Assembly: GCF_029360665.1 (NCBI RefSeq)
Contig: NZ_JARDUB010000003.1
Span: 310,001 to 374,000, forward strand
DNA: 64,000 nt
Direction: 5' to 3'
Source of the DNA: Eudoraea chungangensis
Lineage (GTDB): Bacteria > Bacteroidota > Bacteroidia > Flavobacteriales > Flavobacteriaceae
Below, one piece after another: positions 1 to 64,000 of the stretch. Under the pieces are notes generated by a model. That model did no database searches. It was not told where the DNA came from and worked only from the letters and a program-made list of their open reading frames with translations. The translations under genes and the position numbers were made by a program. The first letter of the stretch is position 1, and the number at the start of each line of letters is the position of its first letter.

Positions 1-72
1 GCGGATTCAAGTCCGGAATTTGACACATTCGATAATTATGAGGATTTAGATTTTGATGAAAATTGGAACTAA
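1..72 (+). CDS. C-terminal end of an unidentified protein (partial)
   Basis: Frame 1 is open from the first base to a TAA at 70-72 and gives 23 residues. The tail is very acidic and aromatic (many D, E, F, Y and a terminal Trp-Asn). The length and the clean stop before the next gene suggest the true end of a gene that begins outside the window. The tail alone does not identify a family, so no function is assigned. Confidence 0.5.
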   Translation, partial: ADSSPEFDTFDNYEDLDFDENWN

Positions 73-159
73 ATACTTAATTACATCTTATACCTTACAT
101 AGAATACATAAGACATCAACTAATAATTTTTATCCATATTCACTTAATTCCCAAAACTT

Positions 160-1218
160 ATGATTAACCTTTTCAACGCTCAGATTGAAAAAATAGCCCT
201 TCACAAAATAGGCAATAAAAGCAAAGCAGAACCTATATTTCTATCTAAAGAAAATTTACGCCTTGATGATGAGACTAATGGGGTTTTAAAAGAATTTTTT
301 CTCAAACCATTTAGAGAAAAAGAGGAAAACTATTACCAGTTAACACATGAGGTGGATGTTGAATTTAACGAAGTCTATAAGACGGCTAAATTACTGTTTG
401 AAAATCCTGAAGAATTACATGACGCCTCCATTGATATCACAAAACACCTATATGCGCAGTCAAATCATCCACATATTAAAAGCGGTGAAATTTTTGTTGT
501 ACACTTTACCAATATACTTTTAGACAATAAAAAAACGGAGGCTTTAGGGATTTTCAAAAGTGAATTAAAACACGATTTTCTTCAATTCAAAGAGAAAGAA
601 GACAACTTAGAGCTTCATATTAAACAGGGAATAAACACCTCAAAATTAGATAAAGGATGTCTGGTTTTTAATGTATCCGTAGAAGAAGGTTATAAGGTTC
701 TTTCTGTAGACAGCAATAGGTATGACACAAAGTATTGGCTAGAAGATTTTCTTGGGGTGAATGTGCTGGCAGATGAAAATTTCTACACAAAAAACTATTT
801 AAAGTTCTGTCAAAATTTTGCCAAAGACGTTGTACTACCAGCAGAAGACAAAAAAGAGGAAGTAATGTTTATGAATAGGGCTGTTAATCATTTTGCCAAA
901 AATGATGCCTTTGAAGAATCTTCCTTTCTGAATGAAGTTATGGATAATCCAGAGCTTATACCAGAATTTAAACACTATAAAACAGAGAAAGGTCCCAAAT
1001 ATAGTATAGAAGATATTTCTAGTTTCGATATAGCAAATAAAGCGGTATCAGATTCTCGAAAAAAGATGAAAAACGTCATTGAACTAGATACCAATATTCA
1101 GATAAAAATGGACTTTATTAATCCAGAATCTGCTGAGAAATTTGTAGAAAAAGGATGGGATGAGGAGAAACAAATGTATTATTATCTGGTCTACTTCAAT
1201 AAAGAACAAAAATCCTAA
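160..1218 (+). CDS. Nucleoid-associated protein (NdpA/37-kDa family)
   Basis: This 352-residue protein fits the 37-kDa nucleoid-associated protein family (YejK/NdpA type) in length. The N-terminus (INLFNAQIEKIALHKIGNK) resembles flavobacterial members, and a long charged, mixed alpha/beta sequence follows with no signal peptide or membrane segment. Family members are cytoplasmic and bind DNA, but their cellular role is poorly defined. The start is an ATG at 160; the upstream 87 bases show no clear -7 element. It converges with the next gene, the two stops being 3 bases apart. The family assignment rests on recognition of the sequence, not on a catalytic motif. Confidence 0.8.
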   Translation: MINLFNAQIEKIALHKIGNKSKAEPIFLSKENLRLDDETNGVLKEFFLKPFREKEENYYQLTHEVDVEFNEVYKTAKLLFENPEELHDASIDITKHLYAQSNHPHIKSGEIFVVHFTNILLDNKKTEALGIFKSELKHDFLQFKEKEDNLELHIKQGINTSKLDKGCLVFNVSVEEGYKVLSVDSNRYDTKYWLEDFLGVNVLADENFYTKNYLKFCQNFAKDVVLPAEDKKEEVMFMNRAVNHFAKNDAFEESSFLNEVMDNPELIPEFKHYKTEKGPKYSIEDISSFDIANKAVSDSRKKMKNVIELDTNIQIKMDFINPESAEKFVEKGWDEEKQMYYYLVYFNKEQKS

Positions 1219-1221
1219 GAC

Positions 1222-2379
1222 TTAAGTTAGATTTATCCTCTTTTCAATTATTTGTTTCATACTTACGTCCTGATAATTACGTTTTACGAAATCTAACGCA
1301 AGGTCTAAGATTTGTCCCATGGTCTTACACTTCTTAAAACTTGCATCCAGAGTCAGGTCATAAATCTGTTTACTCAAAAACGTTATATTCTCGGGAAGAG
1401 AAATTTCGTCTTCCTTACAAATATCCACCAATCTGTTAATTCTGCGTCCAGAACTAATTATTCGTTTGGCCACGATGGATCGCTCCTCTATTTTATACTG
1501 GTCTACAGAGTCTCGCTGAAGCTTTTTCTGCACATTCTGTACCATGGTAAAATTTTCTTTAAAAAATTGTGGTCTGTATACCTTTAAATTTCCTTCGAAG
1601 CTCTGTTGATCAAAATCAATTGCTCTAATTTTATATACTACATGATCAAAATCGTGCATTGGAACAATTACATAATTATAAGAACGCATATCCCCCAAAA
1701 GTCTAATCATACAACGTTCATTGAACTTAACGAATTCTTTTGCTAATTGTGCCTTGTCACTTTCGGAACAGTTTGGCAGCATTTCTTTAATAAAAACGTC
1801 TCCTGGAATACCTGCAATATGCTCCTCAATAATGGTATCTTTATGTACCAAAAAGTTTAGATTATAAGGCGACAGCAAATGCTCTAATTCCAGTCCATAG
1901 ACTCTTGAAGCATCGGCTTTTTTAATATAGAAATACAGGAAATTATCGTTCAATATATTACGAACTTTAATTCGAAATGGCTTGGAATTCCCAAACGTAC
2001 AATAGTCAACGGCGTCAATATTTAGGTACTGAAATATACTATCACTTCCATCGGAGTGCAATATGGAATATACTTGTTTTAAACCTTCATCGATTTCAAT
2101 TCTATCTGTATCAGAATAATATACGCGAATCCACAAAGTATCTGCACCATTATCGTCATATACTACAACAGAGCCAGCAAATCGAAGTAAATCCTCATAG
2201 TAAATAGGAATTTCAATTTTCCTACTATACTGATCCAAATAAGCATCTAACTTTGAGCTAATTGGGTAAGCTGGCTTTTTACGGGACATTAAACGTTTCT
2301 CCGACATAAATCCTTGGTTATTTCCTACGAATTGTAACAAATTAACGATTTCTTCGTCAAGTATACTAGACACCAACAA
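1222..2379 (-). CDS. Conserved hypothetical protein with kinase-like C-terminal motifs
   Basis: 385 residues with no signal peptide or membrane helix. I do not recognise a named family. Around residues 225-265 the order RLLGDMRSYNYVIV ... YKIRAIDFDQ resembles the catalytic-loop plus metal-binding part of protein-kinase-like folds (H-G-D...N, then D-F-D/G). The preceding stretch EEHIAGIPGD could be a hinge-like segment. The canonical catalytic His/Asp arrangement is not clearly intact, so this is an inference. The longest frame starts with TTG at 2379; an ATG at 2307 preceded by an AAGGA-like site gives a 361-residue alternative. The gene is divergent from the ABC transporter genes, with only 14 bases between the two longest starts. 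Confidence 0.5.
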   Translation of the reverse strand: MLVSSILDEEIVNLLQFVGNNQGFMSEKRLMSRKKPAYPISSKLDAYLDQYSRKIEIPIYYEDLLRFAGSVVVYDDNGADTLWIRVYYSDTDRIEIDEGLKQVYSILHSDGSDSIFQYLNIDAVDYCTFGNSKPFRIKVRNILNDNFLYFYIKKADASRVYGLELEHLLSPYNLNFLVHKDTIIEEHIAGIPGDVFIKEMLPNCSESDKAQLAKEFVKFNERCMIRLLGDMRSYNYVIVPMHDFDHVVYKIRAIDFDQQSFEGNLKVYRPQFFKENFTMVQNVQKKLQRDSVDQYKIEERSIVAKRIISSGRRINRLVDICKEDEISLPENITFLSKQIYDLTLDASFKKCKTMGQILDLALDFVKRNYQDVSMKQIIEKRINLT

Positions 2380-2393
2380 AAAACTAATCCAAT

Positions 2394-3296
2394 TTGAAAA
2401 ACATACTCACTGTAAATCAGCTCACAAAAAAATTTGGATACCTCACGGCGGTAGACAATCTTTCATTTTCTATTGAGAAAGGAAATGTCTATGGGATACT
2501 GGGACCAAATGGCAGTGGGAAATCTACCACCCTAGGAATTGTGCTTAATGTTGTTAATTCTACCTCGGGCTCGTTTTCTTGGTTTGACGGGAATACATCT
2601 ACCCATAATGCGTTGAAAAAAGTTGGCGCCATAATTGAAAGGCCGAACTTTTATCCCTACATGACTGCCTTAGAAAATCTAAGACTTGTTTGTAAAATTA
2701 AAGAAGTTCCCTTTTCAAGAATAAATGACAAACTAGAGTTAGTAGGGCTCCTGGATAGAAAAGACAGTAAATTCAAAACCTATTCCCTAGGAATGAAACA
2801 GCGATTGGCGATAGCTTCAGCGCTTTTGAATGATCCCGAAATCCTAATTTTAGACGAACCAACAAATGGATTAGATCCGCAGGGAATACATCAAATCAGA
2901 GAGATTATTAAAAAAATTGCTTCTGAAGGAACTACCATTTTACTTGCCTCGCATTTATTGGATGAAGTTGAAAAAGTCTGTAGCCATGTTGTTATATTAA
3001 GAAAAGGAAAAAAGTTGTATTCAGGGCGAGTTGACGGAATGCTAGCCACTTACGGCTTTTTTGAATTGAAATGTGCAAACGAAAAAGCGCTTTTAGAGTT
3101 TTTAAAATCTCATTCTGGATTCGGAACAATTAAGTCCGACAACGGTCTTATCACTGTTTTTTTGGAAGAAGAGATGAATTCTGAAGAATTAAATGCCCAA
3201 TTATTCAAAAAGAATATAGTCCTATCACATTTGGTCAAAAGACGAGAAAGTCTAGAAGAAAAATTCCTCACACTCACCGAAAACCAATCAAATTAA
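2394..3296 (+). CDS. ABC transporter ATP-binding protein
   Basis: A 300-residue cytoplasmic ATPase of an ABC-2 type exporter. Visible motifs are Walker A GPNGSGKST (about residues 38-46), signature YSLGMKQR, Walker B LILDEPTNGLDP and the switch His in LLASHLLDE. The C-terminal 80 residues form the regulatory extension usual in drug or antibiotic exporter ATPases. The start codon is TTG: the protein then begins KNILTVNQLTKKFGY, the normal N-terminus of this family, and no nearby ATG is in frame. The permease follows 17 bases downstream, so the two form one transporter. The substrate cannot be told from sequence. Confidence 0.92.
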   Translation: MKNILTVNQLTKKFGYLTAVDNLSFSIEKGNVYGILGPNGSGKSTTLGIVLNVVNSTSGSFSWFDGNTSTHNALKKVGAIIERPNFYPYMTALENLRLVCKIKEVPFSRINDKLELVGLLDRKDSKFKTYSLGMKQRLAIASALLNDPEILILDEPTNGLDPQGIHQIREIIKKIASEGTTILLASHLLDEVEKVCSHVVILRKGKKLYSGRVDGMLATYGFFELKCANEKALLEFLKSHSGFGTIKSDNGLITVFLEEEMNSEELNAQLFKKNIVLSHLVKRRESLEEKFLTLTENQSN

Positions 3297-3313
3297 GACC
3301 AAACAACATTTCT

Positions 3314-4147
3314 ATGAAAAGGTTATTACAAATAGAATATATTAAACTCTGGAACAATAGGGCCAGTAGAGTACTAATAATCGCGTACTTCGTTCTACTC
3401 ACTTCTATTGCGCTTATTGCCGCAATAAAATTTGATATTGGTCCCGTAAAGTTTCATTTAGCCGAACAAGGAATCTTTAATTTCCCCTATATATGGCATT
3501 TTAACACCTTTATTACGGCATTTTTTAAACTATTTCTAGCCATTGTAATTGTTTCTATGATGGCTAACGAATACAGCAATAAAACCATAAAACAAAACCT
3601 AATTGACGGCTTGTCGAAGAAAGAATTTATTTTATCTAAATTCCTTACGGTCATAGCATTTGCTGTTGTTTCAACGATTTTTGTTTTTGTCGTTTCTATG
3701 GTATTGGGCCTTATTTATTCTGACTATAATGAATTATCCATAATTTTTTCTGATCTAGAATTCTTGTTAGCTTTTTTTATAAAACTGGTGGGATTCTTTT
3801 CATTTTGTCTTTTCCTTGGAATTTTTGTGAAAAGATCGGCCTTTGCCCTCGGTTTTTTAATTCTATGGCAGGTCTTTGAAGGTTTTGCTAGGGGCATGTT
3901 ACGCTGGCAATTTTTCGATAAGGATACTACTGAAATTATAATGGGGTTTTTTCCATTAAATTCTATGTGGAATCTTATCAAAGAGCCTTTTTCGAGACTA
4001 AGCGCGGTACAATCTGTTGCAAATCAAATTGGAGAAGAAATTGCAGTTAATTACCATGTTCACTGGTACGAAGTCCTTATTGTAGTGGCTTGGACAGGTA
4101 TTTTTATCTATTTATCGTACGCATTACTTAAAAAGAGAGATTTGTAG
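3314..4147 (+). CDS. ABC-2 type transporter permease
   Basis: 277 residues with about six hydrophobic segments: one near the N-terminus after a short cytoplasmic stretch (IEYIKLWNNRASR), a pair around residues 60-80 and 110-135, two around 150-185 and a last one at 250-270. This matches ABC-2 permeases that work with a separate ATPase. It starts 17 bases after that ATPase (2394-3296), so the two are presumably co-transcribed and assemble as 2+2. MANEYSNKTIKQNLIDGLSK is typical of the coupling region of this family. The exported substrate is unknown. The gene for a type IX cargo protein begins 26 bases later, possibly on the same transcript. Confidence 0.85.
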   Translation: MKRLLQIEYIKLWNNRASRVLIIAYFVLLTSIALIAAIKFDIGPVKFHLAEQGIFNFPYIWHFNTFITAFFKLFLAIVIVSMMANEYSNKTIKQNLIDGLSKKEFILSKFLTVIAFAVVSTIFVFVVSMVLGLIYSDYNELSIIFSDLEFLLAFFIKLVGFFSFCLFLGIFVKRSAFALGFLILWQVFEGFARGMLRWQFFDKDTTEIIMGFFPLNSMWNLIKEPFSRLSAVQSVANQIGEEIAVNYHVHWYEVLIVVAWTGIFIYLSYALLKKRDL

Positions 4148-4173
4148 TATCTTGTGGTGTTTGGAAGAACACT

Positions 4174-6870
4174 ATGAAAAAGCTTGGGACACTAGTACTT
4201 TTTTTGTCCCTTTGCCCTCTATTGTTTGGGCAGGGAGAAGCATCCAATTGGTATTTTGGAAGAGGGGCTGGATTAAGATTTAACAATGACGGATCCGTAA
4301 CTCCTCTCTCTGACGGAAAACTTGATACCTTTGAAGGCTGTGCGACGATTTCTGACAACTTCGGAAATCTTCTCTTTTATACCGATGGAATCACGGTATA
4401 CGATCAAAATAATGATCTAATGCCAAATGGAAGCGGACTTTTTGGAGATCCCTCTAGCACGCAATCTGCCCTAATTGTTCCAGTTCCTTTAAATGCAGAT
4501 CTTTTTTACATCTTTACAGTAGATACTTCTACTGGTCCCGGTGATCCGGACTTTGGGTTTAATTACTCCATAGTAGATATAAGTCTTAATGGAGGATTGG
4601 GTGAAGTAGTTGAAAAAAACACCAACCTTTTAAAAGATTGCTCAGAAAAAATATCTGCCGTTTTAAAAGACTGTTCGGACAACTCGATTTGGGTTTTAAC
4701 CTTGGGACCCGAAAATGGAGAAAGTGGACCATTTAATACGTATTATGCCTATGAAGTTAACTCTGAAGGAATAGATCCAATTCCGGTTAAGACCGTTTTC
4801 AAGGGTCTTACTATAGAGGATCCTAGAGGTTATTTGAAACTCTCGTCGGATGGCACAAAAATGGTAAGTGCAAATGTATTAGACGGGGCACAAATTTATG
4901 ACTTCGATGCGGCCACAGGAGTTGTTTCTAATCAACATGAATTACTTATCAATGCTACAAATAAATTTCCTTACGGAGCAGAATTTTCGCCAAATGGAGA
5001 ATTACTCTATCTGGTTACATCAAATAATATTTTAGATAAATTAGGAAATACTTCTAATCTTTTACAATATGACCTTCTCTCGGACAATATATCAGCCTCA
5101 GAGGTTGTTTTAGATCAAAGCCCTACCTATAGAGGGGCTCTTCAATTAGGAAATAATGGTAAAATTTATAGAACAATTTCCAGTGGCTACTTTTTCGGAA
5201 CACCTTATTTAGGGGTAATTGATAATCCTAATGTAAGGGGTACGGACAGCAATTACCTGCACAATGAAATCCTTCTGGAGGGACTGGCTACACAAGGCCT
5301 TCCTCCTTTTATACAGTCTTTTTTCAGCAAAATACCTTTAGCTGTAAATTCTGATGGCAGCAGGAGCAGTACTCTAAATGGCTGTCTTGGAGAAAGTATT
5401 CGGCTGGAAGCAGAAGAAATTCCCGGAGCTACATATTTATGGACCAAAGACGGATACCCTATTGATCTGAGTACAACGTATTTTCTGGAAATTTTAGATC
5501 CTACGGAGGAAGATTCAGGCAAATATGGCTTGGAAATAATCCCAGTAAATTCTAATGAATGCCATATTCAAGGAGAGGCCCTCGTAAACGTTTTTGGTAG
5601 ACCAGATCCAATTATCAACCTGTCAGTATGTGATATAGACTCCGAGAATAGCTCTGATGGACTTACCAGAATCAACTTAGCGCGGCTAAATCAGGATCCG
5701 GAAATACAATTTACATTTTACGAGAGACTTATCGATAGAACTAATGACCTCCCCATATTGGATACGACGAACTTTTATAACACCTCCGCTTTCAACCAAA
5801 CGATATATTATCGAAGTATAAATGCAGCAGCTTGTGAGTATTTAGGAGAAGTGGTTATAGAAGTTTCGAGTGTTACAAAGCAAGATAGTTCACATGGCCC
5901 ATTTTATAGCTGCGATGAAATTTCTGATGATAATATGCTACTTAGCACCTTTGACTTAAATGAAATAGCTGCGTATTACCAAAATGAATCAATAATATTT
6001 TACGCTTCCCTTGAAGATTTAGCCAATGGTGAGAATGAGTTAAAAGAAGAATACGTATCCGAACCTACTTTTATATATGCGCTTAGAACTCTAGATAATT
6101 CCTGCTTAGGAATAGATATTATAGAACTTGATATCTCCAAATCTCCAAAGCTAGAAATGCCAGAAGAGTTTTTTCTTTGCGAAGATATCGACTTAATTAT
6201 ACAGGGGCCGGAGGGGTTTATCGAATATAATTGGTACATAGTAAAAAATGGGCAAGAAATTCTGGTTTCAGAGAATGAATCGGCTATAATAAATCAAGAG
6301 GGTAACTATATCTTGGACACCGTCTTTAGTCTAAACATAAATGGAGAGGAAATACTATGTGAAAACAGTACGACCTTTTCGGTTATACCCTCCGGCAGAC
6401 CGATTTTACAGGAAATCGCGGTAAACGACTTCTCCTCAAACAATACGATCCGGATTGATGCTACCGGTATTGGGGATTATGAATACTCCATTGATGGTAT
6501 TAATTATCAAAGTGAAAATATTTTTAGAGAAGTTCAACCTGGCTATTACCATATTTCCATTCGAGATTTAAATGGTTGTGGAATAGTAGAAAAAGAAATT
6601 GCAGTTATGGGCTACCCTGCTTTCTTTACACCTAATGGAGACGGCATTAATGATTTTTGGAAGATTACAGGACTAAATGAACATTTTGAGTCGAATGCGA
6701 TGATTGCTATTTTTGATCGCTATGGGAGAATAATTACCCAGCTCTCCCCCACTGCGTCTGGTTGGGATGGACGTTTTAATAATCAGGAATTACCCGCATC
6801 AGATTATTGGTTTACTATAAAATTAGAAAATGGGAGGCAAATTAATGGCCATTTTGCTTTAAAAAGATAA
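4174..6870 (+). CDS. Secreted protein with type B T9SS sorting domain (gliding-motility-associated C-terminal domain)
   Basis: 898 residues. Signal peptide: KKLGTLVLFLSLCPLLFG, cleaved before QGEA. Residues 20-400 look like a beta-propeller (WD40/PD40-like repeats such as YGAEFSPNGELLYLVTS). Residues 405-480 form an Ig-like domain, followed by further beta-rich modules. The last 90 residues carry the type B sorting signature: FFTPNGDGINDFWKI, FDRYGRII, GWDGRFNNQELPASDYWF and a terminal ALKR. Such proteins cross the outer membrane by the type IX system and are released or attached to the surface. No catalytic motif is visible; a structural or adhesive role is inferred. It lies 32 bases upstream of a second protein with the same end, so both are likely in one operon. 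Confidence 0.9.
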   Translation: MKKLGTLVLFLSLCPLLFGQGEASNWYFGRGAGLRFNNDGSVTPLSDGKLDTFEGCATISDNFGNLLFYTDGITVYDQNNDLMPNGSGLFGDPSSTQSALIVPVPLNADLFYIFTVDTSTGPGDPDFGFNYSIVDISLNGGLGEVVEKNTNLLKDCSEKISAVLKDCSDNSIWVLTLGPENGESGPFNTYYAYEVNSEGIDPIPVKTVFKGLTIEDPRGYLKLSSDGTKMVSANVLDGAQIYDFDAATGVVSNQHELLINATNKFPYGAEFSPNGELLYLVTSNNILDKLGNTSNLLQYDLLSDNISASEVVLDQSPTYRGALQLGNNGKIYRTISSGYFFGTPYLGVIDNPNVRGTDSNYLHNEILLEGLATQGLPPFIQSFFSKIPLAVNSDGSRSSTLNGCLGESIRLEAEEIPGATYLWTKDGYPIDLSTTYFLEILDPTEEDSGKYGLEIIPVNSNECHIQGEALVNVFGRPDPIINLSVCDIDSENSSDGLTRINLARLNQDPEIQFTFYERLIDRTNDLPILDTTNFYNTSAFNQTIYYRSINAAACEYLGEVVIEVSSVTKQDSSHGPFYSCDEISDDNMLLSTFDLNEIAAYYQNESIIFYASLEDLANGENELKEEYVSEPTFIYALRTLDNSCLGIDIIELDISKSPKLEMPEEFFLCEDIDLIIQGPEGFIEYNWYIVKNGQEILVSENESAIINQEGNYILDTVFSLNINGEEILCENSTTFSVIPSGRPILQEIAVNDFSSNNTIRIDATGIGDYEYSIDGINYQSENIFREVQPGYYHISIRDLNGCGIVEKEIAVMGYPAFFTPNGDGINDFWKITGLNEHFESNAMIAIFDRYGRIITQLSPTASGWDGRFNNQELPASDYWFTIKLENGRQINGHFALKR

Positions 6871-6902
6871 TTGGTATTCTCCTTCTAGGAGGATAATTAG
6901 GA

Positions 6903-8357
6903 ATGATGAAAAAGAAAATTATTTTTGGTCTCATGCTATGGATCGGCCACTTCGCAATGTCGCAGGAGTGCCCCAGACTAATAACACCCTCAGATGGAGC
7001 CAGCGGTGTTCCAGTAGACGTAACTATTACTTGGCCGCCGGTTCCGGGAATAATTGGTTATTTAGTTTCCTTAGGAACCACGCCGGGAGGTGGCGAAATA
7101 CTTAACAGAAGGTCTGCAGGTCTAACCAATAGTTATACGCCCGAGGTTGGTTTACCTGAGAATACCACGATTTATGTCACCATTAGTCTTTTCCTATTTG
7201 ATCAACCCCTAAGAATTTGTCCATCAGAAAGTTTTACAACAGCAGACGTCACCACCCCTCCTGTCTGTACCTTTCTGAATAGTCCCCTAAATAATGAGAC
7301 CAATGTAGATGTAACCTCCCCCTTGCAATGGTCCTATGCATCTTTGGCCACTAACTATCGAATATCCGCAGGGACCAGTCCAGGAGCTACAGATATTTTG
7401 GATGATTTTACTACCGGAAACGTGCTCTCTTATAACCCCCCTGGAGATCTACCACAGGATAGTCCTATATATGTGCGAATTACTCCTTTTAACGAAAATG
7501 GTGATGCCAGCGGTTGCATCGAAGAAAGCTTTTCAACAGGGAATGCTGTAATTGATTGCAATGCTTTTTTTGACCCAGACACTGGTACCATAGTACCAAG
7601 AAGACCCAAATCTGATGTTCCTACTACTCTAGGTCTATGTGGCGGACAAAATACCACCGACTATACAACAAGAGACGTTGCAGATGGGTATAGATGGTTT
7701 AAAATAAATGAAGATGGGTCTGAAAGCCTAATTTCTTCCACTGCTACGGTAAATTTAACAGAGCTCGGTCCACATCGATATGAAGCTTATAATATTATCA
7801 CAGAAGGTAGTTTTTCTTATGAATGCCCAACTTCTATAAACTTTGAAGTAGTCCCGTCGGAAATTGCAGTCATTGAAAGTCTAAATATTGAACGACTGGC
7901 CGATGGCAAAAGAATAGAAGTGATTGTTAGTGGCTTAGGGGCCTATGAATACGCTTTAGATCAAAGAAAGGGACCATATCAAAACTCAAATGTTTTTACA
8001 CAAGTTTCTGAGGGTTTACACACAGTTTATGTTCGGGATAAATTTGGCTGTGGTATTGCTGAGCGAGTGGTAGAGCGAGAATTAAGTGCGGACGACTTTC
8101 CCAGATTTTTTACCCCAAATGGCGATGGAATAAATGATTTTTGGCAATTTATTGCTCCGGAAGATAATCAGGAAATCAAGGTGCTTTTTGTTCAAATATT
8201 TGACAGGTACGGCACCTTGCTAACACAAATACTACCAAACACCAGAGGCTGGGACGGCACCTTTAATGGCCAACCCCTTCCTGCTTCCAGTTATTGGTTT
8301 AAAGCCAAGGACAATTTAAATAATGAAGTCAAAGGGTATTTTGCCTTAAAGCGCTAA
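6903..8357 (+). CDS. Secreted Ig-like/fibronectin-like protein with type B T9SS sorting domain
   Basis: 484 residues. Signal peptide: KKKIIFGLMLWIGHFAMS, then QECP. Two related modules follow (about residues 25-115 and 120-210), each with the order PSDGASGVPVDVTITWPP or SPLNNETNVDVTSPLQWS, then a sugar/cell-surface type beta-sandwich ending in a Cys-containing SFTT or SFST stretch. The C-terminus has FFTPNGDGINDFWQF, FDRYGTLL, GWDGTFNGQPLPASSYWF and ALKR, the type B sorting domain also seen in the upstream protein. A strong AGGAGG lies about 15 bases before the first of two consecutive ATGs; it is partly paired with CTCCT at 6880 in a small hairpin. Function beyond secretion is unknown. Confidence 0.88.
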   Translation: MMKKKIIFGLMLWIGHFAMSQECPRLITPSDGASGVPVDVTITWPPVPGIIGYLVSLGTTPGGGEILNRRSAGLTNSYTPEVGLPENTTIYVTISLFLFDQPLRICPSESFTTADVTTPPVCTFLNSPLNNETNVDVTSPLQWSYASLATNYRISAGTSPGATDILDDFTTGNVLSYNPPGDLPQDSPIYVRITPFNENGDASGCIEESFSTGNAVIDCNAFFDPDTGTIVPRRPKSDVPTTLGLCGGQNTTDYTTRDVADGYRWFKINEDGSESLISSTATVNLTELGPHRYEAYNIITEGSFSYECPTSINFEVVPSEIAVIESLNIERLADGKRIEVIVSGLGAYEYALDQRKGPYQNSNVFTQVSEGLHTVYVRDKFGCGIAERVVERELSADDFPRFFTPNGDGINDFWQFIAPEDNQEIKVLFVQIFDRYGTLLTQILPNTRGWDGTFNGQPLPASSYWFKAKDNLNNEVKGYFALKR

Positions 8358-8395
8358 ATTATTATAACTCTAGCTAGGTTTACAACTGCCTTTTG

Positions 8396-8403
8396 TAAAT
8401 TTG
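8396..8403 (+). promoter_or_regulatory. Possible -7 element immediately upstream of uvrB
   Basis: TAAATTTG matches the Bacteroidota -7 consensus TAnnTTTG and ends 5 bases before the uvrB ATG. If used, transcription would start at or next to the A of ATG and the mRNA would be leaderless. There is no convincing TTTG box 17-21 bases upstream, so this may be chance. Confidence 0.3.
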
Positions 8404-8407
8404 AAGG

Positions 8408-10396
8408 ATGAAATTTAAGGTAGTATCTGAATTTAAACCAACCGGAGATCAGCCGGAAGCCATTAGTCAGTTAAAAGAAGGGATTGTTACAGGCGAAAGA
8501 TACCAAACGCTCCTGGGAGTTACGGGATCTGGAAAGACGTTCACTGTTGCAAACTTGATAAAAGAAGTACAGCGCCCTACTTTGGTTCTTGCTCACAATA
8601 AAACACTTGCCGCACAATTATATTCGGAATTCAAGCAGTTTTTTCCCGAAAACGCAGTGGAGTATTTTGTCTCCTATTACGACTACTATCAACCTGAAGC
8701 CTATATACCTACCTCTGGCTTATATATAGAAAAAGATCTTTCAATTAATGAAGATATTGAAAAGCTAAGGTTAAGTGCAACTTCCTCCTTACTCTCTGGC
8801 CGGAGAGATGTAATAGTAGTTGCATCTGTTTCTTGCCTTTACGGTATCGGAAACCCTGTAGAATTTCAAAAAAATGTAATCTCTATAAAGAAAGATCAGG
8901 TTATATCCAGAACAAAGTTTCTTCATCAATTAGTCCAGAGTCTTTATTCCAGGACTACCGCAGATTTTAAAAATGGAAATTTCAGGGTTAAGGGAGATGT
9001 AATTGATGTCTTTCCCAGTTATGCAGACCACGCTTTCAGAATTCATTTTTTTGGAGATGAAATTGAAGAAATTGAGGCATTTGATCCTTTTAAAAATAAA
9101 TCACTGGAACAATATGAAACTCTTAATATTTATCCAGCGAATATGTTTGTAACCTCTCCTGATATTCTCCAGGGAGCCATACATAACATTCAGGAAGATT
9201 TGGTTCATCAGATTGAATATTTTAAAGAAATTGGTAAGCACTTAGAAGCAAAACGTTTAGAAGAAAGAACAAATTTTGATTTAGAGATGATACGTGAACT
9301 AGGCTACTGCTCGGGCATAGAAAACTACTCTAGGTATTTAGATGGTCGGGAGCCTGGTACCAGGCCCTTTTGCCTACTCGATTATTTTCCAGATGATTAT
9401 TTGATGGTCGTAGACGAAAGCCATGTTACCATTCCACAGGTACATGCAATGTATGGGGGTGATAGATCTAGAAAAGAGAATTTAGTAGAATACGGTTTTA
9501 GACTACCCGCAGCTATGGATAACAGACCTCTGAAATTTGAAGAATTTGAAGCTTTACAAAATCAGGTCATATATGTAAGTGCAACCCCGGCAGATTACGA
9601 ATTAAAAAATAGTCAAGGAGTCTATGTAGAACAGCTTATTAGACCCACAGGTTTATTAGATCCCGTAATTGAGGTTAGGCCAAGTTTAAATCAAATAGAT
9701 GACCTTGTTGAAGAAATTCAAAAAAGAGTAGAGTTAGATGAGAGAACCTTGGTCACTACACTAACCAAAAGAATGGCGGAAGAATTGGCCAAATACCTAA
9801 GCCGTATTAGTGTAAGGTGTAGGTATATTCACTCTGATGTAGACACTTTAGAACGAGTGGAAATTATGCAAGATCTTCGGAAAGGAATTTTCGATGTTTT
9901 AATCGGTGTTAATTTATTGAGAGAAGGACTAGACCTGCCAGAGGTATCCCTTGTAGCAATTTTAGATGCCGATAAGGAAGGCTTTTTAAGGAGTAATCGA
10001 TCGTTAACACAAACCGTTGGACGGGCGGCTCGGCATCTTAATGGAAAAGCGATTATGTATGCAGATAAAATTACTCATAGCATGAAATCGACTATGGACG
10101 AAACCAAATACAGACGTCAAAAACAAATGGAGTACAACACCAAACATAAAATTACCCCTAAAGCATTAGAAAAAAGCTTGGATAGTGTTTTGGCCAAAAA
10201 CTCCGTATCCACTTTTCATTTTGAAAAAGAAGAAATGAAAGCGGCCGAACCAGACATCGAATATCTGACCAAAGAACAACGAGAAAAACTAATCAGGGAT
10301 AAGAGAAAAGCTATGGAAAAAGCTGCAAAAGATCTCGATTTCATGCATGCAGCAAAGCTTAGGGATGAAATAAAACAATTACAACAACAGAATTAA
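8408..10396 (+). CDS. uvrB: Excinuclease ABC subunit UvrB
   Basis: 662 residues, normal UvrB length. It is the DNA-damage-verifying helicase-like subunit of nucleotide excision repair, acting between UvrA recognition and UvrC incision. Visible: Walker A GVTGSGKTFT (residues 38-47), the beta-hairpin region YYDYYQPEAYIP, DESH box, motif III YVSATPADYE, motif VI QTVGRAARH, and the C-terminal UVR domain (about residues 620-660), which contacts UvrC. All key motifs are intact. It is a single gene here; uvrA and uvrC are not in the window. A TAAATTTG element ends 5 bases before the ATG. A strong hairpin terminator follows. Confidence 0.98.
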   Translation: MKFKVVSEFKPTGDQPEAISQLKEGIVTGERYQTLLGVTGSGKTFTVANLIKEVQRPTLVLAHNKTLAAQLYSEFKQFFPENAVEYFVSYYDYYQPEAYIPTSGLYIEKDLSINEDIEKLRLSATSSLLSGRRDVIVVASVSCLYGIGNPVEFQKNVISIKKDQVISRTKFLHQLVQSLYSRTTADFKNGNFRVKGDVIDVFPSYADHAFRIHFFGDEIEEIEAFDPFKNKSLEQYETLNIYPANMFVTSPDILQGAIHNIQEDLVHQIEYFKEIGKHLEAKRLEERTNFDLEMIRELGYCSGIENYSRYLDGREPGTRPFCLLDYFPDDYLMVVDESHVTIPQVHAMYGGDRSRKENLVEYGFRLPAAMDNRPLKFEEFEALQNQVIYVSATPADYELKNSQGVYVEQLIRPTGLLDPVIEVRPSLNQIDDLVEEIQKRVELDERTLVTTLTKRMAEELAKYLSRISVRCRYIHSDVDTLERVEIMQDLRKGIFDVLIGVNLLREGLDLPEVSLVAILDADKEGFLRSNRSLTQTVGRAARHLNGKAIMYADKITHSMKSTMDETKYRRQKQMEYNTKHKITPKALEKSLDSVLAKNSVSTFHFEKEEMKAAEPDIEYLTKEQREKLIRDKRKAMEKAAKDLDFMHAAKLRDEIKQLQQQN

Positions 10397-10430
10397 AAAA
10401 GAGAGCGTCACAATTACTTGTAACGCTCTC
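10395..10430. terminator. Bidirectional intrinsic terminator between uvrB and hsp20
   Basis: The arms 10401-10413 and 10418-10430 form a 13-bp stem with one mismatch around the loop TTAC. On the minus strand the stem is followed by a run of T (10400-10395), so it is an excellent terminator for hsp20. It also ends the uvrB transcript. Confidence 0.85.
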
Positions 10431-10496
10431 CCAACTAACCAACTAAACAAACCAACCATCATGAAAATCCACGATTGGATATTTCACAACTTTTTC

Positions 10497-10925
10497 TTAC
10501 TGCCCAATTTCAATTAATCTCTTGGGCTTGGGTAATGCTTCTTCTTTTTTGGGTAATACAAATTTTAATACCCCATCTTTATAGGAAGCTTTTATAGCAT
10601 CTTCATCCACACTTTCAGGAAGGGTAAAAGCTCTCTTAAAGGATTCGTATGAATACTCTTTTCTTGAATAATTATTATTCTCGGTTTTATTTTCCTGAGA
10701 TAATTCACTGGAGATGGTTAAGACTTGTTCGTCGATTTCCACGTTAAAGTCTTCTCTTTTTCGTCCTGGAACAAACAATTCTAATTGAAAATCAGTTTCA
10801 TTTTCCATGATGTTCACTGCTGGTACATAAGAGGTATGGTTTTCAAGACCTCCAAACCAATCTGGCTTAAAAATATCATTCATCAAAGACGGAAACACTA
10901 CATTGTTTTTTCTTATAATACTCAT
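10497..10925 (-). CDS. Small heat shock protein, Hsp20/alpha-crystallin family
   Basis: 142 residues from the ATG at 10925; a longer frame reaching 10973 is less likely because MSIIRKNN is the usual start. It is an ATP-independent holdase that binds unfolding proteins. The alpha-crystallin domain spans about residues 35-130 (YVPAVNIMENETDFQLELFVPGRK ... EDFNVEIDEQVLTIS ... SYKDGVLKFVLPKK), with A-x-x-x-(D/N)GVL conserved. The C-terminal tail PKPKRLIEIGQ carries the I-x-I oligomerisation motif (IEI). The gene is monocistronic between the uvrB terminator and a 150-base intergenic region. Confidence 0.93.
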   Translation of the reverse strand: MSIIRKNNVVFPSLMNDIFKPDWFGGLENHTSYVPAVNIMENETDFQLELFVPGRKREDFNVEIDEQVLTISSELSQENKTENNNYSRKEYSYESFKRAFTLPESVDEDAIKASYKDGVLKFVLPKKEEALPKPKRLIEIGQ

Positions 10926-11080
10926 AACTATATACTTTTTATTAGACTTAAATTTATATCTGGTATAGGTCAAAAGTTATACCAAGGCTAATAAATGACT
11001 TTTTGTCTCTATTTAGCTAAACGTTAGCGACAATATGGCATATTTTAAAAAGAAAAAAGGTAAGTTGACTAAGAATTAGT

Positions 11081-11482
11081 CTAATTGTAGTGTGCCTTGA
11101 AAATATCTATAAGTACTTCTGGAGGAACAATTTTATCGGGATATTGATGCATCACACTTAGAACCTGCTCGATTGCCGAGGGTGGCAACCCCATTCCCAG
11201 TCCAATATTATGCAATTTGCTAATTTCAACTAGACGTTGATTATTATCGACATTCATTAGCAGTAACAACCTGTGAAATTGAAGAATCCTTTCTGCCTGG
11301 GTTTTGGGAATAATCTTTTGGGCTTTAGCTTTAAACAAGGAATCGAAGGTCTTCTTGTTTACGCCTAAATTGGTGGCAACACTAAAAAGAAAGTTGTATT
11401 CGCTGTCATTGAGATCTTCATCAGCCTTGGCAAATGCGATCATTTCTGACAAAATACTCAGTTTTTCTTCTAGAGAGTTCAT
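11081..11482 (-). CDS. TerB-like (tellurite-resistance-B fold) protein
   Basis: 133 residues from the ATG at 11482 (MNSLEEKLSILSEMIAFAKA). A frame extending to 11611 has a hydrophobic, Cys-containing N-terminus not typical of the family. The all-helical sequence with an acidic patch (FAKADEDLNDSEYNFL) fits the TerB domain, whose members bind metal or act as helical co-chaperone-like modules. Flavobacterial relatives are sometimes mislabelled as excinuclease subunit. No membrane segment. It is divergent from the DUF1456 gene, 140 bases away. Function is unknown. Confidence 0.6.
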   Translation of the reverse strand: MNSLEEKLSILSEMIAFAKADEDLNDSEYNFLFSVATNLGVNKKTFDSLFKAKAQKIIPKTQAERILQFHRLLLLMNVDNNQRLVEISKLHNIGLGMGLPPSAIEQVLSVMHQYPDKIVPPEVLIDIFKAHYN

Positions 11483-11622
11483 TAGTACAATTATTTTTTG
11501 AGAGACCAAAACCGTTATTAATACAACAGTTTTTTTTAGTATTTCGTATAATGAAGACACGGAAATACGGCAATAAAACCATGAAGACAGGAAAAATATA
11601 ATACCTTGCAAAAAAAAATAAA

Positions 11623-12021
11623 ATGAACAATAATGATATTCTAAAAAAATTGCGCGTAGCTCTAATGCTAAGAGATGACGAAATTGTACAAATATTAGAG
11701 CTTGTAGATTTTAGAATATCCAAAAGTGAAATCGGCGCTTTTTGTAGAAAAGAAGGCCATCCGAAATTCAGAGAATGTGGAGATCAGGTATTGCGTAATT
11801 TCCTGAATGGATTGGTGATTAAACTTAGAGGTACCAAAGAAAATCCAAAAACCCCTGCCGAATTTCTAGACAAAAAGAAAAAAGATGTTCTAGACAGAAA
11901 AAAGAATCCTGTTCCTCCTAAAAAGCAGAAAGAAGCTTCGAAGGCTAAGGACATTAAAGGAAAAAACAAGAAAAGTGACCTAGGACCGGTGAAATACAAA
12001 AACAAGAAAAAAACCAAATAG
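11623..12021 (+). CDS. DUF1456 family protein (YehS-like)
   Basis: 132 residues. The first 70 (MNNNDILKKLRVALMLRDDE ...) contain two short related helical units, each with the pattern LR-AL-L-D--I--I, as in DUF1456. The second ends DQVLRNFLNGLVIKLRG. The last 45 residues are almost all Lys with Pro and Asp, a disordered basic tail that could bind nucleic acid (inference). Function in the family is unknown. ATG start at 11623; no downstream partner in the same direction. Confidence 0.75.
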   Translation: MNNNDILKKLRVALMLRDDEIVQILELVDFRISKSEIGAFCRKEGHPKFRECGDQVLRNFLNGLVIKLRGTKENPKTPAEFLDKKKKDVLDRKKNPVPPKKQKEASKAKDIKGKNKKSDLGPVKYKNKKKTK

Positions 12022-12037
12022 AATTAAGGCTTTTATA

Positions 12038-12114
12038 TTTCAATAATTTTAAAGAATCTCTAAAAATAAAAGGAGTACATTTTGCTGCTATGACCGACTG
12101 GGCTACCATTGAAA
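12038..12114 (-). other. Possible decayed tRNA-like sequence
   Basis: Read on the minus strand, the 77 bases begin TTTCAAT and end ATTGAAA, a perfect 7-bp pair at tRNA spacing. After it comes GGTAGCCCAGTCGGTCATAG, close to the D-arm consensus GGTAGCTCAGTTGGTAGAG. The D stem does not pair well, and no anticodon stem or GGTTCRA T-loop is visible. It is therefore not a functional tRNA; remnant or coincidence. Confidence 0.25.
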
Positions 12115-12170
12115 CATAGGATGTGTTTATCTATCTCCTTAATAAAACTCATTTCTGTAATGCTGTTAAA

Positions 12171-12201
12171 CAAAAAAAGAGCCTCTTAGGCAGAGACTCT
12201 T
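12171..12201 (-). terminator. Intrinsic terminator of sucC
   Basis: On the minus strand AGAGTCTC pairs with GAGGCTCT (one G-U) around a 7-base loop, followed by seven T. It lies about 25 bases after the sucC stop. Confidence 0.85.
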
Positions 12202-12224
12202 AAATTTATCTTTGTTAGATTGGA

Positions 12225-13418
12225 TTAAGCCAATACTTCCTTCACCTTGTCTGCAGCTTCTTGAAACTGTACAGCTGAATGTACAGCTAATCCCGAATTA
12301 TCAATTATTTCTTTGGCTAATTCAGCATTTGTGCCCTGTAGCCTTACAATAATAGGTACGTTGATAGCATCACCCATATTCCTGTAAGCATCAACAATAC
12401 CTTGAGCAACTCTATCACAACGAACAATCCCGCCAAAAATATTAACCAAGATTGCTTTTACCTCACTGTCTTTCAGAATAATTCTAAAAGCTTCTTCTAC
12501 TCTTTTGGCGTCAGCAGTACCACCCACATCCAAAAAGTTGGCTGGTTTACCTCCCGCCATTTTAATAAGGTCCATGGTTGCCATAGCCAGTCCGGCGCCA
12601 TTTACCATACATCCCACATTGCCGTCTAAATCCACATAATTTAATCCAACTGCTCGGGCTTCCACTTCAATTGGGCTTTCCTCTCGTAAATCGCGCATTT
12701 CCGCATATTGTTTGCGTCTATATAGTGCATTATCATCTATGGACACTTTCGCATCAACAGCCATAATTTTATTATCAGAAGTCTTCAAGACTGGATTGAT
12801 TTCGAACATATTCGAATCGCTCTGATCATAAGCTTTATAAAGAGCGGCAACAAATTTTGTCATCTCCTTAAATGCCTTTCCTGATAATCCTAAATTAAAG
12901 GCAACCTTTCTAGCCTGAAAAGGTAACAAGCCTACAGCAGGATCAATTTCTTCCGTAAATATTAAATGGGGGGTCTTATCAGCAACTTCTTCAATATCCA
13001 TCCCACCCTCCGTGGAATACATAATCATATTCCTGCCATTGGCTCTATTTAACAAAACCGACATGTAAAATTCTGATGTCTCACTTTCACCGGGATAATA
13101 AACATCTTCTGCAATCAACACCTGGTGTACTTTCTTTCCTTCAGCTGAGGTCTGAGGGGTAATTAGGTTCATCCCGATAATCTGCCCTGAAATCTCCTCT
13201 ACTTCTTTAAGGTTTTTGGCGAGTTTTACTCCACCGCCCTTTCCTCGCCCACCAGCATGGACTTGCGCCTTAATAACGTACCATTCTGTTCCAGTTTCCC
13301 TATTTAATTGTTTGGCGACATCCACAGCCTCTTTTGGATTATGGGCTACTAGACCTCGTTGTATATTTACTCCAAAACTTGCTAGTATTTCTTTACCCTG
13401 ATATTCGTGAAGATTCAT
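12225..13418 (-). CDS. sucC: Succinyl-CoA ligase [ADP-forming] subunit beta
   Basis: 397 residues, full length. The TCA-cycle enzyme makes ATP from succinyl-CoA as an alpha/beta complex; the beta subunit binds nucleotide. Visible: N-terminal MNLHEYQGKEILASFGV, the ATP-grasp domain with VKAQVHAGGRGKGGGVK (Gly-rich loop), EINPV (about residue 206) and the C-terminal CoA-ligase domain with NVGCMVNGAGLAMATMD, NFLDVGGTAD and NIFGGIVRCD. The alpha subunit gene (sucD) is not next to it, so the two are separately placed, as is common in Flavobacteriaceae. A -7 element lies at 13444-13451 and a strong terminator follows. Confidence 0.97.
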   Translation of the reverse strand: MNLHEYQGKEILASFGVNIQRGLVAHNPKEAVDVAKQLNRETGTEWYVIKAQVHAGGRGKGGGVKLAKNLKEVEEISGQIIGMNLITPQTSAEGKKVHQVLIAEDVYYPGESETSEFYMSVLLNRANGRNMIMYSTEGGMDIEEVADKTPHLIFTEEIDPAVGLLPFQARKVAFNLGLSGKAFKEMTKFVAALYKAYDQSDSNMFEINPVLKTSDNKIMAVDAKVSIDDNALYRRKQYAEMRDLREESPIEVEARAVGLNYVDLDGNVGCMVNGAGLAMATMDLIKMAGGKPANFLDVGGTADAKRVEEAFRIILKDSEVKAILVNIFGGIVRCDRVAQGIVDAYRNMGDAINVPIIVRLQGTNAELAKEIIDNSGLAVHSAVQFQEAADKVKEVLA

Positions 13419-13443
13419 ATTATAAATTGTCTATGTTCGGAGG

Positions 13444-13451
13444 CAAAAATA
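13444..13451 (-). promoter_or_regulatory. Promoter -7 element of sucC
   Basis: Minus-strand TATTTTTG followed by CC matches TAnnTTTG. The implied transcription start is about 20 bases before the sucC ATG. No clear TTTG at -33. Confidence 0.5.
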
Positions 13452-13565
13452 GGAAACAGCCTTCAGTTACCCTAATAAATTGAATAGAAGGCACTAAAAA
13501 AAACAAAATAAAAGAGTCTATCTCAAAAGCTGCTGTTTTTAGCTTGAGAAAACGTCATAAATCAG

Positions 13566-14204
13566 TTATAAGGTAAAATCTTGAAAGTCAAGAGGGTCAA
13601 AATTCTTAAAATGCCCATTTAATTCAATAAGCATCTTTGTTCTATTAATTTCTCCTAAAACCTGAATGGTGGAGGTAAGATGTTCTAGGATAAATGCCAA
13701 ACGATCCTTTTCATGAGGCATCTGCAATAATTGATACTCCTGCTCGAAGGACAAACCCATTTTATGCGCCAGTTGATAGGGGTTAAATAAAAGAGGATCA
13801 ATTTCAGTAAATGGTACTTCCATCATCGCATAAAGATTTTTCAATTTGAGGATTACTTCTTTCTTATCCTCAATGTCCCCATCTTTTATGTTATCTAGAT
13901 ACTTGACAATTCCCCCGGCATAAAGTTTTCCATCCAAGGTGTTTTCAAAGCTAACTACCTTAAAGACTTGTCGTGCTACACATAATACATCCATAGAACC
14001 GTTTTCGTAGGAATTTACAACTTCCACTAATTGCACCTCCGTACCATAAGTAATTGTATCATTAATATAAACAGGAATTCCAAAGGTAACTGCCTCTCTT
14101 CGGCAATCATTAATTAGCTCTTTATAGCGGTCTTCAAAAATGTGTAACGGTACTTTTTCTCCTGGAAAAAAAACAGATTTTAATGGAAAAAAGGGAATCT
14201 TCAT
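13566..14204 (-). CDS. LON peptidase substrate-binding domain protein
   Basis: 212 residues. The N-terminal part (PFFPLKSVFFPGEKVPLHIFEDRYKELI) is the classic opening of the Lon N-terminal (substrate-binding) domain. The rest is a helical bundle (about residues 115-200). The AAA+ and protease domains of Lon are absent; such stand-alone proteins occur widely, with unknown role, possibly as adaptors. ATG at 14204. It is divergent from lysA, 155 bases away; a 31-bp palindrome lies between the two. Confidence 0.88.
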   Translation of the reverse strand: MKIPFFPLKSVFFPGEKVPLHIFEDRYKELINDCRREAVTFGIPVYINDTITYGTEVQLVEVVNSYENGSMDVLCVARQVFKVVSFENTLDGKLYAGGIVKYLDNIKDGDIEDKKEVILKLKNLYAMMEVPFTEIDPLLFNPYQLAHKMGLSFEQEYQLLQMPHEKDRLAFILEHLTSTIQVLGEINRTKMLIELNGHFKNFDPLDFQDFTL

Positions 14205-14263
14205 AGATTTTTATTTTAAAAATACAACTTGGTAGACCCACATACAAATGAAAATGAATATTG

Positions 14264-14294
14264 TTATATTTAAAACAATATGTTTTAAATATAA
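14264..14294. promoter_or_regulatory. 31-bp perfect inverted repeat (13-5-13), candidate operator
   Basis: TTATATTTAAAAC (14264-14276) and GTTTTAAATATAA (14282-14294) are exact reverse complements, separated by AATAT. It sits in the divergent region between the lon-domain gene and lysA, ending 16 bases upstream of the lysA -33 box. It is too AT-rich and lacks a T tract for a terminator; a binding site for a dimeric regulator is inferred. Confidence 0.5.
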
Positions 14295-14310
14295 AAAACA
14301 TCTAAATATT

Positions 14311-14342
14311 TTTGTAAAGTCACCTCTATAATTATAGCTTTG
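14311..14342 (+). promoter_or_regulatory. Promoter of lysA
   Basis: TTTG at 14311-14314 and TAGCTTTG at 14335-14342 with a 20-base spacer match the Bacteroidota -33/-7 consensus. The ATG of lysA is 17 bases after the -7 box. Confidence 0.75.
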
Positions 14343-14359
14343 TATGAAATAAAAAGAGT

Positions 14360-15601
14360 ATGAAAAACAAAGATCTGATAAACATTTCCGAGAAATTTGG
14401 TAATCCCGTTTATGTCTACGATGCGGAGAAGATAATTTCGCAATTTGAGCGACTCACAAAGGCTTTTAAGACGGTAAAGTACTTAAAACTAAATTACGCC
14501 GCCAAAGCCCTTTCAAACCTAAGTATTTTAAGACTTATGAATAGTCTTGGAAGTGGTTTAGACACAGTATCTATTCAGGAGGTTCAACTAGGCCTGATGG
14601 CTGGGTTTAAACCAGAGAATATAATTTTCACTCCCAATGGAGTTTCCCTAGAAGAAATTGAAGAGGCTTCAGCCTTAGGTGTACGCATCAATATCGACAA
14701 CCTGTCTATTTTAGAACAATTTGGGAATAAGCATCCGGACGTACCTGTATGTATCAGAATCAATCCTCACGTAATGGCTGGGGGTAATTCCAATATTTCT
14801 GTGGGCCATATAGATTCAAAATTCGGAATAAGCATACATCAAATACCTCATTTGCTTCGTATAGTGGAGCTTACACAAATGAAGATAAACGGTATTCATA
14901 TGCATACCGGAAGCGACATCTTGGATATTGAAGTGTTTCTTTACGCCTCTGAAATTCTTTTCGATACGGCCAAGAATTTTAAGGATTTAGAGTTTATAGA
15001 TTTTGGAAGCGGTTTTAAGGTACCCTATAAGGAGGGGGATATAGAAACAAATATCGAGGAATTGGGTGAAAAGCTCAGTGGCAGATTCAATACATTTTGT
15101 AAGGAATATGGAAGAGAGCTCACTTTGGCCTTTGAACCTGGTAAGTTCTTAGTTAGTGAGGCTGGTTATTTTTTAGCCCGAGTAAATGTAGTTAAACAAA
15201 CTACGTCTACTGTTTTTGCCAGCGTAGACTCCGGTTTTAATCATTTAATTAGACCTATGTTATATGGAGCATCTCACCAAATTGAAAATATATCTAATCC
15301 CAAAGGGCGAGAACGTTATTATTCGGTAGTGGGTTACATATGTGAAACTGATACTTTTGGAAATAATCGCAGAATTAATGAAATTAGGGAAGGCGACATA
15401 CTCTGTTTTAAAAATGCAGGGGCCTACTGTTTTACTATGGCTAGTAACTATAATTCCAGGTATAGACCTGCAGAAGTACTCTGGCATGAGGGTAAGGCTA
15501 GTCTGATTAGAAAAAGAGAAACTTTTGATGATCTCATAAAAAACCAAATTGATATTAAAAATTTATTTATGGCCAAGGTAGAATCTACAGAGGCAAAATA
15601 A
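14360..15601 (+). CDS. lysA: Diaminopimelate decarboxylase
   Basis: 413 residues. A PLP enzyme (fold type III) that converts meso-diaminopimelate to L-lysine. The PLP lysine is K49 in KLNYAAKAL; MHTGSDI is the H-x-G-S motif; DFGSGF and FEPGKFLV line the phosphate site; CETDTFG supplies the catalytic Cys from the second subunit; the barrel is followed by a C-terminal beta domain with NAGAYCFTMASNYN. All key residues are present. It has its own promoter (14311-14342). A secreted thioredoxin gene follows 62 bases downstream. Confidence 0.95.
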   Translation: MKNKDLINISEKFGNPVYVYDAEKIISQFERLTKAFKTVKYLKLNYAAKALSNLSILRLMNSLGSGLDTVSIQEVQLGLMAGFKPENIIFTPNGVSLEEIEEASALGVRINIDNLSILEQFGNKHPDVPVCIRINPHVMAGGNSNISVGHIDSKFGISIHQIPHLLRIVELTQMKINGIHMHTGSDILDIEVFLYASEILFDTAKNFKDLEFIDFGSGFKVPYKEGDIETNIEELGEKLSGRFNTFCKEYGRELTLAFEPGKFLVSEAGYFLARVNVVKQTTSTVFASVDSGFNHLIRPMLYGASHQIENISNPKGRERYYSVVGYICETDTFGNNRRINEIREGDILCFKNAGAYCFTMASNYNSRYRPAEVLWHEGKASLIRKRETFDDLIKNQIDIKNLFMAKVESTEAK

Positions 15602-15663
15602 AGCATGTAAAATTTCGTTAGTTTTGTAAAAGAAAGTGGACTAAACATAGAAATCCCTTACAT

Positions 15664-16197
15664 ATGACTCAGAACAAACTTATGTTTATTAAAGGAATAT
15701 TATTTCTCTTTACAGTTTTAATTACTACGGCCACCAAGGCACAAGAAGTTCAATGGCTGAGCTGGGAAGAGGCTACCCAACTGGCTCAGAGTGATGCGGC
15801 TCCAAAGAAGATTTTTATAGATGTTTATACGGACTGGTGTGGATGGTGTAAAAAAATGGACAAAGACACTTTTCAAAATGAGGAAGTCGCGACCTATATG
15901 ACTGCCAATTTTTATATGGTTAAATTAGATGGAGAAGGGAAAGAACCTATCGAATACAATGGTAAAACCTATTCCTATGTACCTTCTGGAAGAAGAGGAT
16001 ATCATGAACTCGCTGCTGCACTGATGCAAGGAAAATTAAGCTATCCTACGGTAATCTTTTTAGACGAAAATTTAAAAATGCTCTCCCCGGTTCCGGGATA
16101 CCAAAAGCCAGCGCCCTTTTTAAATATTGCTAGATATTTTGGAGATGACATTTACAAGGAAAAAGATTGGAATTCCTATAGCGGCAATAGTAAATAA
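15664..16197 (+). CDS. Secreted thioredoxin-fold protein
   Basis: 177 residues. An N-terminal signal peptide (about residues 7-26, LMFIKGILFLFTVLITTATKA) exports it to the periplasm. The thioredoxin fold follows with the active site CGWC inside DVYTDWCGWCKKMD and the cis-Pro region KLSYPTVIFLDE. This resembles DsbD-gamma/DUF255-type proteins used for disulfide reduction. A 25-residue insertion (GEGKEPIEYNGKTYSYVPSG) lies between strands. TAGTTTTG at 15619-15626 may be a weak promoter, or it may read through from lysA. It converges with guaB. Confidence 0.85.
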   Translation: MTQNKLMFIKGILFLFTVLITTATKAQEVQWLSWEEATQLAQSDAAPKKIFIDVYTDWCGWCKKMDKDTFQNEEVATYMTANFYMVKLDGEGKEPIEYNGKTYSYVPSGRRGYHELAAALMQGKLSYPTVIFLDENLKMLSPVPGYQKPAPFLNIARYFGDDIYKEKDWNSYSGNSK

Positions 16198-16239
16198 ATA
16201 CCTTGAAATTAGGTGTCTTTCCTTAGATAAAACTTTTAA

Positions 16240-17712
16240 TTATCTACTATAGTTAGGGGATTCTTTGGTAATAGTGACATCATGAGGATGGCCTTCATTA
16301 ATTCCACTAGAAGTAATCTTCACAAATTTGCCCGTCTCCTTTAGGGTGGCTATATCCTTTGCGCCGCAATAACCCATTCCTGCTCTTAACCCCCCTACAA
16401 ATTGATGTATACTCTCGTATAATTCTCCCTTATATGGGACTCTACCAACAATTCCCTCTGGTACAAGTTTCTTAATATCATCTTCTACATCTTGGAAATA
16501 ACGGTCTTTACTGCCTTCTTTCATAGCCTCAACAGACCCCATTCCACGATACGACTTAAACTTTCTACCTTCATAAATGATGGTTTCACCAGGGGATTCT
16601 TTTGTCCCCGCCAATAGTGAACCCAACATTACCGTGTCTGCGCCAGCAGCAATCGCTTTTGGAATATCCCCTGTATATCTTATGCCTCCATCGGCTATTA
16701 CAGGAACACCCGAGCCTTTTATTGCCGCTGCCACTTCAAGTACCGCTGAGAATTGAGGAAAACCAACCCCTGCTACAACCCTAGTTGTGCAAATAGATCC
16801 CGGTCCAATACCAACTTTTACGGCGTCGGCACCTGCATCTACCAAGTATTTTGCAGCCGCTCCAGTGGCAATATTCCCTACAATAACGTCTAATTCAGGA
16901 AATTGATTTTTAACTTTTTTCAATACTTCTACAACACCCTTGGTATGTCCATGCGCTGTATCAATAACAACGGCGTCGACTCCGGCTTGAACAAGAGCTG
17001 TAGTTCTCTCAATAACATCGGCTGTAACACCAAGAGCCGCTGCAACACGCAGTCTGCCATATTTATCTTTATTCGCAATTGGTTTTTGCGTCAGCTTAGT
17101 GATATCACGGAACGTAATAAGCCCCACCAATTTATTGTCTTTATTAATAACCGGAAGTTTCTCTATTTTATTAATCTGAAGAATATCTTCTGCCTCTTCT
17201 AAAGAAGTACCTTCAGCCACTGTAACCAATCGCTCGGAGGTCATTACTTCTTCTATGGGACGGTTATTATTTTTTTCAAAACGCAGATCTCTATTTGTAA
17301 CTATTCCCAACAAAACTCCATCATCATTTACAATAGGTATACCACCAATACTGTGTTCACGCATACTGGCTTTTGCATCTCGTACTAAGGCAGACAATGG
17401 CAGAGTCACAGGGTCCATTATCATGCCGCTTTCTGCCCGCTTTACGCGTCTTACTTTCATTGCCTGGGCCTCGATGGTCATATTCTTATGCAACACACCT
17501 ATACCCCCTTCACGGGCCATAGCAATAGCCATTTTTGATTCCGTAACCGTATCCATAGCAGCAGATACAACAGGAATATTAATGGTAATATTTTTAGTAA
17601 ATTTAGTTTGAATATTAACTTCACGAGGAAGTATTTCAGAAAAGGATGGCACTAACAGAACGTCATCATATGTGAGACCTTCTCCAACAATTTTTTTTAG
17701 GTGAGCTTCCAT
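16240..17712 (-). CDS. guaB: Inosine-5'-monophosphate dehydrogenase
   Basis: 490 residues. It oxidises IMP to XMP with NAD, the committed step to guanine nucleotides. The TIM barrel is interrupted by two CBS domains at about residues 95-210. Visible: catalytic loop [15 protein letters not shown] with the nucleophilic Cys, [12 protein letters not shown] and [13 protein letters not shown] phosphate-site segments, the flap [10 protein letters not shown] and the Arg-Tyr region further on. All are intact. The ATG at 17712 follows a TATATTTG promoter element; no other gene is in its operon. Confidence 0.97.
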
Positions 17713-17735
17713 GGCAATTAAGGATTAATTGCGTG

Positions 17736-17743
17736 CAAATATA
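17736..17743 (-). promoter_or_regulatory. Promoter -7 element of guaB
   Basis: Minus-strand TATATTTG followed by CACGC, 24 bases before the guaB ATG. It shares CGTATATTTG with an element downstream of dnaJ (45111-45118). Confidence 0.6.
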
Positions 17744-17853
17744 CGCTTTTTTAATAGACTGTTCTCTAAGTATTCGGAATATATAAATCTAAAGGAAATT
17801 TCTGGACCATTCATGTATGTGAAAATCAAAATATTACAAATTATTATCTTTAT

Positions 17854-17866
17854 TTATTCTAAATAA
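17854..17866 (+). promoter_or_regulatory. Small inverted repeat next to the receptor promoter (possible metal-regulator site)
   Basis: TTATT-CTA-AATAA (17854-17866) ends two bases before the -33 box of the TonB receptor gene. A related half-site, TTAGTCTAAATT, lies just before the ATG. Iron control by a Fur-type protein is plausible for such genes but is inference only. Confidence 0.3.
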
Positions 17867-17868
17867 GC

Positions 17869-17899
17869 TTTGTCATTAGTTAAAACAGTCTTAAATTTG
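17869..17899 (+). promoter_or_regulatory. Promoter of the TonB-dependent receptor gene
   Basis: TTTG at 17869-17872 and TAAATTTG at 17892-17899, spacer 19, followed by CG. The implied start leaves a leader of about 35 bases. Confidence 0.7.
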
Positions 17900-17938
17900 C
17901 GTTTTTAAAACCAATCTATTTATAATTAGTCTAAATTA

Positions 17939-20170
17939 ATGAAGTCCTTATTAACGGTTCTATTTTCCAGCCTCGCACTAACCTATACCTTTGCTCAATC
18001 TAACCTAAAAGATTCCAAAATAAAAGACAGTATCATAGTACAACTAGATGAAGTAGTATTGTCTGCAAATACTATTTTAGGAAGTAAATTCCAGGCAAAA
18101 AACAGAACCGGCTCGGCCTATTACGTGTCAGAGCCAGAACTTCTTAAGTTTAATTACACTGATATTAACCGTGTATTGCGCTCTGTACCGGGGGTTAATT
18201 ATGTTGAAGAAGATGGTTTTGGACTACGACCAAACATCAGCTTAAGGGGTACCTCTCCCGAAAGGAGTGCCAAAATAACCCTCATGGAAGACGGGGTCCT
18301 TATAGCTCCTGCTCCTTACAGTGCGCCTGCTGCTTATTATTTTCCATCTGTTGCAAGAATGCAGGCCGTTGAAATACTAAAAGGAAGTAGCCAGGTACAG
18401 TATGGCCCCTTCACTACTGGTGGTGCCATAAATATGATTTCCTCCGAAATACCGGATACATTTAATGCTTCCTTACGCGCCAGTTATGGAAGTTATAATA
18501 GTGGTCAGTTACATGCTAAACTTGGAGATTCTAAGGAGCGTTTTGGATATAATATAGAATACCTTAATTTCAATTCTGATGGTTTTAAAGATCTTGATAA
18601 TGGTGGAAATACAGGATTTGATAAAAATGATTTAGTTGCTAAATTCCGTCTAAATAATTCTGCTGAGGCCAAGCTTCATCAAATCCTAGATCTTAAATTT
18701 CAATACTCTGATGAAGATTCTAATGAGACCTATGTTGGACTAACAGAAGAAGACTTCGAAGCCACCCCTTTTAGAAGGTACTCAGGTTCCCAAATAGATG
18801 AAATGGTAAATGACCATATTCAGATTGCCGCAACCTACGTTTTAGATTTTAATGATCATTTCAATATTGCTACCACTGCCTATTATAATGGGTTTAGTAG
18901 AAATTGGTATAAACTGGATGCGGTAACCTTAAATGGCGATAGACGAGGAATTGCCGGCATCCTTGCAGATCCTGACGAAAATGAAGCCTACTATAATGTC
19001 ATTGCGGGAAATCAAAATGTGGCTTCGGATGCATTATTGGTAAAAGCAAATAACCGTAAATATGTCTCCAGAGGAATTCAGACTAAAATAGATTATCATT
19101 GGAATGGAGTTAATACTTTTCATGACCTTGAAATTGGTGCAAGATTCCATTATGACAAGGAAGATAGGTTTCAATGGGTTGACGGTTACGGCATTAATAA
19201 TGGTATTATGAATTTGACTAGCGCAGGAACCCCTGGCACAGATGCTAACCGCATAAGTGACGCCAATGCATTTTCTACCTATGCCATGTACAAATTAAAA
19301 TATAAGAACCTTACACTAACCCCTGGATTAAGGTATGAAAACATGACCCTAGGAAGAGAAGATTTTGGAAAAAATGATGTTGACAGAAACGGTGGAGACT
19401 TAAAAACCAGAGAAAATTCTGTAGACGTTTGGATTCCTGGAATGGGCTTTAATTACAATTTTAACCAAATATCACTGTTCGGTGGAATTCATAAAGGCTT
19501 CTCTCCTCCTACCAGTTCGGAAGGTGAAAAACCTGAAGAGAGTATAAATTACGAATTAGGAACAAGATTTACTTTAGGGAGCTTTTCGGGTGAAGTGGTT
19601 GGATTTTTCAATGATTACAGCAACTTATTAGGAAGTGATCTGGCGGCAACAGGTGGTACAGGAAGTCTTGACCAATTTAACGCCGGGGAGGTTAATGTTG
19701 GTGGGGCAGAAGTACTTTTAAACTACAATCTATTAGGCAACAATGACAAATTAAATTTACCCATAACCCTTGCCTACACCTATACCTATACCGAATTTCA
19801 ATCTAGTTTTGACAGTCCTAATGATATATGGGGAGAAGTTGAAGCAGGCGATGAACTTCCGTATATTCCTAAAAATCAATTTAATACAATGATCTCTTTG
19901 GAACATCCGTCTTTCCAAATAAATTTAAGTGGAAGATTTAACGGGGAATTCAGAACAAAAGCAGGATCTGGTTCTATTCCCACCGACGAATTAGTGCCTT
20001 CTAACTTCGTAATAGATCTTTCTGGGGAATACTATATTAACAAACATTTTAGTGTTAATGGTAGAATTATCAATTTACTCGATGAGGCTTATGCAGTTTC
20101 AAGAGTACCAGCCGGGCTAAGACCAGGCCATCCTTTTGGCGCCTACTTGGGGATAATGTTGCAATACTAA
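17939..20170 (+). CDS. TonB-dependent receptor (FecA-like siderophore/metal type)
   Basis: 743 residues. Signal peptide KSLLTVLFSSLALTYTFAQ. A TonB-box-like DEVVLSAN is at residues 35-43, the plug domain at about 50-165 (VPGVNYVEEDGFGLRPNISL, RGTSPERSAKITLMEDGV, GPFTTGGAINMIS) and then a 22-strand barrel ending in Y-L-G-I-M-L-Q-Y. It lacks the carboxypeptidase-like domain and the SusD partner of polysaccharide systems, and the plug resembles FecA-type iron receptors. It likely imports an iron or other metal chelate across the outer membrane. It stands alone with its own promoter; no inner-membrane transporter is adjacent. Confidence 0.9.
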   Translation: MKSLLTVLFSSLALTYTFAQSNLKDSKIKDSIIVQLDEVVLSANTILGSKFQAKNRTGSAYYVSEPELLKFNYTDINRVLRSVPGVNYVEEDGFGLRPNISLRGTSPERSAKITLMEDGVLIAPAPYSAPAAYYFPSVARMQAVEILKGSSQVQYGPFTTGGAINMISSEIPDTFNASLRASYGSYNSGQLHAKLGDSKERFGYNIEYLNFNSDGFKDLDNGGNTGFDKNDLVAKFRLNNSAEAKLHQILDLKFQYSDEDSNETYVGLTEEDFEATPFRRYSGSQIDEMVNDHIQIAATYVLDFNDHFNIATTAYYNGFSRNWYKLDAVTLNGDRRGIAGILADPDENEAYYNVIAGNQNVASDALLVKANNRKYVSRGIQTKIDYHWNGVNTFHDLEIGARFHYDKEDRFQWVDGYGINNGIMNLTSAGTPGTDANRISDANAFSTYAMYKLKYKNLTLTPGLRYENMTLGREDFGKNDVDRNGGDLKTRENSVDVWIPGMGFNYNFNQISLFGGIHKGFSPPTSSEGEKPEESINYELGTRFTLGSFSGEVVGFFNDYSNLLGSDLAATGGTGSLDQFNAGEVNVGGAEVLLNYNLLGNNDKLNLPITLAYTYTYTEFQSSFDSPNDIWGEVEAGDELPYIPKNQFNTMISLEHPSFQINLSGRFNGEFRTKAGSGSIPTDELVPSNFVIDLSGEYYINKHFSVNGRIINLLDEAYAVSRVPAGLRPGHPFGAYLGIMLQY

Positions 20171-20172
20171 AA

Positions 20173-20187
20173 TTTCCTAAAAGGAAA
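20173..20187. terminator. Short hairpin between converging genes
   Basis: TTTCCT-AAA-AGGAAA sits in the 22 bases between the stops of the receptor gene and the HMG-CoA lyase gene. It could be a weak bidirectional terminator; the stem is short. Confidence 0.3.
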
Positions 20188-20192
20188 AAGGA

Positions 20193-21059
20193 TTAGTGGT
20201 ATGCCGCAAAAAGCTCTTTAGCTTTATTATAGGCAGCCTCAAAGGGCATCCACTTCACCGCAGTTTCGGTTTTTTGTGAGGTAAAGAAGGACAGCATCTT
20301 TTCTGTTGGCATGTTTCCGGTTAATTCGTCTTTTGCCATTGGACAGCCCCCTAGTCCCTGAATTGCACCGTCAAATCTGCGGCAACCACCATTGTAAGCA
20401 GCCTCTAGTTTTTCATGCCATTTTGAAGGTGTAGTGTGTAAGTGTGCCCCAAATTCAACATCAGGAAATCTGGGAACCAGATTAGTAAATAAGTAATGAA
20501 TATCTTCGGGACTAGATGTCCCGACCGTATCGGAGAGCGACAAGATAGTAACTCCTAGTGCCGCCAGTTTCTCGGTCCATTCCGCCACAATATCGACATT
20601 CCACGGGTCCCCATAGGGATTCCCAAACCCCATGGATATATAAGTAACCACTTGCTTATCGGTTCTATCAGCAAGTTCTAATATTTGTTTCAGGATAGTA
20701 ATGGACTCCTTTATAGTCTTATGCGTATTTCGCATTTGAAAATTTTCTGAAATAGAAAAAGGATAGCCTAAAAAATCAATCTCTTTATGTAAACTGGCTT
20801 CCTTAGCCCCACGATAATTTGCAACAATAGCCAGTAACTTACTGTTTGTTTTAGATAAGTCTAGTCCACTTAAAACTTCGCGTGTATCTACCATCTGAGG
20901 AATTGCTCTAGGAGACACGAAGCTCCCAAAATCAATGGTATGAAAACCACATGAGAGCAGCGCTTGAAGGTAGTTCGTTTTTTTAATTGTAGGAATAAAC
21001 TGTTTTATCCCTTGCATAGCATCTCGCGGACATTCGATAATTTTTACTTTCTCTTTCAT
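20193..21059 (-). CDS. Hydroxymethylglutaryl-CoA lyase
   Basis: 288 residues, a complete TIM-barrel lyase. It cleaves HMG-CoA to acetoacetate and acetyl-CoA in leucine breakdown. Catalytic Arg-Asp is kept in ECPRDAMQG, where most family members have PRDGLQ. Metal ligands appear in GAHLHTT, and the active-site Cys loop in GLGGCPMAKDELTGN. The organisation SLSDTVGTSSPEDI is also typical. The gene is probably co-transcribed from 21079-21086 and is not with other leucine-degradation genes. The downstream LysE gene in the same direction lies on its 5' side, 30 bases away. Confidence 0.9.
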   Translation of the reverse strand: MKEKVKIIECPRDAMQGIKQFIPTIKKTNYLQALLSCGFHTIDFGSFVSPRAIPQMVDTREVLSGLDLSKTNSKLLAIVANYRGAKEASLHKEIDFLGYPFSISENFQMRNTHKTIKESITILKQILELADRTDKQVVTYISMGFGNPYGDPWNVDIVAEWTEKLAALGVTILSLSDTVGTSSPEDIHYLFTNLVPRFPDVEFGAHLHTTPSKWHEKLEAAYNGGCRRFDGAIQGLGGCPMAKDELTGNMPTEKMLSFFTSQKTETAVKWMPFEAAYNKAKELFAAYH

Positions 21060-21078
21060 TTCTTATTTGGCCAACACT

Positions 21079-21086
21079 CAAAATTA
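21079..21086 (-). promoter_or_regulatory. Possible -7 element of the HMG-CoA lyase gene
   Basis: Minus-strand TAATTTTG, 20 bases before the ATG and located inside the 30-base gap after the LysE gene's stop region. It suggests the lyase can be transcribed on its own. Confidence 0.4.
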
Positions 21087-21089
21087 GGG

Positions 21090-21716
21090 CTATTTATTGA
21101 AAAAAAATAGATATGAAGCAATCCCCAGAAAGATAAAAATTTGAAACCATTTTAATACTTCTGCTACCTTTTTATTATCCCTATAATGTTTCAAAATTTG
21201 ACTTGCCGAAATAGATATTAGGGCAAAAACCAAGAAGGAAACCAACATAAATAAAAGTCCCAAAACATAAAACTGTACTACCGTACTCATACTATCACTA
21301 AATAAGAATCCAGGAAAAAAAGCAAGAAAAAATATTGTCACTTTGGGGTTTAGAACATTCATGGTAAAACCCCTCCAAAACATTGCATTAAGACCTTTTT
21401 TAGGACCCCTGGCACTCTCTTCAATTAAAGAAGTTGGGCTGTGGTATACCCCATAGGCCAGATAAACCAAATAAATAGCACCAAAGAGTTTTATTAGAAA
21501 ATACACCTCTTCATTTTCCTTTAAAACCGCAGATAATCCAAAGGCCAATAGGCTTGTGTGAATAAGACAACCTGAAATTAGTCCGGCAGTAGTGACCAAA
21601 CCGTACTTAACTCCTTTAGAAATACTCTGAGTTAAGACAAATATGTTATCTGGTCCTGGAGTAATAGCCAAGGCAGCCGTTGCCAAGACAAACCCTAATA
21701 GTAGTTGTAAATCCAA
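21090..21716 (-). CDS. LysE/RhtB family amino-acid exporter
   Basis: 208 residues with six hydrophobic segments. The N-terminal DLQLLLGFVLATAALAITPG with the following PDN is the family hallmark (P-G-P-[DN]). Family members export amino acids or derivatives across the inner membrane; the substrate is unknown. The start is TTG at 21716, chosen because it gives the standard N-terminus and no ATG precedes it in frame. It lies 30 bases upstream of HMG-CoA lyase on the same strand. Confidence 0.88.
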   Translation of the reverse strand: MDLQLLLGFVLATAALAITPGPDNIFVLTQSISKGVKYGLVTTAGLISGCLIHTSLLAFGLSAVLKENEEVYFLIKLFGAIYLVYLAYGVYHSPTSLIEESARGPKKGLNAMFWRGFTMNVLNPKVTIFFLAFFPGFLFSDSMSTVVQFYVLGLLFMLVSFLVFALISISASQILKHYRDNKKVAEVLKWFQIFIFLGIASYLFFFNK

Positions 21717-21791
21717 ATGAAGCTTTCCAATTATTTTGAGTGAATTTACAAAAGTTTAATGCTTTTGTTTATCTTTCGAAAAAACATCCTT

Positions 21792-22214
21792 ATGAAATTC
21801 ACAATTGTCTCATTAATAACTATATTCTCCCTTACTGTCTTTAGTATTAATTCTTCAAAAATGAAAATTCAAAACGCTTCAGAGGTAAAATCTACTTTCT
21901 TAGAAAATGATAGTGTTCTGAGACATGTTGTTCTATTTAAGTTTAAAGAGGGTACTACGGATAGTCAGCTAAGGGCTATTGAAGATTCATTTAGTGGACT
22001 TCCGGCTAAAATCCCTGAAATTGTAGGATATGAGTGGGGTCTAAATAACAGTCCTGAGGGCCTAAATAAAGATTTTACACACTGTTTTTTTGTAAGTTTT
22101 GCATCAGAAGAAGGTAGAGCAACCTATTTACCACATCCCGCACATAAGGCTTTTGTTGAATTAGTTGGTCCATCAGTGGAAGACGTCCTAGTGGTAGACT
22201 ACTGGGTGAAATAA
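21792..22214 (+). CDS. Secreted Dabb (stress-responsive A/B barrel) domain protein
   Basis: 140 residues from the ATG at 21792; a frame from 21759 adds 11 unlikely residues. The first 21 residues (KFTIVSLITIFSLTVFS) look like a signal peptide or anchor. The Dabb domain (about residues 45-140) begins LRHVVLFKFKEGT and has THCFFVSFASEEGRATYLPHPAHKAF, the conserved end pattern with H-P-x-H. Dabb proteins are dimeric ferredoxin-like barrels of varied or unknown function. Divergent from the LysE gene, 75 bases away. Confidence 0.85.
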   Translation: MKFTIVSLITIFSLTVFSINSSKMKIQNASEVKSTFLENDSVLRHVVLFKFKEGTTDSQLRAIEDSFSGLPAKIPEIVGYEWGLNNSPEGLNKDFTHCFFVSFASEEGRATYLPHPAHKAFVELVGPSVEDVLVVDYWVK

Positions 22215-22262
22215 GGTTTAATAAAGTAAGAGTTTACATTAAATATACTGTCTTTTGAAAAA

Positions 22263-23306
22263 CTAGATAGAATATCTTTTTAGGATGGCCTTGTTTATTC
22301 CCTTCACCAAGGACGGTCCTTCATAAACGAATCCTGTCCAAAGTTGAATTAAATCTGCGCCGGCTTCTAATTTTTCGATTGCGTCATCAGGATTATGTAT
22401 GCCCCCTACGCCAATTATTGGAAAGGCTTTATTACTCTTATCTGCTAAAAACCTTATTACTTCTGTACTCCTATCTCTCAATGGTTTCCCGCTTAAACCG
22501 CCTTTTTCTTCTTTCAGATCGTCCGTAGATTTCAAACCTTCTCGTGAAAGAGTAGTATTTGTAGCTATTATTCCGTCAATTCCGGTTGTCTTTACTATAG
22601 CTATAATATCCAGCAGTTGTTCGTCCGCTAAATCAGGTGCTATTTTTAACAATATAGGCTTCTCACGAACATCATCCTTAGTGGCCTTAACCGTATTTTC
22701 CTTTTTTAAAGTTTTTAAAAGAGCTGTAAGTGGTTCTTTGTCTTGCAACTCTCTTAATCCCGGGGTATTCGGTGAACTCACATTTACTACAAAGTAATCT
22801 ACTGCCCCATACAAAGCATGAAAACATTTTACATAGTCATCTATGGCTTCAGCATTTGGGGTAAGTTTGTTTTTTCCAATATTACCTCCAACCAAAACGC
22901 GATGTTTCTTTTCAAGGTTTCTCGCTGCTTCTGCAACTCCAAGATTATTAAATCCCATTCTATTTATTATGGCCTTGTCTCTTTTTAATCTAAAAAGCCT
23001 CTTTTTGGGGTTGCCATTCTGAGCTTTTGGGGTGATTGTTCCAATTTCTACAAAGCCAAATCCAAAATCAGAAAGTTCATTGTACAATTCGGCATTTTTA
23101 TCAAATCCAGCGGCCAAACCCACCGGGTTCTTAAATTTTAAACCAAATACCTCTTTGGATAATCTTGGATCCTCTAAACAAAAAATTGTCCTGGTTAGAG
23201 CTCCTAATCCCAGCTTGGAAGTAAGTTTTATGACATTAAAGGACAAATGGTGAACTTTTTCAGGATCTAGTGTAAACAGAAGGGGTCTTATAAAAGCTTT
23301 GTACAT
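22263..23306 (-). CDS. pyrD: Dihydroorotate dehydrogenase (quinone), class 2
   Basis: 347 residues from the ATG at 23306 ([20 protein letters not shown]), the standard class 2 start; a longer frame to 23426 overlaps the upstream gene. It oxidises dihydroorotate with FMN, passing electrons to quinone at the membrane via an N-terminal helical pair. Seen: [34 protein letters not shown] (the Ser that acts as base in class 2), [20 protein letters not shown] and GVGGI. It probably shares a transcript with the upstream small secreted protein, 71 bases away. Confidence 0.95.
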
Positions 23307-23377
23307 TAAAAAAAGTTTGCACAAAAATACAAACATTTCATTGCATCTCCCTACAGAATTGAGATATAAAACACCGC

Positions 23378-23794
23378 CTATTCGGGAAGAATTCCCAAGA
23401 GCGGGGTTCTCATAACTTCTGCACACAACTCCGTATAAAGCTTATATTGTTTAGGATTAAACAATCTTAAAAGCTTTATGTCATATGATTTGGCATTCAC
23501 CACCATTTTGTCTTGAAGAGTCTTGTATTTACCTGCAAGTTGCATAAGTTCCTCTTCCGTTTTCTGAGGGTGGGTTTTCATAAGGAGATCAATTTCGTCT
23601 TGAAGCAATTTATTTTCAATGGAAAGCTCTTGCGTCCAAATTTCCATTTTTGCCTTTTGATCGTCATTCAATTGAAAAACCTCTGCCAGAGTAGCGTTGT
23701 CTTTCCCTCCGATTCCCAGAGTACAGTCCCCAACTTGGCCAAAGCCCGTAAGGCAACAAAAAAACACTATAAAAAGACTAATTAATTTTGGCAT
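23378..23794 (-). CDS. Secreted small helical protein, Spy/CpxP-like in layout
   Basis: 138 residues. Signal peptide [18 protein letters not shown]. After a Cys near the mature start, the rest is helical and charged ([48 protein letters not shown]). The pattern L-N-D-D-Q-K near a helix start and a closing F-N-P-K-Q-Y resembles LTxxQ periplasmic proteins, but the match is loose. Two Cys remain in the mature form. It lies just upstream of pyrD on the same strand, probably in one transcript. No function can be assigned. Confidence 0.6.
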
Positions 23795-23974
23795 AACTGA
23801 TCACAAATTAAACGAATTAACACTAAAATTAGTTATATTTCTCAAGGAAATAATGTAGTCTATAACCTTTAGACCCAAAAACCATATCTATCTATTTAAA
23901 AATTGGCAAAATAATTAATGGGGCTCCTTCTAGCTCAAAATTAGAGTTTAATCTAAATAAAACACTAAAGACAT

Positions 23975-25204
23975 ATGGAATCATGCTTAACCAGATTCAT
24001 CAGATACGCCTCTATTGACACCCAGAGCGATCCAAATTCAACAACTACCCCAAGTACAGATAAACAATGGGATCTGGCCAACATGCTATTTGAAGAACTA
24101 AGTAATATGGGACTACAAGATGTGAGTATTGACGATAATGCCTACATCATGGCCACATTGCCTTCTAACCAGCTTAAAGAAGTGCCAACAATTGGCTTTA
24201 TTTCTCATTTTGACACTACTCCAGATTTTTCCGGCACCGACGTAAAGCCAAGATTAATAGAGGATTATGACGGTAAAGATATCGTGCTAAATAAAGAACA
24301 GAATATTGTTCTCTCACCTTCTTATTTTGAAGACTTAAAACAGTACGAAGGACAAAATATTCTGGTGACGGACGGCACTACGCTCTTAGGTGCTGATGAT
24401 AAAGCAGGTATAACCGAAATAATGTCTGCCATAGCGTACCTACAGGAACATCCTGAGATTAAACATGGTGACATAAGAGTAGGATTTACGCCAGACGAGG
24501 AAATTGGAAGGGGTGCACACAAGTTTGATGTAAAGAAGTTTAATTGTGATTGGGCGTATACAATGGATGGAAGTCAGATTGGTGAATTAGAATATGAAAA
24601 TTTTAATGCGGCCAGCGCTACCATTACAACAATTGGCAAAAGTGTTCACCCAGGTTATGCGAAAGGCAAAATGATAAATGCTATTTTACTAATTCAGGAA
24701 TTTATAAGTCTACTGCCGGAAACTGAAGTTCCCCAGCATACTGAAGGACGTGAAGGTTTTTTTCATATTCATCATATAAGTGGTAAAATTGAAAAAGCGA
24801 AAGTAGAACTAATTATAAGGGACCATGACAAAAGTTTATTTGAAGAACGCAAAGCCTTTTTATTAAAGCAAGTCCAAGAGCTAAATGCAATTCACGGTGA
24901 CTTTTTTAATATTGAGATAAAAGATCAATATTTTAACATGAGTGAAAAGGTGAAACCCGTATTCCATATAGTTGAAATTGCAAAGGAGGCGATGGAATCT
25001 ATTGGAATTAAACCTATTATTAAACCTATCAGAGGAGGAACAGACGGATCTCAATTAAGTTTTATGGGATTACCATGTCCTAATATTTTTGCAGGAGGAC
25101 ATAATTTCCATGGTAAGTATGAATATCTACCCGTAGCAAGTATGGAAAAAGCTACAGAGGTTATTGTCAAAATCTGCGAACTGGTGGCAGCAAAAGAAAA
25201 GTAA
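23975..25204 (+). CDS. pepT: Peptidase T (tripeptide aminopeptidase)
   Basis: 409 residues, full length M20B metallopeptidase removing N-terminal residues from tripeptides in the cytoplasm. Zinc ligands and catalytic residues are visible in HFDTTPDFSG (His and catalytic Asp), GTTLLGADDKAG (bridging Asp), TPDEEIGRGA (catalytic Glu and ligand), MDGSQIGELEYENFNAA and the final GGHNFHGKYEYLP (His). A dimerisation lid lies at about residues 205-320. The DUF1801 gene begins 1 base after the stop, indicating translational coupling. Confidence 0.96.
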   Translation: MESCLTRFIRYASIDTQSDPNSTTTPSTDKQWDLANMLFEELSNMGLQDVSIDDNAYIMATLPSNQLKEVPTIGFISHFDTTPDFSGTDVKPRLIEDYDGKDIVLNKEQNIVLSPSYFEDLKQYEGQNILVTDGTTLLGADDKAGITEIMSAIAYLQEHPEIKHGDIRVGFTPDEEIGRGAHKFDVKKFNCDWAYTMDGSQIGELEYENFNAASATITTIGKSVHPGYAKGKMINAILLIQEFISLLPETEVPQHTEGREGFFHIHHISGKIEKAKVELIIRDHDKSLFEERKAFLLKQVQELNAIHGDFFNIEIKDQYFNMSEKVKPVFHIVEIAKEAMESIGIKPIIKPIRGGTDGSQLSFMGLPCPNIFAGGHNFHGKYEYLPVASMEKATEVIVKICELVAAKEK

Positions 25205-25205
25205 A

Positions 25206-25790
25206 ATGGATAAAATTGAAGCCTATTATCGTAAAGAGGGCCCTTATACCACAGGAATCCAAGTACTACGTGAAATTGCCTTACAAACGGAGCTAAAAGA
25301 AACACTAAAATGGGGGGCACCGGTATATACCATAAATGGAAAAAACGTACTGGGTATATTGGCCTTCAAGAATCACTTTTGCATATGGTTTTTTCAAGGA
25401 GTTTTTTTAAAAGACACACTAGGGGTATTACAGAACGCACAAGAAGGCAAAACAAAGGCCATGCGGCATTGGAAGTTTAAATCACAAGAGGATATCGAGC
25501 CAATTAAGGTTTTAGAATATTTTAATGAAGCCATTGCTAATCAGAAAAAAGGCTTAGTGGTTAAAGCAACTTCAAAAAAAACTGTCAAAGAATCTCCAGA
25601 TTTAATAACATTCTTAGCTTCTCACGGAGAAGCTCAAGAAGCATTTAAGCAGCTAAGTACTGCAAAAAAAAACGAGTACCACAGTTATATTTCAGAGGCT
25701 AAGCAACTAAAAACTAAAGAATCTAGGCTCCAAAAAGTCTTACCATTAATAATAGCCGGCAAAGGTCTCAATGATAAATACAGATCTTAG
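25206..25790 (+). CDS. YdeI/DUF1801 family protein
   Basis: 194 residues from the ATG at 25206, which follows the pepT stop by one base; a frame starting inside pepT is less likely. The DUF1801 fold (YdhG-like) is seen in LKETLKWGAPVYTINGKNVLGILAFKNHFCIWFFQG (shown in parts: LKETLKWGAPVYTI then ILAFKNHFCIWF), about residues 28-70. The C-terminal part (about 125-190: FKQLSTAKKNEYHSYISEAK) matches the YdeI/OmpD-associated helical region. Both domains together are common in Bacteroidota. Function is unknown. Probably an operon with pepT. Confidence 0.8.
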   Translation: MDKIEAYYRKEGPYTTGIQVLREIALQTELKETLKWGAPVYTINGKNVLGILAFKNHFCIWFFQGVFLKDTLGVLQNAQEGKTKAMRHWKFKSQEDIEPIKVLEYFNEAIANQKKGLVVKATSKKTVKESPDLITFLASHGEAQEAFKQLSTAKKNEYHSYISEAKQLKTKESRLQKVLPLIIAGKGLNDKYRS

Positions 25791-25821
25791 TTATCCGAAA
25801 AATGTTACAAAACAAATTGTC

Positions 25822-27168
25822 CTAGGAAGGAAGACTCCAGCCATTTTCGTATGAGGCCTTCATTATTTCATTTGCTGCATTACTTGTGAACAGGCCTTTT
25901 TCCTCATCCCAATAAATCCGGTCTCCTGTTTTAAAGGCTACATTTCCCATGTGAGAAACCATTGCTGCATCATATCCTACTTGAATTGGTGCGTTTAATT
26001 GGTCCAAATCTCTACTTTTCACAACTTCCAAAAAGTTTTGTGTATGTAAATCTAGACCACTTCCCTCTTTGGGTTGCAAGGCCACTGCTTCCATTTTTGG
26101 TGGTCTATCATTTCCCCAGCCCTTAAACTCCGTTTCCGGAATTACTTCCCATCCACCTCTATCTAAAACCAACGTGCCATTATTTCCTATAAAAGCTATA
26201 CCATGGTTCCGTCCGTAGTTCCCGCCATCTATCCCAGTGGCGTGTTCCCATAACAATGAGAAATCCTCGTATTCAAATACAGTTTGTAAAGTATCTGGAG
26301 TTTCCGATGCATCATTTGGATACGCAAACTTGCCCCCTAAAGCCATCACCGATTTCGGTGTGCCTGCTTTCATTCCATAGAGCGCATAATCAATTAAATG
26401 AACCCCCCAATCGGTCATTAAACCACCTGCATAATCCCAGAACCATCTGAAATTAAAATGATATCTATTCTGGTTAAAAGCTCTTTCAGGAGCAGGCCCA
26501 AGCCACATCTTATAATCTATACCTGAAGGTGTGCTTTTATCCGCCACAATCGGAACTGGCTTCATCCAACCTTGATATGCCCAGGCTTTTGCCAATCTAA
26601 TCTCTCCTAATTTACCCGAATGTACAAAGTTTATGGCATCTACAAAATGAGGTTGACTCCTCTGCCATTGGCCAATCTGCACTACTCTATCACTTTCGCC
26701 AACAACATTGAGCATTATCCGACACTCCTGCATAGAATTAGCCAGAGGCTTTTCACAATAAACGTCTTTACCAGCCATCAGGGCATCTGCTAACTGTAAA
26801 CAATGCCAATGATCAGGAGTTCCAATTATTACAAAGTCTATGTCTTTGTCTTCCAATAATTTTCGGTAATCCTTGTACCATTTAGGTTTAGAAATTCCTG
26901 CTTTCTCCAAATCGGCAGTGCGCTTCGCTAAAACACTCTCATCTACATCACATAAAGCGGCGACATTCACTTCGCTTAATTTCACAAAAGAAGTGAGATT
27001 GCTAAAACCCATCCCGTTACAACCAATTAATCCCACATTAATCTGGTCATTGGGGCTTATTTTCTTTCGAAAACTAGCCAATAACTCCATCGGAAACATA
27101 AAGGCTCCTGCAGAACCCATAAAGGCCAAAGAGCTATTTTTAATAAATCTTCTTCTTGTGAAATCCAT
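25822..27168 (-). CDS. Gfo/Idh/MocA family oxidoreductase with Tat-type leader
   Basis: 448 residues. The N-terminus TRRRFIKNSS followed by a hydrophobic stretch to about residue 31 is a twin-arginine signal, so the folded enzyme with its cofactor goes to the periplasm. The Rossmann domain has VGLIGCNGMG and DEKPLAN-like VYCEKPLANS (the E-K-P motif). The C-terminal domain contains WDYAGGLMTDWGVHLIDYAL with the catalytic-site His. Family members oxidise or reduce sugars and related molecules with NAD(P). The substrate is not predictable. It is single, with no sugar-degradation genes adjacent. Confidence 0.9.
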   Translation of the reverse strand: MDFTRRRFIKNSSLAFMGSAGAFMFPMELLASFRKKISPNDQINVGLIGCNGMGFSNLTSFVKLSEVNVAALCDVDESVLAKRTADLEKAGISKPKWYKDYRKLLEDKDIDFVIIGTPDHWHCLQLADALMAGKDVYCEKPLANSMQECRIMLNVVGESDRVVQIGQWQRSQPHFVDAINFVHSGKLGEIRLAKAWAYQGWMKPVPIVADKSTPSGIDYKMWLGPAPERAFNQNRYHFNFRWFWDYAGGLMTDWGVHLIDYALYGMKAGTPKSVMALGGKFAYPNDASETPDTLQTVFEYEDFSLLWEHATGIDGGNYGRNHGIAFIGNNGTLVLDRGGWEVIPETEFKGWGNDRPPKMEAVALQPKEGSGLDLHTQNFLEVVKSRDLDQLNAPIQVGYDAAMVSHMGNVAFKTGDRIYWDEEKGLFTSNAANEIMKASYENGWSLPS

Positions 27169-27214
27169 AATTAAATAATTAGAATCTCAAGATAATTAAT
27201 TTTAAAATAGCAAT

Positions 27215-27246
27215 AAAAAAAAACATCCCTGCATGCAGAGATGTTT
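27215..27246 (-). terminator. Terminator of the nusB-DUF1573-yajC operon
   Basis: Arms AAACATCCCTGC (27221-27232) and GCAGAGATGTTT (27235-27246) pair with one mismatch. On the minus strand a run of nine T follows. Confidence 0.85.
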
Positions 27247-27269
27247 CTATATTTTGACAAGTGAAAATA

Positions 27270-27557
27270 CTATTCCTTCACAGGTGCGTTTAATTTCTTA
27301 CTTAATTCCATCGAAATAGCAGTACGATCAAATTTTAATCTGCCTGCCATAGTTTCCACAATACAAGAAAAATCCTTGTCGTTTAAGTCAACTACTTTTC
27401 CGTGAAGTCCACTTTTTGTAATAATCTTATCTCCTTTTTTAAGTTCTTGAGAAAACTTCTTTTCATCTTTTTGACGTTTCATTTGCGGGCGGATCATAAA
27501 AAAATATGCCACTGCAAATATCAAAATCATCGGAAGGAATTGTCCTATATCACCCAT
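27270..27557 (-). CDS. yajC: Preprotein translocase subunit YajC
   Basis: 95 residues, typical size. One membrane helix at about residues 6-21 (FLPMILIFAVAYFFMIRPQ) followed by the family pattern RPQMKRQKDEKKF, then a small cytoplasmic beta domain (LKKGDKIITKSGLHGKV). YajC associates with SecDF and helps protein export. It is the last gene of a nusB-DUF1573-yajC operon, 19 bases after the DUF1573 gene, and a strong terminator follows. Confidence 0.95.
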   Translation of the reverse strand: MGDIGQFLPMILIFAVAYFFMIRPQMKRQKDEKKFSQELKKGDKIITKSGLHGKVVDLNDKDFSCIVETMAGRLKFDRTAISMELSKKLNAPVKE

Positions 27558-27576
27558 AATTATAAATTCAAAAAAA

Positions 27577-28053
27577 TTATTTAACCGGACCTAAGGCAGT
27601 TGGCCCAGCATCTTTAGGATTAACAAAAGCCTTTATTCTCAATAACTCTTTACCTTTTTGTGTATTCGCCATAACCGTAATAGTCTTGGTTACCTGATTC
27701 TGACCAGTCCCGTTAAATTTAACCAATAACTCGCCATCTTCTCCTGGGGCGATAGGATCTTTTGGAGGGTTAGGCACAGTACATCCACAACTACTTGTAG
27801 CACTGGTAATTATTAAAGGAGCATTACCAGTATTGGTAAACGTAAATACTGTTTCTTGAGGAGTACCTTGGATAATAGTTCCGAAATCGTGTTCTATTTT
27901 TTCAAAACTCATTTCTGGAAGCTTTTTGGCTTCTAAATCTCTTTCGGCTGCCACTTCAACATTTTCCGCATTAACCTTGCTGGAAGCGTTTTCTTTGCAG
28001 GAAGCAAAAACAAACATACCTACTATACCTAGGGCGATAAATACTTTTTTCAT
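27577..28053 (-). CDS. DUF1573 lipoprotein
   Basis: 158 residues. Lipoprotein signal KVFIALGIVGMFVFASC with the lipidation Cys at residue 19. The mature part has the DUF1573 pattern: FEKIEHDFGTIIQG, FTFTNTGNAPLIITSATSSC, GCTVPNPPKDPIAPGE and a closing beta-sheet segment. It is an Ig/HYDIN-like single domain, common in Bacteroidota cell envelopes, with no enzyme activity known. It lies between nusB and yajC and is probably co-transcribed with them. Confidence 0.9.
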   Translation of the reverse strand: MKKVFIALGIVGMFVFASCKENASSKVNAENVEVAAERDLEAKKLPEMSFEKIEHDFGTIIQGTPQETVFTFTNTGNAPLIITSATSSCGCTVPNPPKDPIAPGEDGELLVKFNGTGQNQVTKTITVMANTQKGKELLRIKAFVNPKDAGPTALGPVK

Positions 28054-28099
28054 TATAAATTACTTTTAAGATTTGAATGCAAAATTAAGGAATATTTAT

Positions 28100-29047
28100 T
28101 TATAATAACCCCCTACCTGCCTTTTTCAACTTTCCAGACTCTTTAAATTCTTTGACAATCTTATCTAAAATACCATTTATGAATATACTGCTTTTAGGTG
28201 TGGAGTATTCTTTTGCTATTTCTAGGTATTCATTGATAGTTACTCTTTCCGGAATAGATGAGAAATATTGCAATTCACAAATAGCCATTTTTAAAAGGAT
28301 GGCATCTATATCTGCAATTCGATCTTTATCCCAGTTTGGAGTTTTTAATTGTATCTCTTCCTCGAAAGCCTTATTATTCAGAAGTGTTTTTACCAATAAT
28401 TGCTCTGCGAAGAGCATATCTTCCTCATCTTTTAAGAGCGCTGGCAAAAAATAGGAAGAAGGCGATGTATGTTTTAGTTTTTTTAAGATTTTTAAAATAA
28501 AGGTGTTCACCAAGGGAATATCATCTACCCAAGTAAGTTTATCGTCTTCAAAATATTCATATATTTTTTCATTTGGAGCAATAATTTCCCTAAAAAGTTG
28601 AGAAATAAAACTCTTATCTTTTTCGTAATCAACTTCGGAAAGACGCATATAATTCTCAAAAAGATCGCTATTCTTAACCGCATTAAACACAATCTTCACG
28701 TAATCTTCATGTAAATCCCATTGATTTAGCTTATTTGCCTCCAAAGAATCTAAAAGTTCTTCATTATTTGACAATTGGACCAAAACGGCATTATTTACAA
28801 ATCTCTTAGGATCCTTAATAGAAGTATCCTCTGTATTTATATATTTTTTCGAAGATAGTTTTAGAAAGTTTTTTTCTCGCTTATGAAGTTCTATAAGGAG
28901 GCTCAAAACAAGTAAGTATAGGCTATAGGTATTCGCAATACTCTCTTTTAGGAACATTTTCTGTTTATCCAAGGATTCATCCTTAGAAAGGGTTAAAGCA
29001 TATATGCACTGCATAACTTTAATCCTGATTTGCCTTCTTGTGAGCAT
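28100..29047 (-). CDS. nusB: Transcription antitermination protein NusB (long Bacteroidota form)
   Basis: 315 residues, about twice the E. coli protein. The N-terminus (LTRRQIRIKVMQCIYALT) and C-terminal part (about residues 195-300: LLVKTLLNNKAFEEEIQL, WDKDRIADIDAILLKMA, RVTINEYLEIAKEYSTPKS, FINGILDKIVKE) contain the conserved NusB fold. The middle is an insertion typical of this phylum. NusB with NusE binds boxA RNA and promotes antitermination of rRNA operons. It heads the operon nusB-DUF1573-yajC with a well-formed promoter at 29088-29116. Confidence 0.93.
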   Translation of the reverse strand: MLTRRQIRIKVMQCIYALTLSKDESLDKQKMFLKESIANTYSLYLLVLSLLIELHKREKNFLKLSSKKYINTEDTSIKDPKRFVNNAVLVQLSNNEELLDSLEANKLNQWDLHEDYVKIVFNAVKNSDLFENYMRLSEVDYEKDKSFISQLFREIIAPNEKIYEYFEDDKLTWVDDIPLVNTFILKILKKLKHTSPSSYFLPALLKDEEDMLFAEQLLVKTLLNNKAFEEEIQLKTPNWDKDRIADIDAILLKMAICELQYFSSIPERVTINEYLEIAKEYSTPKSSIFINGILDKIVKEFKESGKLKKAGRGLL

Positions 29048-29087
29048 TTTAAAGAACCTTGCTAATTAATATTGCTTCTAACGATGG

Positions 29088-29116
29088 CAAAAATACTAAT
29101 CTATTTCAAAAACAAA
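29088..29116 (-). promoter_or_regulatory. Promoter of the nusB operon
   Basis: Minus-strand TTTG (29116-29113), 17-base spacer, TATTTTTG (29095-29088) followed by CC. The leader is about 35 bases. Confidence 0.7.
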
Positions 29117-29151
29117 CCTATTAATACAGTTATCTTATCAGTTTTATAACA

Positions 29152-29180
29152 TTTGGTTTGTATGCAATCTCCTATATTTG
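29152..29180 (+). promoter_or_regulatory. Promoter of the MsbA-like ABC exporter gene
   Basis: TTTG (29152-29155), 17-base spacer, TATATTTG (29173-29180) followed by CC; the ATG lies 37 bases further on. It is back to back with the nusB promoter. Confidence 0.65.
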
Positions 29181-29216
29181 CCAAGCTTTAACCATTAGTT
29201 ATTTGCTCCCGCATTA

Positions 29217-30971
29217 ATGAAAGAACTACGCCATCTTAATAAATATTTCAAAAAGTATTGGGTTAAATTACTTATTGGGATCTTGATAACTATTGTTGCA
29301 AGAATTTTTCAGTTAGTTATGCCATCTTTTGTCAAAAAGTCAATAGAAGTAGTAGAGAACTATAGCAGACAAGAAATTGCAGAACCACTGGCCAAAGACT
29401 TACTCTTGGAGTATATCCTAATAATTATAGGCGCTGCCTTACTTTCCGGTTTTTTTACTTTTTTAATGAGACAGACCATAATCAATGTTTCCAGATACAT
29501 TGAGTTTGATTTGAAAAATGAAATATTTGATCACTACCAGCTTCTAAACCTTAACTTTTACAAAAGGAATAGAACCGGAGACTTAATGAATAGAATTTCG
29601 GAGGACGTTGGGCAGGTTAGACTTTATGCGGGGCCAGCGATCATGTATGGGATGCAAACCCTAACTCTTTTTGTATGTTTAATCCCTCTAATGTTTATAA
29701 AAGCGCCTACCATAGCCTTTTACTCTTTGTTGCCGCTTCCTATCTTATCTGTTCTAATTTATCAGATCAGCAAAATTATCCACCGCAGAAGCACCAAAGT
29801 ACAAGAATATTTATCCACTCTTTCCACCTTTGCGCAGGAGTCTTTTTCTGGAGTTTCTGTAATTAAAGCATACGGACTAGAGCCGCAAACCAATAAGGAT
29901 GTAAAACTTCTGGCAAACGAAGGTAAAGTTAAAAGCATGGATCTGGCTAAAGTAAATGCCTGGTTTTTCCCACTGATGATTTTGCTTATTGGGATAAGTA
30001 ACATTTTCGTGATCTATATAGGAGGTAAGCAATACATTAATGGTGAGATTGAATCCGTTGGAACCATTGCTGAATTTATACTTTACGTAAATATGCTTAC
30101 ATGGCCTGTTGCCATTGTAGGGTGGTTAACCTCGATAGTGCAGCGCGCTGAAGCCTCTCAGAGAAGAATAAATGAATTCCTAAAGGAAGAGCCTGCAATT
30201 AAGAATAATTGTTTAGAAGCTACTCCAATAGGCGGTAGTATTGAATTTAAAAATGTGAGTTTTACCTATGAAGATACCAATATTACAGCCCTGAATGATA
30301 TTTCCTTTACAATCCAAGAAGGGCAAACGGTAGCCATTTTAGGTAAAACCGGGGCAGGAAAATCAACAATCTTAGATCTTGTAGCCCGTCTTTATGACAC
30401 CACATCCGGGGAAATCAGCATAGACGGGACCCCGATCAGGGATTTAAATTTAAATAGTTTACGGTCTGCAGTAGGGGCAGTGCCTCAGGATGCATTTTTA
30501 TTCTCTGATACTATTGAGAACAACATAAAATTTGGAAAAGAGGATGCCACAAGGGAAGAGATTGAAGAAGTTGCTAAAAAAGCAGTTGTACATAATAATA
30601 TAATGGGCTTTTCTAAACAGTACAGGACTATTTTAGGAGAAAGAGGAATTACTCTTAGTGGAGGACAAAAACAAAGAGTGTCAATTGCACGGGCCTTGCT
30701 TAAAGATCCTCAGATTTTCTTATTCGATGATTGTTTATCTGCTGTGGATACAGAAACGGAAGAAGAAATTTTAAATAATCTAAAAAAAGCAGTTCGCAGA
30801 AAAACAACTTTAATAGTAAGTCATAGAGTATCTTCAGCAAAGAATGCAGATAAAATTATCGTGTTAGAAGATGGCAAAATACTTCAACAGGGTACACATA
30901 CTGAATTGATCTCTGAAAACGGTTATTACAAGGAGTTATATTTCAAGCAGCTATCCACTAAAGAAAACTAG
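29217..30971 (+). CDS. ABC exporter, ATPase and permease in one chain (MsbA-like)
   Basis: 584 residues. Six membrane helices lie within residues 18-320, and the nucleotide-binding domain is at about 335-575. Visible: Walker A LGKTGAGKST, Q-loop VPQDAFLFSD, signature LSGGQKQR, Walker B FLFDDCLSAVD and switch SHRVSSA. FDD instead of the usual LDE at the end of Walker B (DDCLSAVDTETEEEIL) keeps only an Asp at the catalytic Glu position, as in several MsbA/BmrA-like half transporters from Bacteroidota. It acts as a homodimer or as half of a heterodimer; no partner gene is adjacent. Substrate unknown (lipid or drug). Confidence 0.9.
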   Translation: MKELRHLNKYFKKYWVKLLIGILITIVARIFQLVMPSFVKKSIEVVENYSRQEIAEPLAKDLLLEYILIIIGAALLSGFFTFLMRQTIINVSRYIEFDLKNEIFDHYQLLNLNFYKRNRTGDLMNRISEDVGQVRLYAGPAIMYGMQTLTLFVCLIPLMFIKAPTIAFYSLLPLPILSVLIYQISKIIHRRSTKVQEYLSTLSTFAQESFSGVSVIKAYGLEPQTNKDVKLLANEGKVKSMDLAKVNAWFFPLMILLIGISNIFVIYIGGKQYINGEIESVGTIAEFILYVNMLTWPVAIVGWLTSIVQRAEASQRRINEFLKEEPAIKNNCLEATPIGGSIEFKNVSFTYEDTNITALNDISFTIQEGQTVAILGKTGAGKSTILDLVARLYDTTSGEISIDGTPIRDLNLNSLRSAVGAVPQDAFLFSDTIENNIKFGKEDATREEIEEVAKKAVVHNNIMGFSKQYRTILGERGITLSGGQKQRVSIARALLKDPQIFLFDDCLSAVDTETEEEILNNLKKAVRRKTTLIVSHRVSSAKNADKIIVLEDGKILQQGTHTELISENGYYKELYFKQLSTKEN

Positions 30972-30978
30972 GAAAATG

Positions 30979-31007
30979 TTGCTGAATACGCTTTTTTTTT
31001 ACATTTT
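30979..31007 (+). promoter_or_regulatory. Possible promoter of the DUF3276 gene
   Basis: TTG at 30979-30981, 18-base spacer and TACATTTT at 31000-31007; the last base deviates from TAnnTTTG. Confidence 0.4.
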
Positions 31008-31048
31008 TACTGATAATTAAGGCAAAACACTAACTACAATTGCAATCT

Positions 31049-31420
31049 ATGGGTGATAAAGATTTAATGGACCAGGAAGAAATATTTTCAAAAGTTTTAA
31101 GAGCAGGCAGAAGGACTTACTTCTTCGATGTTCGAAGTACTAAAGCAGGTGATTATTATTTAACTATTACGGAAAGTAAGAAGTTTACACATGATGATGG
31201 GTCTTTCCATTATAAAAAACACAAAATTTATTTATACAAAGAAGATTTCCAGCCTTTTAAAGAAAATGTGGAGGAAATGATGGATTATATTATTTCTGAA
31301 AAAGGACATGAGGTTATCTCCGAAAGACATCAAAAAGATTTTAAAAAGGAAGAGCCAAGTGATAATGGAGAGGCGCCTTCCACTGATAGCTTTACGGATG
31401 TAAGTTTTGATGATATATAA
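31049..31420 (+). CDS. DUF3276 / PUR-alpha-like nucleic-acid-binding protein
   Basis: 123 residues from the ATG at 31049. The core (about residues 8-85) begins EIFSKVLRAGRRTYFFDVRS, then AGDYYLTITESKK and KIYLYKEDFQPFKENVEEMM, the PUR repeat pattern of DUF3276. These small Bacteroidota proteins bind single-stranded DNA or RNA (the Borrelia homologue BpuR is an example). The C-terminal 35 residues are acidic and low complexity. It is monocistronic with its own terminator. Confidence 0.85.
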   Translation: MGDKDLMDQEEIFSKVLRAGRRTYFFDVRSTKAGDYYLTITESKKFTHDDGSFHYKKHKIYLYKEDFQPFKENVEEMMDYIISEKGHEVISERHQKDFKKEEPSDNGEAPSTDSFTDVSFDDI

Positions 31421-31444
31421 TAAATTAATAAAATAATTCTAAGG

Positions 31445-31472
31445 CGATCTTTGGTTTCAAGGATCGTTTTTT
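31445..31472 (+). terminator. Terminator of the DUF3276 gene
   Basis: CGATCTTTG (31445-31453) pairs with CAAGGATCG (31458-31466) allowing one G-U, followed by six T and then GTTT. Confidence 0.9.
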
Positions 31473-31502
31473 GTTTAAACCCATTTTAAAAATTCCCGCC
31501 AT

Positions 31503-34025
31503 ATGAAAAAATACTTATTCCTTTTACTATTAGTTTCTTATCTGGGTTTCGGCCAAGAGACCCTAAATCTGGATTACTACTTGCCTCAAAATATATCCTA
31601 TAAGGAAAGTATTCCTACTCCAAAAGAAATAATTGGACATGAAGTGGGTGAATGGCATGTGACCCATTATAAACTAATGTTTTACATGCATCAGCTAGCT
31701 GCAAAAAGTGATCGAATAAGTATAGAGACTCGGGGTGAAACTTTTGAGGGAAGACCAATTCTCCTCTTAACAATTACTTCCCCTGAAAATCATCAAAATC
31801 TGGAAAGTATTCGTCAAAATCGTCTGGCATTAACAGAAGCTGGCAAGGAGGGGGTTTCTTTAGAAGAAATGCCAATAATAATATATCAAGGCTTTTCCAT
31901 TCATGGCAATGAAGCTAGTGGTGCAAATGCCGGACTCCTATATGCGTATTATTTAGCCGCCGCTGAAGGACCAGAAATTGAGGCGCTCTTAAATTCTGCG
32001 GTGATTCTTTTAGATCCTTCCTATAACCCCGACGGTTTGCAACGCTTTGCGTATTGGGCAAATACCAATAAAAGTATAAACCTAAATGCGGATCCCAATG
32101 AGCGGGAATACCATGAAGTATGGCCAGGTGGACGAACCAATCACTATTGGTTCGATATGAATAGAGATTGGCTGCCTGTACAACTTCCTGAAAGCAGGGC
32201 TCGTATAAAAACATTTCATAAATGGCTGCCTAATATTCTGACCGATCATCATGAGATGAGTACAAACTCTACCTTCTTTTTTCAGCCAGGAGTTCCATCT
32301 CGTGTACATCCGTTAACCCCTAAACTCAATCAGGAACTAACCGCAGAAATTGGTGCTTACCATGCCAGGGCATTAGATAAACTCGGTTCACTGTATTATT
32401 CTGAAGAACGATATGACGACTATTATTATGGAAAAGGGTCTACCTTTCCAGATGTAAACGGCAGCATTGGAATTCTTTTTGAGCAAGCAAGCTCTCGCGG
32501 GCATCTTCAAGAAACAGAAAACGGAATTTTAACCTTTCCGTTTTCCATAAGGAATCAGCTTACAACAGCCTTATCCACTATTGAAGCAGCCCAAACTATG
32601 CGAACCAGATTATTAGGTTATCAACAAGAGTATTATAGCGATTTAAGGAAAGAGGCAAGTAATTTAAAATCAGAGGTAATCTTATTTGGTGATAGTAAGG
32701 ATGCCTCCAAAGCATACCATCTTGCGGAAATACTTCAAAGACAACAAATAGATTTTGACCTTTTAGAGGAAGATAAGACGATCCAAGGAAAAACCTATAC
32801 AAAAGGTCATAGTTATGTAGTCCCTTTAAATCAAAAAAATCCTAGGTTAGTCAAAGCTATGTTCGAGAAAAGAACCACTTTTATGGATAGCTTGTTCTAT
32901 GATATCTCTGCCTGGACTTTTCCCCTCGCCTTCAATGTAGATTATACCTTTACCAATGAAACCACATCTACTACTTCGGTTACTTCTGTTTTAAAACGGC
33001 CAACGGCCAAGGTTTCTAAAAAAAGTAGCTATGCCTATTTGTTCGAGTGGCATGAGTATTATACCCCAAAGGCATTAAATAAAATTCTTTCTAAAGGACT
33101 AAGAGCCAAAGTGGCAAAAAGTCAATTTAGTTTAGAGTCTTTAGCCTATGACTACGGAACAATAATGATTCCAGTACAAAATCAAAAGCTGAATGCCGAA
33201 GAATTATACCTGTTTTTAGAAGAAATAGCATCCGAATGTGGTGTTCCCATAAACGGTGTATCTACGGGTTTAACCAAAGGAATCGATTTAGGAAGTAATG
33301 ATTTTGATCCTTTAAAACCTCAAAATGTTGCTCTAATAGTAGGAAATGGTATACGGCCTTACGATGCGGGAGAAATTTGGCATTTATTTGATACACGTTA
33401 CGACATACAAATCACTAAAATTGACAAATCTTATCTTCCAAATTTAGACCTAAGCAGTTATACAGACATTATTCTACCGCAGCATTCTGGAAAGGGCAGT
33501 TTGGATTCTGCTTCCACAAAAACTATTCGAAATTGGGTAAAATCAGGAGGTACTTTGATAGGATACGGTAATGCCGCTATTTGGATGAATGAACATGATT
33601 TAATGACATTGGAATTTAAAAAGGATACCCTAGTTGCTACCAATATTTCCTTTGGACAAAAACAAGACTTTTTAGGAGCGCAGGTTACCGGGGGAGCAAT
33701 ATTTGAATCGAGACAGGACAGATCTCATCCAATTAATTATGGTTACAAAAACGATATGATATCTCTCTTTAGGAATACCAATGTATATTTAGAAAAGGAC
33801 AAAGAGAGTTATAACAATCCGTTGCAGTATAGTAAAGACCCTCTTTTAAGCGGATATATTTCTAAAGAAAACTTAGAACTTATTAAAGAAAGTGTTCCCT
33901 TTAAGGTACATAGACAAGGTAGAGGTCGTGTAATTATTTTTACAGACAATACCAATTTTAGAGCTTTCTGGTACGGCACAAACAAATTACTGATGAATGC
34001 TATTTTCTTTGGTAAAATCATGTAA
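31503..34025 (+). CDS. Secreted M14 zinc carboxypeptidase-type metallopeptidase
   Basis: 840 residues. Signal peptide KKYLFLLLLVSYLGFGQ. The M14 domain covers about residues 55-360: zinc-binding H-x-x-E in SIHGNEASG, substrate-binding NPDGLQRF and MNRDW, third zinc ligand in LTDHHEMS and catalytic Glu in GILFEQASSRG. The C-terminal 480 residues contain beta-rich and glutamine-amidotransferase-like (Class I GAT-like) segments, e.g. DIILPQHSGKGSL and SGGTLIGYGNAAIW, often attached to this peptidase subfamily in Bacteroidota. No type IX sorting end is seen, so periplasmic location is likely. Confidence 0.9.
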   Translation: MKKYLFLLLLVSYLGFGQETLNLDYYLPQNISYKESIPTPKEIIGHEVGEWHVTHYKLMFYMHQLAAKSDRISIETRGETFEGRPILLLTITSPENHQNLESIRQNRLALTEAGKEGVSLEEMPIIIYQGFSIHGNEASGANAGLLYAYYLAAAEGPEIEALLNSAVILLDPSYNPDGLQRFAYWANTNKSINLNADPNEREYHEVWPGGRTNHYWFDMNRDWLPVQLPESRARIKTFHKWLPNILTDHHEMSTNSTFFFQPGVPSRVHPLTPKLNQELTAEIGAYHARALDKLGSLYYSEERYDDYYYGKGSTFPDVNGSIGILFEQASSRGHLQETENGILTFPFSIRNQLTTALSTIEAAQTMRTRLLGYQQEYYSDLRKEASNLKSEVILFGDSKDASKAYHLAEILQRQQIDFDLLEEDKTIQGKTYTKGHSYVVPLNQKNPRLVKAMFEKRTTFMDSLFYDISAWTFPLAFNVDYTFTNETTSTTSVTSVLKRPTAKVSKKSSYAYLFEWHEYYTPKALNKILSKGLRAKVAKSQFSLESLAYDYGTIMIPVQNQKLNAEELYLFLEEIASECGVPINGVSTGLTKGIDLGSNDFDPLKPQNVALIVGNGIRPYDAGEIWHLFDTRYDIQITKIDKSYLPNLDLSSYTDIILPQHSGKGSLDSASTKTIRNWVKSGGTLIGYGNAAIWMNEHDLMTLEFKKDTLVATNISFGQKQDFLGAQVTGGAIFESRQDRSHPINYGYKNDMISLFRNTNVYLEKDKESYNNPLQYSKDPLLSGYISKENLELIKESVPFKVHRQGRGRVIIFTDNTNFRAFWYGTNKLLMNAIFFGKIM

Positions 34026-34116
34026 TAGCAGGTAGTCTTACAGGTTAATTTTGTACTAATTCCGTGGAAATAGTATTTTTACCCAGTATATAATTTAATA
34101 GCATAAGAATATCATT

Positions 34117-34674
34117 ATGGCAAGTACTCCAAGTACGATGCTTCCTCTGGGAACAAAAGCCCCTGGCTTTTCCTTAATGGATACAGTGTCTGATAAAGAA
34201 TTACATTTATTAGAAGACCTAAAGGGAGGTAAAGGAACCCTGATTATGTTTATCTGCAATCATTGTCCGTTTGTAAAGCACGTAAATTCAATGCTAGCTT
34301 CCTTGGCCGAAAAATTTCAGCCCTTAGGCATTCAATTTGTAGCCATCTCCAGTAACGATGTAGAAAACTATCCTCAGGATTCTCCAAGTTTAATGAAGAT
34401 TACGGCCAAAGAAGAAAACTATACCTTTCCTTATTTATACGACGAGGACCAGGATGTTGCCAAAGCATACCAGGCGGCATGTACACCTGATTTCTTTCTT
34501 TTTAACAAAGACTTACGTCTGGTATATAGAGGGCAGTTAGATGACTCCCGCCCAGGAAATGGAATACCGGTATCGGGCATAGATTTAATAAGGGCGATGG
34601 AGGCTCTTTTAGCAAATACAGAGGTATCTCCAATTCAAAAACCCTCCATTGGGTGTAATATCAAATGGAAATAA
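34117..34674 (+). CDS. Thioredoxin-like (AhpC/TSA-type redoxin) protein with CNHC motif
   Basis: 185 residues, no signal peptide. The redoxin domain opens GTKAPGFSLMDTVSDK and has CNHC in MFICNHCPFVKHVN at the end of the first strand. SSNDVENYPQDSP and the cis-Pro region CTPDFFLFNKD are typical of the thioredoxin family called 'thioredoxin family protein/redoxin' in many genomes. The PSIGCNIKWK end is also conserved. It probably reduces disulfides or peroxide, but partners are unknown. TAATTTTG at 34046-34053 is a possible weak promoter. It converges with YfiT, 4 bases away. Confidence 0.85.
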   Translation: MASTPSTMLPLGTKAPGFSLMDTVSDKELHLLEDLKGGKGTLIMFICNHCPFVKHVNSMLASLAEKFQPLGIQFVAISSNDVENYPQDSPSLMKITAKEENYTFPYLYDEDQDVAKAYQAACTPDFFLFNKDLRLVYRGQLDDSRPGNGIPVSGIDLIRAMEALLANTEVSPIQKPSIGCNIKWK

Positions 34675-34678
34675 GAAA

Positions 34679-35221
34679 TTACCATCCCTTTTTCTGAAGG
34701 ATGTTCCTAATATGTTGTGTATGATGATTTCCGTGCCAGGCATATCTGCCAATATTTTCTTCAAGCGAAGTAAAAGTATTGGTCTCCGGATGAATAAATC
34801 CTTTTTTTAAATCCTGATCCTTTAATCCTTTAAGAAGAAATACCAATTTGGCATGTACTACTTTTAGATGATCAAGAGACATGGAAATTGGAGCGGAGCG
34901 CGAATCGTGAAGCTCAGCCCATTTTTCTTGTTCATAGACCTTTATACGCGGCGTATCCTCGGTTAGAGCCCATTTAAATCTAATATAACTGTTATGATGA
35001 CTGTCGGAAATGTGATGTATTAATTGCCTGATAGTCCAACCCTCGGGCCTATAAGGTTCACTTAATTGCTCATCATCCAGGGATAATACTAATTCCGAAA
35101 GCACTGAGGGTAATACCTCTAAATCCCCGATCCATTTTTTCAAATGTGATTCCCTAATCTCCTCAGGAATAATAAAAGTTCCTATAGGGTATTTTAAATT
35201 TTGTAAAGTAGATTCATCCAT
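34679..35221 (-). CDS. YfiT/DinB-family bacillithiol transferase-like protein
   Basis: 180 residues. The four-helix DinB fold has the metal-binding His set: HHISDSHH in GWTIRQLIHHISDSHHNSYI and HGNHHTQHI near the C-terminus (three His that bind divalent metal). The opening LKYPIGTFIIPEEIRESHL is the YfiT signature. YfiT proteins are thiol-S-transferases or putative metal hydrolases that use bacillithiol; Bacteroidota make that thiol. Single gene. Confidence 0.88.
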   Translation of the reverse strand: MDESTLQNLKYPIGTFIIPEEIRESHLKKWIGDLEVLPSVLSELVLSLDDEQLSEPYRPEGWTIRQLIHHISDSHHNSYIRFKWALTEDTPRIKVYEQEKWAELHDSRSAPISMSLDHLKVVHAKLVFLLKGLKDQDLKKGFIHPETNTFTSLEENIGRYAWHGNHHTQHIRNILQKKGW

Positions 35222-35343
35222 TGCATAAAGTTAATAAATAGGTAGAATAGTGTCTCTCTTATTAAAAATTATATTAAGCCAAACTTTAATAGTTTTTTAA
35301 CCTGCGATTGATTTTTATCATAGGATTAAACTATACTTTTAAA

Positions 35344-35351
35344 TAAGTTTG
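35344..35351 (+). promoter_or_regulatory. Possible -7 element of the peroxiredoxin gene
   Basis: TAAGTTTG, 23 bases before the ATG; no clear -33 box. Confidence 0.4.
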
Positions 35352-35374
35352 AAAATTAATTTAAATCAAAAAAA

Positions 35375-36013
35375 ATGGCAACAATTAGGCTTGGAGATAC
35401 TGCTCCAAATTTTACAGCAGAGAGTTCAATAGGAGAAATAAATTTCTATGAGTATTTAGGTGATGGTTGGGGGATTTTATTTTCACACCCGGCAGACTTT
35501 ACACCTGTTTGCACAACAGAATTAGGTACCGCTGCTAAATTCAAGGAAGAATTTGACAAACGTAATGTAAAGATGATTGCCTTAAGTGTTGATGGCAAGG
35601 CGTCTCACAACGAATGGATCAAAGACATCAATGAAACGCAGCAAACATCTGTTAATTTTCCGATAATTGCGGATGAAAATAAAAAAGTATCTAATCTTTA
35701 TGACATGATACATCCTAATGCAGACAACAATTTAACGGTTCGCTCAGTCTATATCATCGCGCCAGATAAAACAGTAAAACTAATTATAACCTACCCGGCC
35801 TCCACAGGTAGAAATTTTCATGAATTACTCAGAGTAATTGACTCCCTGCAACTAACGGCCTATCACAAGGTAGCTACTCCCGCTAATTGGGAGCATGGTG
35901 AAGATGTGGTGGTAAGTCCGGCTATACCAACCGATGAGGCGAGAAGCATATTTACAAAAGGGGTAGAGGAAATTAAGCCCTATTTAAGGATGACACCAGA
36001 CCCAACCGCTTAA
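35375..36013 (+). CDS. Peroxiredoxin, 1-Cys (Prx6) type
   Basis: 212 residues, the length of Prx6-group enzymes. The peroxidatic Cys is in PADFTPVCTTELG (P-x-x-x-T-x-x-C). The C-terminal domain WEHGEDVVVSPAIPTDEA is characteristic, and the resolving Cys of 2-Cys enzymes is absent. It reduces H2O2 and organic peroxides in the cytoplasm. It is single, with a terminator shared with the converging PPIase gene. Confidence 0.93.
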   Translation: MATIRLGDTAPNFTAESSIGEINFYEYLGDGWGILFSHPADFTPVCTTELGTAAKFKEEFDKRNVKMIALSVDGKASHNEWIKDINETQQTSVNFPIIADENKKVSNLYDMIHPNADNNLTVRSVYIIAPDKTVKLIITYPASTGRNFHELLRVIDSLQLTAYHKVATPANWEHGEDVVVSPAIPTDEARSIFTKGVEEIKPYLRMTPDPTA

Positions 36014-36027
36014 AAGGTTTTGGGTAT

Positions 36028-36071
36028 AAAAAAAGGCACTTCTTTTAAAAAATTAAAGAAGTGCCTTTTTT
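36028..36071. terminator. Bidirectional terminator between peroxiredoxin and PPIase genes
   Basis: Perfect 17-bp arms (36029-36045 and 36055-36071) including GGCACTTCTTT / AAAGAAGTGCC, flanked by A and T runs on either side, so it works in both directions. Confidence 0.92.
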
Positions 36072-36087
36072 GGTATTCCTATGGCCT

Positions 36088-37020
36088 TTACTTTACGCCC
36101 ACCAACTCTACATCGAACATTAAAGTAGCGTTTGGAGGTATAACTCCGCCAGCACCAGCGCTGCCATATGCCAATTCCGATGGAATAACGAAACGCGCCT
36201 TATCACCAACTTTTAAAAGACTAATACCTTCGTCCCATCCCGGAATCACTTGTCCAATTCCCAACTGAAAATCTATTGGCTCATTTCGCTTAAAAGAAGA
36301 GTCAAATACTTGCCCATCCAGCAATGCTCCTTCATAATGAACAGAAACGGTCTGGCCTTTTTCGGCTTTGCTACCCTCACCCTTTTCCAAAATTTTATAT
36401 CGTAAACCACTAGGGGTGGTATTGAACCCTGCAGCTACTTTTTCTAGTGCTGCCTCAGCTCTTTCTTTCTCTTCCTTTAGTCTTAGTTCTTTCGCACTTT
36501 CAAAATTGGCGAAAGCCGAAATTGCATCCCAGGCTTCTGCTTTTTCTCCTACTCTCACTATTTCTAGACTTTCTATAACATCTCCTTGAGCTATACTATC
36601 TACCACTTCTTGCCCGGAAACAACATTTCCAAAAACGGTATGTTTGTTATCTAACCAAGGCGTTGCGACGTGGGTTATAAAAAACTGACTTCCATTCGTC
36701 CCAGGCCCAGCATTGGCCATAGAAAGTACTCCAGGTGCGTCATGTGTCAGGTCTGGATGAAATTCATCATCAAATTTATAACCTGGATCCCCTGTTCCGG
36801 TACCCAAAGGACATCCTCCCTGAATCATAAAATCTGGTATGACGCGATGAAAACTTAATCCATCATAATATGGGGCTCCTATTGATTTGGCGCTATTCTC
36901 ACGTTTCCCTTCTGCTAAAGAAACAAAGTTGCCTACCGTTCCAGGTGTTTTTTCATAGGTAAGATTTACTAGAATCTCTCCCTTTGTAGTATTGAATTTA
37001 GCATAAATTCCGTCTTGCAT
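36088..37020 (-). CDS. Peptidyl-prolyl isomerase, cyclophilin-FKBP fusion
   Basis: 310 residues without signal peptide. Residues 1-160 are a cyclophilin: TPGTVGNFVSLAEG, SFHRVIPDFMIQGGCPLGTG, SMANAGPGTNGSQFFIT, LDNKHTVFGNVV. After a helical linker (about 165-195), residues 200-310 form an FKBP domain: GQTVSVHYEGALLDGQVFDS, VIPGWDEGISLLKVGDKARF, IPPNATLMFDVELV. Both catalytic cores look complete, so one cytoplasmic chain carries two isomerase folds. Its promoter element is at 37043-37050. Monocistronic. Confidence 0.92.
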   Translation of the reverse strand: MQDGIYAKFNTTKGEILVNLTYEKTPGTVGNFVSLAEGKRENSAKSIGAPYYDGLSFHRVIPDFMIQGGCPLGTGTGDPGYKFDDEFHPDLTHDAPGVLSMANAGPGTNGSQFFITHVATPWLDNKHTVFGNVVSGQEVVDSIAQGDVIESLEIVRVGEKAEAWDAISAFANFESAKELRLKEEKERAEAALEKVAAGFNTTPSGLRYKILEKGEGSKAEKGQTVSVHYEGALLDGQVFDSSFKRNEPIDFQLGIGQVIPGWDEGISLLKVGDKARFVIPSELAYGSAGAGGVIPPNATLMFDVELVGVK

Positions 37021-37042
37021 ATCACATTTTTTAAATGAGTTG

Positions 37043-37050
37043 CAAAGGTA
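37043..37050 (-). promoter_or_regulatory. Promoter -7 element of the PPIase gene
   Basis: Minus-strand TACCTTTG followed by CA, 23 bases before the ATG. Confidence 0.55.
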
Positions 37051-37116
37051 CGTATTTTATGCTACTTTTTAATATTTAGGCGTTCAAGATAAGCGAGTTT
37101 AGCAAGTAAATTTATC

Positions 37117-38514
37117 TTATTTTCCAGTAGGCTTAGCTACTGCTTCTGTCACATGCTTGTCGAATAGAAAAACAAGTGATGCCATGGCGGCGGCACCAAG
37201 TTGTAATTCTCTTTTATTCACGTGTTCAAAGGTATCATTTTCCGCATGATGATGATCAAAATATCGCTGAGAGTCAGGTCTAAGTCCTGCCAGTGCCGTC
37301 CTATTATTTTTTAGTGGACCAATATCCGGTCCTGAAAACCCTTTTTCGAAAAGATGAATATAATACGGTTCGAACAGAGGTTTCCAAGAAAGAATCTGTT
37401 CGAATTGCTTGTCTGAGCAATCGAAAGAAAAGCCCCTTGGTGTAAATCCCCCTGCATCACTTTCTAAGGCTAACAAGTGATTTTCGCCAGATTTAAGGGC
37501 ATTTTCGGCGTAGACCTTGCCCCCCCTTAAACCATTTTCTTCATTCATGAATAAAACTACCCTGATGGTCTTTTTTGGTTTATATCCAGTCTTTTTAAAA
37601 AGCCTAAGAACTTCCATACTCTGTACGCATCCAGCCCCATCATCATGCGAACCATCACCTAAATCCCACGAATCTAAATGGCCCCCAACCAAAATAACTT
37701 GATCTGGATAAGTACTACCCTTTATTTCACCGATTACGTTATAGGAAGTTACATCCAAGAGCTGTCTACAGTTCTGTTTAAAATAAAAGAGAATATTTGG
37801 ATTGAGTTTTAAAGTGGTACTAAGTAATTCTGCAGCATTTGTGCTTATGGCAGCAGCTGGAATCCTCTCCTTTAGATCCTGGTCGCCATAACTCATTGCA
37901 CCAGTATGAGGAAAGTCATCCAGGCGTAAATTCATTGACCTTACAATAATGCCCAAAGCTCCATAAGCAGCTGCTTCCTTAGCACCTGCATAACGCTGAT
38001 TTACACATCCACTGTAGGCAGCGAAAGTATTTATCAGAGTAGGATCCATTGGCTTATTAAAAAAGACAAGCTTACCCTCTATTTTTGCTCTTCCTAATTT
38101 CTCCAAATCCTCAATTCCCTGTACTTCAACAACATTTGCCTTAATGCCAGCAGCTGGAGTAGCAATAGAACCTCCTAGGGCGGTGATTGGAACATTATTG
38201 GTGAATCCCGGACTGGTCTCTATATAGGCAAATTCCGGGGTTCCTCTCACCCATTTAGGAACTTTAACTTCCTGCAGCCAAACCCGATCTAAACCCAAAG
38301 TTTCCAGCTGTTCTTTTGTATACTCTATGGCTTGTTCGGCCTGTACAGATCCCGAAAGTCTTCCTCCGATTTGATTAGATAAATGATTAAGCCAATCGTA
38401 TCCCTTAGCATCGGAAAGAGAGGTGTCAAATATTGCTTTTATTTGCTCAGCGTCTCCCTTTTGTGACCAAGCCGTGGTCGCGACTAAGACAAGTAATATA
38501 AAATAGTTTCTCAT
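37117..38514 (-). CDS. Secreted M28 family zinc aminopeptidase with PA domain
   Basis: 465 residues. Signal peptide RNYFILLVLVATTAWSQ. A protease-associated (PA) segment lies at about residues 115-235 (KIEGKLVFFNKPMD, GALGIIVRSMN). The M28 core has GGHLDSWDLGDGSHDDGAG (zinc His and Asp), MNEENG (catalytic Glu and zinc Glu), ESDAGG (Asp) and FDHHHAENDTFE (final His). Zinc ligands appear complete. Periplasmic or extracellular peptide degradation is likely. Its ATG overlaps the ppk2 stop by 4 bases (ATGA), so the two are translationally coupled. Confidence 0.93.
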   Translation of the reverse strand: MRNYFILLVLVATTAWSQKGDAEQIKAIFDTSLSDAKGYDWLNHLSNQIGGRLSGSVQAEQAIEYTKEQLETLGLDRVWLQEVKVPKWVRGTPEFAYIETSPGFTNNVPITALGGSIATPAAGIKANVVEVQGIEDLEKLGRAKIEGKLVFFNKPMDPTLINTFAAYSGCVNQRYAGAKEAAAYGALGIIVRSMNLRLDDFPHTGAMSYGDQDLKERIPAAAISTNAAELLSTTLKLNPNILFYFKQNCRQLLDVTSYNVIGEIKGSTYPDQVILVGGHLDSWDLGDGSHDDGAGCVQSMEVLRLFKKTGYKPKKTIRVVLFMNEENGLRGGKVYAENALKSGENHLLALESDAGGFTPRGFSFDCSDKQFEQILSWKPLFEPYYIHLFEKGFSGPDIGPLKNNRTALAGLRPDSQRYFDHHHAENDTFEHVNKRELQLGAAAMASLVFLFDKHVTEAVAKPTGK

Positions 38515-39392
38515 TCTTCTCCCTCTAATTGTGATTTATACAATTCAATATTAGCTTTTATTTCATCATCTAGCTCAGGTTCAGTAATATCTTTAAGTTT
38601 TTTTAACGATTTAAGCAATATTTCGGCAACAATCACTCTTGCTCCCTTCTTATTGTCGGCAGGTATAACAAACCATGGCGCCCATTCCTTGTTAGTTTTT
38701 AATATAGCCTCTTCATAGCACTCTTGATATTTACGCCATAATTTGCGTTCTTTTAAATCCCCAGGAGAAAATTTCCAGTTTTTCTCCTTTAAACGAAGAC
38801 GCCTTAAAAGTCTTTGTCGTTGCTCTTCTTTAGACAAATGAAGAAAAAATTTAAAGATAATAGTTCCATTATCTACCAGGTGTTGTTCAAAATTGTTTAT
38901 CTGCTCATATCTTCTTTCCCAAAAATCGTTGTCTATATCCTTTAAGGAATCAATTCCTGGAATATTTTCCCCTAATATATACTCTGGATGTACTTTGGTA
39001 ACCAATACATTCTCGTAATGTGTTCTATTAAAAACTCCAAATTTTCCTTTAGCTGGTAAAGCGATATAATGACGCCATAAATAATCATGGCTTTTTTCTA
39101 ATGAAGAGGGAACTTTAAAACTGTGAACTACTATTCCTCTAACATTAAACTCCTTAAAGACTTCACGAACCAGACTGTCCTTGCCTGAGGTGTCCATACC
39201 CTGCAGACAAATAAGAACGGCATATTTTCCATGTGCATACATGGTATTCTGAAAATCCCCTAGTTCTTTCCTTAGTTTTGAAAGTTCCTTTTTTAGCTCT
39301 TTATCCGATAGCCCCAAATCTTCATAAGTATTATAACTTTCTAATTTAGGATTGATGGTGGCTCTAAAGGATTCAATATTTATTGTCTTCAT
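38511..39392 (-). CDS. ppk2: Polyphosphate kinase 2 (PPK2), class III-like
   Basis: 293 residues. The enzyme moves phosphate between polyphosphate and nucleotides. Walker A GMDTSGKD, Walker B-type FNRTHYENVLV and WERRYEQINNFE, FFLHLSKEEQRQRL and the lid region RRLRLKEKNWKFSPGDL are as in PPK2. The order and sequence are closest in my reading to class III (both AMP and ADP phosphorylation), an inference. It overlaps the M28 peptidase start by 4 bases and probably makes a two-gene transcript; the functional link is not obvious. Confidence 0.9.
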   Translation of the reverse strand: MKTINIESFRATINPKLESYNTYEDLGLSDKELKKELSKLRKELGDFQNTMYAHGKYAVLICLQGMDTSGKDSLVREVFKEFNVRGIVVHSFKVPSSLEKSHDYLWRHYIALPAKGKFGVFNRTHYENVLVTKVHPEYILGENIPGIDSLKDIDNDFWERRYEQINNFEQHLVDNGTIIFKFFLHLSKEEQRQRLLRRLRLKEKNWKFSPGDLKERKLWRKYQECYEEAILKTNKEWAPWFVIPADNKKGARVIVAEILLKSLKKLKDITEPELDDEIKANIELYKSQLEGEE

Positions 39393-39570
39393 GCGATTAA
39401 GATAAAATAATTTAACTATCTAAAAAAGGTTTAGTGGAAACCTGGGGATTAGTATGTTTCTCTAATTAATTGGTTATCAACCATGCAGCTTGTCGAAAAA
39501 ATATGCAGATGTCCGATATTTTATTTAATTTAATCGTCCCTATAATTTTTACTAACCTACCAATTATGCT

Positions 39571-40272
39571 ATGAAAATTGCATTTTTCATTTTTGCCTCC
39601 TTTCCTCTCTTGTTTTCTGTATATGCCAAAAAGGACAAAGCCTGTATATACGCCGGATCAAATCTTGAATACATGGCAACACAGACAAAAATTGCCATTC
39701 AGGCAGAGCAGGTAGAAAAATCCCGGTATTATGCATACAAGGCAATAAATGCCTTTGAGAAGTCAAAAGAACAATTTAAAGATTGCGGCTGTGATTATAT
39801 AAATATTTATTTAAGAGAAGGCTCGGAAGACTTAAAAAAAGCAACGCGCGTAGTATCCTTAAACGGCACGCGTATTTTACTACAAAGAGCATTGGAAAGT
39901 ATAACGGAAGGCCTAACTATGCTCCAAGAACATGAAGAACATGCACATAGTGTATATGGCAATGATCTTTTGGCCCTAAATACAAAAAATACCTTGTTAA
40001 ACAATTCCAAACCTATACTTCCGACAAGAGATGTTATTGAGAAGAAAATTGACATCTCCCTTGCCAAATTTGAGAAGTCCCTGAAAATTGTTATTAAAGA
40101 TGTTGGCTGTGAAGAAGCCTATGATTTTTCTGAAAAAATATACTTATACTCCGAAAAACAATTGTTAAAAGAAGGTTTATCGGAGGCAAAAAAGTACTAC
40201 CATCTCAGAACCAAGCAAATTACGGCCAAAGCCTTAGAAGAACTAAGACCTTGTATGAATACAGTGTTCTAG
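39571..40272 (+). CDS. Secreted helical protein of unknown function
   Basis: 233 residues. Signal peptide KIAFFIFASFPLLFSVYA. The mature part is almost entirely helical, with repeated patterns EQVEKSRYYAYKAINAFEK and LLQRALESITEGLTMLQEH, a C-x-C pair (DCGCDY), a Cys in VGCEEAY and one near the end. Many Tyr and Lys. I recognise no named domain; similar sequences are expected in other Flavobacteriaceae. It faces the sigma-54 activator gene, stop to stop, 13 bases apart. Confidence 0.6.
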   Translation: MKIAFFIFASFPLLFSVYAKKDKACIYAGSNLEYMATQTKIAIQAEQVEKSRYYAYKAINAFEKSKEQFKDCGCDYINIYLREGSEDLKKATRVVSLNGTRILLQRALESITEGLTMLQEHEEHAHSVYGNDLLALNTKNTLLNNSKPILPTRDVIEKKIDISLAKFEKSLKIVIKDVGCEEAYDFSEKIYLYSEKQLLKEGLSEAKKYYHLRTKQITAKALEELRPCMNTVF

Positions 40273-40285
40273 AATTAGTGGTAAT

Positions 40286-41449
40286 CTATTTACTCGCAAA
40301 CAATTTTACATCTGCTTCTGAAACTTCTTCTCCTCCCAATATAATTAGACGTTCAACCACGTTCCTTAACTCCCTTATATTTCCCGTCCAGTTATAACTC
40401 TTTAATAAGGCAATAGCCTTTTTAGAAAAGCCTTTTACGGCAACTCCCTGCTCTGTGGCAATCTGATTTGAAAAGTGTTCAATTAAAACAGGAATATCTG
40501 TTCGTCTGTCATTTAGTGCCGGAACATGAATTAAAATAACTGCAAGACGGTGGTATAAATCTTCTCTAAACCTACCTTCCTCGATTTCCTTAATAAGATC
40601 CTTATTCGTGGCGGCAATAACCCTTACATCTACCTTGATGTCTTTATCGGTACCCACCCTGGAAATTTTATTTTCTTGAAGCGCCCTGAGGACCTTCGCC
40701 TGAGCAGACAGACTCATATCGCCTATCTCATCCAAAAAAATAGTTCCTTTATTGGCTGCTTCAAATTTTCCTGCTCTGTCTTTGACCGCCGAAGTAAAAG
40801 CCCCCTTAACATGACCAAATAACTCACTTTCAATTAACTCGGAAGGTATGGCAGCACAATTAACCTCAATAAAAGGAGCACTGCTACGTTCACTTTTTTC
40901 ATGGAGCCAATGCGCTACTAGTTCCTTCCCCGTGCCGTTTTCTCCAGTTACTAAAACTCTAGCATCTGTTGGTGCTACCTTATCGATCATTTCTTTAATT
41001 ATGGCTATCTCAGGGCTTTCACCAACCATCTGAAAACTCTTACTAACTTTCTTTTTAAGAATCTTATTCTCAATAATCAGCTCTTTTTTCTGAAGCGCAT
41101 TGCGTACGGTAGTTAATAATCTATTTAAGTCTGGAGGTTTAGAAATATAGTCAAAAGCTCCTAAGCGCATAGTATTTACAGCTGTATCTAAATCGCCATG
41201 ACCAGAAATCATAATAAATGGCACCTCTGGTTTAATGTTTTTAGAACTTTGCAGCACTTCTACCCCGTCCATTTTTGGCATCTTAATATCACATAAAGCC
41301 AAGTCATAATCATTCTTCCTGATCATTTCTAAGCCAACCACTCCGTTTTCTGCTTCTTCTACCTCATAAGAGTCGCTTTCTTCGGAAAGTATTTTAACCA
41401 ATACTCGTCTAATGGCGGCCTCATCTTCAATTACTAAAATCTTTGACAT
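40286..41449 (-). CDS. Sigma-54-dependent response regulator without DNA-binding domain
   Basis: 387 residues. Receiver domain 1-120 with phosphorylatable D54 in LCDIKMP and conserved Lys in ISKPPD. AAA+ domain about 140-370: Walker A GENGTGKE (169-176), ESELFGHVKGAFTSA, Walker B FLDEIGD, and GNIRELRN. The sigma-54 contact loop reads GAFTSA, not GAFTGA. The chain stops at EADVKLFASK, where NtrC-type proteins go on to a Fis-type helix-turn-helix; only 13 bases separate the stop from the next gene, so no frameshifted HTH is hidden. It probably acts from solution or through a partner. No histidine kinase gene is adjacent. Confidence 0.88.
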   Translation of the reverse strand: MSKILVIEDEAAIRRVLVKILSEESDSYEVEEAENGVVGLEMIRKNDYDLALCDIKMPKMDGVEVLQSSKNIKPEVPFIMISGHGDLDTAVNTMRLGAFDYISKPPDLNRLLTTVRNALQKKELIIENKILKKKVSKSFQMVGESPEIAIIKEMIDKVAPTDARVLVTGENGTGKELVAHWLHEKSERSSAPFIEVNCAAIPSELIESELFGHVKGAFTSAVKDRAGKFEAANKGTIFLDEIGDMSLSAQAKVLRALQENKISRVGTDKDIKVDVRVIAATNKDLIKEIEEGRFREDLYHRLAVILIHVPALNDRRTDIPVLIEHFSNQIATEQGVAVKGFSKKAIALLKSYNWTGNIRELRNVVERLIILGGEEVSEADVKLFASK

Positions 41450-41595
41450 AATTCTACTTTATACTGTTAGTTGCAATTACAATGCCAGCTATTTCCTACT
41501 TAGTTAAATAAACCGGCTTTTAGTTTTTTTATTTTACACTTTGTTAAATCGTATTCTAATTGGTTTCATGGCAGGGTTAAATTAGCCTGCTACGG

Positions 41596-42489
41596 TTACT
41601 TCTTCGAAAACAAATGAACATCGCGTTGTGGAAAAGGAATAATTATAGCGGTATCACGGAAATTCTTATCAATTGCGTAACGTATTCTACTTTTAATACG
41701 CAGGGATTTAAAACTGTCTTTTACGTAAAAATGAAGTGAAAAAAGTAGTGCTGAATCTCCAAAATCGTCAAATAAAACAAAAGGTGCTGGGTTCTTTAAA
41801 ACTTCCTTTTCTTCTTGCGCGCATTTATCAAGAATTTCCATGACCTTATCTACATCACTTCCGTAAGCCACTCCTACTTTGATTTCTTCTCTGGTTGTCT
41901 TGTGATTTTGGGTATAATTATAAATAACGTCACTCATAAACTTATGGTTTGGCATAATAATCACTTTATCATCACGCGTAACGGCTAAGGTAGTTCGCAA
42001 TTTTATCTCTACAACCTTACCAATTTTACCTTCCACTTCCACTATATCTCCTACTTGTAAAGATTTATCTAGGATGATAAAAATGCCACCAATAATGTCC
42101 TGAAATAATTCCTGCAATGCCAATCCTAGACCTACAAAAAGTACTGCAGAGGCTGTAATTAACACAGTAATATTAATACCCGCCGCACTCATTGTTATAA
42201 GTATAACCGCTATATAAACCACATACTTAATAAATTTAAAAATGCTTACAAACTTCATCCTATCATCCCCGTCCATCTTGCGAGTAATAAAATTCCGAAT
42301 AGATTTTAGAATAAAACTGGATAGAAAAAAGGCAAGAGTAAGAACAAGGAGTAAACCGATGGTAATATTAATAGAATTCTCCCCCTCTCCGATATGAATA
42401 CCCCAATTTAAGAACTCCTTAATGGATTCCATAAATTCTGATCTGTTAAGCAACAAAGGTTTCCCAAAAAACATCAATATCTCAGCCAT
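41596..42489 (-). CDS. Small-conductance mechanosensitive channel (MscS family)
   Basis: 297 residues from the ATG at 42489, which overlaps the preceding gene by 16 bases; an ATG at 42432 (MESIKEFLNWG) is an equally possible start. Three hydrophobic segments (about residues 40-60, 85-105, 110-135) precede the MscS beta domain with GLALQELFQDIIGGIFIILD, VGDIVEVEGKIGKV and MPNHKFMSDVIYNYT, the family core. It likely releases solutes on hypo-osmotic shock. It is the last of three overlapping genes with an ABC-2 exporter. Confidence 0.9.
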   Translation of the reverse strand: MAEILMFFGKPLLLNRSEFMESIKEFLNWGIHIGEGENSINITIGLLLVLTLAFFLSSFILKSIRNFITRKMDGDDRMKFVSIFKFIKYVVYIAVILITMSAAGINITVLITASAVLFVGLGLALQELFQDIIGGIFIILDKSLQVGDIVEVEGKIGKVVEIKLRTTLAVTRDDKVIIMPNHKFMSDVIYNYTQNHKTTREEIKVGVAYGSDVDKVMEILDKCAQEEKEVLKNPAPFVLFDDFGDSALLFSLHFYVKDSFKSLRIKSRIRYAIDKNFRDTAIIIPFPQRDVHLFSKK

Positions 42490-43814
42490 TTGTACAATTC
42501 TTTATATGTAGGTTTCTTACCATACATGAGGATTCCTACCCTGTATATTTTCGCCGCGAACCAGACAATCGCAATAAAGGTTATTATTAAAAACAGAATC
42601 GAGGTTAATACCTGCCACAACGGTACCCCGCCATCACCAATTCCACCAGGCAGGCGCATGAGCATTACTATGGGTGATGTAAGTGGAAACAGAGAGAATC
42701 CTACTGCAATTGGGCCATGTGGATTACTAAAAACAGAGAAGAACCCCACGTAAATTGCCAACATCAAGGGAAGTATAATTGGGAAAATAAACTGCTGTGT
42801 ATCCGTTTCATTATCTACAGCCGCACCAATTGCAGCATAGATAGAACTGTAAATTAAATAACCCAGAATAAAATATACCAGAAAAAGCGAAATAAGAAGA
42901 ACCCAGGGTATTTCCAAGAATTCCATGGCATACAATTGCATAGCGTCCATTGGCACATCCACAGGAGCTGGAGCGCCTAATGGGCTTGGTAAACTCTGTT
43001 GGGTACTTAAGCCTGTTAGATCAATTCCAAAGATCATAAAAACTGCAAAGAGTAAAAGAGAGGCAGACAGAATCCAAATAACAAATTGGGTTATTCCAGC
43101 TAAGGAAGTTCCGATGATTTTCCCTAACATTAGCTGGAAGGGCTTTACAGAAGATATTATAACTTCAATTATACGACTAGTTTTCTCTTCGATTACACTT
43201 CGCATTACAAAACCGCCATATATGATTATAAACATCATTATAAGATAGCCAAAACCTCCGCCAATTATTGCCTTAAGTTCGTTGATCCCTTTTAGGTTCT
43301 GCTTCCCCGAAAAAGTTAGGATATTGATTTCGAAAGGTTGATTTAGCAGTTTGAATTCTTCCGGAGAAACGCCGAAGGTAAGAAGTTTCCGCTGTCGAAG
43401 TCTTTCTTGAAATACATCTTCTAATGGATCTAAAACCGCAGCACTAGGGGGCTCTTTAGAATAGAAATAAGATTCCATAACCACCTCTTCTAAATTTTCA
43501 TAATCTGGGATATACAGCAATCCGCTTAGACCTAAATGCAAGGTAGAATCTTTGGCCTTTTCAAGAGAGATGTCTTCAAAAAAGATATACGATGTTCTGT
43601 CGGTAATATTGAAGTCTGTAGAAAAATAGTCACTTTGATTAAGAATACCTACGACCTTTTTATCACTGTCATTTACCTTGGTGAGATACGCGATTAAGGC
43701 AATCATGCCTACCATCAATATTGGACTTAGAAAGGTCATTATTACAAACGACTTATTTCTAACCTTAGCCATATACTCTCTTCGAATGATCAATGGTAGT
43801 TTACTATTTTCCAT
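42474..43814 (-). CDS. ABC-2 type exporter permease (NatB-like)
   Basis: 446 residues. One N-terminal helix (about residues 25-45, SFVIMTFLSPILMVGMIALI), a large periplasmic domain (46-170) and then five helices at the C-terminal half. MRSVIEEKTSRIIEVIISSV is the coupling pattern of NatB/ABC-2 permeases with the E-K-x-x-R-x-x-E motif. It overlaps its ATPase gene by 8-11 bases and the mscS gene by 16 bases, so the three are translationally coupled. The substrate is unknown; the E. coli-type sodium exporter NatAB is a distant relative only. Confidence 0.88.
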   Translation of the reverse strand: MENSKLPLIIRREYMAKVRNKSFVIMTFLSPILMVGMIALIAYLTKVNDSDKKVVGILNQSDYFSTDFNITDRTSYIFFEDISLEKAKDSTLHLGLSGLLYIPDYENLEEVVMESYFYSKEPPSAAVLDPLEDVFQERLRQRKLLTFGVSPEEFKLLNQPFEINILTFSGKQNLKGINELKAIIGGGFGYLIMMFIIIYGGFVMRSVIEEKTSRIIEVIISSVKPFQLMLGKIIGTSLAGITQFVIWILSASLLLFAVFMIFGIDLTGLSTQQSLPSPLGAPAPVDVPMDAMQLYAMEFLEIPWVLLISLFLVYFILGYLIYSSIYAAIGAAVDNETDTQQFIFPIILPLMLAIYVGFFSVFSNPHGPIAVGFSLFPLTSPIVMLMRLPGGIGDGGVPLWQVLTSILFLIITFIAIVWFAAKIYRVGILMYGKKPTYKELYKWLRY

Positions 43815-44736
43815 TTTTATCCTTTACCGTTTTTATAAAGATATCACTAGCAGAAGGGACCGTCTCTACAAAGCTATTTACACTGGCAATAGTGCTCAAA
43901 TCGGCTAGAAACCTCTTTGTATCATCTGAAGGTAATCGCACATTAAAGTGGCAGTGTCCATTTTGGCCCTTAATTTCATCTATCCCTATATTATAATGAC
44001 TTTTAAGATTTTCTAATCCCGTATTGGTATTTTCAAAATCGGCTATTACTTCAAACGTATTATTTTTGTACTGTTTCTTAATATCGTCTAGCTTTCCATC
44101 TAAAATTTTCTCAGAATTATGTAAGAGGGCAATATACTCACAAAGTTCTTCCACAGATTCCATCCGGTGGGTTGAAAAAATTATCGAGGCACCCTGGTCT
44201 TTTAGATTAATAATCTCATCCTTAATTATATTTGCATTGATGGGATCAAATCCACTAAAGGGTTCATCAAAAATTAATAGTTTAGGTTGATGTAGAACGG
44301 TGACAATAAATTGTATTTTTTGCGCCATTCCCTTTGAGAGTTCCTGTACTTTTCTATTCCACCAATCTCCAATCTCTAGTCTTTCGAACCAGTATTTAAG
44401 TCTTTTTTTTGCTTCACTCTTAGTTAATCCTTTTAATTGTGCCAAATAAAGAGCCTGCTCCCCTACTTTCATACTCTTATACAAGCCGCGCTCTTCTGGC
44501 AAATATCCAATGGATGCAATGTCTTGGGGCCGTAAAGGTCTACCATCAAATAAAACAGAACCGGAATCAGGAAAGGTAATTTGATTTATTATTCTTATCA
44601 AGGTGGTCTTTCCAGCACCATTAGGTCCTAAAAGACCATAGATACAATTTTCCGGAATAGAAAGAGATACCTTGTTAAGTGCATATTGGTTCCCAAATTT
44701 TTTGGTTACCTCTTGGGCTACCAGAATATTATTCAT
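43804..44736 (-). CDS. ABC-2 type exporter ATP-binding protein
   Basis: 310 residues from the ATG at 44736; a TTG one codon earlier is possible. Walker A GPNGAGKTT, signature LSKGMAQKIQ (with A-Q instead of the usual K-Q-R), Walker B LLIFDEPFSGFDP and switch STHRMES. The C-terminal extension (about residues 215-310) is as in NatA/drug exporter ATPases. It overlaps the permease gene by 11 bases. Upstream lie two GTCTAGAC palindromes 40 bases apart and a -7-like TATCTTTG at 44875-44868, suggesting regulated transcription. Confidence 0.9.
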   Translation of the reverse strand: MNNILVAQEVTKKFGNQYALNKVSLSIPENCIYGLLGPNGAGKTTLIRIINQITFPDSGSVLFDGRPLRPQDIASIGYLPEERGLYKSMKVGEQALYLAQLKGLTKSEAKKRLKYWFERLEIGDWWNRKVQELSKGMAQKIQFIVTVLHQPKLLIFDEPFSGFDPINANIIKDEIINLKDQGASIIFSTHRMESVEELCEYIALLHNSEKILDGKLDDIKKQYKNNTFEVIADFENTNTGLENLKSHYNIGIDEIKGQNGHCHFNVRLPSDDTKRFLADLSTIASVNSFVETVPSASDIFIKTVKDKNGK

Positions 44737-44774
44737 CAAAACAATTTTTTCTTAAACGCAGAAATATTGCGTAT

Positions 44775-44822
44775 GTCTAGACTAGGGTGATCTTAAAAAG
44801 CAAAAGAATTCAAAGTCTAGAC
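44775..44822 (-). promoter_or_regulatory. Paired GTCTAGAC palindromes upstream of the ABC-2 exporter operon
   Basis: The same 8-base palindrome occurs at 44775-44782 and 44815-44822, exactly 40 bases apart (close to four helical turns), between the operon start and its possible promoter. An operator pair is inferred. Confidence 0.4.
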
Positions 44823-44887
44823 CAATTACATTAAAACCGGGTCATGAAATCCCAAGTAGTACGTACTCAAAGATATAGAATTGCCTC

Positions 44888-44903
44888 AATATCTGTAGAT
44901 ATT
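44888..44903. promoter_or_regulatory. 7-2-7 inverted repeat AATATCT-GT-AGATATT
   Basis: Perfect dyad located 13 bases upstream of the TATCTTTG element (minus strand), near where a -33 box would lie. Possible regulator site. Confidence 0.35.
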
Positions 44904-45021
44904 ATACAAGATTTGTAAGGAAAAAGAATGTTGTACGATTAAGCATAAAAGAAAAAGTATTTGAGCCATATAAATTGTGCCCGTAGTTCTCAACTATTCT
45001 GTAAACAGGATGCTTAGGCCA

Positions 45022-45059
45022 CAAAAACAAAACCCACCCTTAAAAGAATTAAGGATGGG
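45022..45059 (-). terminator. Intrinsic terminator downstream of dnaJ
   Basis: CCCACCCTTAA (45033-45043) pairs with TTAAGGATGGG (45049-45059), one mismatch. On the minus strand it is followed by TTTTGTTTTTG. Confidence 0.85.
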
Positions 45060-45118
45060 AAAAAAATTGCTATGAAAAAGAAAATTAATATTGGTTTCCC
45101 AATATTGCTCCAAATATA
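45025..45118 (-). ncRNA. Candidate small RNA between dnaJ and its terminator
   Basis: Minus-strand TATATTTG (45118-45111) resembles a -7 box and shares CGTATATTTG with the guaB promoter. About five bases on, a hairpin AATATTGG-GAAA-CCAATATT (45106-45087) would begin the transcript, which would end at the 45059-45033 terminator about 80 bases later. No -33 box is obvious; it could equally be the structured 3' end of the dnaJ mRNA. Confidence 0.35.
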
Positions 45119-45150
45119 CGTTTTTTATTTAAAAAGAAAAGGATAATTCG

Positions 45151-46266
45151 TTAAGAGAACATATCCTTAACCTTTTCAAAGAAAGATTTGTCTGATTTTT
45201 CTGGTTTTGGCTCAAAGTTTTCGGAATCTTGCATTTTCTCAAAAAATTCACGTTGTTCCTTGTTAAGTTCTTTCGGTGTCCAAACATTAACATGTACTAA
45301 TAGATCCCCCGCGCCATAACCATTTAAACTGGAAATTCCCTTACCCCGTAGGCGTAAAATTTTGCCTGATTGTATTCCTGATTCCAGCTTTATTCTGACC
45401 TGTCCAGAGACCGTGTCTATTTCTTTAGAGGTGCCTAATACAGCATCTGAAATACTTATATACAGATCATAATGTAGGTTGTCCCCTTCCCTTTTTAATG
45501 TAGGATGGTCTTTTGTTTCAATAGCCACTAATAAATCTCCAGGGATTCCATTTCCAGGAGCCTCATTTCCTTTGCCAGACACCTTTAACTGCATACCTTT
45601 TTCTACTCCGGCAGGGATTTTAATAGATACGGTTTCCTCTTCAACTTTTAGACCTTGTGCATCTGCTCCAGCAGGTTTCTTATCTATGACTTGCCCTGTT
45701 CCACTACAAGTGCTACATGCCGCAGCAGTTTGCATTCTTCCAAGTATGGTATTTGTAATCTTGGTGACTTGCCCTGCCCCGTTACATGTTGAACAGGTTT
45801 TATAATTAACGCCCGGAGCTTGTTTCTTTCTTTTAACCTTAACTTTTTTCTCAACTCCGTTTGCCACTTCTTCCAGACTTAAAACCACTCTTATTCTGAG
45901 ATTGCTTCCCTTAACACGTCTTTGTCCGCCTCCGTTGAAGCCACCAAAACCGCTAAAACCACCTCCAAAGGCACTTCCAAAAATATCTCCAAACTGGCTG
46001 AAAATATCATCCATATTCATACCCCCTCCACCGAAGCCTCCGCCTTCAAAAGCGGCATGCCCGAACTGATCGTATCTGGCTTTTTTATCCTGATCACTAA
46101 GGATTTCATATGCCTCAGCTGCGGACTTAAACATTTCCTCTGCCTTGGCGTCACCAGGATTCTTATCCGGATGATACTCCAAAGCTTTTTTGCGATAAGC
46201 CTTTTTAATTTCTGATGCCGAGGCACTTTTAGAAATACCTAAAATTTCGTAGTAATCCTGCTTCAT
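45151..46266 (-). CDS. dnaJ: Molecular chaperone DnaJ (two-motif zinc form)
   Basis: 371 residues. J domain 1-70 with HPD at 32-34, Gly/Phe-rich linker 75-115 and C-terminal substrate-binding domains. The zinc region has only two C-x-x-C-x-G units, C158/C161 and C184/C187 (KTCSTCNGAGQ, ACSTCSGTGQ), where E. coli DnaJ has four; the missing two are the outer pair that forms zinc centre I. This is the flavobacterial form. It stimulates DnaK ATPase and delivers unfolded proteins. It lies 15 bases after grpE in one operon; dnaK is elsewhere. Confidence 0.96.
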   Translation of the reverse strand: MKQDYYEILGISKSASASEIKKAYRKKALEYHPDKNPGDAKAEEMFKSAAEAYEILSDQDKKARYDQFGHAAFEGGGFGGGGMNMDDIFSQFGDIFGSAFGGGFSGFGGFNGGGQRRVKGSNLRIRVVLSLEEVANGVEKKVKVKRKKQAPGVNYKTCSTCNGAGQVTKITNTILGRMQTAAACSTCSGTGQVIDKKPAGADAQGLKVEEETVSIKIPAGVEKGMQLKVSGKGNEAPGNGIPGDLLVAIETKDHPTLKREGDNLHYDLYISISDAVLGTSKEIDTVSGQVRIKLESGIQSGKILRLRGKGISSLNGYGAGDLLVHVNVWTPKELNKEQREFFEKMQDSENFEPKPEKSDKSFFEKVKDMFS

Positions 46267-46281
46267 TTGTATCTTAATCGT

Positions 46282-46845
46282 TTAATTCCCAACAACCACC
46301 TTTGGATGTCTTATTATTTTATCCCCAAGCTTAAAACCTTTTTCAACAACATCAATAATTTTTCCTTTGAGTTTCTTGTCTGGAGCTGGTATTTGGGTTA
46401 TTGCATCGTGTACTTCTGCATCAAAGGTATCTCCTGATTTAACTTCTACTTCCTGAAGACCTTTTCCTTTAAGTGCTTCTCTGAACTTATTATTGATTAG
46501 CTCAACACCTTTAAACAAATCTTTATCAGAGGACTTAGAAATTTCATTTAGTGCTCTATCAAAATCATCCATAATAGGCAACATAGCAACCATAATTTCT
46601 TGCCCTGCAGTTTTAAAAAGATCCATGCGCTCTTTGGAAGTTCTCTTCTTGTAATTTTCAAATTCTGCAAAAAGTCTCAAGAATTTATCTCTTTCTTTAG
46701 ACAAATCTTCTTCTAGCTTTTCAGTTATAGACAGTTCAGGGGTTTCCTCTTCTCTTAATTCAGAATCTTGTAATTCCCCATCATTTAGCACTTGTTCCTG
46801 TTCTAATGTCTCTTCTATATCTTCAATATTCTCCTTATTACTCAT
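46282..46845 (-). CDS. grpE: Nucleotide exchange factor GrpE
   Basis: 187 residues. Acidic N-terminal 50 residues, a long helix (about 40-95: KLEEDLSKERDKFLRLFAEF, ENYKKRTSKERMDLFKTAGQ) and the C-terminal beta wing (GDTFDAEVHDAITQIP, GKIIDVVEKGFKLGDKIIRH, PKVVVGN). It releases ADP from DnaK. First gene of grpE-dnaJ, with a promoter whose -7 box overlaps an inverted repeat (46875-46897). Confidence 0.96.
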   Translation of the reverse strand: MSNKENIEDIEETLEQEQVLNDGELQDSELREEETPELSITEKLEEDLSKERDKFLRLFAEFENYKKRTSKERMDLFKTAGQEIMVAMLPIMDDFDRALNEISKSSDKDLFKGVELINNKFREALKGKGLQEVEVKSGDTFDAEVHDAITQIPAPDKKLKGKIIDVVEKGFKLGDKIIRHPKVVVGN

Positions 46846-46874
46846 AATTGCTGTTCTTTACTCTTGTGAATATT

Positions 46875-46897
46875 AATTGGCAAAAGTACTGCCAATT
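46875..46897 (-). promoter_or_regulatory. 8-7-8 inverted repeat over the grpE-dnaJ -7 box
   Basis: AATTGGCA (46875-46882) and TGCCAATT (46890-46897) are exact reverse complements with a 7-base spacer. The -7 element (46888-46881) lies inside. It is not CIRCE (TTAGCACTC-N9-GAGTGCTAA). A bound repressor would block the polymerase. Confidence 0.5.
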
Positions 46898-46913
46898 CTT
46901 TAAAAATGTCAAA
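46881..46913 (-). promoter_or_regulatory. Promoter of grpE-dnaJ
   Basis: Minus-strand TTTG (46913-46910), 21-base spacer, TACTTTTG (46888-46881) followed by CC; leader of about 30 bases. Confidence 0.7.
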
Positions 46914-46920
46914 ATGTCAC

Positions 46921-46948
46921 AAAAAAAACACCTTAAATAAAAAGGTGT
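46921..46948 (-). terminator. Terminator of the TIGR01777 epimerase gene
   Basis: ACACCTT (46928-46934) pairs perfectly with AAGGTGT (46942-46948). On the minus strand eight T follow. Confidence 0.85.
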
Positions 46949-46975
46949 GCTAAAAATAAATTAAAATACCAAGGC

Positions 46976-47935
46976 TCATACGAACTCCTTTATGTCTAGA
47001 TGTTGTTTAGAATCTGTTTTGGTATTTGTTGGATATAGGGATTCAAGGGCTTTGCAAATATTTTTATACTTAAAATGAAACCCCTTTTTTTGAATTTTAC
47101 TGCAACTAACGCGCTGACTAGCGAGAAGTAAATATGACATTTCACCAAGTAGTAACTTTAAGGAGAATTCCGGCACATTTGGCAAAATAAGTGGTCTATT
47201 TAATACTTTGGCCAACTCGTTTACCATTTTTTTATTTGTAACCGGATTGGGAGCTACCCCATTATAAACACCTATTAAGTCTTTCTCCATTAGAAATAAG
47301 AACATTGCAGCTAGGTCCTCAATATGAATCCAAGACTGCCATTGACTACCAGAGCCAAATGGGGCTCCCATATAGTTTTTCACAGCCGTAGTGAGTTTCG
47401 GTAATGCCCCACCCTTGGCAGAACAAACCAAACCTGTTCTAATGATAGCCACCTCACAGGATAGTTGTTTAAACTTTTCCATTTCTAGTTCCCATGCTTC
47501 CACAACCTCTCCTAAAAAGCTGTGGTCAATTTCTGTGGTTTGTTCTGTATAATAGTTGGCAAGAGAATCAGGGTAAATTCCAATTGCCGATGAAGATATC
47601 AGCTTAAACTTTCTATTATCTGTCATTTTAGAAATAGCGGAGTAAATCGTTTGGAGACTCTTTGTCCGGCTATTTAGAATCAATTCCTTGTTTCGACTGC
47701 TCCATCTTTGTGCAATTGTGGCCCCAGCTAAATTAATTATCGTGGAAACACCCTGAAAACAATTATCATCAATTATATTCTTTGACGGATCCCAATAAAA
47801 CCCTGTATAGTCTTCTGTTTTTTTTATTTTCTCCTTTGAAGTTGTAAGGTAATGCACAGAATACCCTTCTTTTAATAGTAAACTGGTGAGGGCACTGCCA
47901 ACTAAACCTGTTGCACCCGTTATCAAGACTTTCAT
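46976..47935 (-). CDS. TIGR01777 family NAD-dependent epimerase-like protein (YfcH/SulA-related)
   Basis: 319 residues. Extended short-chain dehydrogenase fold: GATGLVGSALTSLLL at the N-terminus (Gly-rich NAD loop), NLAGATIAQRWSS, SSSAIGIYPD (Ser and Tyr of the active site region), RTGLVCSAKGGALPKL, WIHIEDLAAMFLFL and a C-terminal DUF1731 segment with NRPLILPNVPEFSLKLLLGE (20 residues), then MSYLLLASQRV. The reaction is unknown in the family. It is 71 bases downstream of mnmD on the same strand. Confidence 0.9.
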   Translation of the reverse strand: MKVLITGATGLVGSALTSLLLKEGYSVHYLTTSKEKIKKTEDYTGFYWDPSKNIIDDNCFQGVSTIINLAGATIAQRWSSRNKELILNSRTKSLQTIYSAISKMTDNRKFKLISSSAIGIYPDSLANYYTEQTTEIDHSFLGEVVEAWELEMEKFKQLSCEVAIIRTGLVCSAKGGALPKLTTAVKNYMGAPFGSGSQWQSWIHIEDLAAMFLFLMEKDLIGVYNGVAPNPVTNKKMVNELAKVLNRPLILPNVPEFSLKLLLGEMSYLLLASQRVSCSKIQKKGFHFKYKNICKALESLYPTNTKTDSKQHLDIKEFV

Positions 47936-48006
47936 TGCTTTTTTTTGTAAAGGTATATGTTTTCACATACAGCCACGTCAGCTTTAATTTGGATTTAACA
48001 ATTATC

Positions 48007-48675
48007 CTAGAGATTTGGCTTAATTGCGCGGAGCATTTCTCTTTTTCCCGGAGGACCGGGTATCTTTTCCACAGTAAAACCTGTGGCTATCATAGCCCGC
48101 CGCACACTTCCTTTGCAGGAATAGGTAACTAAAACCCCTCCCTCCTTCATAGCACTAAACACCTTTAAAAACATTTCTTGGGTCCATAGTTCTGGCTGTA
48201 CACGAGGGCCAAAAGCATCGTAGAATACTAGATTGTATTTACTTTTATCTTGCAAATCACGAAAGTCTATTTGTCTTTTTTCAAAGGTAAAATTATCGGA
48301 TAATCTTATAGCATCATCCCATGGAGCGCTATGCATTAATTGAAATGTTTCTTCTGCAAAACTATTTTTGAGGGAAGCCACATAATCTAATTGAAGAAGT
48401 TCTTTAGATTCAACTGGGTATGCCTCTAAGGTAGTATAAGCTACTTTTATTTGTTCTTTTATTGCCTCCAAATAGGTCATCAATGCGTTTAAACCTGTCC
48501 CGAATCCAAATTCTAAAACCGACAACTCCTTTAAAGCAACCTTCTTAAATCCAGAATTTATATAGACATGCTGGGCTTCCTGTATAGCACCATGAGTAGA
48601 GTGGTAGGACTCATTCCATTCTTCGAGGTGGATGGTTTTAGAACCATCTTTAGTAATAACGACCTTTCTTTTCAA
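48007..48675 (-). CDS. mnmD: tRNA (5-methylaminomethyl-2-thiouridine)(34)-methyltransferase MnmD
   Basis: 222 residues, the methyltransferase-only form (no MnmC2 oxidase fused). SAM-binding motif I is LEFGFGTGLNAL, and LVFYDAFGPRVQPELWTQEM with VLVTYSCKGSVRRAM-x-x-x-GF is typical. It completes mnm5s2U at the wobble base. The start is TTG at 48675, fixed by an in-frame TAA immediately before it; the protein then begins KRKVVITKDGSKTIHL. It is divergent from ilvE. Confidence 0.92.
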   Translation of the reverse strand: MKRKVVITKDGSKTIHLEEWNESYHSTHGAIQEAQHVYINSGFKKVALKELSVLEFGFGTGLNALMTYLEAIKEQIKVAYTTLEAYPVESKELLQLDYVASLKNSFAEETFQLMHSAPWDDAIRLSDNFTFEKRQIDFRDLQDKSKYNLVFYDAFGPRVQPELWTQEMFLKVFSAMKEGGVLVTYSCKGSVRRAMIATGFTVEKIPGPPGKREMLRAIKPNL

Positions 48676-48694
48676 TTAATCCATCAATTTTTTA

Positions 48695-48710
48695 TATGGT
48701 ATGTACCATA
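48695..48710. promoter_or_regulatory. 7-2-7 palindrome between mnmD and ilvE
   Basis: TATGGTA-TG-TACCATA, a perfect dyad 20 bases upstream of the mnmD start. Possible operator for mnmD or ilvE. Confidence 0.35.
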
Positions 48711-48817
48711 GCCTAGACTTTCTAACAAAAGCACAAGCAATATGTTAAAAGTTTTCATTATTCTCAAAAATCTATTTACATATACAAAACTGAGGATTTT
48801 TGGTTAAAAAAAGAAGG

Positions 48818-48845
48818 TTGAGAATGTTATTATTGCTTACATTTA
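48818..48845 (+). promoter_or_regulatory. Possible promoter of ilvE
   Basis: TTG (48818-48820), 17-base spacer and TACATTTA (48838-48845), one base off TAnnTTTG; the ATG is 20 bases on. Confidence 0.4.
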
Positions 48846-48865
48846 ATCTATTAAAACTGGAATAG

Positions 48866-49933
48866 ATGGAAACAACCACTAAAAATTTGATTGTTGAGAA
48901 AGCCCAAACATCAAAAATTACCAAGGTAGATTTTAATCATCTTCCTTTTGGTGCCTATTTTACAGATCATATGCTTGTCTGTAATTACAAAAAAGGGCAT
49001 TGGGAAACCCCGAGAATTATTCCTTATCAGCCACTCTCCATGGAACCTTCTTCCAGAGTTTTTCACTATGGTCAGGCGGTTTTTGAAGGAATGAAAGCCT
49101 ATAAAGATGATGAAGGAGGCGTTTGGCTTTTTAGACCGGACGAGAATTTTAAGCGTATTAACAAATCCAGTGTAAGACTAGCAATGCCGGAATTTCCGGA
49201 ATCGTATTTCTTTGATGGTCTAAAGAAGTTATTAGAATTGGACAAAGCTTGGATAAAACCAGGACTGGGAAACTCTCTTTATATAAGACCTTTTTCTATT
49301 GCCTCAGAGGCAGGAATAGTCGCTTCACCGGCTGAGGAATTTACTTTTATCATTATTTGCTCCCCGGCACAATCTTATTATGGAGGGGAGGTTCGCGTAA
49401 AAATTGCAGAGAAATATAGCAGGGCAGCAGACGGTGGTTTTGGATTTACCAAGGCTGCGGGAAATTATGCCGGACAATTTTATCCCACTAATCTGGCGAA
49501 AGAAGAAGGATTTCAGCAAGTAGTCTGGACCGATGCCAATACCCATGAATATATTGAAGAAGCTGGTACAATGAATATTTTTGTAAGACTAGACGACAAA
49601 CTAATTACCTGCCCTACGGGAGATAGGATTTTAGATGGGATTACGCGAAAGAGTATTATTGAATTAGCCAAAAAGAAAGGAATTGAAGTAGAAATTAGAC
49701 CAATTAAGGTAAGTGAATTAGTGGAAGGGATAAAAAACGGACGTTTGAAAGAGCTATTTGGTAGTGGCACAGCTGCTGTGATTAATCCTATCCTTGGATT
49801 TGGATATAAAGGTGAACGTTACGAATTACCTAAGGTGGAAAATGCTTATTCTGCTTCTTTAAAGCAAGAATTGTTAGACATACAATACAACAAGGCGGAA
49901 GATCCATTTGGCTGGAGGTACGCGGTCATTTAA
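48866..49933 (+). CDS. ilvE: Branched-chain amino acid aminotransferase (class IV, long form)
   Basis: 355 residues. A PLP fold-type IV enzyme that makes or breaks down Leu, Ile and Val. Conserved parts are FHYGQAVFEGMKAY, RPDENFKRIN, YIRPFSIASE, KAAGNYAGQFYPTNLAKEEG (with PLP-binding Lys), EYIEEAGTMNIFV, TGDRILDGITRKSIIELAKK (20 residues) and LFGSGTAAVI. This is the approximately 355-residue bacterial/eukaryotic type rather than the E. coli 309-residue type. Own promoter and a bidirectional terminator; no other ilv genes are adjacent. Confidence 0.95.
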   Translation: METTTKNLIVEKAQTSKITKVDFNHLPFGAYFTDHMLVCNYKKGHWETPRIIPYQPLSMEPSSRVFHYGQAVFEGMKAYKDDEGGVWLFRPDENFKRINKSSVRLAMPEFPESYFFDGLKKLLELDKAWIKPGLGNSLYIRPFSIASEAGIVASPAEEFTFIIICSPAQSYYGGEVRVKIAEKYSRAADGGFGFTKAAGNYAGQFYPTNLAKEEGFQQVVWTDANTHEYIEEAGTMNIFVRLDDKLITCPTGDRILDGITRKSIIELAKKKGIEVEIRPIKVSELVEGIKNGRLKELFGSGTAAVINPILGFGYKGERYELPKVENAYSASLKQELLDIQYNKAEDPFGWRYAVI

Positions 49934-49947
49934 TAATTCCAAGAGCT

Positions 49948-49978
49948 TAGAAAAGCACTTTTGTAAAGTGCTTTTCTA
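49948..49978. terminator. Bidirectional terminator between ilvE and the MazG-like gene
   Basis: Perfect 13-bp arms TAGAAAAGCACTT (49948-49960) and AAGTGCTTTTCTA (49966-49978) around TTGTA. The distal arm overlaps the stop of the converging gene. Confidence 0.8.
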
Positions 49979-50362
49979 ATTTTCTAGAATTTCTTTAATT
50001 TTCGGTTTAAAATATAACGGCCCCTTTAGTACTTTGCCATCTTCGCGATAGATAGGCTTGCCATTTTCATCAAGTTTACTCATATTACTTTTCTGGATTT
50101 CCTCAAACACCTCCTCAATTTTATGTTGCATTCCGTGCTCTAAAATAGTTCCACACAAAATGTATAACATATCCCCTAAAGCATCAGCAACCTCTACTAA
50201 GTCGTTATTTTGAGCTGCTTCATAATACTCTTTGTTTTCTTCGTCCATTAAATTGAATCTTAGCGTATTCTTGGCTTCTCCCAGGTTAGCCTTCATGGTC
50301 TGGGATACTCCGAGACCAAAAGAATTATGAAACAACTCTACTGCGGCAATCTTATTCTTCAT
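49976..50362 (-). CDS. MazG-like nucleoside triphosphate pyrophosphohydrolase domain protein
   Basis: 128 residues from the ATG at 50362 (MKNKIAAVELFHNSFGLG); a frame starting at 50392 would overlap the next gene's leader. The all-alpha phosphohydrolase pattern is present: LMDEENKEYYEAAQNNDLVE with E-x-x-E, then ALGDMLYILCGTILEHGM (A-D-x-x-G-D equivalent in VADALGDMLY). These residues bind Mg in MazG/HisE relatives. It probably hydrolyses a non-canonical NTP or related nucleotide. It is back to back with a small membrane protein. Confidence 0.8.
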   Translation of the reverse strand: MKNKIAAVELFHNSFGLGVSQTMKANLGEAKNTLRFNLMDEENKEYYEAAQNNDLVEVADALGDMLYILCGTILEHGMQHKIEEVFEEIQKSNMSKLDENGKPIYREDGKVLKGPLYFKPKIKEILEN

Positions 50363-50394
50363 AAAATATTTAGTTTTGTGTAAAAATAGCAATT

Positions 50395-50583
50395 ATGTTT
50401 AGCAAGGGACAACTCCTTTTCGCCTTATTATTTATAATAAGCTTTTCTATAATACTAATTCGAACATATAGAAAAGACAAAGAACTGCACTCCAAAAATT
50501 ATAAAGGTGTTAAATGGGTTGGATTATTTTTTGCATTATTCATAATATTTTTATTCTCAATTAAGTACCTCCTAAAAAATTAG
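50395..50583 (+). CDS. Small two-helix membrane protein
   Basis: 62 residues. Helix 1 at about 6-23 (QLLFALLFIISFSIILIRTY), a basic loop RKDKELHSKNYKG, helix 2 at about 43-60 (WVGLFFALFIIFLFSIKYLL). Both ends and the loop place the basic residues in the cytoplasm. I do not know its function. TAGTTTTG at 50371-50378 may be its -7 box, 16 bases before the ATG. A divergent MazG-like gene lies 32 bases away. Confidence 0.7.
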   Translation: MFSKGQLLFALLFIISFSIILIRTYRKDKELHSKNYKGVKWVGLFFALFIIFLFSIKYLLKN

Positions 50584-50664
50584 GACACATATTACTATTG
50601 GCATAAAAAGCTGTAAATAAAACGTCTAATTTTAATTTCTATACGTATTACATAAGAAAATACG

Positions 50665-50672
50665 TACTTTTG
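50665..50672 (+). promoter_or_regulatory. Promoter -7 element for the small protein-crcB pair
   Basis: TACTTTTG followed by CG, 27 bases before the ATG at 50700. No clear -33 box. Confidence 0.5.
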
Positions 50673-50699
50673 CGTTAGAGAACTACAGATAATCGATAA

Positions 50700-50879
50700 A
50701 TGACCATTTTTTTAACCCTTGTTCTTATTCTAGTTGTGTTGAATATTTCAATACTTATTGCGAGTATTTCTTTTATTGGAAAACAAATGTTTTCTAGTAG
50801 TAAAGACAGCGCAGACGCAAGCCTTACTAAAATCTATCCAATAGATTTAAATAGCAGTATCTACAAAAAAGCTATTTAG
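50700..50879 (+). CDS. 59-residue single-span membrane protein upstream of crcB
   Basis: The frame from ATG 50700 to TAG 50877-50879 encodes 59 residues. It has one long hydrophobic helix at residues 3-27 (IFLTLVLILVVLNISILIAS then ISFIG), followed by K-Q and a polar tail rich in Ser, Lys and Asp (SSSKDSADASLTKIYPIDLN). It has a matching promoter element (50665-50672) and ends 17 bases before crcB, so it is probably translated and co-transcribed. I recognise no family. It may assist the fluoride channel or be unrelated. Confidence 0.65.
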   Translation: MTIFLTLVLILVVLNISILIASISFIGKQMFSSSKDSADASLTKIYPIDLNSSIYKKAI

Positions 50880-50896
50880 TTTTTTACCTTTAAGGT

Positions 50897-51268
50897 ATGA
50901 AACAACTACTATTAGTATTTATTGGAGGAGGAATAGGCAGTTGTCTTCGATTTCTGATTAGCCGAAATTTCAATGCTTATTATGACAATTTCTTTGTTGG
51001 AACCTTTGTAGTCAATATAATTGGAAGTTTAATTATTGGTTTTGTTTTGGGTTGTTCCTTAAAAGGTAATTACTTTTCAAAAGATCAAATTCTTTTCCTA
51101 GCCACAGGATTCTGTGGGGGCTTTACAACTTTTTCGGCATTTGCGTTTGAAAAACATGGATTATTACAGTCCGGAGAATTACTCTACTTTACTATTTATG
51201 CTCTTAGCAGTATTTTTGTGGGGGTACTAGCTATTGCCTTTGGACTATGGCTCTCACGGCTTATTTAA
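50897..51268 (+). CDS. crcB: Fluoride ion channel CrcB (Fluc)
   Basis: 123 residues with four membrane helices. Family motifs: GGGIGSCLRFLISR near the N-terminus, GTFVVNIIGSLIIGF (N of the pore), GFCGGFTTFSAFAFE (F-S-T/F box with the two pore Phe) and a final helix. It forms a dual-topology dimer that releases fluoride. No fluoride riboswitch fold is evident in the 115-base space before the upstream small gene. Second gene after the 59-residue membrane protein. Confidence 0.95.
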   Translation: MKQLLLVFIGGGIGSCLRFLISRNFNAYYDNFFVGTFVVNIIGSLIIGFVLGCSLKGNYFSKDQILFLATGFCGGFTTFSAFAFEKHGLLQSGELLYFTIYALSSIFVGVLAIAFGLWLSRLI

Positions 51269-51428
51269 GGCCCTGAATAACTTTTTAACACCTATTTACA
51301 TCTTTTCTTTTTAATTTTAACTTCTTGTTATTGAAGCAGTTACGCTTTATTAATATTTTTCTTACTTCTTTCATTCTGACCTAAACACAAAATATCTAAT
51401 TCTTCAATAAATCAAAATTTTATTAATA

Positions 51429-51449
51429 TACCCTTAAATTTTAGGGGTA
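51429..51449 (+). promoter_or_regulatory. Upstream palindromic operator copy of the PII-amtB cluster
   Basis: TACCC-TTAAATTTTA-GGGGTA. It shares TAAATTTTAGGGGTA with the second copy; the centres are about 52 bases apart, five helical turns. In an A+T-rich context the GC tips stand out. Confidence 0.65.
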
Positions 51450-51480
51450 TTAATTATTATAATTATAAAAATTATATATG

Positions 51481-51502
51481 TACCCCCTAAATTTTAGGGG
51501 TA
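51481..51502 (+). promoter_or_regulatory. Promoter-proximal palindromic operator copy of the PII-amtB cluster
   Basis: TACCCC-CTAAATTTTA-GGGGTA with perfect 6-base tips and an AAATTT centre. Its centre is about -39 from the predicted start, over the place where a -33 box would be. This position suggests an activator replacing -33 contacts, or a repressor. Confidence 0.65.
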
Positions 51503-51517
51503 ATCTTTTTTATAATA

Positions 51518-51525
51518 TATATTTG
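51518..51525 (+). promoter_or_regulatory. -7 element of the PII-amtB cluster
   Basis: TATATTTG, 25 bases before the PII ATG. No consensus TTTG lies at the right distance; the palindrome occupies it. Confidence 0.6.
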
Positions 51526-51550
51526 TCGAGATCAACAATAAAATTTAAAA

Positions 51551-51889
51551 ATGAAAAAAGTTGAAGCAATTATTAGAAAATCCAAATTTGACGATGTAAA
51601 GAAAGCATTGCATCAAATTGAGGTAAACTTCTTTAGTTACTGGGACGTAACGGGAGTGGGCAATGAAAAACAGGGACATGTCTATCGAGGCATTTCCTAT
51701 AGTACAACAGACATACAGCGTCGCTATCTGGAGATAGTAATATCGGACGAGTTTTTAGAAAAAACCGTTAACGCTGTATTGGAAGCCGCATACACGGGAA
51801 ATGTGGGTGACGGTAAAATATTTGTATCTGATGTATTAGAAGCCTACAGAATTCGAACCAAAGAAAACGGCCAAGCCGGAATTAATTAA
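51551..51889 (+). CDS. P-II family nitrogen regulatory protein
   Basis: 112 residues, full length. PII proteins sense 2-oxoglutarate and ATP/ADP and, when encoded next to amtB, usually gate the ammonium channel. The opening KKVEAIIRKSKFDDVKKAL and the B-loop TGNVGDGKIFV and C-loop RIRTKE are standard. The T-loop GNEKQGHVYRGISYSTTDIQ is one residue shorter than in E. coli GlnB but keeps both Tyr; whether it is uridylylated is unknown. First gene of PII-amtB-porin, 23 bases before amtB. Confidence 0.93.
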   Translation: MKKVEAIIRKSKFDDVKKALHQIEVNFFSYWDVTGVGNEKQGHVYRGISYSTTDIQRRYLEIVISDEFLEKTVNAVLEAAYTGNVGDGKIFVSDVLEAYRIRTKENGQAGIN

Positions 51890-51912
51890 AAAACTAACTA
51901 AACCTTAAAAAA

Positions 51913-53163
51913 ATGGATGCAGGATTATTTACAGCCAATAACGTTTGGATGATGGTATGTACAGCCTTGGTATTTTTTATGCACACAGGCTTTGCCTTCT
52001 TAGAAATTGGGCTTACCAGACAAAAAAACACAATAAACATATTATTTAAAAACATTTTTATCATCACCGTAGGTCTACTACTATACTATATAGGAGGCTT
52101 TAATTTAATGTATCCTGGCTTTGCAGAAGGTTCCAGTGGCATTATAGACTTTGCAGGATTCGGTATTGCAGCACCTGAAAACGGAATGACCCCTGAATAT
52201 GCAGATGGTGGATATACTTGGTGGACAGACTTTCTCTTTCAAGGAATGTTTGCAGCTACAGCGGCAACCATAGTATCAGGAGCAGTGGCGGAAAGAATTA
52301 AAATAGCTCCCTTTATGATATTTACTATTTTATATGTTGGACTTATATATCCTATTGTTGGTTCATGGCAATGGGGTGGTGGTTTTCTATCTTCCTTAGG
52401 TGGAGATGAAGGATTCTACGATTTTGCGGGCTCTACCCTAGTTCACTCTGTTGGAGGATGGGGAGCACTTATCGCAATTTATTTATTAGGTGCCAGAATT
52501 GGAAAATTTGACTCTGATGGGAAGCCAAATGCGATCCCTGGTCACAACATCCCTATGGCAACAGCTGGGGTACTTATTCTCTGGTTAGGCTGGTTTGGTT
52601 TTAATGGAGGTTCTGTACTTTCTGCAGACCCTGAAGCTACCTCCCTAGTATTAGTTACCACATGTTTAGCAGCAGCCGCAGGTGGTGTTGCCGCTATGTT
52701 AACCTCTACATTTATGTATAAAAACATGGACTTAACCATGTTCTTAAACGGAATTTTGGGTGGTCTAGTAGGAATAACCGCCGGTGCAGATCTTATGTCA
52801 CCAACCGAAGCAGTAATAATCGGTCTTATCGCTGGTGTAATCATAGTCTTAGGAGTTGCCTTCATTGACAAAATAAGACTGGATGATCCGGTAGGAGCCG
52901 TAACAGTTCACCTTATTTGCGGAATCTGGGGAACATTGGCAGTAGGATTATTTGGAGCCAAAGCCGGAGCACAACAACTAATATACCAGCTTACTGGTGT
53001 AGCTGCGGTAGGTGTTTTCTGTTGTGTAACTGCCTTTATCATAATATTCGCCCTTAAGAAAACAATGGGAATAAGAGTAGACAAAGAAGAAGAAATAAAT
53101 GGTTTAGATCTAATTGAGCATGGAATGGATGCTTATTCAGATTTTAGAATGAACCAGCATTAA
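51913..53163 (+). CDS. amtB: Ammonium transporter AmtB
   Basis: 416 residues with eleven hydrophobic helices and no leader peptide. The twin pore histidines are H178 (STLVHSVGGWGAL) and H333 (AVTVHLICGIWG). The Amt signature DFAGSTLVHSVGGW is complete, and the C-terminal cytoplasmic tail (RVDKEEEINGLDLIEHGMDA) has the G-x-D/E-x-x-x-H-G pattern that PII contacts. It takes up ammonium when nitrogen is scarce. It follows the PII gene directly; a stem-loop at its 3' end separates it from the porin gene. Confidence 0.97.
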   Translation: MDAGLFTANNVWMMVCTALVFFMHTGFAFLEIGLTRQKNTINILFKNIFIITVGLLLYYIGGFNLMYPGFAEGSSGIIDFAGFGIAAPENGMTPEYADGGYTWWTDFLFQGMFAATAATIVSGAVAERIKIAPFMIFTILYVGLIYPIVGSWQWGGGFLSSLGGDEGFYDFAGSTLVHSVGGWGALIAIYLLGARIGKFDSDGKPNAIPGHNIPMATAGVLILWLGWFGFNGGSVLSADPEATSLVLVTTCLAAAAGGVAAMLTSTFMYKNMDLTMFLNGILGGLVGITAGADLMSPTEAVIIGLIAGVIIVLGVAFIDKIRLDDPVGAVTVHLICGIWGTLAVGLFGAKAGAQQLIYQLTGVAAVGVFCCVTAFIIIFALKKTMGIRVDKEEEINGLDLIEHGMDAYSDFRMNQH

Positions 53164-53171
53164 AAAAAGCA

Positions 53172-53199
53172 AACGGAGCGTTTGGCAGAACGCTCCGTT
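53172..53199 (+). terminator. Stem-loop after amtB (partial terminator or mRNA stabiliser)
   Basis: Perfect 11-bp stem AACGGAGCGTT / AACGCTCCGTT with loop TGGCAG. No T tract follows, so it may attenuate, or protect the upstream mRNA, rather than stop all transcription to the porin gene 72 bases later. Confidence 0.7.
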
Positions 53200-53271
53200 A
53201 TGTAAATCATTCGGTCAAATCAATAATCATATTAACAGCTAACCCCTAAGGGAAAGCATAAACATTGAGTT

Positions 53272-54432
53272 ATGAAATCATTTACAAATACAAGTTACAT
53301 AAAAAATCTGTTTTTATTAGCAGTGCTTATTCTTGCCTCCTCAGCATTTGCACAGGAAGAGGAAGAGGAGAAAAAAATGACATTCAATTTTAGTGGATCG
53401 GTAGATGCCTATTACAGAACCAACTTTAATGGCCTAAATAGTAAGGTCCCTGTTATTGAGAATGGTGTAGAAATCGGCGAAATAGAACCTAGTGCGCCTG
53501 GAACCTCTTTTGCAAATGACCATGGTTTTTCCATTGGTATGGCAAACTTAATCTTAGGTTATGAGGGTGAAAAAGTAGGCTTTGTGGCCGACTTAGTTTT
53601 TGGTCCAAGAGGAGAAGACGCTGTATTTAATGATATAGGGTCAACTAATATTGTAAACCAATTATATGTGTATTGGAATGTTAGTGAAAAAGTTACCCTA
53701 ACCTTTGGTAATTTCAATACTTTTTTGGGATATGAAGTAATATCTCCTGTTGCTAATTTCAATTATAGTACTTCCTATATGTTCTCTTATGGTCCCTTTT
53801 CTCATGCGGGTCTTAAGGCCGACTTCGATTTAGGAAACGATTGGTCAGCAATGGTCGCTATTTTGAATCAGACAGATTTCACCTCTTCGGCCAGAGTAAG
53901 TGATTTTAGTTTTGGAGCGCAAATTGGCTATGCCGGTCAGTACTTAAATTTTCTTTATGGAAAACAAGGTATAGACAAAGTTTTAATAGATGGAAACATA
54001 GTGGAACCGAGTATATCTGGTCTATTTCAAATAGACTATACCGGCGGCTTTAATTTTGGAGAAGACTTTTTCTTAGGAATTAATGCAACCTATCAAGATA
54101 CAGGAGATGTTGGCTTTGACGAATTTACTCCAGATGATCTTGGATTCTATGGGGTAGCCCTTTATCCACAATATACTACCTCTGAAACCTTTACAATTGG
54201 GTTAAGAGGAGAATATTTTAGTGAAATTGGAGATTATGGAGCCATTGGTACAGGAGTAGAAGATTCTAATGTTTTTGCCTTAACCGCTACAGGAAATATT
54301 CAACTTGGGAATCTGGCAATAAAACCAGAAATAAGATTCGACACAGCTTCCGATGATGCCTTTTTAAATTCAGATCTAGTAGCTCAGGATAATTTATCCT
54401 CCTTCTTATTGGCTGCCGTTTATGCCTTTTAG
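53272..54432 (+). CDS. Outer-membrane beta-barrel porin (OmpL/bbp2-like) of the ammonium cluster
   Basis: 386 residues. Signal peptide of about 27 residues (KNLFLLAVLILASSAFAQ), an acidic EEEEEKK start and alternating beta strands (FNFSGSVDAYYRTNF, ANLILGYEGEKVGFVADLVF, LTFGNFNTFLGYEVISP) to a C-terminal FLLAAVYAF with terminal Phe. This is the putative porin family often downstream of amtB in Bacteroidota. It probably lets a small nitrogen compound through the outer membrane (inference from context). A terminator hairpin follows. Confidence 0.85.
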   Translation: MKSFTNTSYIKNLFLLAVLILASSAFAQEEEEEKKMTFNFSGSVDAYYRTNFNGLNSKVPVIENGVEIGEIEPSAPGTSFANDHGFSIGMANLILGYEGEKVGFVADLVFGPRGEDAVFNDIGSTNIVNQLYVYWNVSEKVTLTFGNFNTFLGYEVISPVANFNYSTSYMFSYGPFSHAGLKADFDLGNDWSAMVAILNQTDFTSSARVSDFSFGAQIGYAGQYLNFLYGKQGIDKVLIDGNIVEPSISGLFQIDYTGGFNFGEDFFLGINATYQDTGDVGFDEFTPDDLGFYGVALYPQYTTSETFTIGLRGEYFSEIGDYGAIGTGVEDSNVFALTATGNIQLGNLAIKPEIRFDTASDDAFLNSDLVAQDNLSSFLLAAVYAF

Positions 54433-54484
54433 AAAAAGCTTAAAAATACCGCCTTTAGTTTAGTTTTGTTTAGTTAAATTACCC

Positions 54485-54511
54485 AACCCCGGCAACCAAG
54501 TTGCTGGGGTT
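54485..54511. terminator. Terminator after the porin gene
   Basis: AACCCCGGCAAC (54485-54496) pairs with GTTGCTGGGGTT (54500-54511), one mismatch, loop CAA. It overlaps the stop of the converging DUF1684 gene. Confidence 0.7.
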
Positions 54512-55172
54512 ATTTGTTGGTTTTATCAAATCGTTTTACCCCTGCCTTTATCTCGGTATTTAAGTAATTCTCTTTAGGAACAATAGGACAGGAATACTTC
54601 TTGTTATACACGCAATAAGGATTATACGCTTTATTAAAATCTAAGGTTATTGCATCTCCTTCCGGTATCGATAAATCTAAGTACCTACCCCCTTCGTAAG
54701 ATTCCACACCATTTGTTTTATCTAAAAAAGGTAAAAAAAGGTAATCCCGAAATCCTATGGAGTCCCTTAGTTGAACATTCTGATACACTTCTAAGGAATA
54801 AGCTTTGTTTTGAAGCCTAAACTCTATGATACCGTACACAGTCTCCTCTGAGAACCTTTCTGTATTGGTTGGCATCATAAACGGAATTGCATTGGGAGTT
54901 CTTTTTAATATCCCCTGAACAATAAACTGTGTATCTGGTTTAAAGAAATCCAAGCCGTCAAAATCTTTTCTAAATCTGTCCGGAAGTGGGGATAAATTTG
55001 GATCCTTAAAAGTCTTATTTAAATTCTGCTGAAATTTAACTATTTCTTTTATCTGCGCAGGATACAAGGATACCTCCTGCTCTTTAGCTTCATCATGATA
55101 ACGCCTCTTATCCCCACAGGAGGAGAAGACAACCACTATCAACAGCCAAATAACTCCAATACCTTTTTTCAT
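54510..55172 (-). CDS. DUF1684 lipoprotein
   Basis: 220 residues. Lipoprotein signal KKGIGVIWLLIVVVFSSC with the Cys at 19. The DUF1684 core (about residues 95-205) shows FIVQGILKRTPNAIPFMMPT, YGIIEFRLQNKAYSLEVYQN, FLPFLDKTNGVESYEGGRYL and the conserved end LDFNKAYNPYCVYNKKYSCP with P-x-N. The function is unknown; the domain is widespread. Terminator shared with the porin gene. Confidence 0.9.
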   Translation of the reverse strand: MKKGIGVIWLLIVVVFSSCGDKRRYHDEAKEQEVSLYPAQIKEIVKFQQNLNKTFKDPNLSPLPDRFRKDFDGLDFFKPDTQFIVQGILKRTPNAIPFMMPTNTERFSEETVYGIIEFRLQNKAYSLEVYQNVQLRDSIGFRDYLFLPFLDKTNGVESYEGGRYLDLSIPEGDAITLDFNKAYNPYCVYNKKYSCPIVPKENYLNTEIKAGVKRFDKTNK

Positions 55173-55324
55173 TCGTAATTATTTATGGTAAAATTACAAT
55201 ATCTATATTTTTTATTTACATTTACAGCATCTTAAAACCAAAAGTACAATGACACATAAACAAGTAACATCGATTCTTTCTTCTAAAACAAAAGACCAGT
55301 GTTGACTTGTGATCACTATATCAT

Positions 55325-55359
55325 AAAAAAAAGCCTGGCTAATTAGCCGGGCTTTTTTT
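55325..55359. terminator. Orphan intrinsic terminator in a divergent intergenic region
   Basis: Arms 55326-55340 and 55345-55359 form a 15-bp stem (AAAAGCCTGGCT / AGCCGGGCTTTT) with one G-U, loop AATT and a T run. It lies between two divergently transcribed genes, so no known transcript needs it. See the related finding. Confidence 0.7.
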
Positions 55360-55374
55360 ATTCAATTATAATTT

Positions 55375-56574
55375 ATGAACCGCCTAATCCACAGCTATTT
55401 AAATTCTTTTAAAGGCCTCTCTAAAGAGGTATGGTGGCTTGCGCTCATTACCCTGATAAATAGAGCTGGCACTATGGTAATTCCTTTTTTATCTCTTTAC
55501 CTAACCCAGGATTTGGGTTTTAGTCTGGAAAGAGTTGGAATTATAATGAGCTGCTTTGGACTTGGTTCCCTCTGTGGTTCCTGGCTTGGCGGAAAACTAA
55601 CAGATGTCTACGGCCCCTATAAAGTTATGTTCTACAGTCTGCATCTGTCGGGTCTTTTGTTTATTTTAATACAATTCGTCGCCTCTTTTGAAATTGTTTG
55701 TCTGGCCATATTTATTCTGATGGTGGTGGCGGACGCCTTCAGACCAGCTACTTTTGTTGCCCTTAGCACCTATAGTAAACCAGAGAATAAAACTAGATCG
55801 GTAACCTTAATTAGACTTGCCATAAATCTAGGTTTTTCTGCCGGACCAGCTATAGGCGGACTAATTATTGGATTTTTAGGATATGATGGGCTTTTCTGGG
55901 TAGACGGAATTAGTTGCATCATAGCAGCTTGGCTATTATTGGCAGTTCTGAACCCTAAAAAAGTTAAAATACTGGATAGCACCATAAATACCAGTCCAAT
56001 ATCTGCTTATAAAGATGGGGCTTATTTACTTTTTGTACTTACCATGGTTATTTTTGGATTTGTCTTTGTGCAGTATTTTTCAACCATTCCACTTTTTTAC
56101 AATGAGGCGAGAAATTTAGATGAGGCCGAAATTGGTCTTCTGCTTGCCATGAATGGTTTTTTGATTTTTGTATTTGAGATGCCACTCATTAAGTATCTTG
56201 AAACAAGGGCAATTAGCAAAATAGGCCATATGATTGTAGGCTTGGCACTGGTCACTTTAAGCTTGTTAGTGTTAAATCTATCTTCTTGGAACGGGGTATT
56301 AGTTATTGGCATGTTAATGATGACTCTAGGTGAAATGATTGCCTTTCCCTTTTCCAATGCCTTTGCTATGGAAAGAGCCAAAAGAGGTAATCAGGGAGAG
56401 TATATGGCCTTGTATAGCATAGCATTTTCAGCTTCACACATCTTTGCCCATAATAGTGGATTTTTATCCATTGCAAATTTTGGCTATTCCTTTACTTGGT
56501 ATGTTGCATCTGCGATTGGCCTAATTGGTATTTTGTTACTTTTGCTATTAAATAGAGTGCTAATTAAGAATTAA
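55375..56574 (+). CDS. MFS transporter (drug-exporter-like)
   Basis: 399 residues with twelve predicted membrane helices. The loop 2-3 motif GSWLGGKLTDVYGPYKVM is the A motif (G-x-x-x-D-x-x-G-x-x), and LIRLAINLGFSAGPAIGGLI is motif C of antiporter-type exporters. The substrate is unknown. It begins 15 bases after an orphan terminator hairpin, and the DJ-1-like lipoprotein gene begins 8 bases after it. Confidence 0.9.
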   Translation: MNRLIHSYLNSFKGLSKEVWWLALITLINRAGTMVIPFLSLYLTQDLGFSLERVGIIMSCFGLGSLCGSWLGGKLTDVYGPYKVMFYSLHLSGLLFILIQFVASFEIVCLAIFILMVVADAFRPATFVALSTYSKPENKTRSVTLIRLAINLGFSAGPAIGGLIIGFLGYDGLFWVDGISCIIAAWLLLAVLNPKKVKILDSTINTSPISAYKDGAYLLFVLTMVIFGFVFVQYFSTIPLFYNEARNLDEAEIGLLLAMNGFLIFVFEMPLIKYLETRAISKIGHMIVGLALVTLSLLVLNLSSWNGVLVIGMLMMTLGEMIAFPFSNAFAMERAKRGNQGEYMALYSIAFSASHIFAHNSGFLSIANFGYSFTWYVASAIGLIGILLLLLLNRVLIKN

Positions 56575-56582
56575 AAAAGAAC

Positions 56583-57326
56583 ATGAATACTAAATTGTGC
56601 CTTTTGCTCTGCCTATTAACCTTCTTACACCTTGGTTGTAAAAATAATGAGGAAGAGAAATCTGTGCCTATGGAAGTATCAGCCTACAAGTCTACTCTTG
56701 TTGAAAATAGATATAATGTAGCTTTTCTTATTATGGAAGGCACCTACAACACCGAATTTACTGCCCCCTACGACATCTTTCAGCACACTCAATTCAGAAA
56801 AGGGATAAAGGCTATGAATACTTTTACAGTTGCCAATACGGATAGGGCGATTACCACATTTGAAGGCCTGAGAATACTTCCTGATTTCAACTATTTAAAT
56901 GATAGTATTCCAGAAATTGATATACTGGTAGTTCCAAGTGCTGAACACCATCTGGACTCTGATTTAGCAGATACTGCTATGCTAGACTTCGTTAAAAAGG
57001 TAGATAAAAATGCCATGTTAGTTACTTCACATTGCGATGGCGCATTTGTATTAGCCAAAGCAGGCCTGTTAAATTCCCATTGGTCTACAACTTTTCCAAG
57101 TGACATAGGTACATATAAGAAGATGTTTCCCGAAATTAGAGTAAAAGACAGCGTCCTATTTGTTCATGACGGGAAGTATATTACTTCAGCCGGAGGGGCA
57201 AAAAGCTTTGAAGCCGCTTTATATGTTTGTGAATACTTATATGGAAAAGAAATTGCCGAATCTATAGCCGGCGGTCTAGTCATAAATTGGGACCTGAAGC
57301 AAGTTCCTAGGTTTATTTCTCAATAA
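56583..57326 (+). CDS. DJ-1/PfpI-type (GATase1-like) lipoprotein
   Basis: 247 residues. Lipoprotein signal NTKLCLLLCLLTFLHLGC with lipidation Cys at about residue 19, so the domain sits outside the cytoplasm. The DJ-1/PfpI fold (about 45-240) has the nucleophile-elbow Cys in TSHCDGAFVLAKAGLL, with AEHH and DGKYITSAGGAKSFEAALYV as in the AraC-associated GATase1 group. There is no DNA-binding domain. It is likely co-transcribed with the MFS gene 8 bases upstream. Its 3' end overlaps the converging alpha/beta-hydrolase-like gene by 14 bases. Confidence 0.85.
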   Translation: MNTKLCLLLCLLTFLHLGCKNNEEEKSVPMEVSAYKSTLVENRYNVAFLIMEGTYNTEFTAPYDIFQHTQFRKGIKAMNTFTVANTDRAITTFEGLRILPDFNYLNDSIPEIDILVVPSAEHHLDSDLADTAMLDFVKKVDKNAMLVTSHCDGAFVLAKAGLLNSHWSTTFPSDIGTYKKMFPEIRVKDSVLFVHDGKYITSAGGAKSFEAALYVCEYLYGKEIAESIAGGLVINWDLKQVPRFISQ

Positions 57327-58737
57327 TTCGATCGTATCTGGAGCTTTTGAGATATTTATTTACGACGGAATTAAATTCCGGCATAATTCTCAATAGGGCA
57401 GTGTCTTCTAAAGAATATAATTCTTCCTTATTGGTATAGCCCTGTTTTAAAAGTTCTTCCAGATAGAAAAGTGCTGTCCCATAATCTTCATACTTAGAAC
57501 TATCGGAAATAATATTTAAATAATATTGATAATCTAACGGGTCTGTTATGGTTTTAATCATCCATAAATAACTAAGGACCTCATCGTTTACAAGCTGTTG
57601 CGATTTTTCCAAGTCTATAAAATCCTCCACTAGGGCGTTTAGATATCCAATCAAGCGTCTTCCCATTTGTACTTGCAAAGAATCCGTTTTGCTGTCATAT
57701 TTCTTTAATTCCCCTACTTTATAATTCCACCAGCCAAGGTTATTATAATTAAGAGAACTAATATCTTCGCCTAAATTATACTCAAACTCTTCACGGATAA
57801 GAGATTCCTGAAATAGGGTATTATTAAAGGCTCTATTTTGAATCTTATAGGTCTTATGCTTTTTCACAGTTCGTAATTCATCCTGTAAAGAATCTACATT
57901 AATTAAAGGCTGGTATACTGAAATAATCTGAGACAACCCTTCCTTGGCCCTATACTTATTACCTTTGCTAAGCAATCCTCTATATTGTTGAAAGTCTTTG
58001 GTATAGTTCTCCATTATAAACTCTTCATCCCTTGCCAAGTTGCCTTTAGCCATAGAGGATAAAACAAGAATTTCAAACGATTTGTTTATTGCACTTGAAT
58101 TATAGTCTTTAGCACCACCGTCGAATACTATAAGATTATTAGGAAACTTAAGTTTCCCCAAGATTGGTTTTTCTTGAAGCATATCGGGATAGTTAAAGTC
58201 TTCATTCCCCACTATTCCGACAAAATGGTAAGGCCGCTTTGTGTTCAAAAGCTCCATATTTGGTACTGGTGAGCCTATGGAAATAACACCTGCAATTTGC
58301 TTTATAAATGATGGTACAATGGTGGCAAACTTTGCACCGGTTCCAAATCCTCCGGTATATGCCCTGTTCTTATCTATAGGTAAGACCGATGACACATTTC
58401 TTATCATCCTGCCAGTGATTAGAATATTTTTAGAAATTGAGAGACTATCACTCACGTTGTTAGAAGAGGCAAGTATAAAACGATGGTCCTCAGCCGCCTG
58501 CCTAAACATAGACAATACTCTCTTGCTTTTACCTTCCATACTAAAAACAAAGAGTACAGGCCATTTCCCTACTCCATCAAATCGTTTTGGTATATAAAGA
58601 TTATAAGATTCGGATATGCTATCCTTTATTTTAACAGAATCTATTATTCTTCCTTTGGTAAAACTCATTTGTTTTTCTTGGGAAATAGCTCCAAAAATGG
58701 GGTAAATCAAAAAAAGTAGCACAAATACATACCTCAT
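57313..58737 (-). CDS. Secreted alpha/beta-hydrolase-like protein with degenerate nucleophile elbow
   Basis: 474 residues. Signal peptide YVFVLLFLIYPIFGAIS. Residues 30-230 fit a feruloyl-esterase/PHB-depolymerase-type fold (ESYNLYIPKRFDGVGKWPVL then FVFS; IDKNRAYTGGFGTGAKFATI). The elbow reads G-F-G-T-G where an active enzyme has G-x-S-x-G, so the catalytic Ser is replaced by Gly. The rest (about 240-474) is helical with TPR-like charge patterns. Probably a non-catalytic binding protein (inference). Confidence 0.7.
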   Translation of the reverse strand: MRYVFVLLFLIYPIFGAISQEKQMSFTKGRIIDSVKIKDSISESYNLYIPKRFDGVGKWPVLFVFSMEGKSKRVLSMFRQAAEDHRFILASSNNVSDSLSISKNILITGRMIRNVSSVLPIDKNRAYTGGFGTGAKFATIVPSFIKQIAGVISIGSPVPNMELLNTKRPYHFVGIVGNEDFNYPDMLQEKPILGKLKFPNNLIVFDGGAKDYNSSAINKSFEILVLSSMAKGNLARDEEFIMENYTKDFQQYRGLLSKGNKYRAKEGLSQIISVYQPLINVDSLQDELRTVKKHKTYKIQNRAFNNTLFQESLIREEFEYNLGEDISSLNYNNLGWWNYKVGELKKYDSKTDSLQVQMGRRLIGYLNALVEDFIDLEKSQQLVNDEVLSYLWMIKTITDPLDYQYYLNIISDSSKYEDYGTALFYLEELLKQGYTNKEELYSLEDTALLRIMPEFNSVVNKYLKSSRYDRIIEK

Positions 58738-58991
58738 AAAAAGAAAATATCAAAAACCTAGCCAAAAAAAACCATTTGTAAAAAATTGGCGGTAATATCT
58801 AACAATTTCAACATTTGAAAATACAAAAACAAGCTCCAATGGTCACTAGCTAATTTAAGTAATAAAAGACAAGTCTAACAACTATTAGATTTTAAATGTT
58901 TTTAAAAGATTAAGCTATAAGATAGCATCTAAAATACCTGCTTTAGTACTTCAACTACATAAATCTTGGATGTATTAAAAACGATTTAATG
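58738..58991. other. Gene-free stretch between hydrolase-like gene and lrp-type gene
   Basis: 254 AT-rich bases upstream of the hydrolase-like gene and downstream of the Lrp-type gene. I see no good -7 box, terminator or open frame here. Confidence 0.5.
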
Positions 58992-59438
58992 TTAAATTTG
59001 TTTTATTGGGGCTTGAGAAACTACATCCGAAAGAATAATATGGGTTCTGGTTTCACCATATCTAATCAATTGATCAATAAATTCTTCCAAATGCCCCTGA
59101 TCTTTTAATACTACTTCCATCACAATGTTCTCATTACCCGTTATTCGGTAACAATTGGTTACCTCGGGAAGCCCAGGTACCATTTCCAAAAATGGCTTAA
59201 GTTTCCCCATAAAAGCCCTTAAAGTTATGATAGCTTTTAGTTGATAACCTGCCTTAGCGTAAGAGACTTTCGCCTTAAAGCCTTCCAATATTCCACTGTC
59301 TTCCATTTTTTTAATTCTCTCCGCCACAGCAGGAGGTGTTAGTCCTACTTTTTTCCCTATCTCGACCAAAGATTGTCTCGAATTTTGCTGCAGTATGGCA
59401 AGTATTCTCCAATTCAAATCGTCTATCTTATCTATCAT
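58992..59438 (-). CDS. Lrp/AsnC family transcriptional regulator
   Basis: 148 residues. N-terminal winged helix-turn-helix (LNWRILAILQQNSRQSLVEI, GKKVGLTPPAVAERIKKMED, SGILEGFKA) and C-terminal RAM/AsnC ligand domain (about 65-145: VTNCYRITGNENIVMEVVLK). It binds an amino acid and forms dimers to octamers. It is a single gene; the divergent neighbour is the helical protein at 59555. An inverted repeat at 59484-59506 is a possible binding site. Confidence 0.93.
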   Translation of the reverse strand: MIDKIDDLNWRILAILQQNSRQSLVEIGKKVGLTPPAVAERIKKMEDSGILEGFKAKVSYAKAGYQLKAIITLRAFMGKLKPFLEMVPGLPEVTNCYRITGNENIVMEVVLKDQGHLEEFIDQLIRYGETRTHIILSDVVSQAPIKQI

Positions 59439-59483
59439 AACAAATAATAATAACTAATAAGTATTTTAAAGTAAAATAATTCT

Positions 59484-59506
59484 TTTGCTTTAAATAACAA
59501 AGCAAA
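59484..59506. promoter_or_regulatory. 8-7-8 inverted repeat in the lrp-type divergent region
   Basis: TTTGCTTT and AAAGCAAA are exact reverse complements with a 7-base spacer; an outer GTAAA / TTTAC pair lies at 59471-59475 and 59508-59512. Autoregulation by the adjacent Lrp-type protein is inferred. Confidence 0.45.
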
Positions 59507-59554
59507 CTTTACAGTTTTGCACGTAAATTTATATAAGAAATAAGGAAAAATAAA

Positions 59555-59992
59555 ATGCCCTACAAGAACTTAAGGACGATTCCGGTTTATAGAAAATCTA
59601 TAGAGCTATGCTCTATGAGTAGGGAGATTGCATCTTTTGTATCTAAAAACAAAGATTTGCTAACCCTCTGCCAATCAAATAGTTTAAGAGATACTATTGC
59701 CGATTCTTTGTTAACAGATGCCATATTGATTCCCCAGCAAATTGCCAGAGTTGAGGCTTCTGAATCTTACAATGTTAGGATGAAATCCATTTCCTTTATA
59801 AATATTATGATTCGAAATATTATTTCGTATTGTAATGGATTGGAACAGGATGGCCTAAAAGAAAGAGAATATATAGATTTAATGCGCAAAGAAATTCTAA
59901 GCTTTAGGCGCTCTTTCAAGAAATGGAGAAAGTCTTACGGTGGTTTATCCGGAAATTCCACTTGGGGTTTTAACGATTACAGGGGCTACTGA
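59555..59992 (+). CDS. Helical protein, four-helix-bundle (S23/IVP)-like
   Basis: 145 residues, no signal peptide. The pattern LRTIPVYRKSIELCSMSREI ... IPQQIARVEASESYNVRMKS ... YCNGLEQDGLKEREYIDLMR reads as four amphipathic helices. The start 'L-x-V-Y-x-K-x-x-E-L' and the closing E--Y--L-- helix resemble four-helix bundle proteins related to those encoded in 23S rRNA intervening sequences. The match is loose and function is unknown. It lies between the Lrp-type gene (divergent) and icmF (convergent). Confidence 0.5.
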   Translation: MPYKNLRTIPVYRKSIELCSMSREIASFVSKNKDLLTLCQSNSLRDTIADSLLTDAILIPQQIARVEASESYNVRMKSISFINIMIRNIISYCNGLEQDGLKEREYIDLMRKEILSFRRSFKKWRKSYGGLSGNSTWGFNDYRGY

Positions 59993-60009
59993 TCAGAAGA
60001 TTTAGCATA

Positions 60010-63000
60010 CTACATATTTCTTCTGTATTGACCTCCAACTTCAAAAAGAGAAGTGGTAATCTGGCCTAAAGAACAGTACTTTGTAACCTCCATTAATTTT
60101 TCAAAAATATTTTGATTCTTTACGGCTGCTTCTTTCAGCTCGTCTAGCAGGGAGCTGGCTTTCTCCTCATTCCTTTGGTGTAGATTCTGCAATGTTATTA
60201 TTTGATCCTTTTTTTCTTCTTCTGTCGCTCTAATCACTTCTGCGGGTAAAATAGTTGGGGAACCTGTAGAACTAAGAAATGTGTTTACCCCTATTATTGG
60301 ATAAGTACCATTGTGTTTTAAGGTTTCATAGTACATGCTTTCTTCTTGAATCTTAGATCTTTGGTACATAGTCTCCATAGCTCCTAAAACACCCCCTCTT
60401 TCTGTAATCCTATCAAACTCAATTAACACAGCCTCTTCTACTAGATCTGTTAACTCTTCAATAATAAAAGAACCTTGCAAAGGGTTTTCATTCTTAGTTA
60501 GTCCTAATTCTTTATTTATAATTAGTTGAATAGCCATGGCTCTCCTTACCGATTCTTCCGTCGGTGTAGTAATAGCCTCATCATAGGCATTTGTATGCAG
60601 AGAATTACAATTGTCGTAAATGGCATATAGTGCTTGCAAGGTAGTTCTGATATCATTGAAGTCGATTTCCTGAGCATGCAAACTGCGACCTGAAGTTTGA
60701 ATATGGTATTTAAGCATTTGAGCCCGAGGACCTGCCCTGTATTTTTCCTTCATTGCCTTAGCCCAAATCCTTCTTGCCACTCTACCAATAACGGCATATT
60801 CCGGATCTATTCCATTCGAAAAGAAAAAAGATAAATTCGGTCCAAATTTATTAATATCCATTCCTCTACTCAAATAGTATTCTACATAGGTGAAACCATT
60901 AGAAAGAGTAAAGGCCAATTGTGTTATAGGGTTTGCTCCGGCTTCTGCAATGTGATATCCGGAAATAGATACAGAATAAAAATTTCGAACCTTATTGTCT
61001 ATAAAATAAGCCTGTACATCTCCCATTAAGCGAAGTGCGAACTCCGTAGAAAAGATACATGTATTTTGAGCCTGGTCTTCTTTTAATATGTCTGCCTGAA
61101 CAGTTCCTCGAATAGTAGCTAAGGTGCGAAGCTTTATTTCATTGTATATGTCTTGAGGTAAGACCTGATCCCCAGTTACTCCCAAAAGGAAAAGTCCCAA
61201 ACCATTATTCCCCTCAGGCAGGTCTCCTCTATACGCAGGTCTTTTATCTATGGCCCCTTTATAGATTGCCTTAATGGTTTTTTCTACTTTCTCTTCTAAA
61301 TTGTTCTGGTGTATATATTTCTCACAGCCTTGGTCTATAGCAGCATTTATAAAAAACCCTAGAAGCATCGGCGCCGGACCATTAATTGTCATACTTACCG
61401 AAGTCATTGGATTACTTAAATCAAAACCAGAGTACAGCTTCTTAGCGTCATCCAAACAACAAACTGAAACTCCCGCATTCCCGATTTTACCATATATGTC
61501 GGGCCTATAATCTGGATCATTTCCATACAAGGTAACAGAATCGAATGCAGTAGAAAGTCTTTTAGCCGGCATGTCTAAGCTCACATAGTGGAATCTTCGA
61601 TTGGTTCGTTCGGGACCACCTTCCCCCGCAAACATGCGTGTAGGATCCTCTTCGGTACGCTTAAAAGGGTATAATCCGGACGTATAAGGAAATTCTCCCG
61701 GCACGTTTTCCTGTAGTTCCCATAAAAGAAGATCTCCCCATGCCTTATATCTAGGCATGGCTATTTTTGGGATTGAAAGTTTTGAAAGTGATTCTACATG
61801 TGTTTCTATAGCTATTTCCTTACCTCTAACCTTAAAGACATACTGTTCTTTCTGGTATTTTTCCTTTTTAGCATTCCAAGAAATAATCCGCTCCCAATTA
61901 TATGGATTGAGTTCTAACTTTGTTGCGTTAAATTGCGACAAAAGCATCTTAACAAAAACGTCTATGTCTTTCTTTTCACCAGCCGTATTTCCTAGAACTA
62001 AACCTGTTTTGTCCAAATCTACCTCAGTTTGGGAAATTCCCTTTATAGTAGTATAAAGGCCATATAATTTCTGTGCAATTTCTGCCTGTCTCTGACTCTC
62101 CAAGTCATAGGCTTTAAGCGTTTCTGTAATTTCGGAAAGGTACCTGGTTCTAGAAGGCGGGACCACATAAACTTTTTCTTCCATTTCCTTATTTATTTTA
62201 AGACTGGAAACAAGCTGTGTAGCGGCCTTTTCTTTTATCACTGCCATAACGGCCTTATAAAGCCTATTCATTCCCGGATCGTTAAATTCGGAAGCAGTGG
62301 TACCGAAAACAGGTAAGGAATCTTCCTCTACATCCCAAAGGCTATGATTTCGAACATACTGCTTTTTAACATCTCGTATTGCATCTAATGCCCCCCTTTT
62401 ATCGGACTTATTAATGGCCACTAAATCGGCATAATCCAGCATATCAATTTTCTCCAGCTGGGTGGCCGCTCCAAATTCAGGGGTCATCACATAAAGAGAA
62501 ACATCGCTGTGTTCAATAATTTCTGTATCCGACTGACCAATTCCCGAGGTCTCTAAAATAATTAAGTCGAACTCCGCTTGTTTTAGGACCTCAATGGCTT
62601 CATTTACGTGTTTGGACAGTGCCAAATTAGACTGCCTAGTAGCCAAAGACCTCATATATACTCTTGGCGAATTGATGGCATTCATTCGAATTCGATCTCC
62701 CAATAAAGCGCCTCCGGTTTTTCTTTTAGAAGGGTCTACTGAAATAATTCCTATGGCCTTTGATGGGAAGTCTATTAAAAACCTCCTAACCAATTCATCC
62801 ACCAAACTAGATTTCCCGGAACCCCCTGTCCCTGTAATGCCAAGGACTGGTACATTCTTACCAGAGTCTTTTAGCCCATTAAAAACTTCATCAAATTCTG
62901 ATGGTCTGTTTTCTGCCAAACTTATAAGACGTGCCAATACCCCGGCTTGCTTTTCCTTAAATGCCTTTATAAGCGCCTTACTATTATCTAATCCCAGTGG

Positions 63001-63444
63001 TGGCACCGGAAAATCTGCCTGAGAGACCAGATCATTAATCATACCTTGCAAGCCCATGGTGCGTCCATCATCCGGCGAATATATTCTACTGATACCATAT
63101 TCCATTAGGGCCTTAATTTCTGCCGGCAAAATAACACCACCTCCCCCTCCAAAAATTTTAATATGCGAGGCTCCACGCTCTTGCAATAAATCAAACATAT
63201 ATTTGAAATACTCATTGTGCCCCCCTTGATAAGAAGTCATCGCAATGGCATTCACATCTTCCTGTATGGCGCAGTTCACAACCTCATCCACACTTCTGTC
63301 GTGTCCCAAATGGATGACCTCAACCCCTGTAGATTGAATAATACGACGCATAATATTTATAGCGGCGTCGTGCCCATCAAAAAGAGAAGCAGCAGTTACA
63401 ATTCTTACTTTATTTTTAGGTGAATAGGGCTTTTGTTGTTGCAT
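60010..63444 (-). CDS. icmF: Fused acyl-CoA mutase with G-protein chaperone (IcmF type)
   Basis: 1144 residues. Residues 10-140 form the B12-binding domain ([16 protein letters not shown] with cobalt-ligand H25; [10 protein letters not shown]). Residues 195-430 form a MeaB-like GTPase ([29 protein letters not shown]). Residues 560-1144 are the mutase barrel ([47 protein letters not shown]). The Phe in GLYPFKR fits isobutyryl-CoA mutase rather than methylmalonyl-CoA mutase (inference). It interconverts branched and linear C4 (or related) acyl-CoA with built-in repair of its cofactor. Not next to other acyl-CoA genes. Confidence 0.95.
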
Positions 63445-63585
63445 TATTAAGCGGTGTAAGTCTTATCCTTGGCAATTTACGATAAATGCAAAAAAGAATT
63501 GATTCTTCTGTCTATTTTGAAAAAATTCAAGACAAAAAGGTACATACGACATCTATTGTCTAAATTTACCACCAAATTTTGTGCA

Positions 63586-64000
63586 TTGAGAACAACTTTA
63601 CTCATAAATTGCCCCGACCAAAAAGGGATTATAAGCAGTGTTACCACCTTTATTCAAAAAAAAGAGGGAAATATTATCTATTTGGATCAGCATGTGGATA
63701 AAGAATTAGGCGTCTTCTTTATGCGTTTAGAAAGTGATTTTGAGGAGGAAGTGTTTCCAGAACATTTTAAAGATCAGTTTGAGCTTGAAATTGCCAAACC
63801 CTACCAGATGAAATGGAGTATGCATATGGAGGAGGTAAAACCTCGAATGGCTATTTTCGTTTCCAAATACAATCACTGTTTATACGATTTACTGAGTCGC
63901 TATAAATCTGGTGAATTAGAAGTAGATATTCCTTTTATAATTAGTAACCACGAACAAGCCAAGAGTATTGCAGCCCAATTTGAGATTCCATTTTATCATA
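63586..64000 (+). CDS. purU: Formyltetrahydrofolate deformylase (5' part)
   Basis: 138 residues are present, open to the window edge. The ACT domain (LLINCPDQKGIISSVTTFIQ, then KKEGNIIYLDQHVDKELG, FFMRLE) and the start of the formyltransferase domain (RMAIFVSKYNHCLYDLLSRY, ELEVDIPFIISNHEQAKSIA) match PurU. It releases formate from 10-formyl-THF for purine synthesis. The start is probably TTG at 63586 (then RTTLLINCPDQKG); another TTG at 63556 would add ten residues. It is divergent from icmF, 141 bases apart. Confidence 0.88.
   Translation, partial: MRTTLLINCPDQKGIISSVTTFIQKKEGNIIYLDQHVDKELGVFFMRLESDFEEEVFPEHFKDQFELEIAKPYQMKWSMHMEEVKPRMAIFVSKYNHCLYDLLSRYKSGELEVDIPFIISNHEQAKSIAAQFEIPFYH

Follow-up and report, generated by a model that had tools for sequence, protein, structure and literature searches.

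The textbook regulators of nitrogen genes have been mapped in phyla other than Bacteroidota. In Bacillus, GlnR and TnrA (MerR family), whose consensus is TGT-N11-ACA, target glnA, amtB-glnK, and glutamate synthase; in cyanobacteria, NtcA (CRP family) acts from an activator-type position near -40 upstream of nitrogen genes, glnB and amt among them; and in Proteobacteria, amtB-glnK and glnA are controlled by NtrC and sigma-54. In the class II/III CRP promoters of E. coli, tandem dimers are known to be separated by approximately five turns and to flank the alpha C-terminal domain of RNA polymerase. Sa-Lrp of Sulfolobus binds the control regions of gltB, gdhA, and glnA with glutamine as a cofactor (PMC3584215). 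Within Bacteroidota, low ammonium strongly induces amtB, glnK, glnN, and gltBD in Prevotella ruminicola, and no regulator is named for this induction in the sections of that study available to us (PMC5552732). Transcription-level control of nitrogen genes in Bacteroidota appears to be open, with no named regulator found in the literature searched, and we found no published description of the motif reported here or of a nitrogen regulator for this group (subscription journals were mostly not covered). Marine algal matter is degraded in large part by flavobacteria, and their nitrogen switch is therefore relevant to the turnover of carbon and nitrogen in the sea.

The locus studied here lies in the window, i.e., the whole stretch of 64,000 nucleotides of Eudoraea chungangensis DNA that was analysed. 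A PII gene of the glnB/glnK type (51551-51889, forward strand; Pfam P-II, E-value 1e-22) is the first gene of an operon that continues with the ammonium transporter gene amtB (51913-53163, forward strand; Pfam Ammonium_transp, E-value 2e-116) and a gene for a porin (beta-barrel porin-2; 53272-54432, forward strand; Pfam BBP2, E-value 3e-65), and the porin gene accompanies PII-amtB in relatives as well. A gene for an Lrp/AsnC-family regulator (58992-59438, reverse strand; Pfam HTH_AsnC-type and AsnC_trans_reg), which by its synteny is a circumstantial candidate only, is also found near PII-amtB-porin in several relatives (five loci), sometimes almost adjacent.

Consensus scans of the 282-bp intergenic region (51269-51550) gave no match to the sigma-54 promoter TGGC-N5-TTGC at up to two mismatches or to the NtrC site GCAC-N5-TGGTGC at up to three, which agrees with the initial annotation in its claim that the palindromes found there are neither sigma-54 nor NtrC sites. 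The same region contains no match to NtcA GTA-N8-TAC or to the AmtR site and no exact match to TnrA/GlnR TGTNA-N7-TNACA, whose sole one-mismatch match (51284) is far from the promoter. None of the consensus sequences scanned for (sigma-54, NtrC, NtcA, TnrA, AmtR, CRP, FNR, NarL 7-2-7, and E. coli Lrp) gave a match that explains the sites. The locus resembles GlnR/TnrA systems in its targets, in the A/T centre of its sites, and in the 11-bp gap between their outer triplets, but these triplets are CCC/GGG here rather than TGT/ACA, and the sites stand in tandem at a five-turn spacing with an A-tract. It is like NtcA promoters in the activator-type position near -40, whereas GTA-N8-TAC is absent and one genome with the sites (G052, 90% complete) yielded no CRP-family gene. 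The operator may work like that of a GlnR- or NtcA-kind nitrogen regulon, although membership in either is not supported. The genes concerned are of the kind that NtrC and sigma-54 govern in Proteobacteria, but the promoter here is of the TAnnTTTG type, with neither a -24/-12 promoter nor an NtrC site. Compared with E. coli CRP promoters, the tandem layout is similar, but the binding sequence is another one and the promoter is a sigma-A promoter of the Bacteroidota type. Sa-Lrp of Sulfolobus acidocaldarius offers a further likeness, in that one regulator acts at gltB and several glnA control regions through A/T-rich sites; however, it is archaeal, and a CCC/GGG palindrome with fixed promoter spacing is not reported for it in the accessible part of the source (PMC3584215).

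Paired palindromes upstream of PII-amtB

The distal palindromic site TACCCTTAAATTTTAGGGGTA (51429-51449, no strand assigned; centre 51439.0) is located at about -91 from the predicted transcription start and is conserved at orthologous promoters, and the proximal one, TACCCCCTAAATTTTAGGGGTA (51481-51502, no strand assigned; centre 51491.5), is located at about -39, over the place of the -33 box. The initial annotation had reported both palindromes, with centres about 52 bases or five helical turns apart and with the proximal copy covering a missing -33 box. Both sequences were confirmed at their coordinates, the distance between centres was measured as 52.5 bp (5.0 turns of 10.5 bp), and the proximal site does cover the -33 place in promoters that have no -33 box. 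The sigma-A -7 box of Bacteroidota (TAnnTTTG), here TATATTTG (51518-51525, forward strand), starts 26.5 bp after the proximal centre, its distance to the sites being fixed in relatives, and is followed by the PII start at 51551. Between the two sites lies an A-tract, ATAAAAAT (51465-51472, forward strand; centre about -61), which is inferred to be a possible place for the alpha C-terminal domain of RNA polymerase. In the absence of a mapped start, the positions near -39, -91, and -61 were derived from Flavobacterium psychrophilum, in which the TAnnTTTG -7 box occupies -12 to -5 (PMC9723704).

A 15-mer shared by the two palindromes, TAAATTTTAGGGGTA, has exactly two copies in the 3.73-Mb genome, both of which are the pair in the window. 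A lone loose palindrome is not rare, however, as approximately one match to TACCC-N11/12-GGGTA with no more than one mismatch is expected per 64 kb; the weight of the evidence therefore rests on the pair and its conservation, not on a single site. The half-sites are ACCC(C/T), and the distance between them varies by about 1 bp.

Upstream regions of PII were read in two sets of relatives. In the first set, which came from a PII search of 120 Flavobacteriaceae genomes, the pair recurs with a spacing of mostly 51.5-53.5 bp, and TAnnTTTG is found 25-26.5 bp from the proximal centre. The second set comprises 79 loci with public record names, which were drawn separately and take in Maribacter, Cellulophaga, Robiginitalea, Flagellimonas, Lutibacter, Salegentibacter, and Christiangramia (the nearest PII is from an uncultured Eudoraea, 96%). 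Here 65 of the 79 PII-amtB upstream regions reached a pair score of at least 15, versus none of 1,580 dinucleotide shuffles, with a spacing of 51-54 bp and TAnnTTTG mostly 24-27 bp below the proximal centre. Chance falls far short of accounting for the pair at this spacing. The two sets are not fully independent, since part of the first was used to train the scoring matrix and they have some species in common. A lack of conservation at orthologous amtB promoters, which the initial annotation had named as grounds for refuting its proposal, was thus not observed.

About one-fifth of the PII upstream regions do not contain the pair, and in many of those PII comes after porin or amtB. In G044 and G062, where other genes precede PII, a pair with a spacing of 52-53 bp is present upstream of those genes; G342 has one strong site, located between gltB and porin-PII-amtB. 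The sites are thus found further upstream where PII is not first, which indicates that they belong to the promoter rather than to the PII gene or the gene preceding it. No site whatever was detected before PII in a few relatives (L031 and L032). Outside Flavobacteriales, the paired site is absent from the seven PII upstream regions read, a small sample in which some PII genes follow a porin gene. In the Muricauda/Flagellimonas group (four loci), the distal site is near perfect and the proximal one degenerate, with the ACC half often retained, and some PII promoters (two loci) carry three sites, consecutive ones being about 53 bp apart.

Promoter geometry and other nitrogen genes

Alignment of 66 promoters on the first T of TAnnTTTG places the CCC/GGG columns at -87 to -85/-73 to -71 for the distal site and at -35 to -33/-20 to -18 for the proximal one, counted from that T. 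The element AAAAAT at -51 to -46 is present in 55 of these promoters, its columns being 83-97% conserved across all 66. Two TT pairs, at -64/-63 (0.89/0.89) and -6/-5 (0.89/0.80) from the first T, are also strongly conserved before PII.

An exact pattern search of the own genome returned only the known PII site and was too strict; we therefore used a sequence profile built from 45 single sites, which is short and gives only rough E-values. In the own genome, the matches after the PII pair were a site 302 bp before gltB and a site between the divergent GSII and GSIII genes. In 25 relatives, sites were found at 26 other places, 15 of which are nitrogen genes (eight GS, two gltB, and five ald), the other 11 having no evident nitrogen link. 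Across Flavobacteriales, 33 of 119 genomes contain a profile match (E-value of 0.03 or lower) versus approximately four expected, and at 19 of the 28 loci read across the order the sites precede GSIII, ald, gltB, or amtB, with GSIII and amtB matched in families of the order other than Flavobacteriaceae. The enrichment of the motif at PII/amtB, gltB, and glnA with a common position near -40, which the initial annotation had proposed as support, was thus found, and the amt/PII, GS, and GOGAT genes have an operator in common, as is required of a nitrogen-assimilation regulon. The gene order leuS-[site]-ald-zinc peptidase-Lrp is conserved (three loci), suggesting that an ald regulator may be encoded next door. 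In addition, a weaker site (L157, position 3002; C2:106302 in the own genome), which may be due to chance, lies between a TPR-LuxR regulator gene immediately upstream and an amidohydrolase-like gene that follows.

In genes other than PII-amtB, the proximal copy is often reduced to a half-site. At seven of eight GSII promoters, which are not homologous to the PII promoter, the distal centre is 77.5-78.5 bp from TAnnTTTG and a CCC half-site occupies the proximal place. Single sites before GSIII are located 37.5, 47.5, 49, 55.5-58, and 60.5 bp from TAnnTTTG, and a period scan of their positions peaks at 10.4 bp (R 0.75, n = 9), which is an exploratory result found after looking. Such phasing is what an activator contacting RNA polymerase would give. 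The suggestion that proteins bound at the two palindromes lie on the same DNA face is strengthened by the constant spacing of 51-54 bp in relatives and by the helically phased appearance of the single sites at these nine promoters, the latter being exploratory.

Candidate mechanism and binding protein

The interpretation we prefer, with a probability of approximately 0.77 and without binding, expression, or mutant data, is that the palindromes are operators of one protein that activates a nitrogen-assimilation regulon in Flavobacteriales from sigma-A promoters. If so, a single DNA-binding protein would govern PII-amtB-porin, glutamine synthetases, gltB, and alanine dehydrogenase; its dimers would most likely occupy positions near -39 and -91, on the same side of the helix and separated by five turns, and the A-tract between them may accommodate the alpha C-terminal domain of RNA polymerase. 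Activation of the class II/III type is inferred, with the -39 dimer possibly standing in for the missing -33 contact, and the sigma-A promoter would be switched on when nitrogen is short. Nitrogen limitation as the signal is an inference from the target set and from the parallel in Prevotella ruminicola (PMC5552732). We are less sure of, but on balance slightly favour, the broader idea that Flavobacteriales have a nitrogen regulator of their own, which is no orthologue of NtrC, NtcA, GlnR, TnrA, or AmtR and switches on GS, GOGAT, alanine dehydrogenase, and the uptake of ammonium via a tandem CCC-N11-GGG operator and a dedicated A-tract. The conserved operator, defined targets, and exact geometry make the question directly testable by providing bait DNA and bases to mutate.

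It is also conceivable, if unlikely, that the sites are operators of a repressor that silences the promoters when nitrogen is plentiful. The overlap of the proximal site with the -33 region would suit this explanation, and repression logic exists for such nitrogen genes, as in the case of AmtR and GlnR. However, there is no -33 box in these promoters, and the sites, the one at -91 included, keep fixed and apparently helically phased distances to TAnnTTTG, so contact with RNA polymerase fits better than blocking. A role of the palindromes in terminating transcription of the upstream crcB gene can practically be set aside: a simple terminator scan does pick up the two palindromes (the proximal one as CCCCTAAATTTTAGGGG followed by TAATCTTTTT), but this possibility was rejected because sites also occur in divergent GSII/GSIII intergenic regions, and moreover the distance to the downstream promoter is fixed and many sites are half-sites only, which could not form a hairpin.

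Regarding the protein that would act as the activator, Lrp/AsnC is the leading candidate family because Lrp genes are neighbours of three target loci, which is circumstantial evidence. Within the activator explanation, we tentatively suggest, with less than even confidence and no binding shown, that a regulator of this family responds to an amino acid, for example glutamine or asparagine, and either wraps the two sites or forms a bridge between them. An Lrp gene is a neighbour of PII-amtB in the window and in relatives, an Lrp-like gene is a neighbour of GSIII in two genomes of one genus, and LrpB is encoded two genes from ald (three loci); furthermore, G052 has the paired site and no HTH_Crp_2 or GerE match, yet Lrp genes are present. 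On the other hand, the Lrp neighbours of the three loci are different paralogues, general synteny may explain the proximity of the window Lrp gene to PII, and the E. coli Lrp consensus has no match here. An LrpA-type gene is still possible but probably widespread. LrpB, promising beside ald, was rejected as it is absent from G118 and from the genomes of f70, a small-genome family, all of which have perfect sites. One Lrp-family gene remains in f70, which is LrpA-like by similarity only.

A small MerR-family protein acting like GlnR/TnrA of Bacillus is a doubtful second candidate. It was considered because the CCC-N11-GGG geometry equals that of TnrA/GlnR, with an A/T centre, and a MerR protein of 108 aa is encoded in G052. 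However, geometry alone is weak evidence, the MerR gene of G052 is near alaS with nothing tying it to nitrogen genes, and the closest solved relatives of the 108-aa protein are only remote MerR proteins.

Regulators of the NarL/FixJ (GerE) or CRP/FNR type are disfavoured and appear more doubtful still. TACCCCT resembles the NarL heptamer, the -39/-91 layout resembles tandem CRP promoters and the site position and phasing those of CRP class II/III promoters, and the own genome has several members of each family. However, neither GerE nor HTH_Crp_2 exceeded the threshold in G052, which is 90% complete and has the sites, and the sole GerE match in G099 (95% complete, sites present) is weak and falls within a 947-aa frame. 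The intergenic region has no CRP or 7-2-7 NarL match with up to two mismatches, and its only FNR-like match (51522, two mismatches) is off the palindromes.

No constant regulator gene was observed beside the sites in their neighbourhoods in other families of the order. With regard to autoregulation, the 74% of the G052 genome examined revealed no good site at any regulator gene, and there was no obvious case among the sites of relatives. Regulators of the NtrC, LysR, OmpR, Lrp (two), Fur, DtxR, TetR (two), MarR, AraC, MerR, and XRE types are encoded in that part of G052. In both genomes of the small-genome family f70, an XRE regulator gene is located two genes from GSIII.
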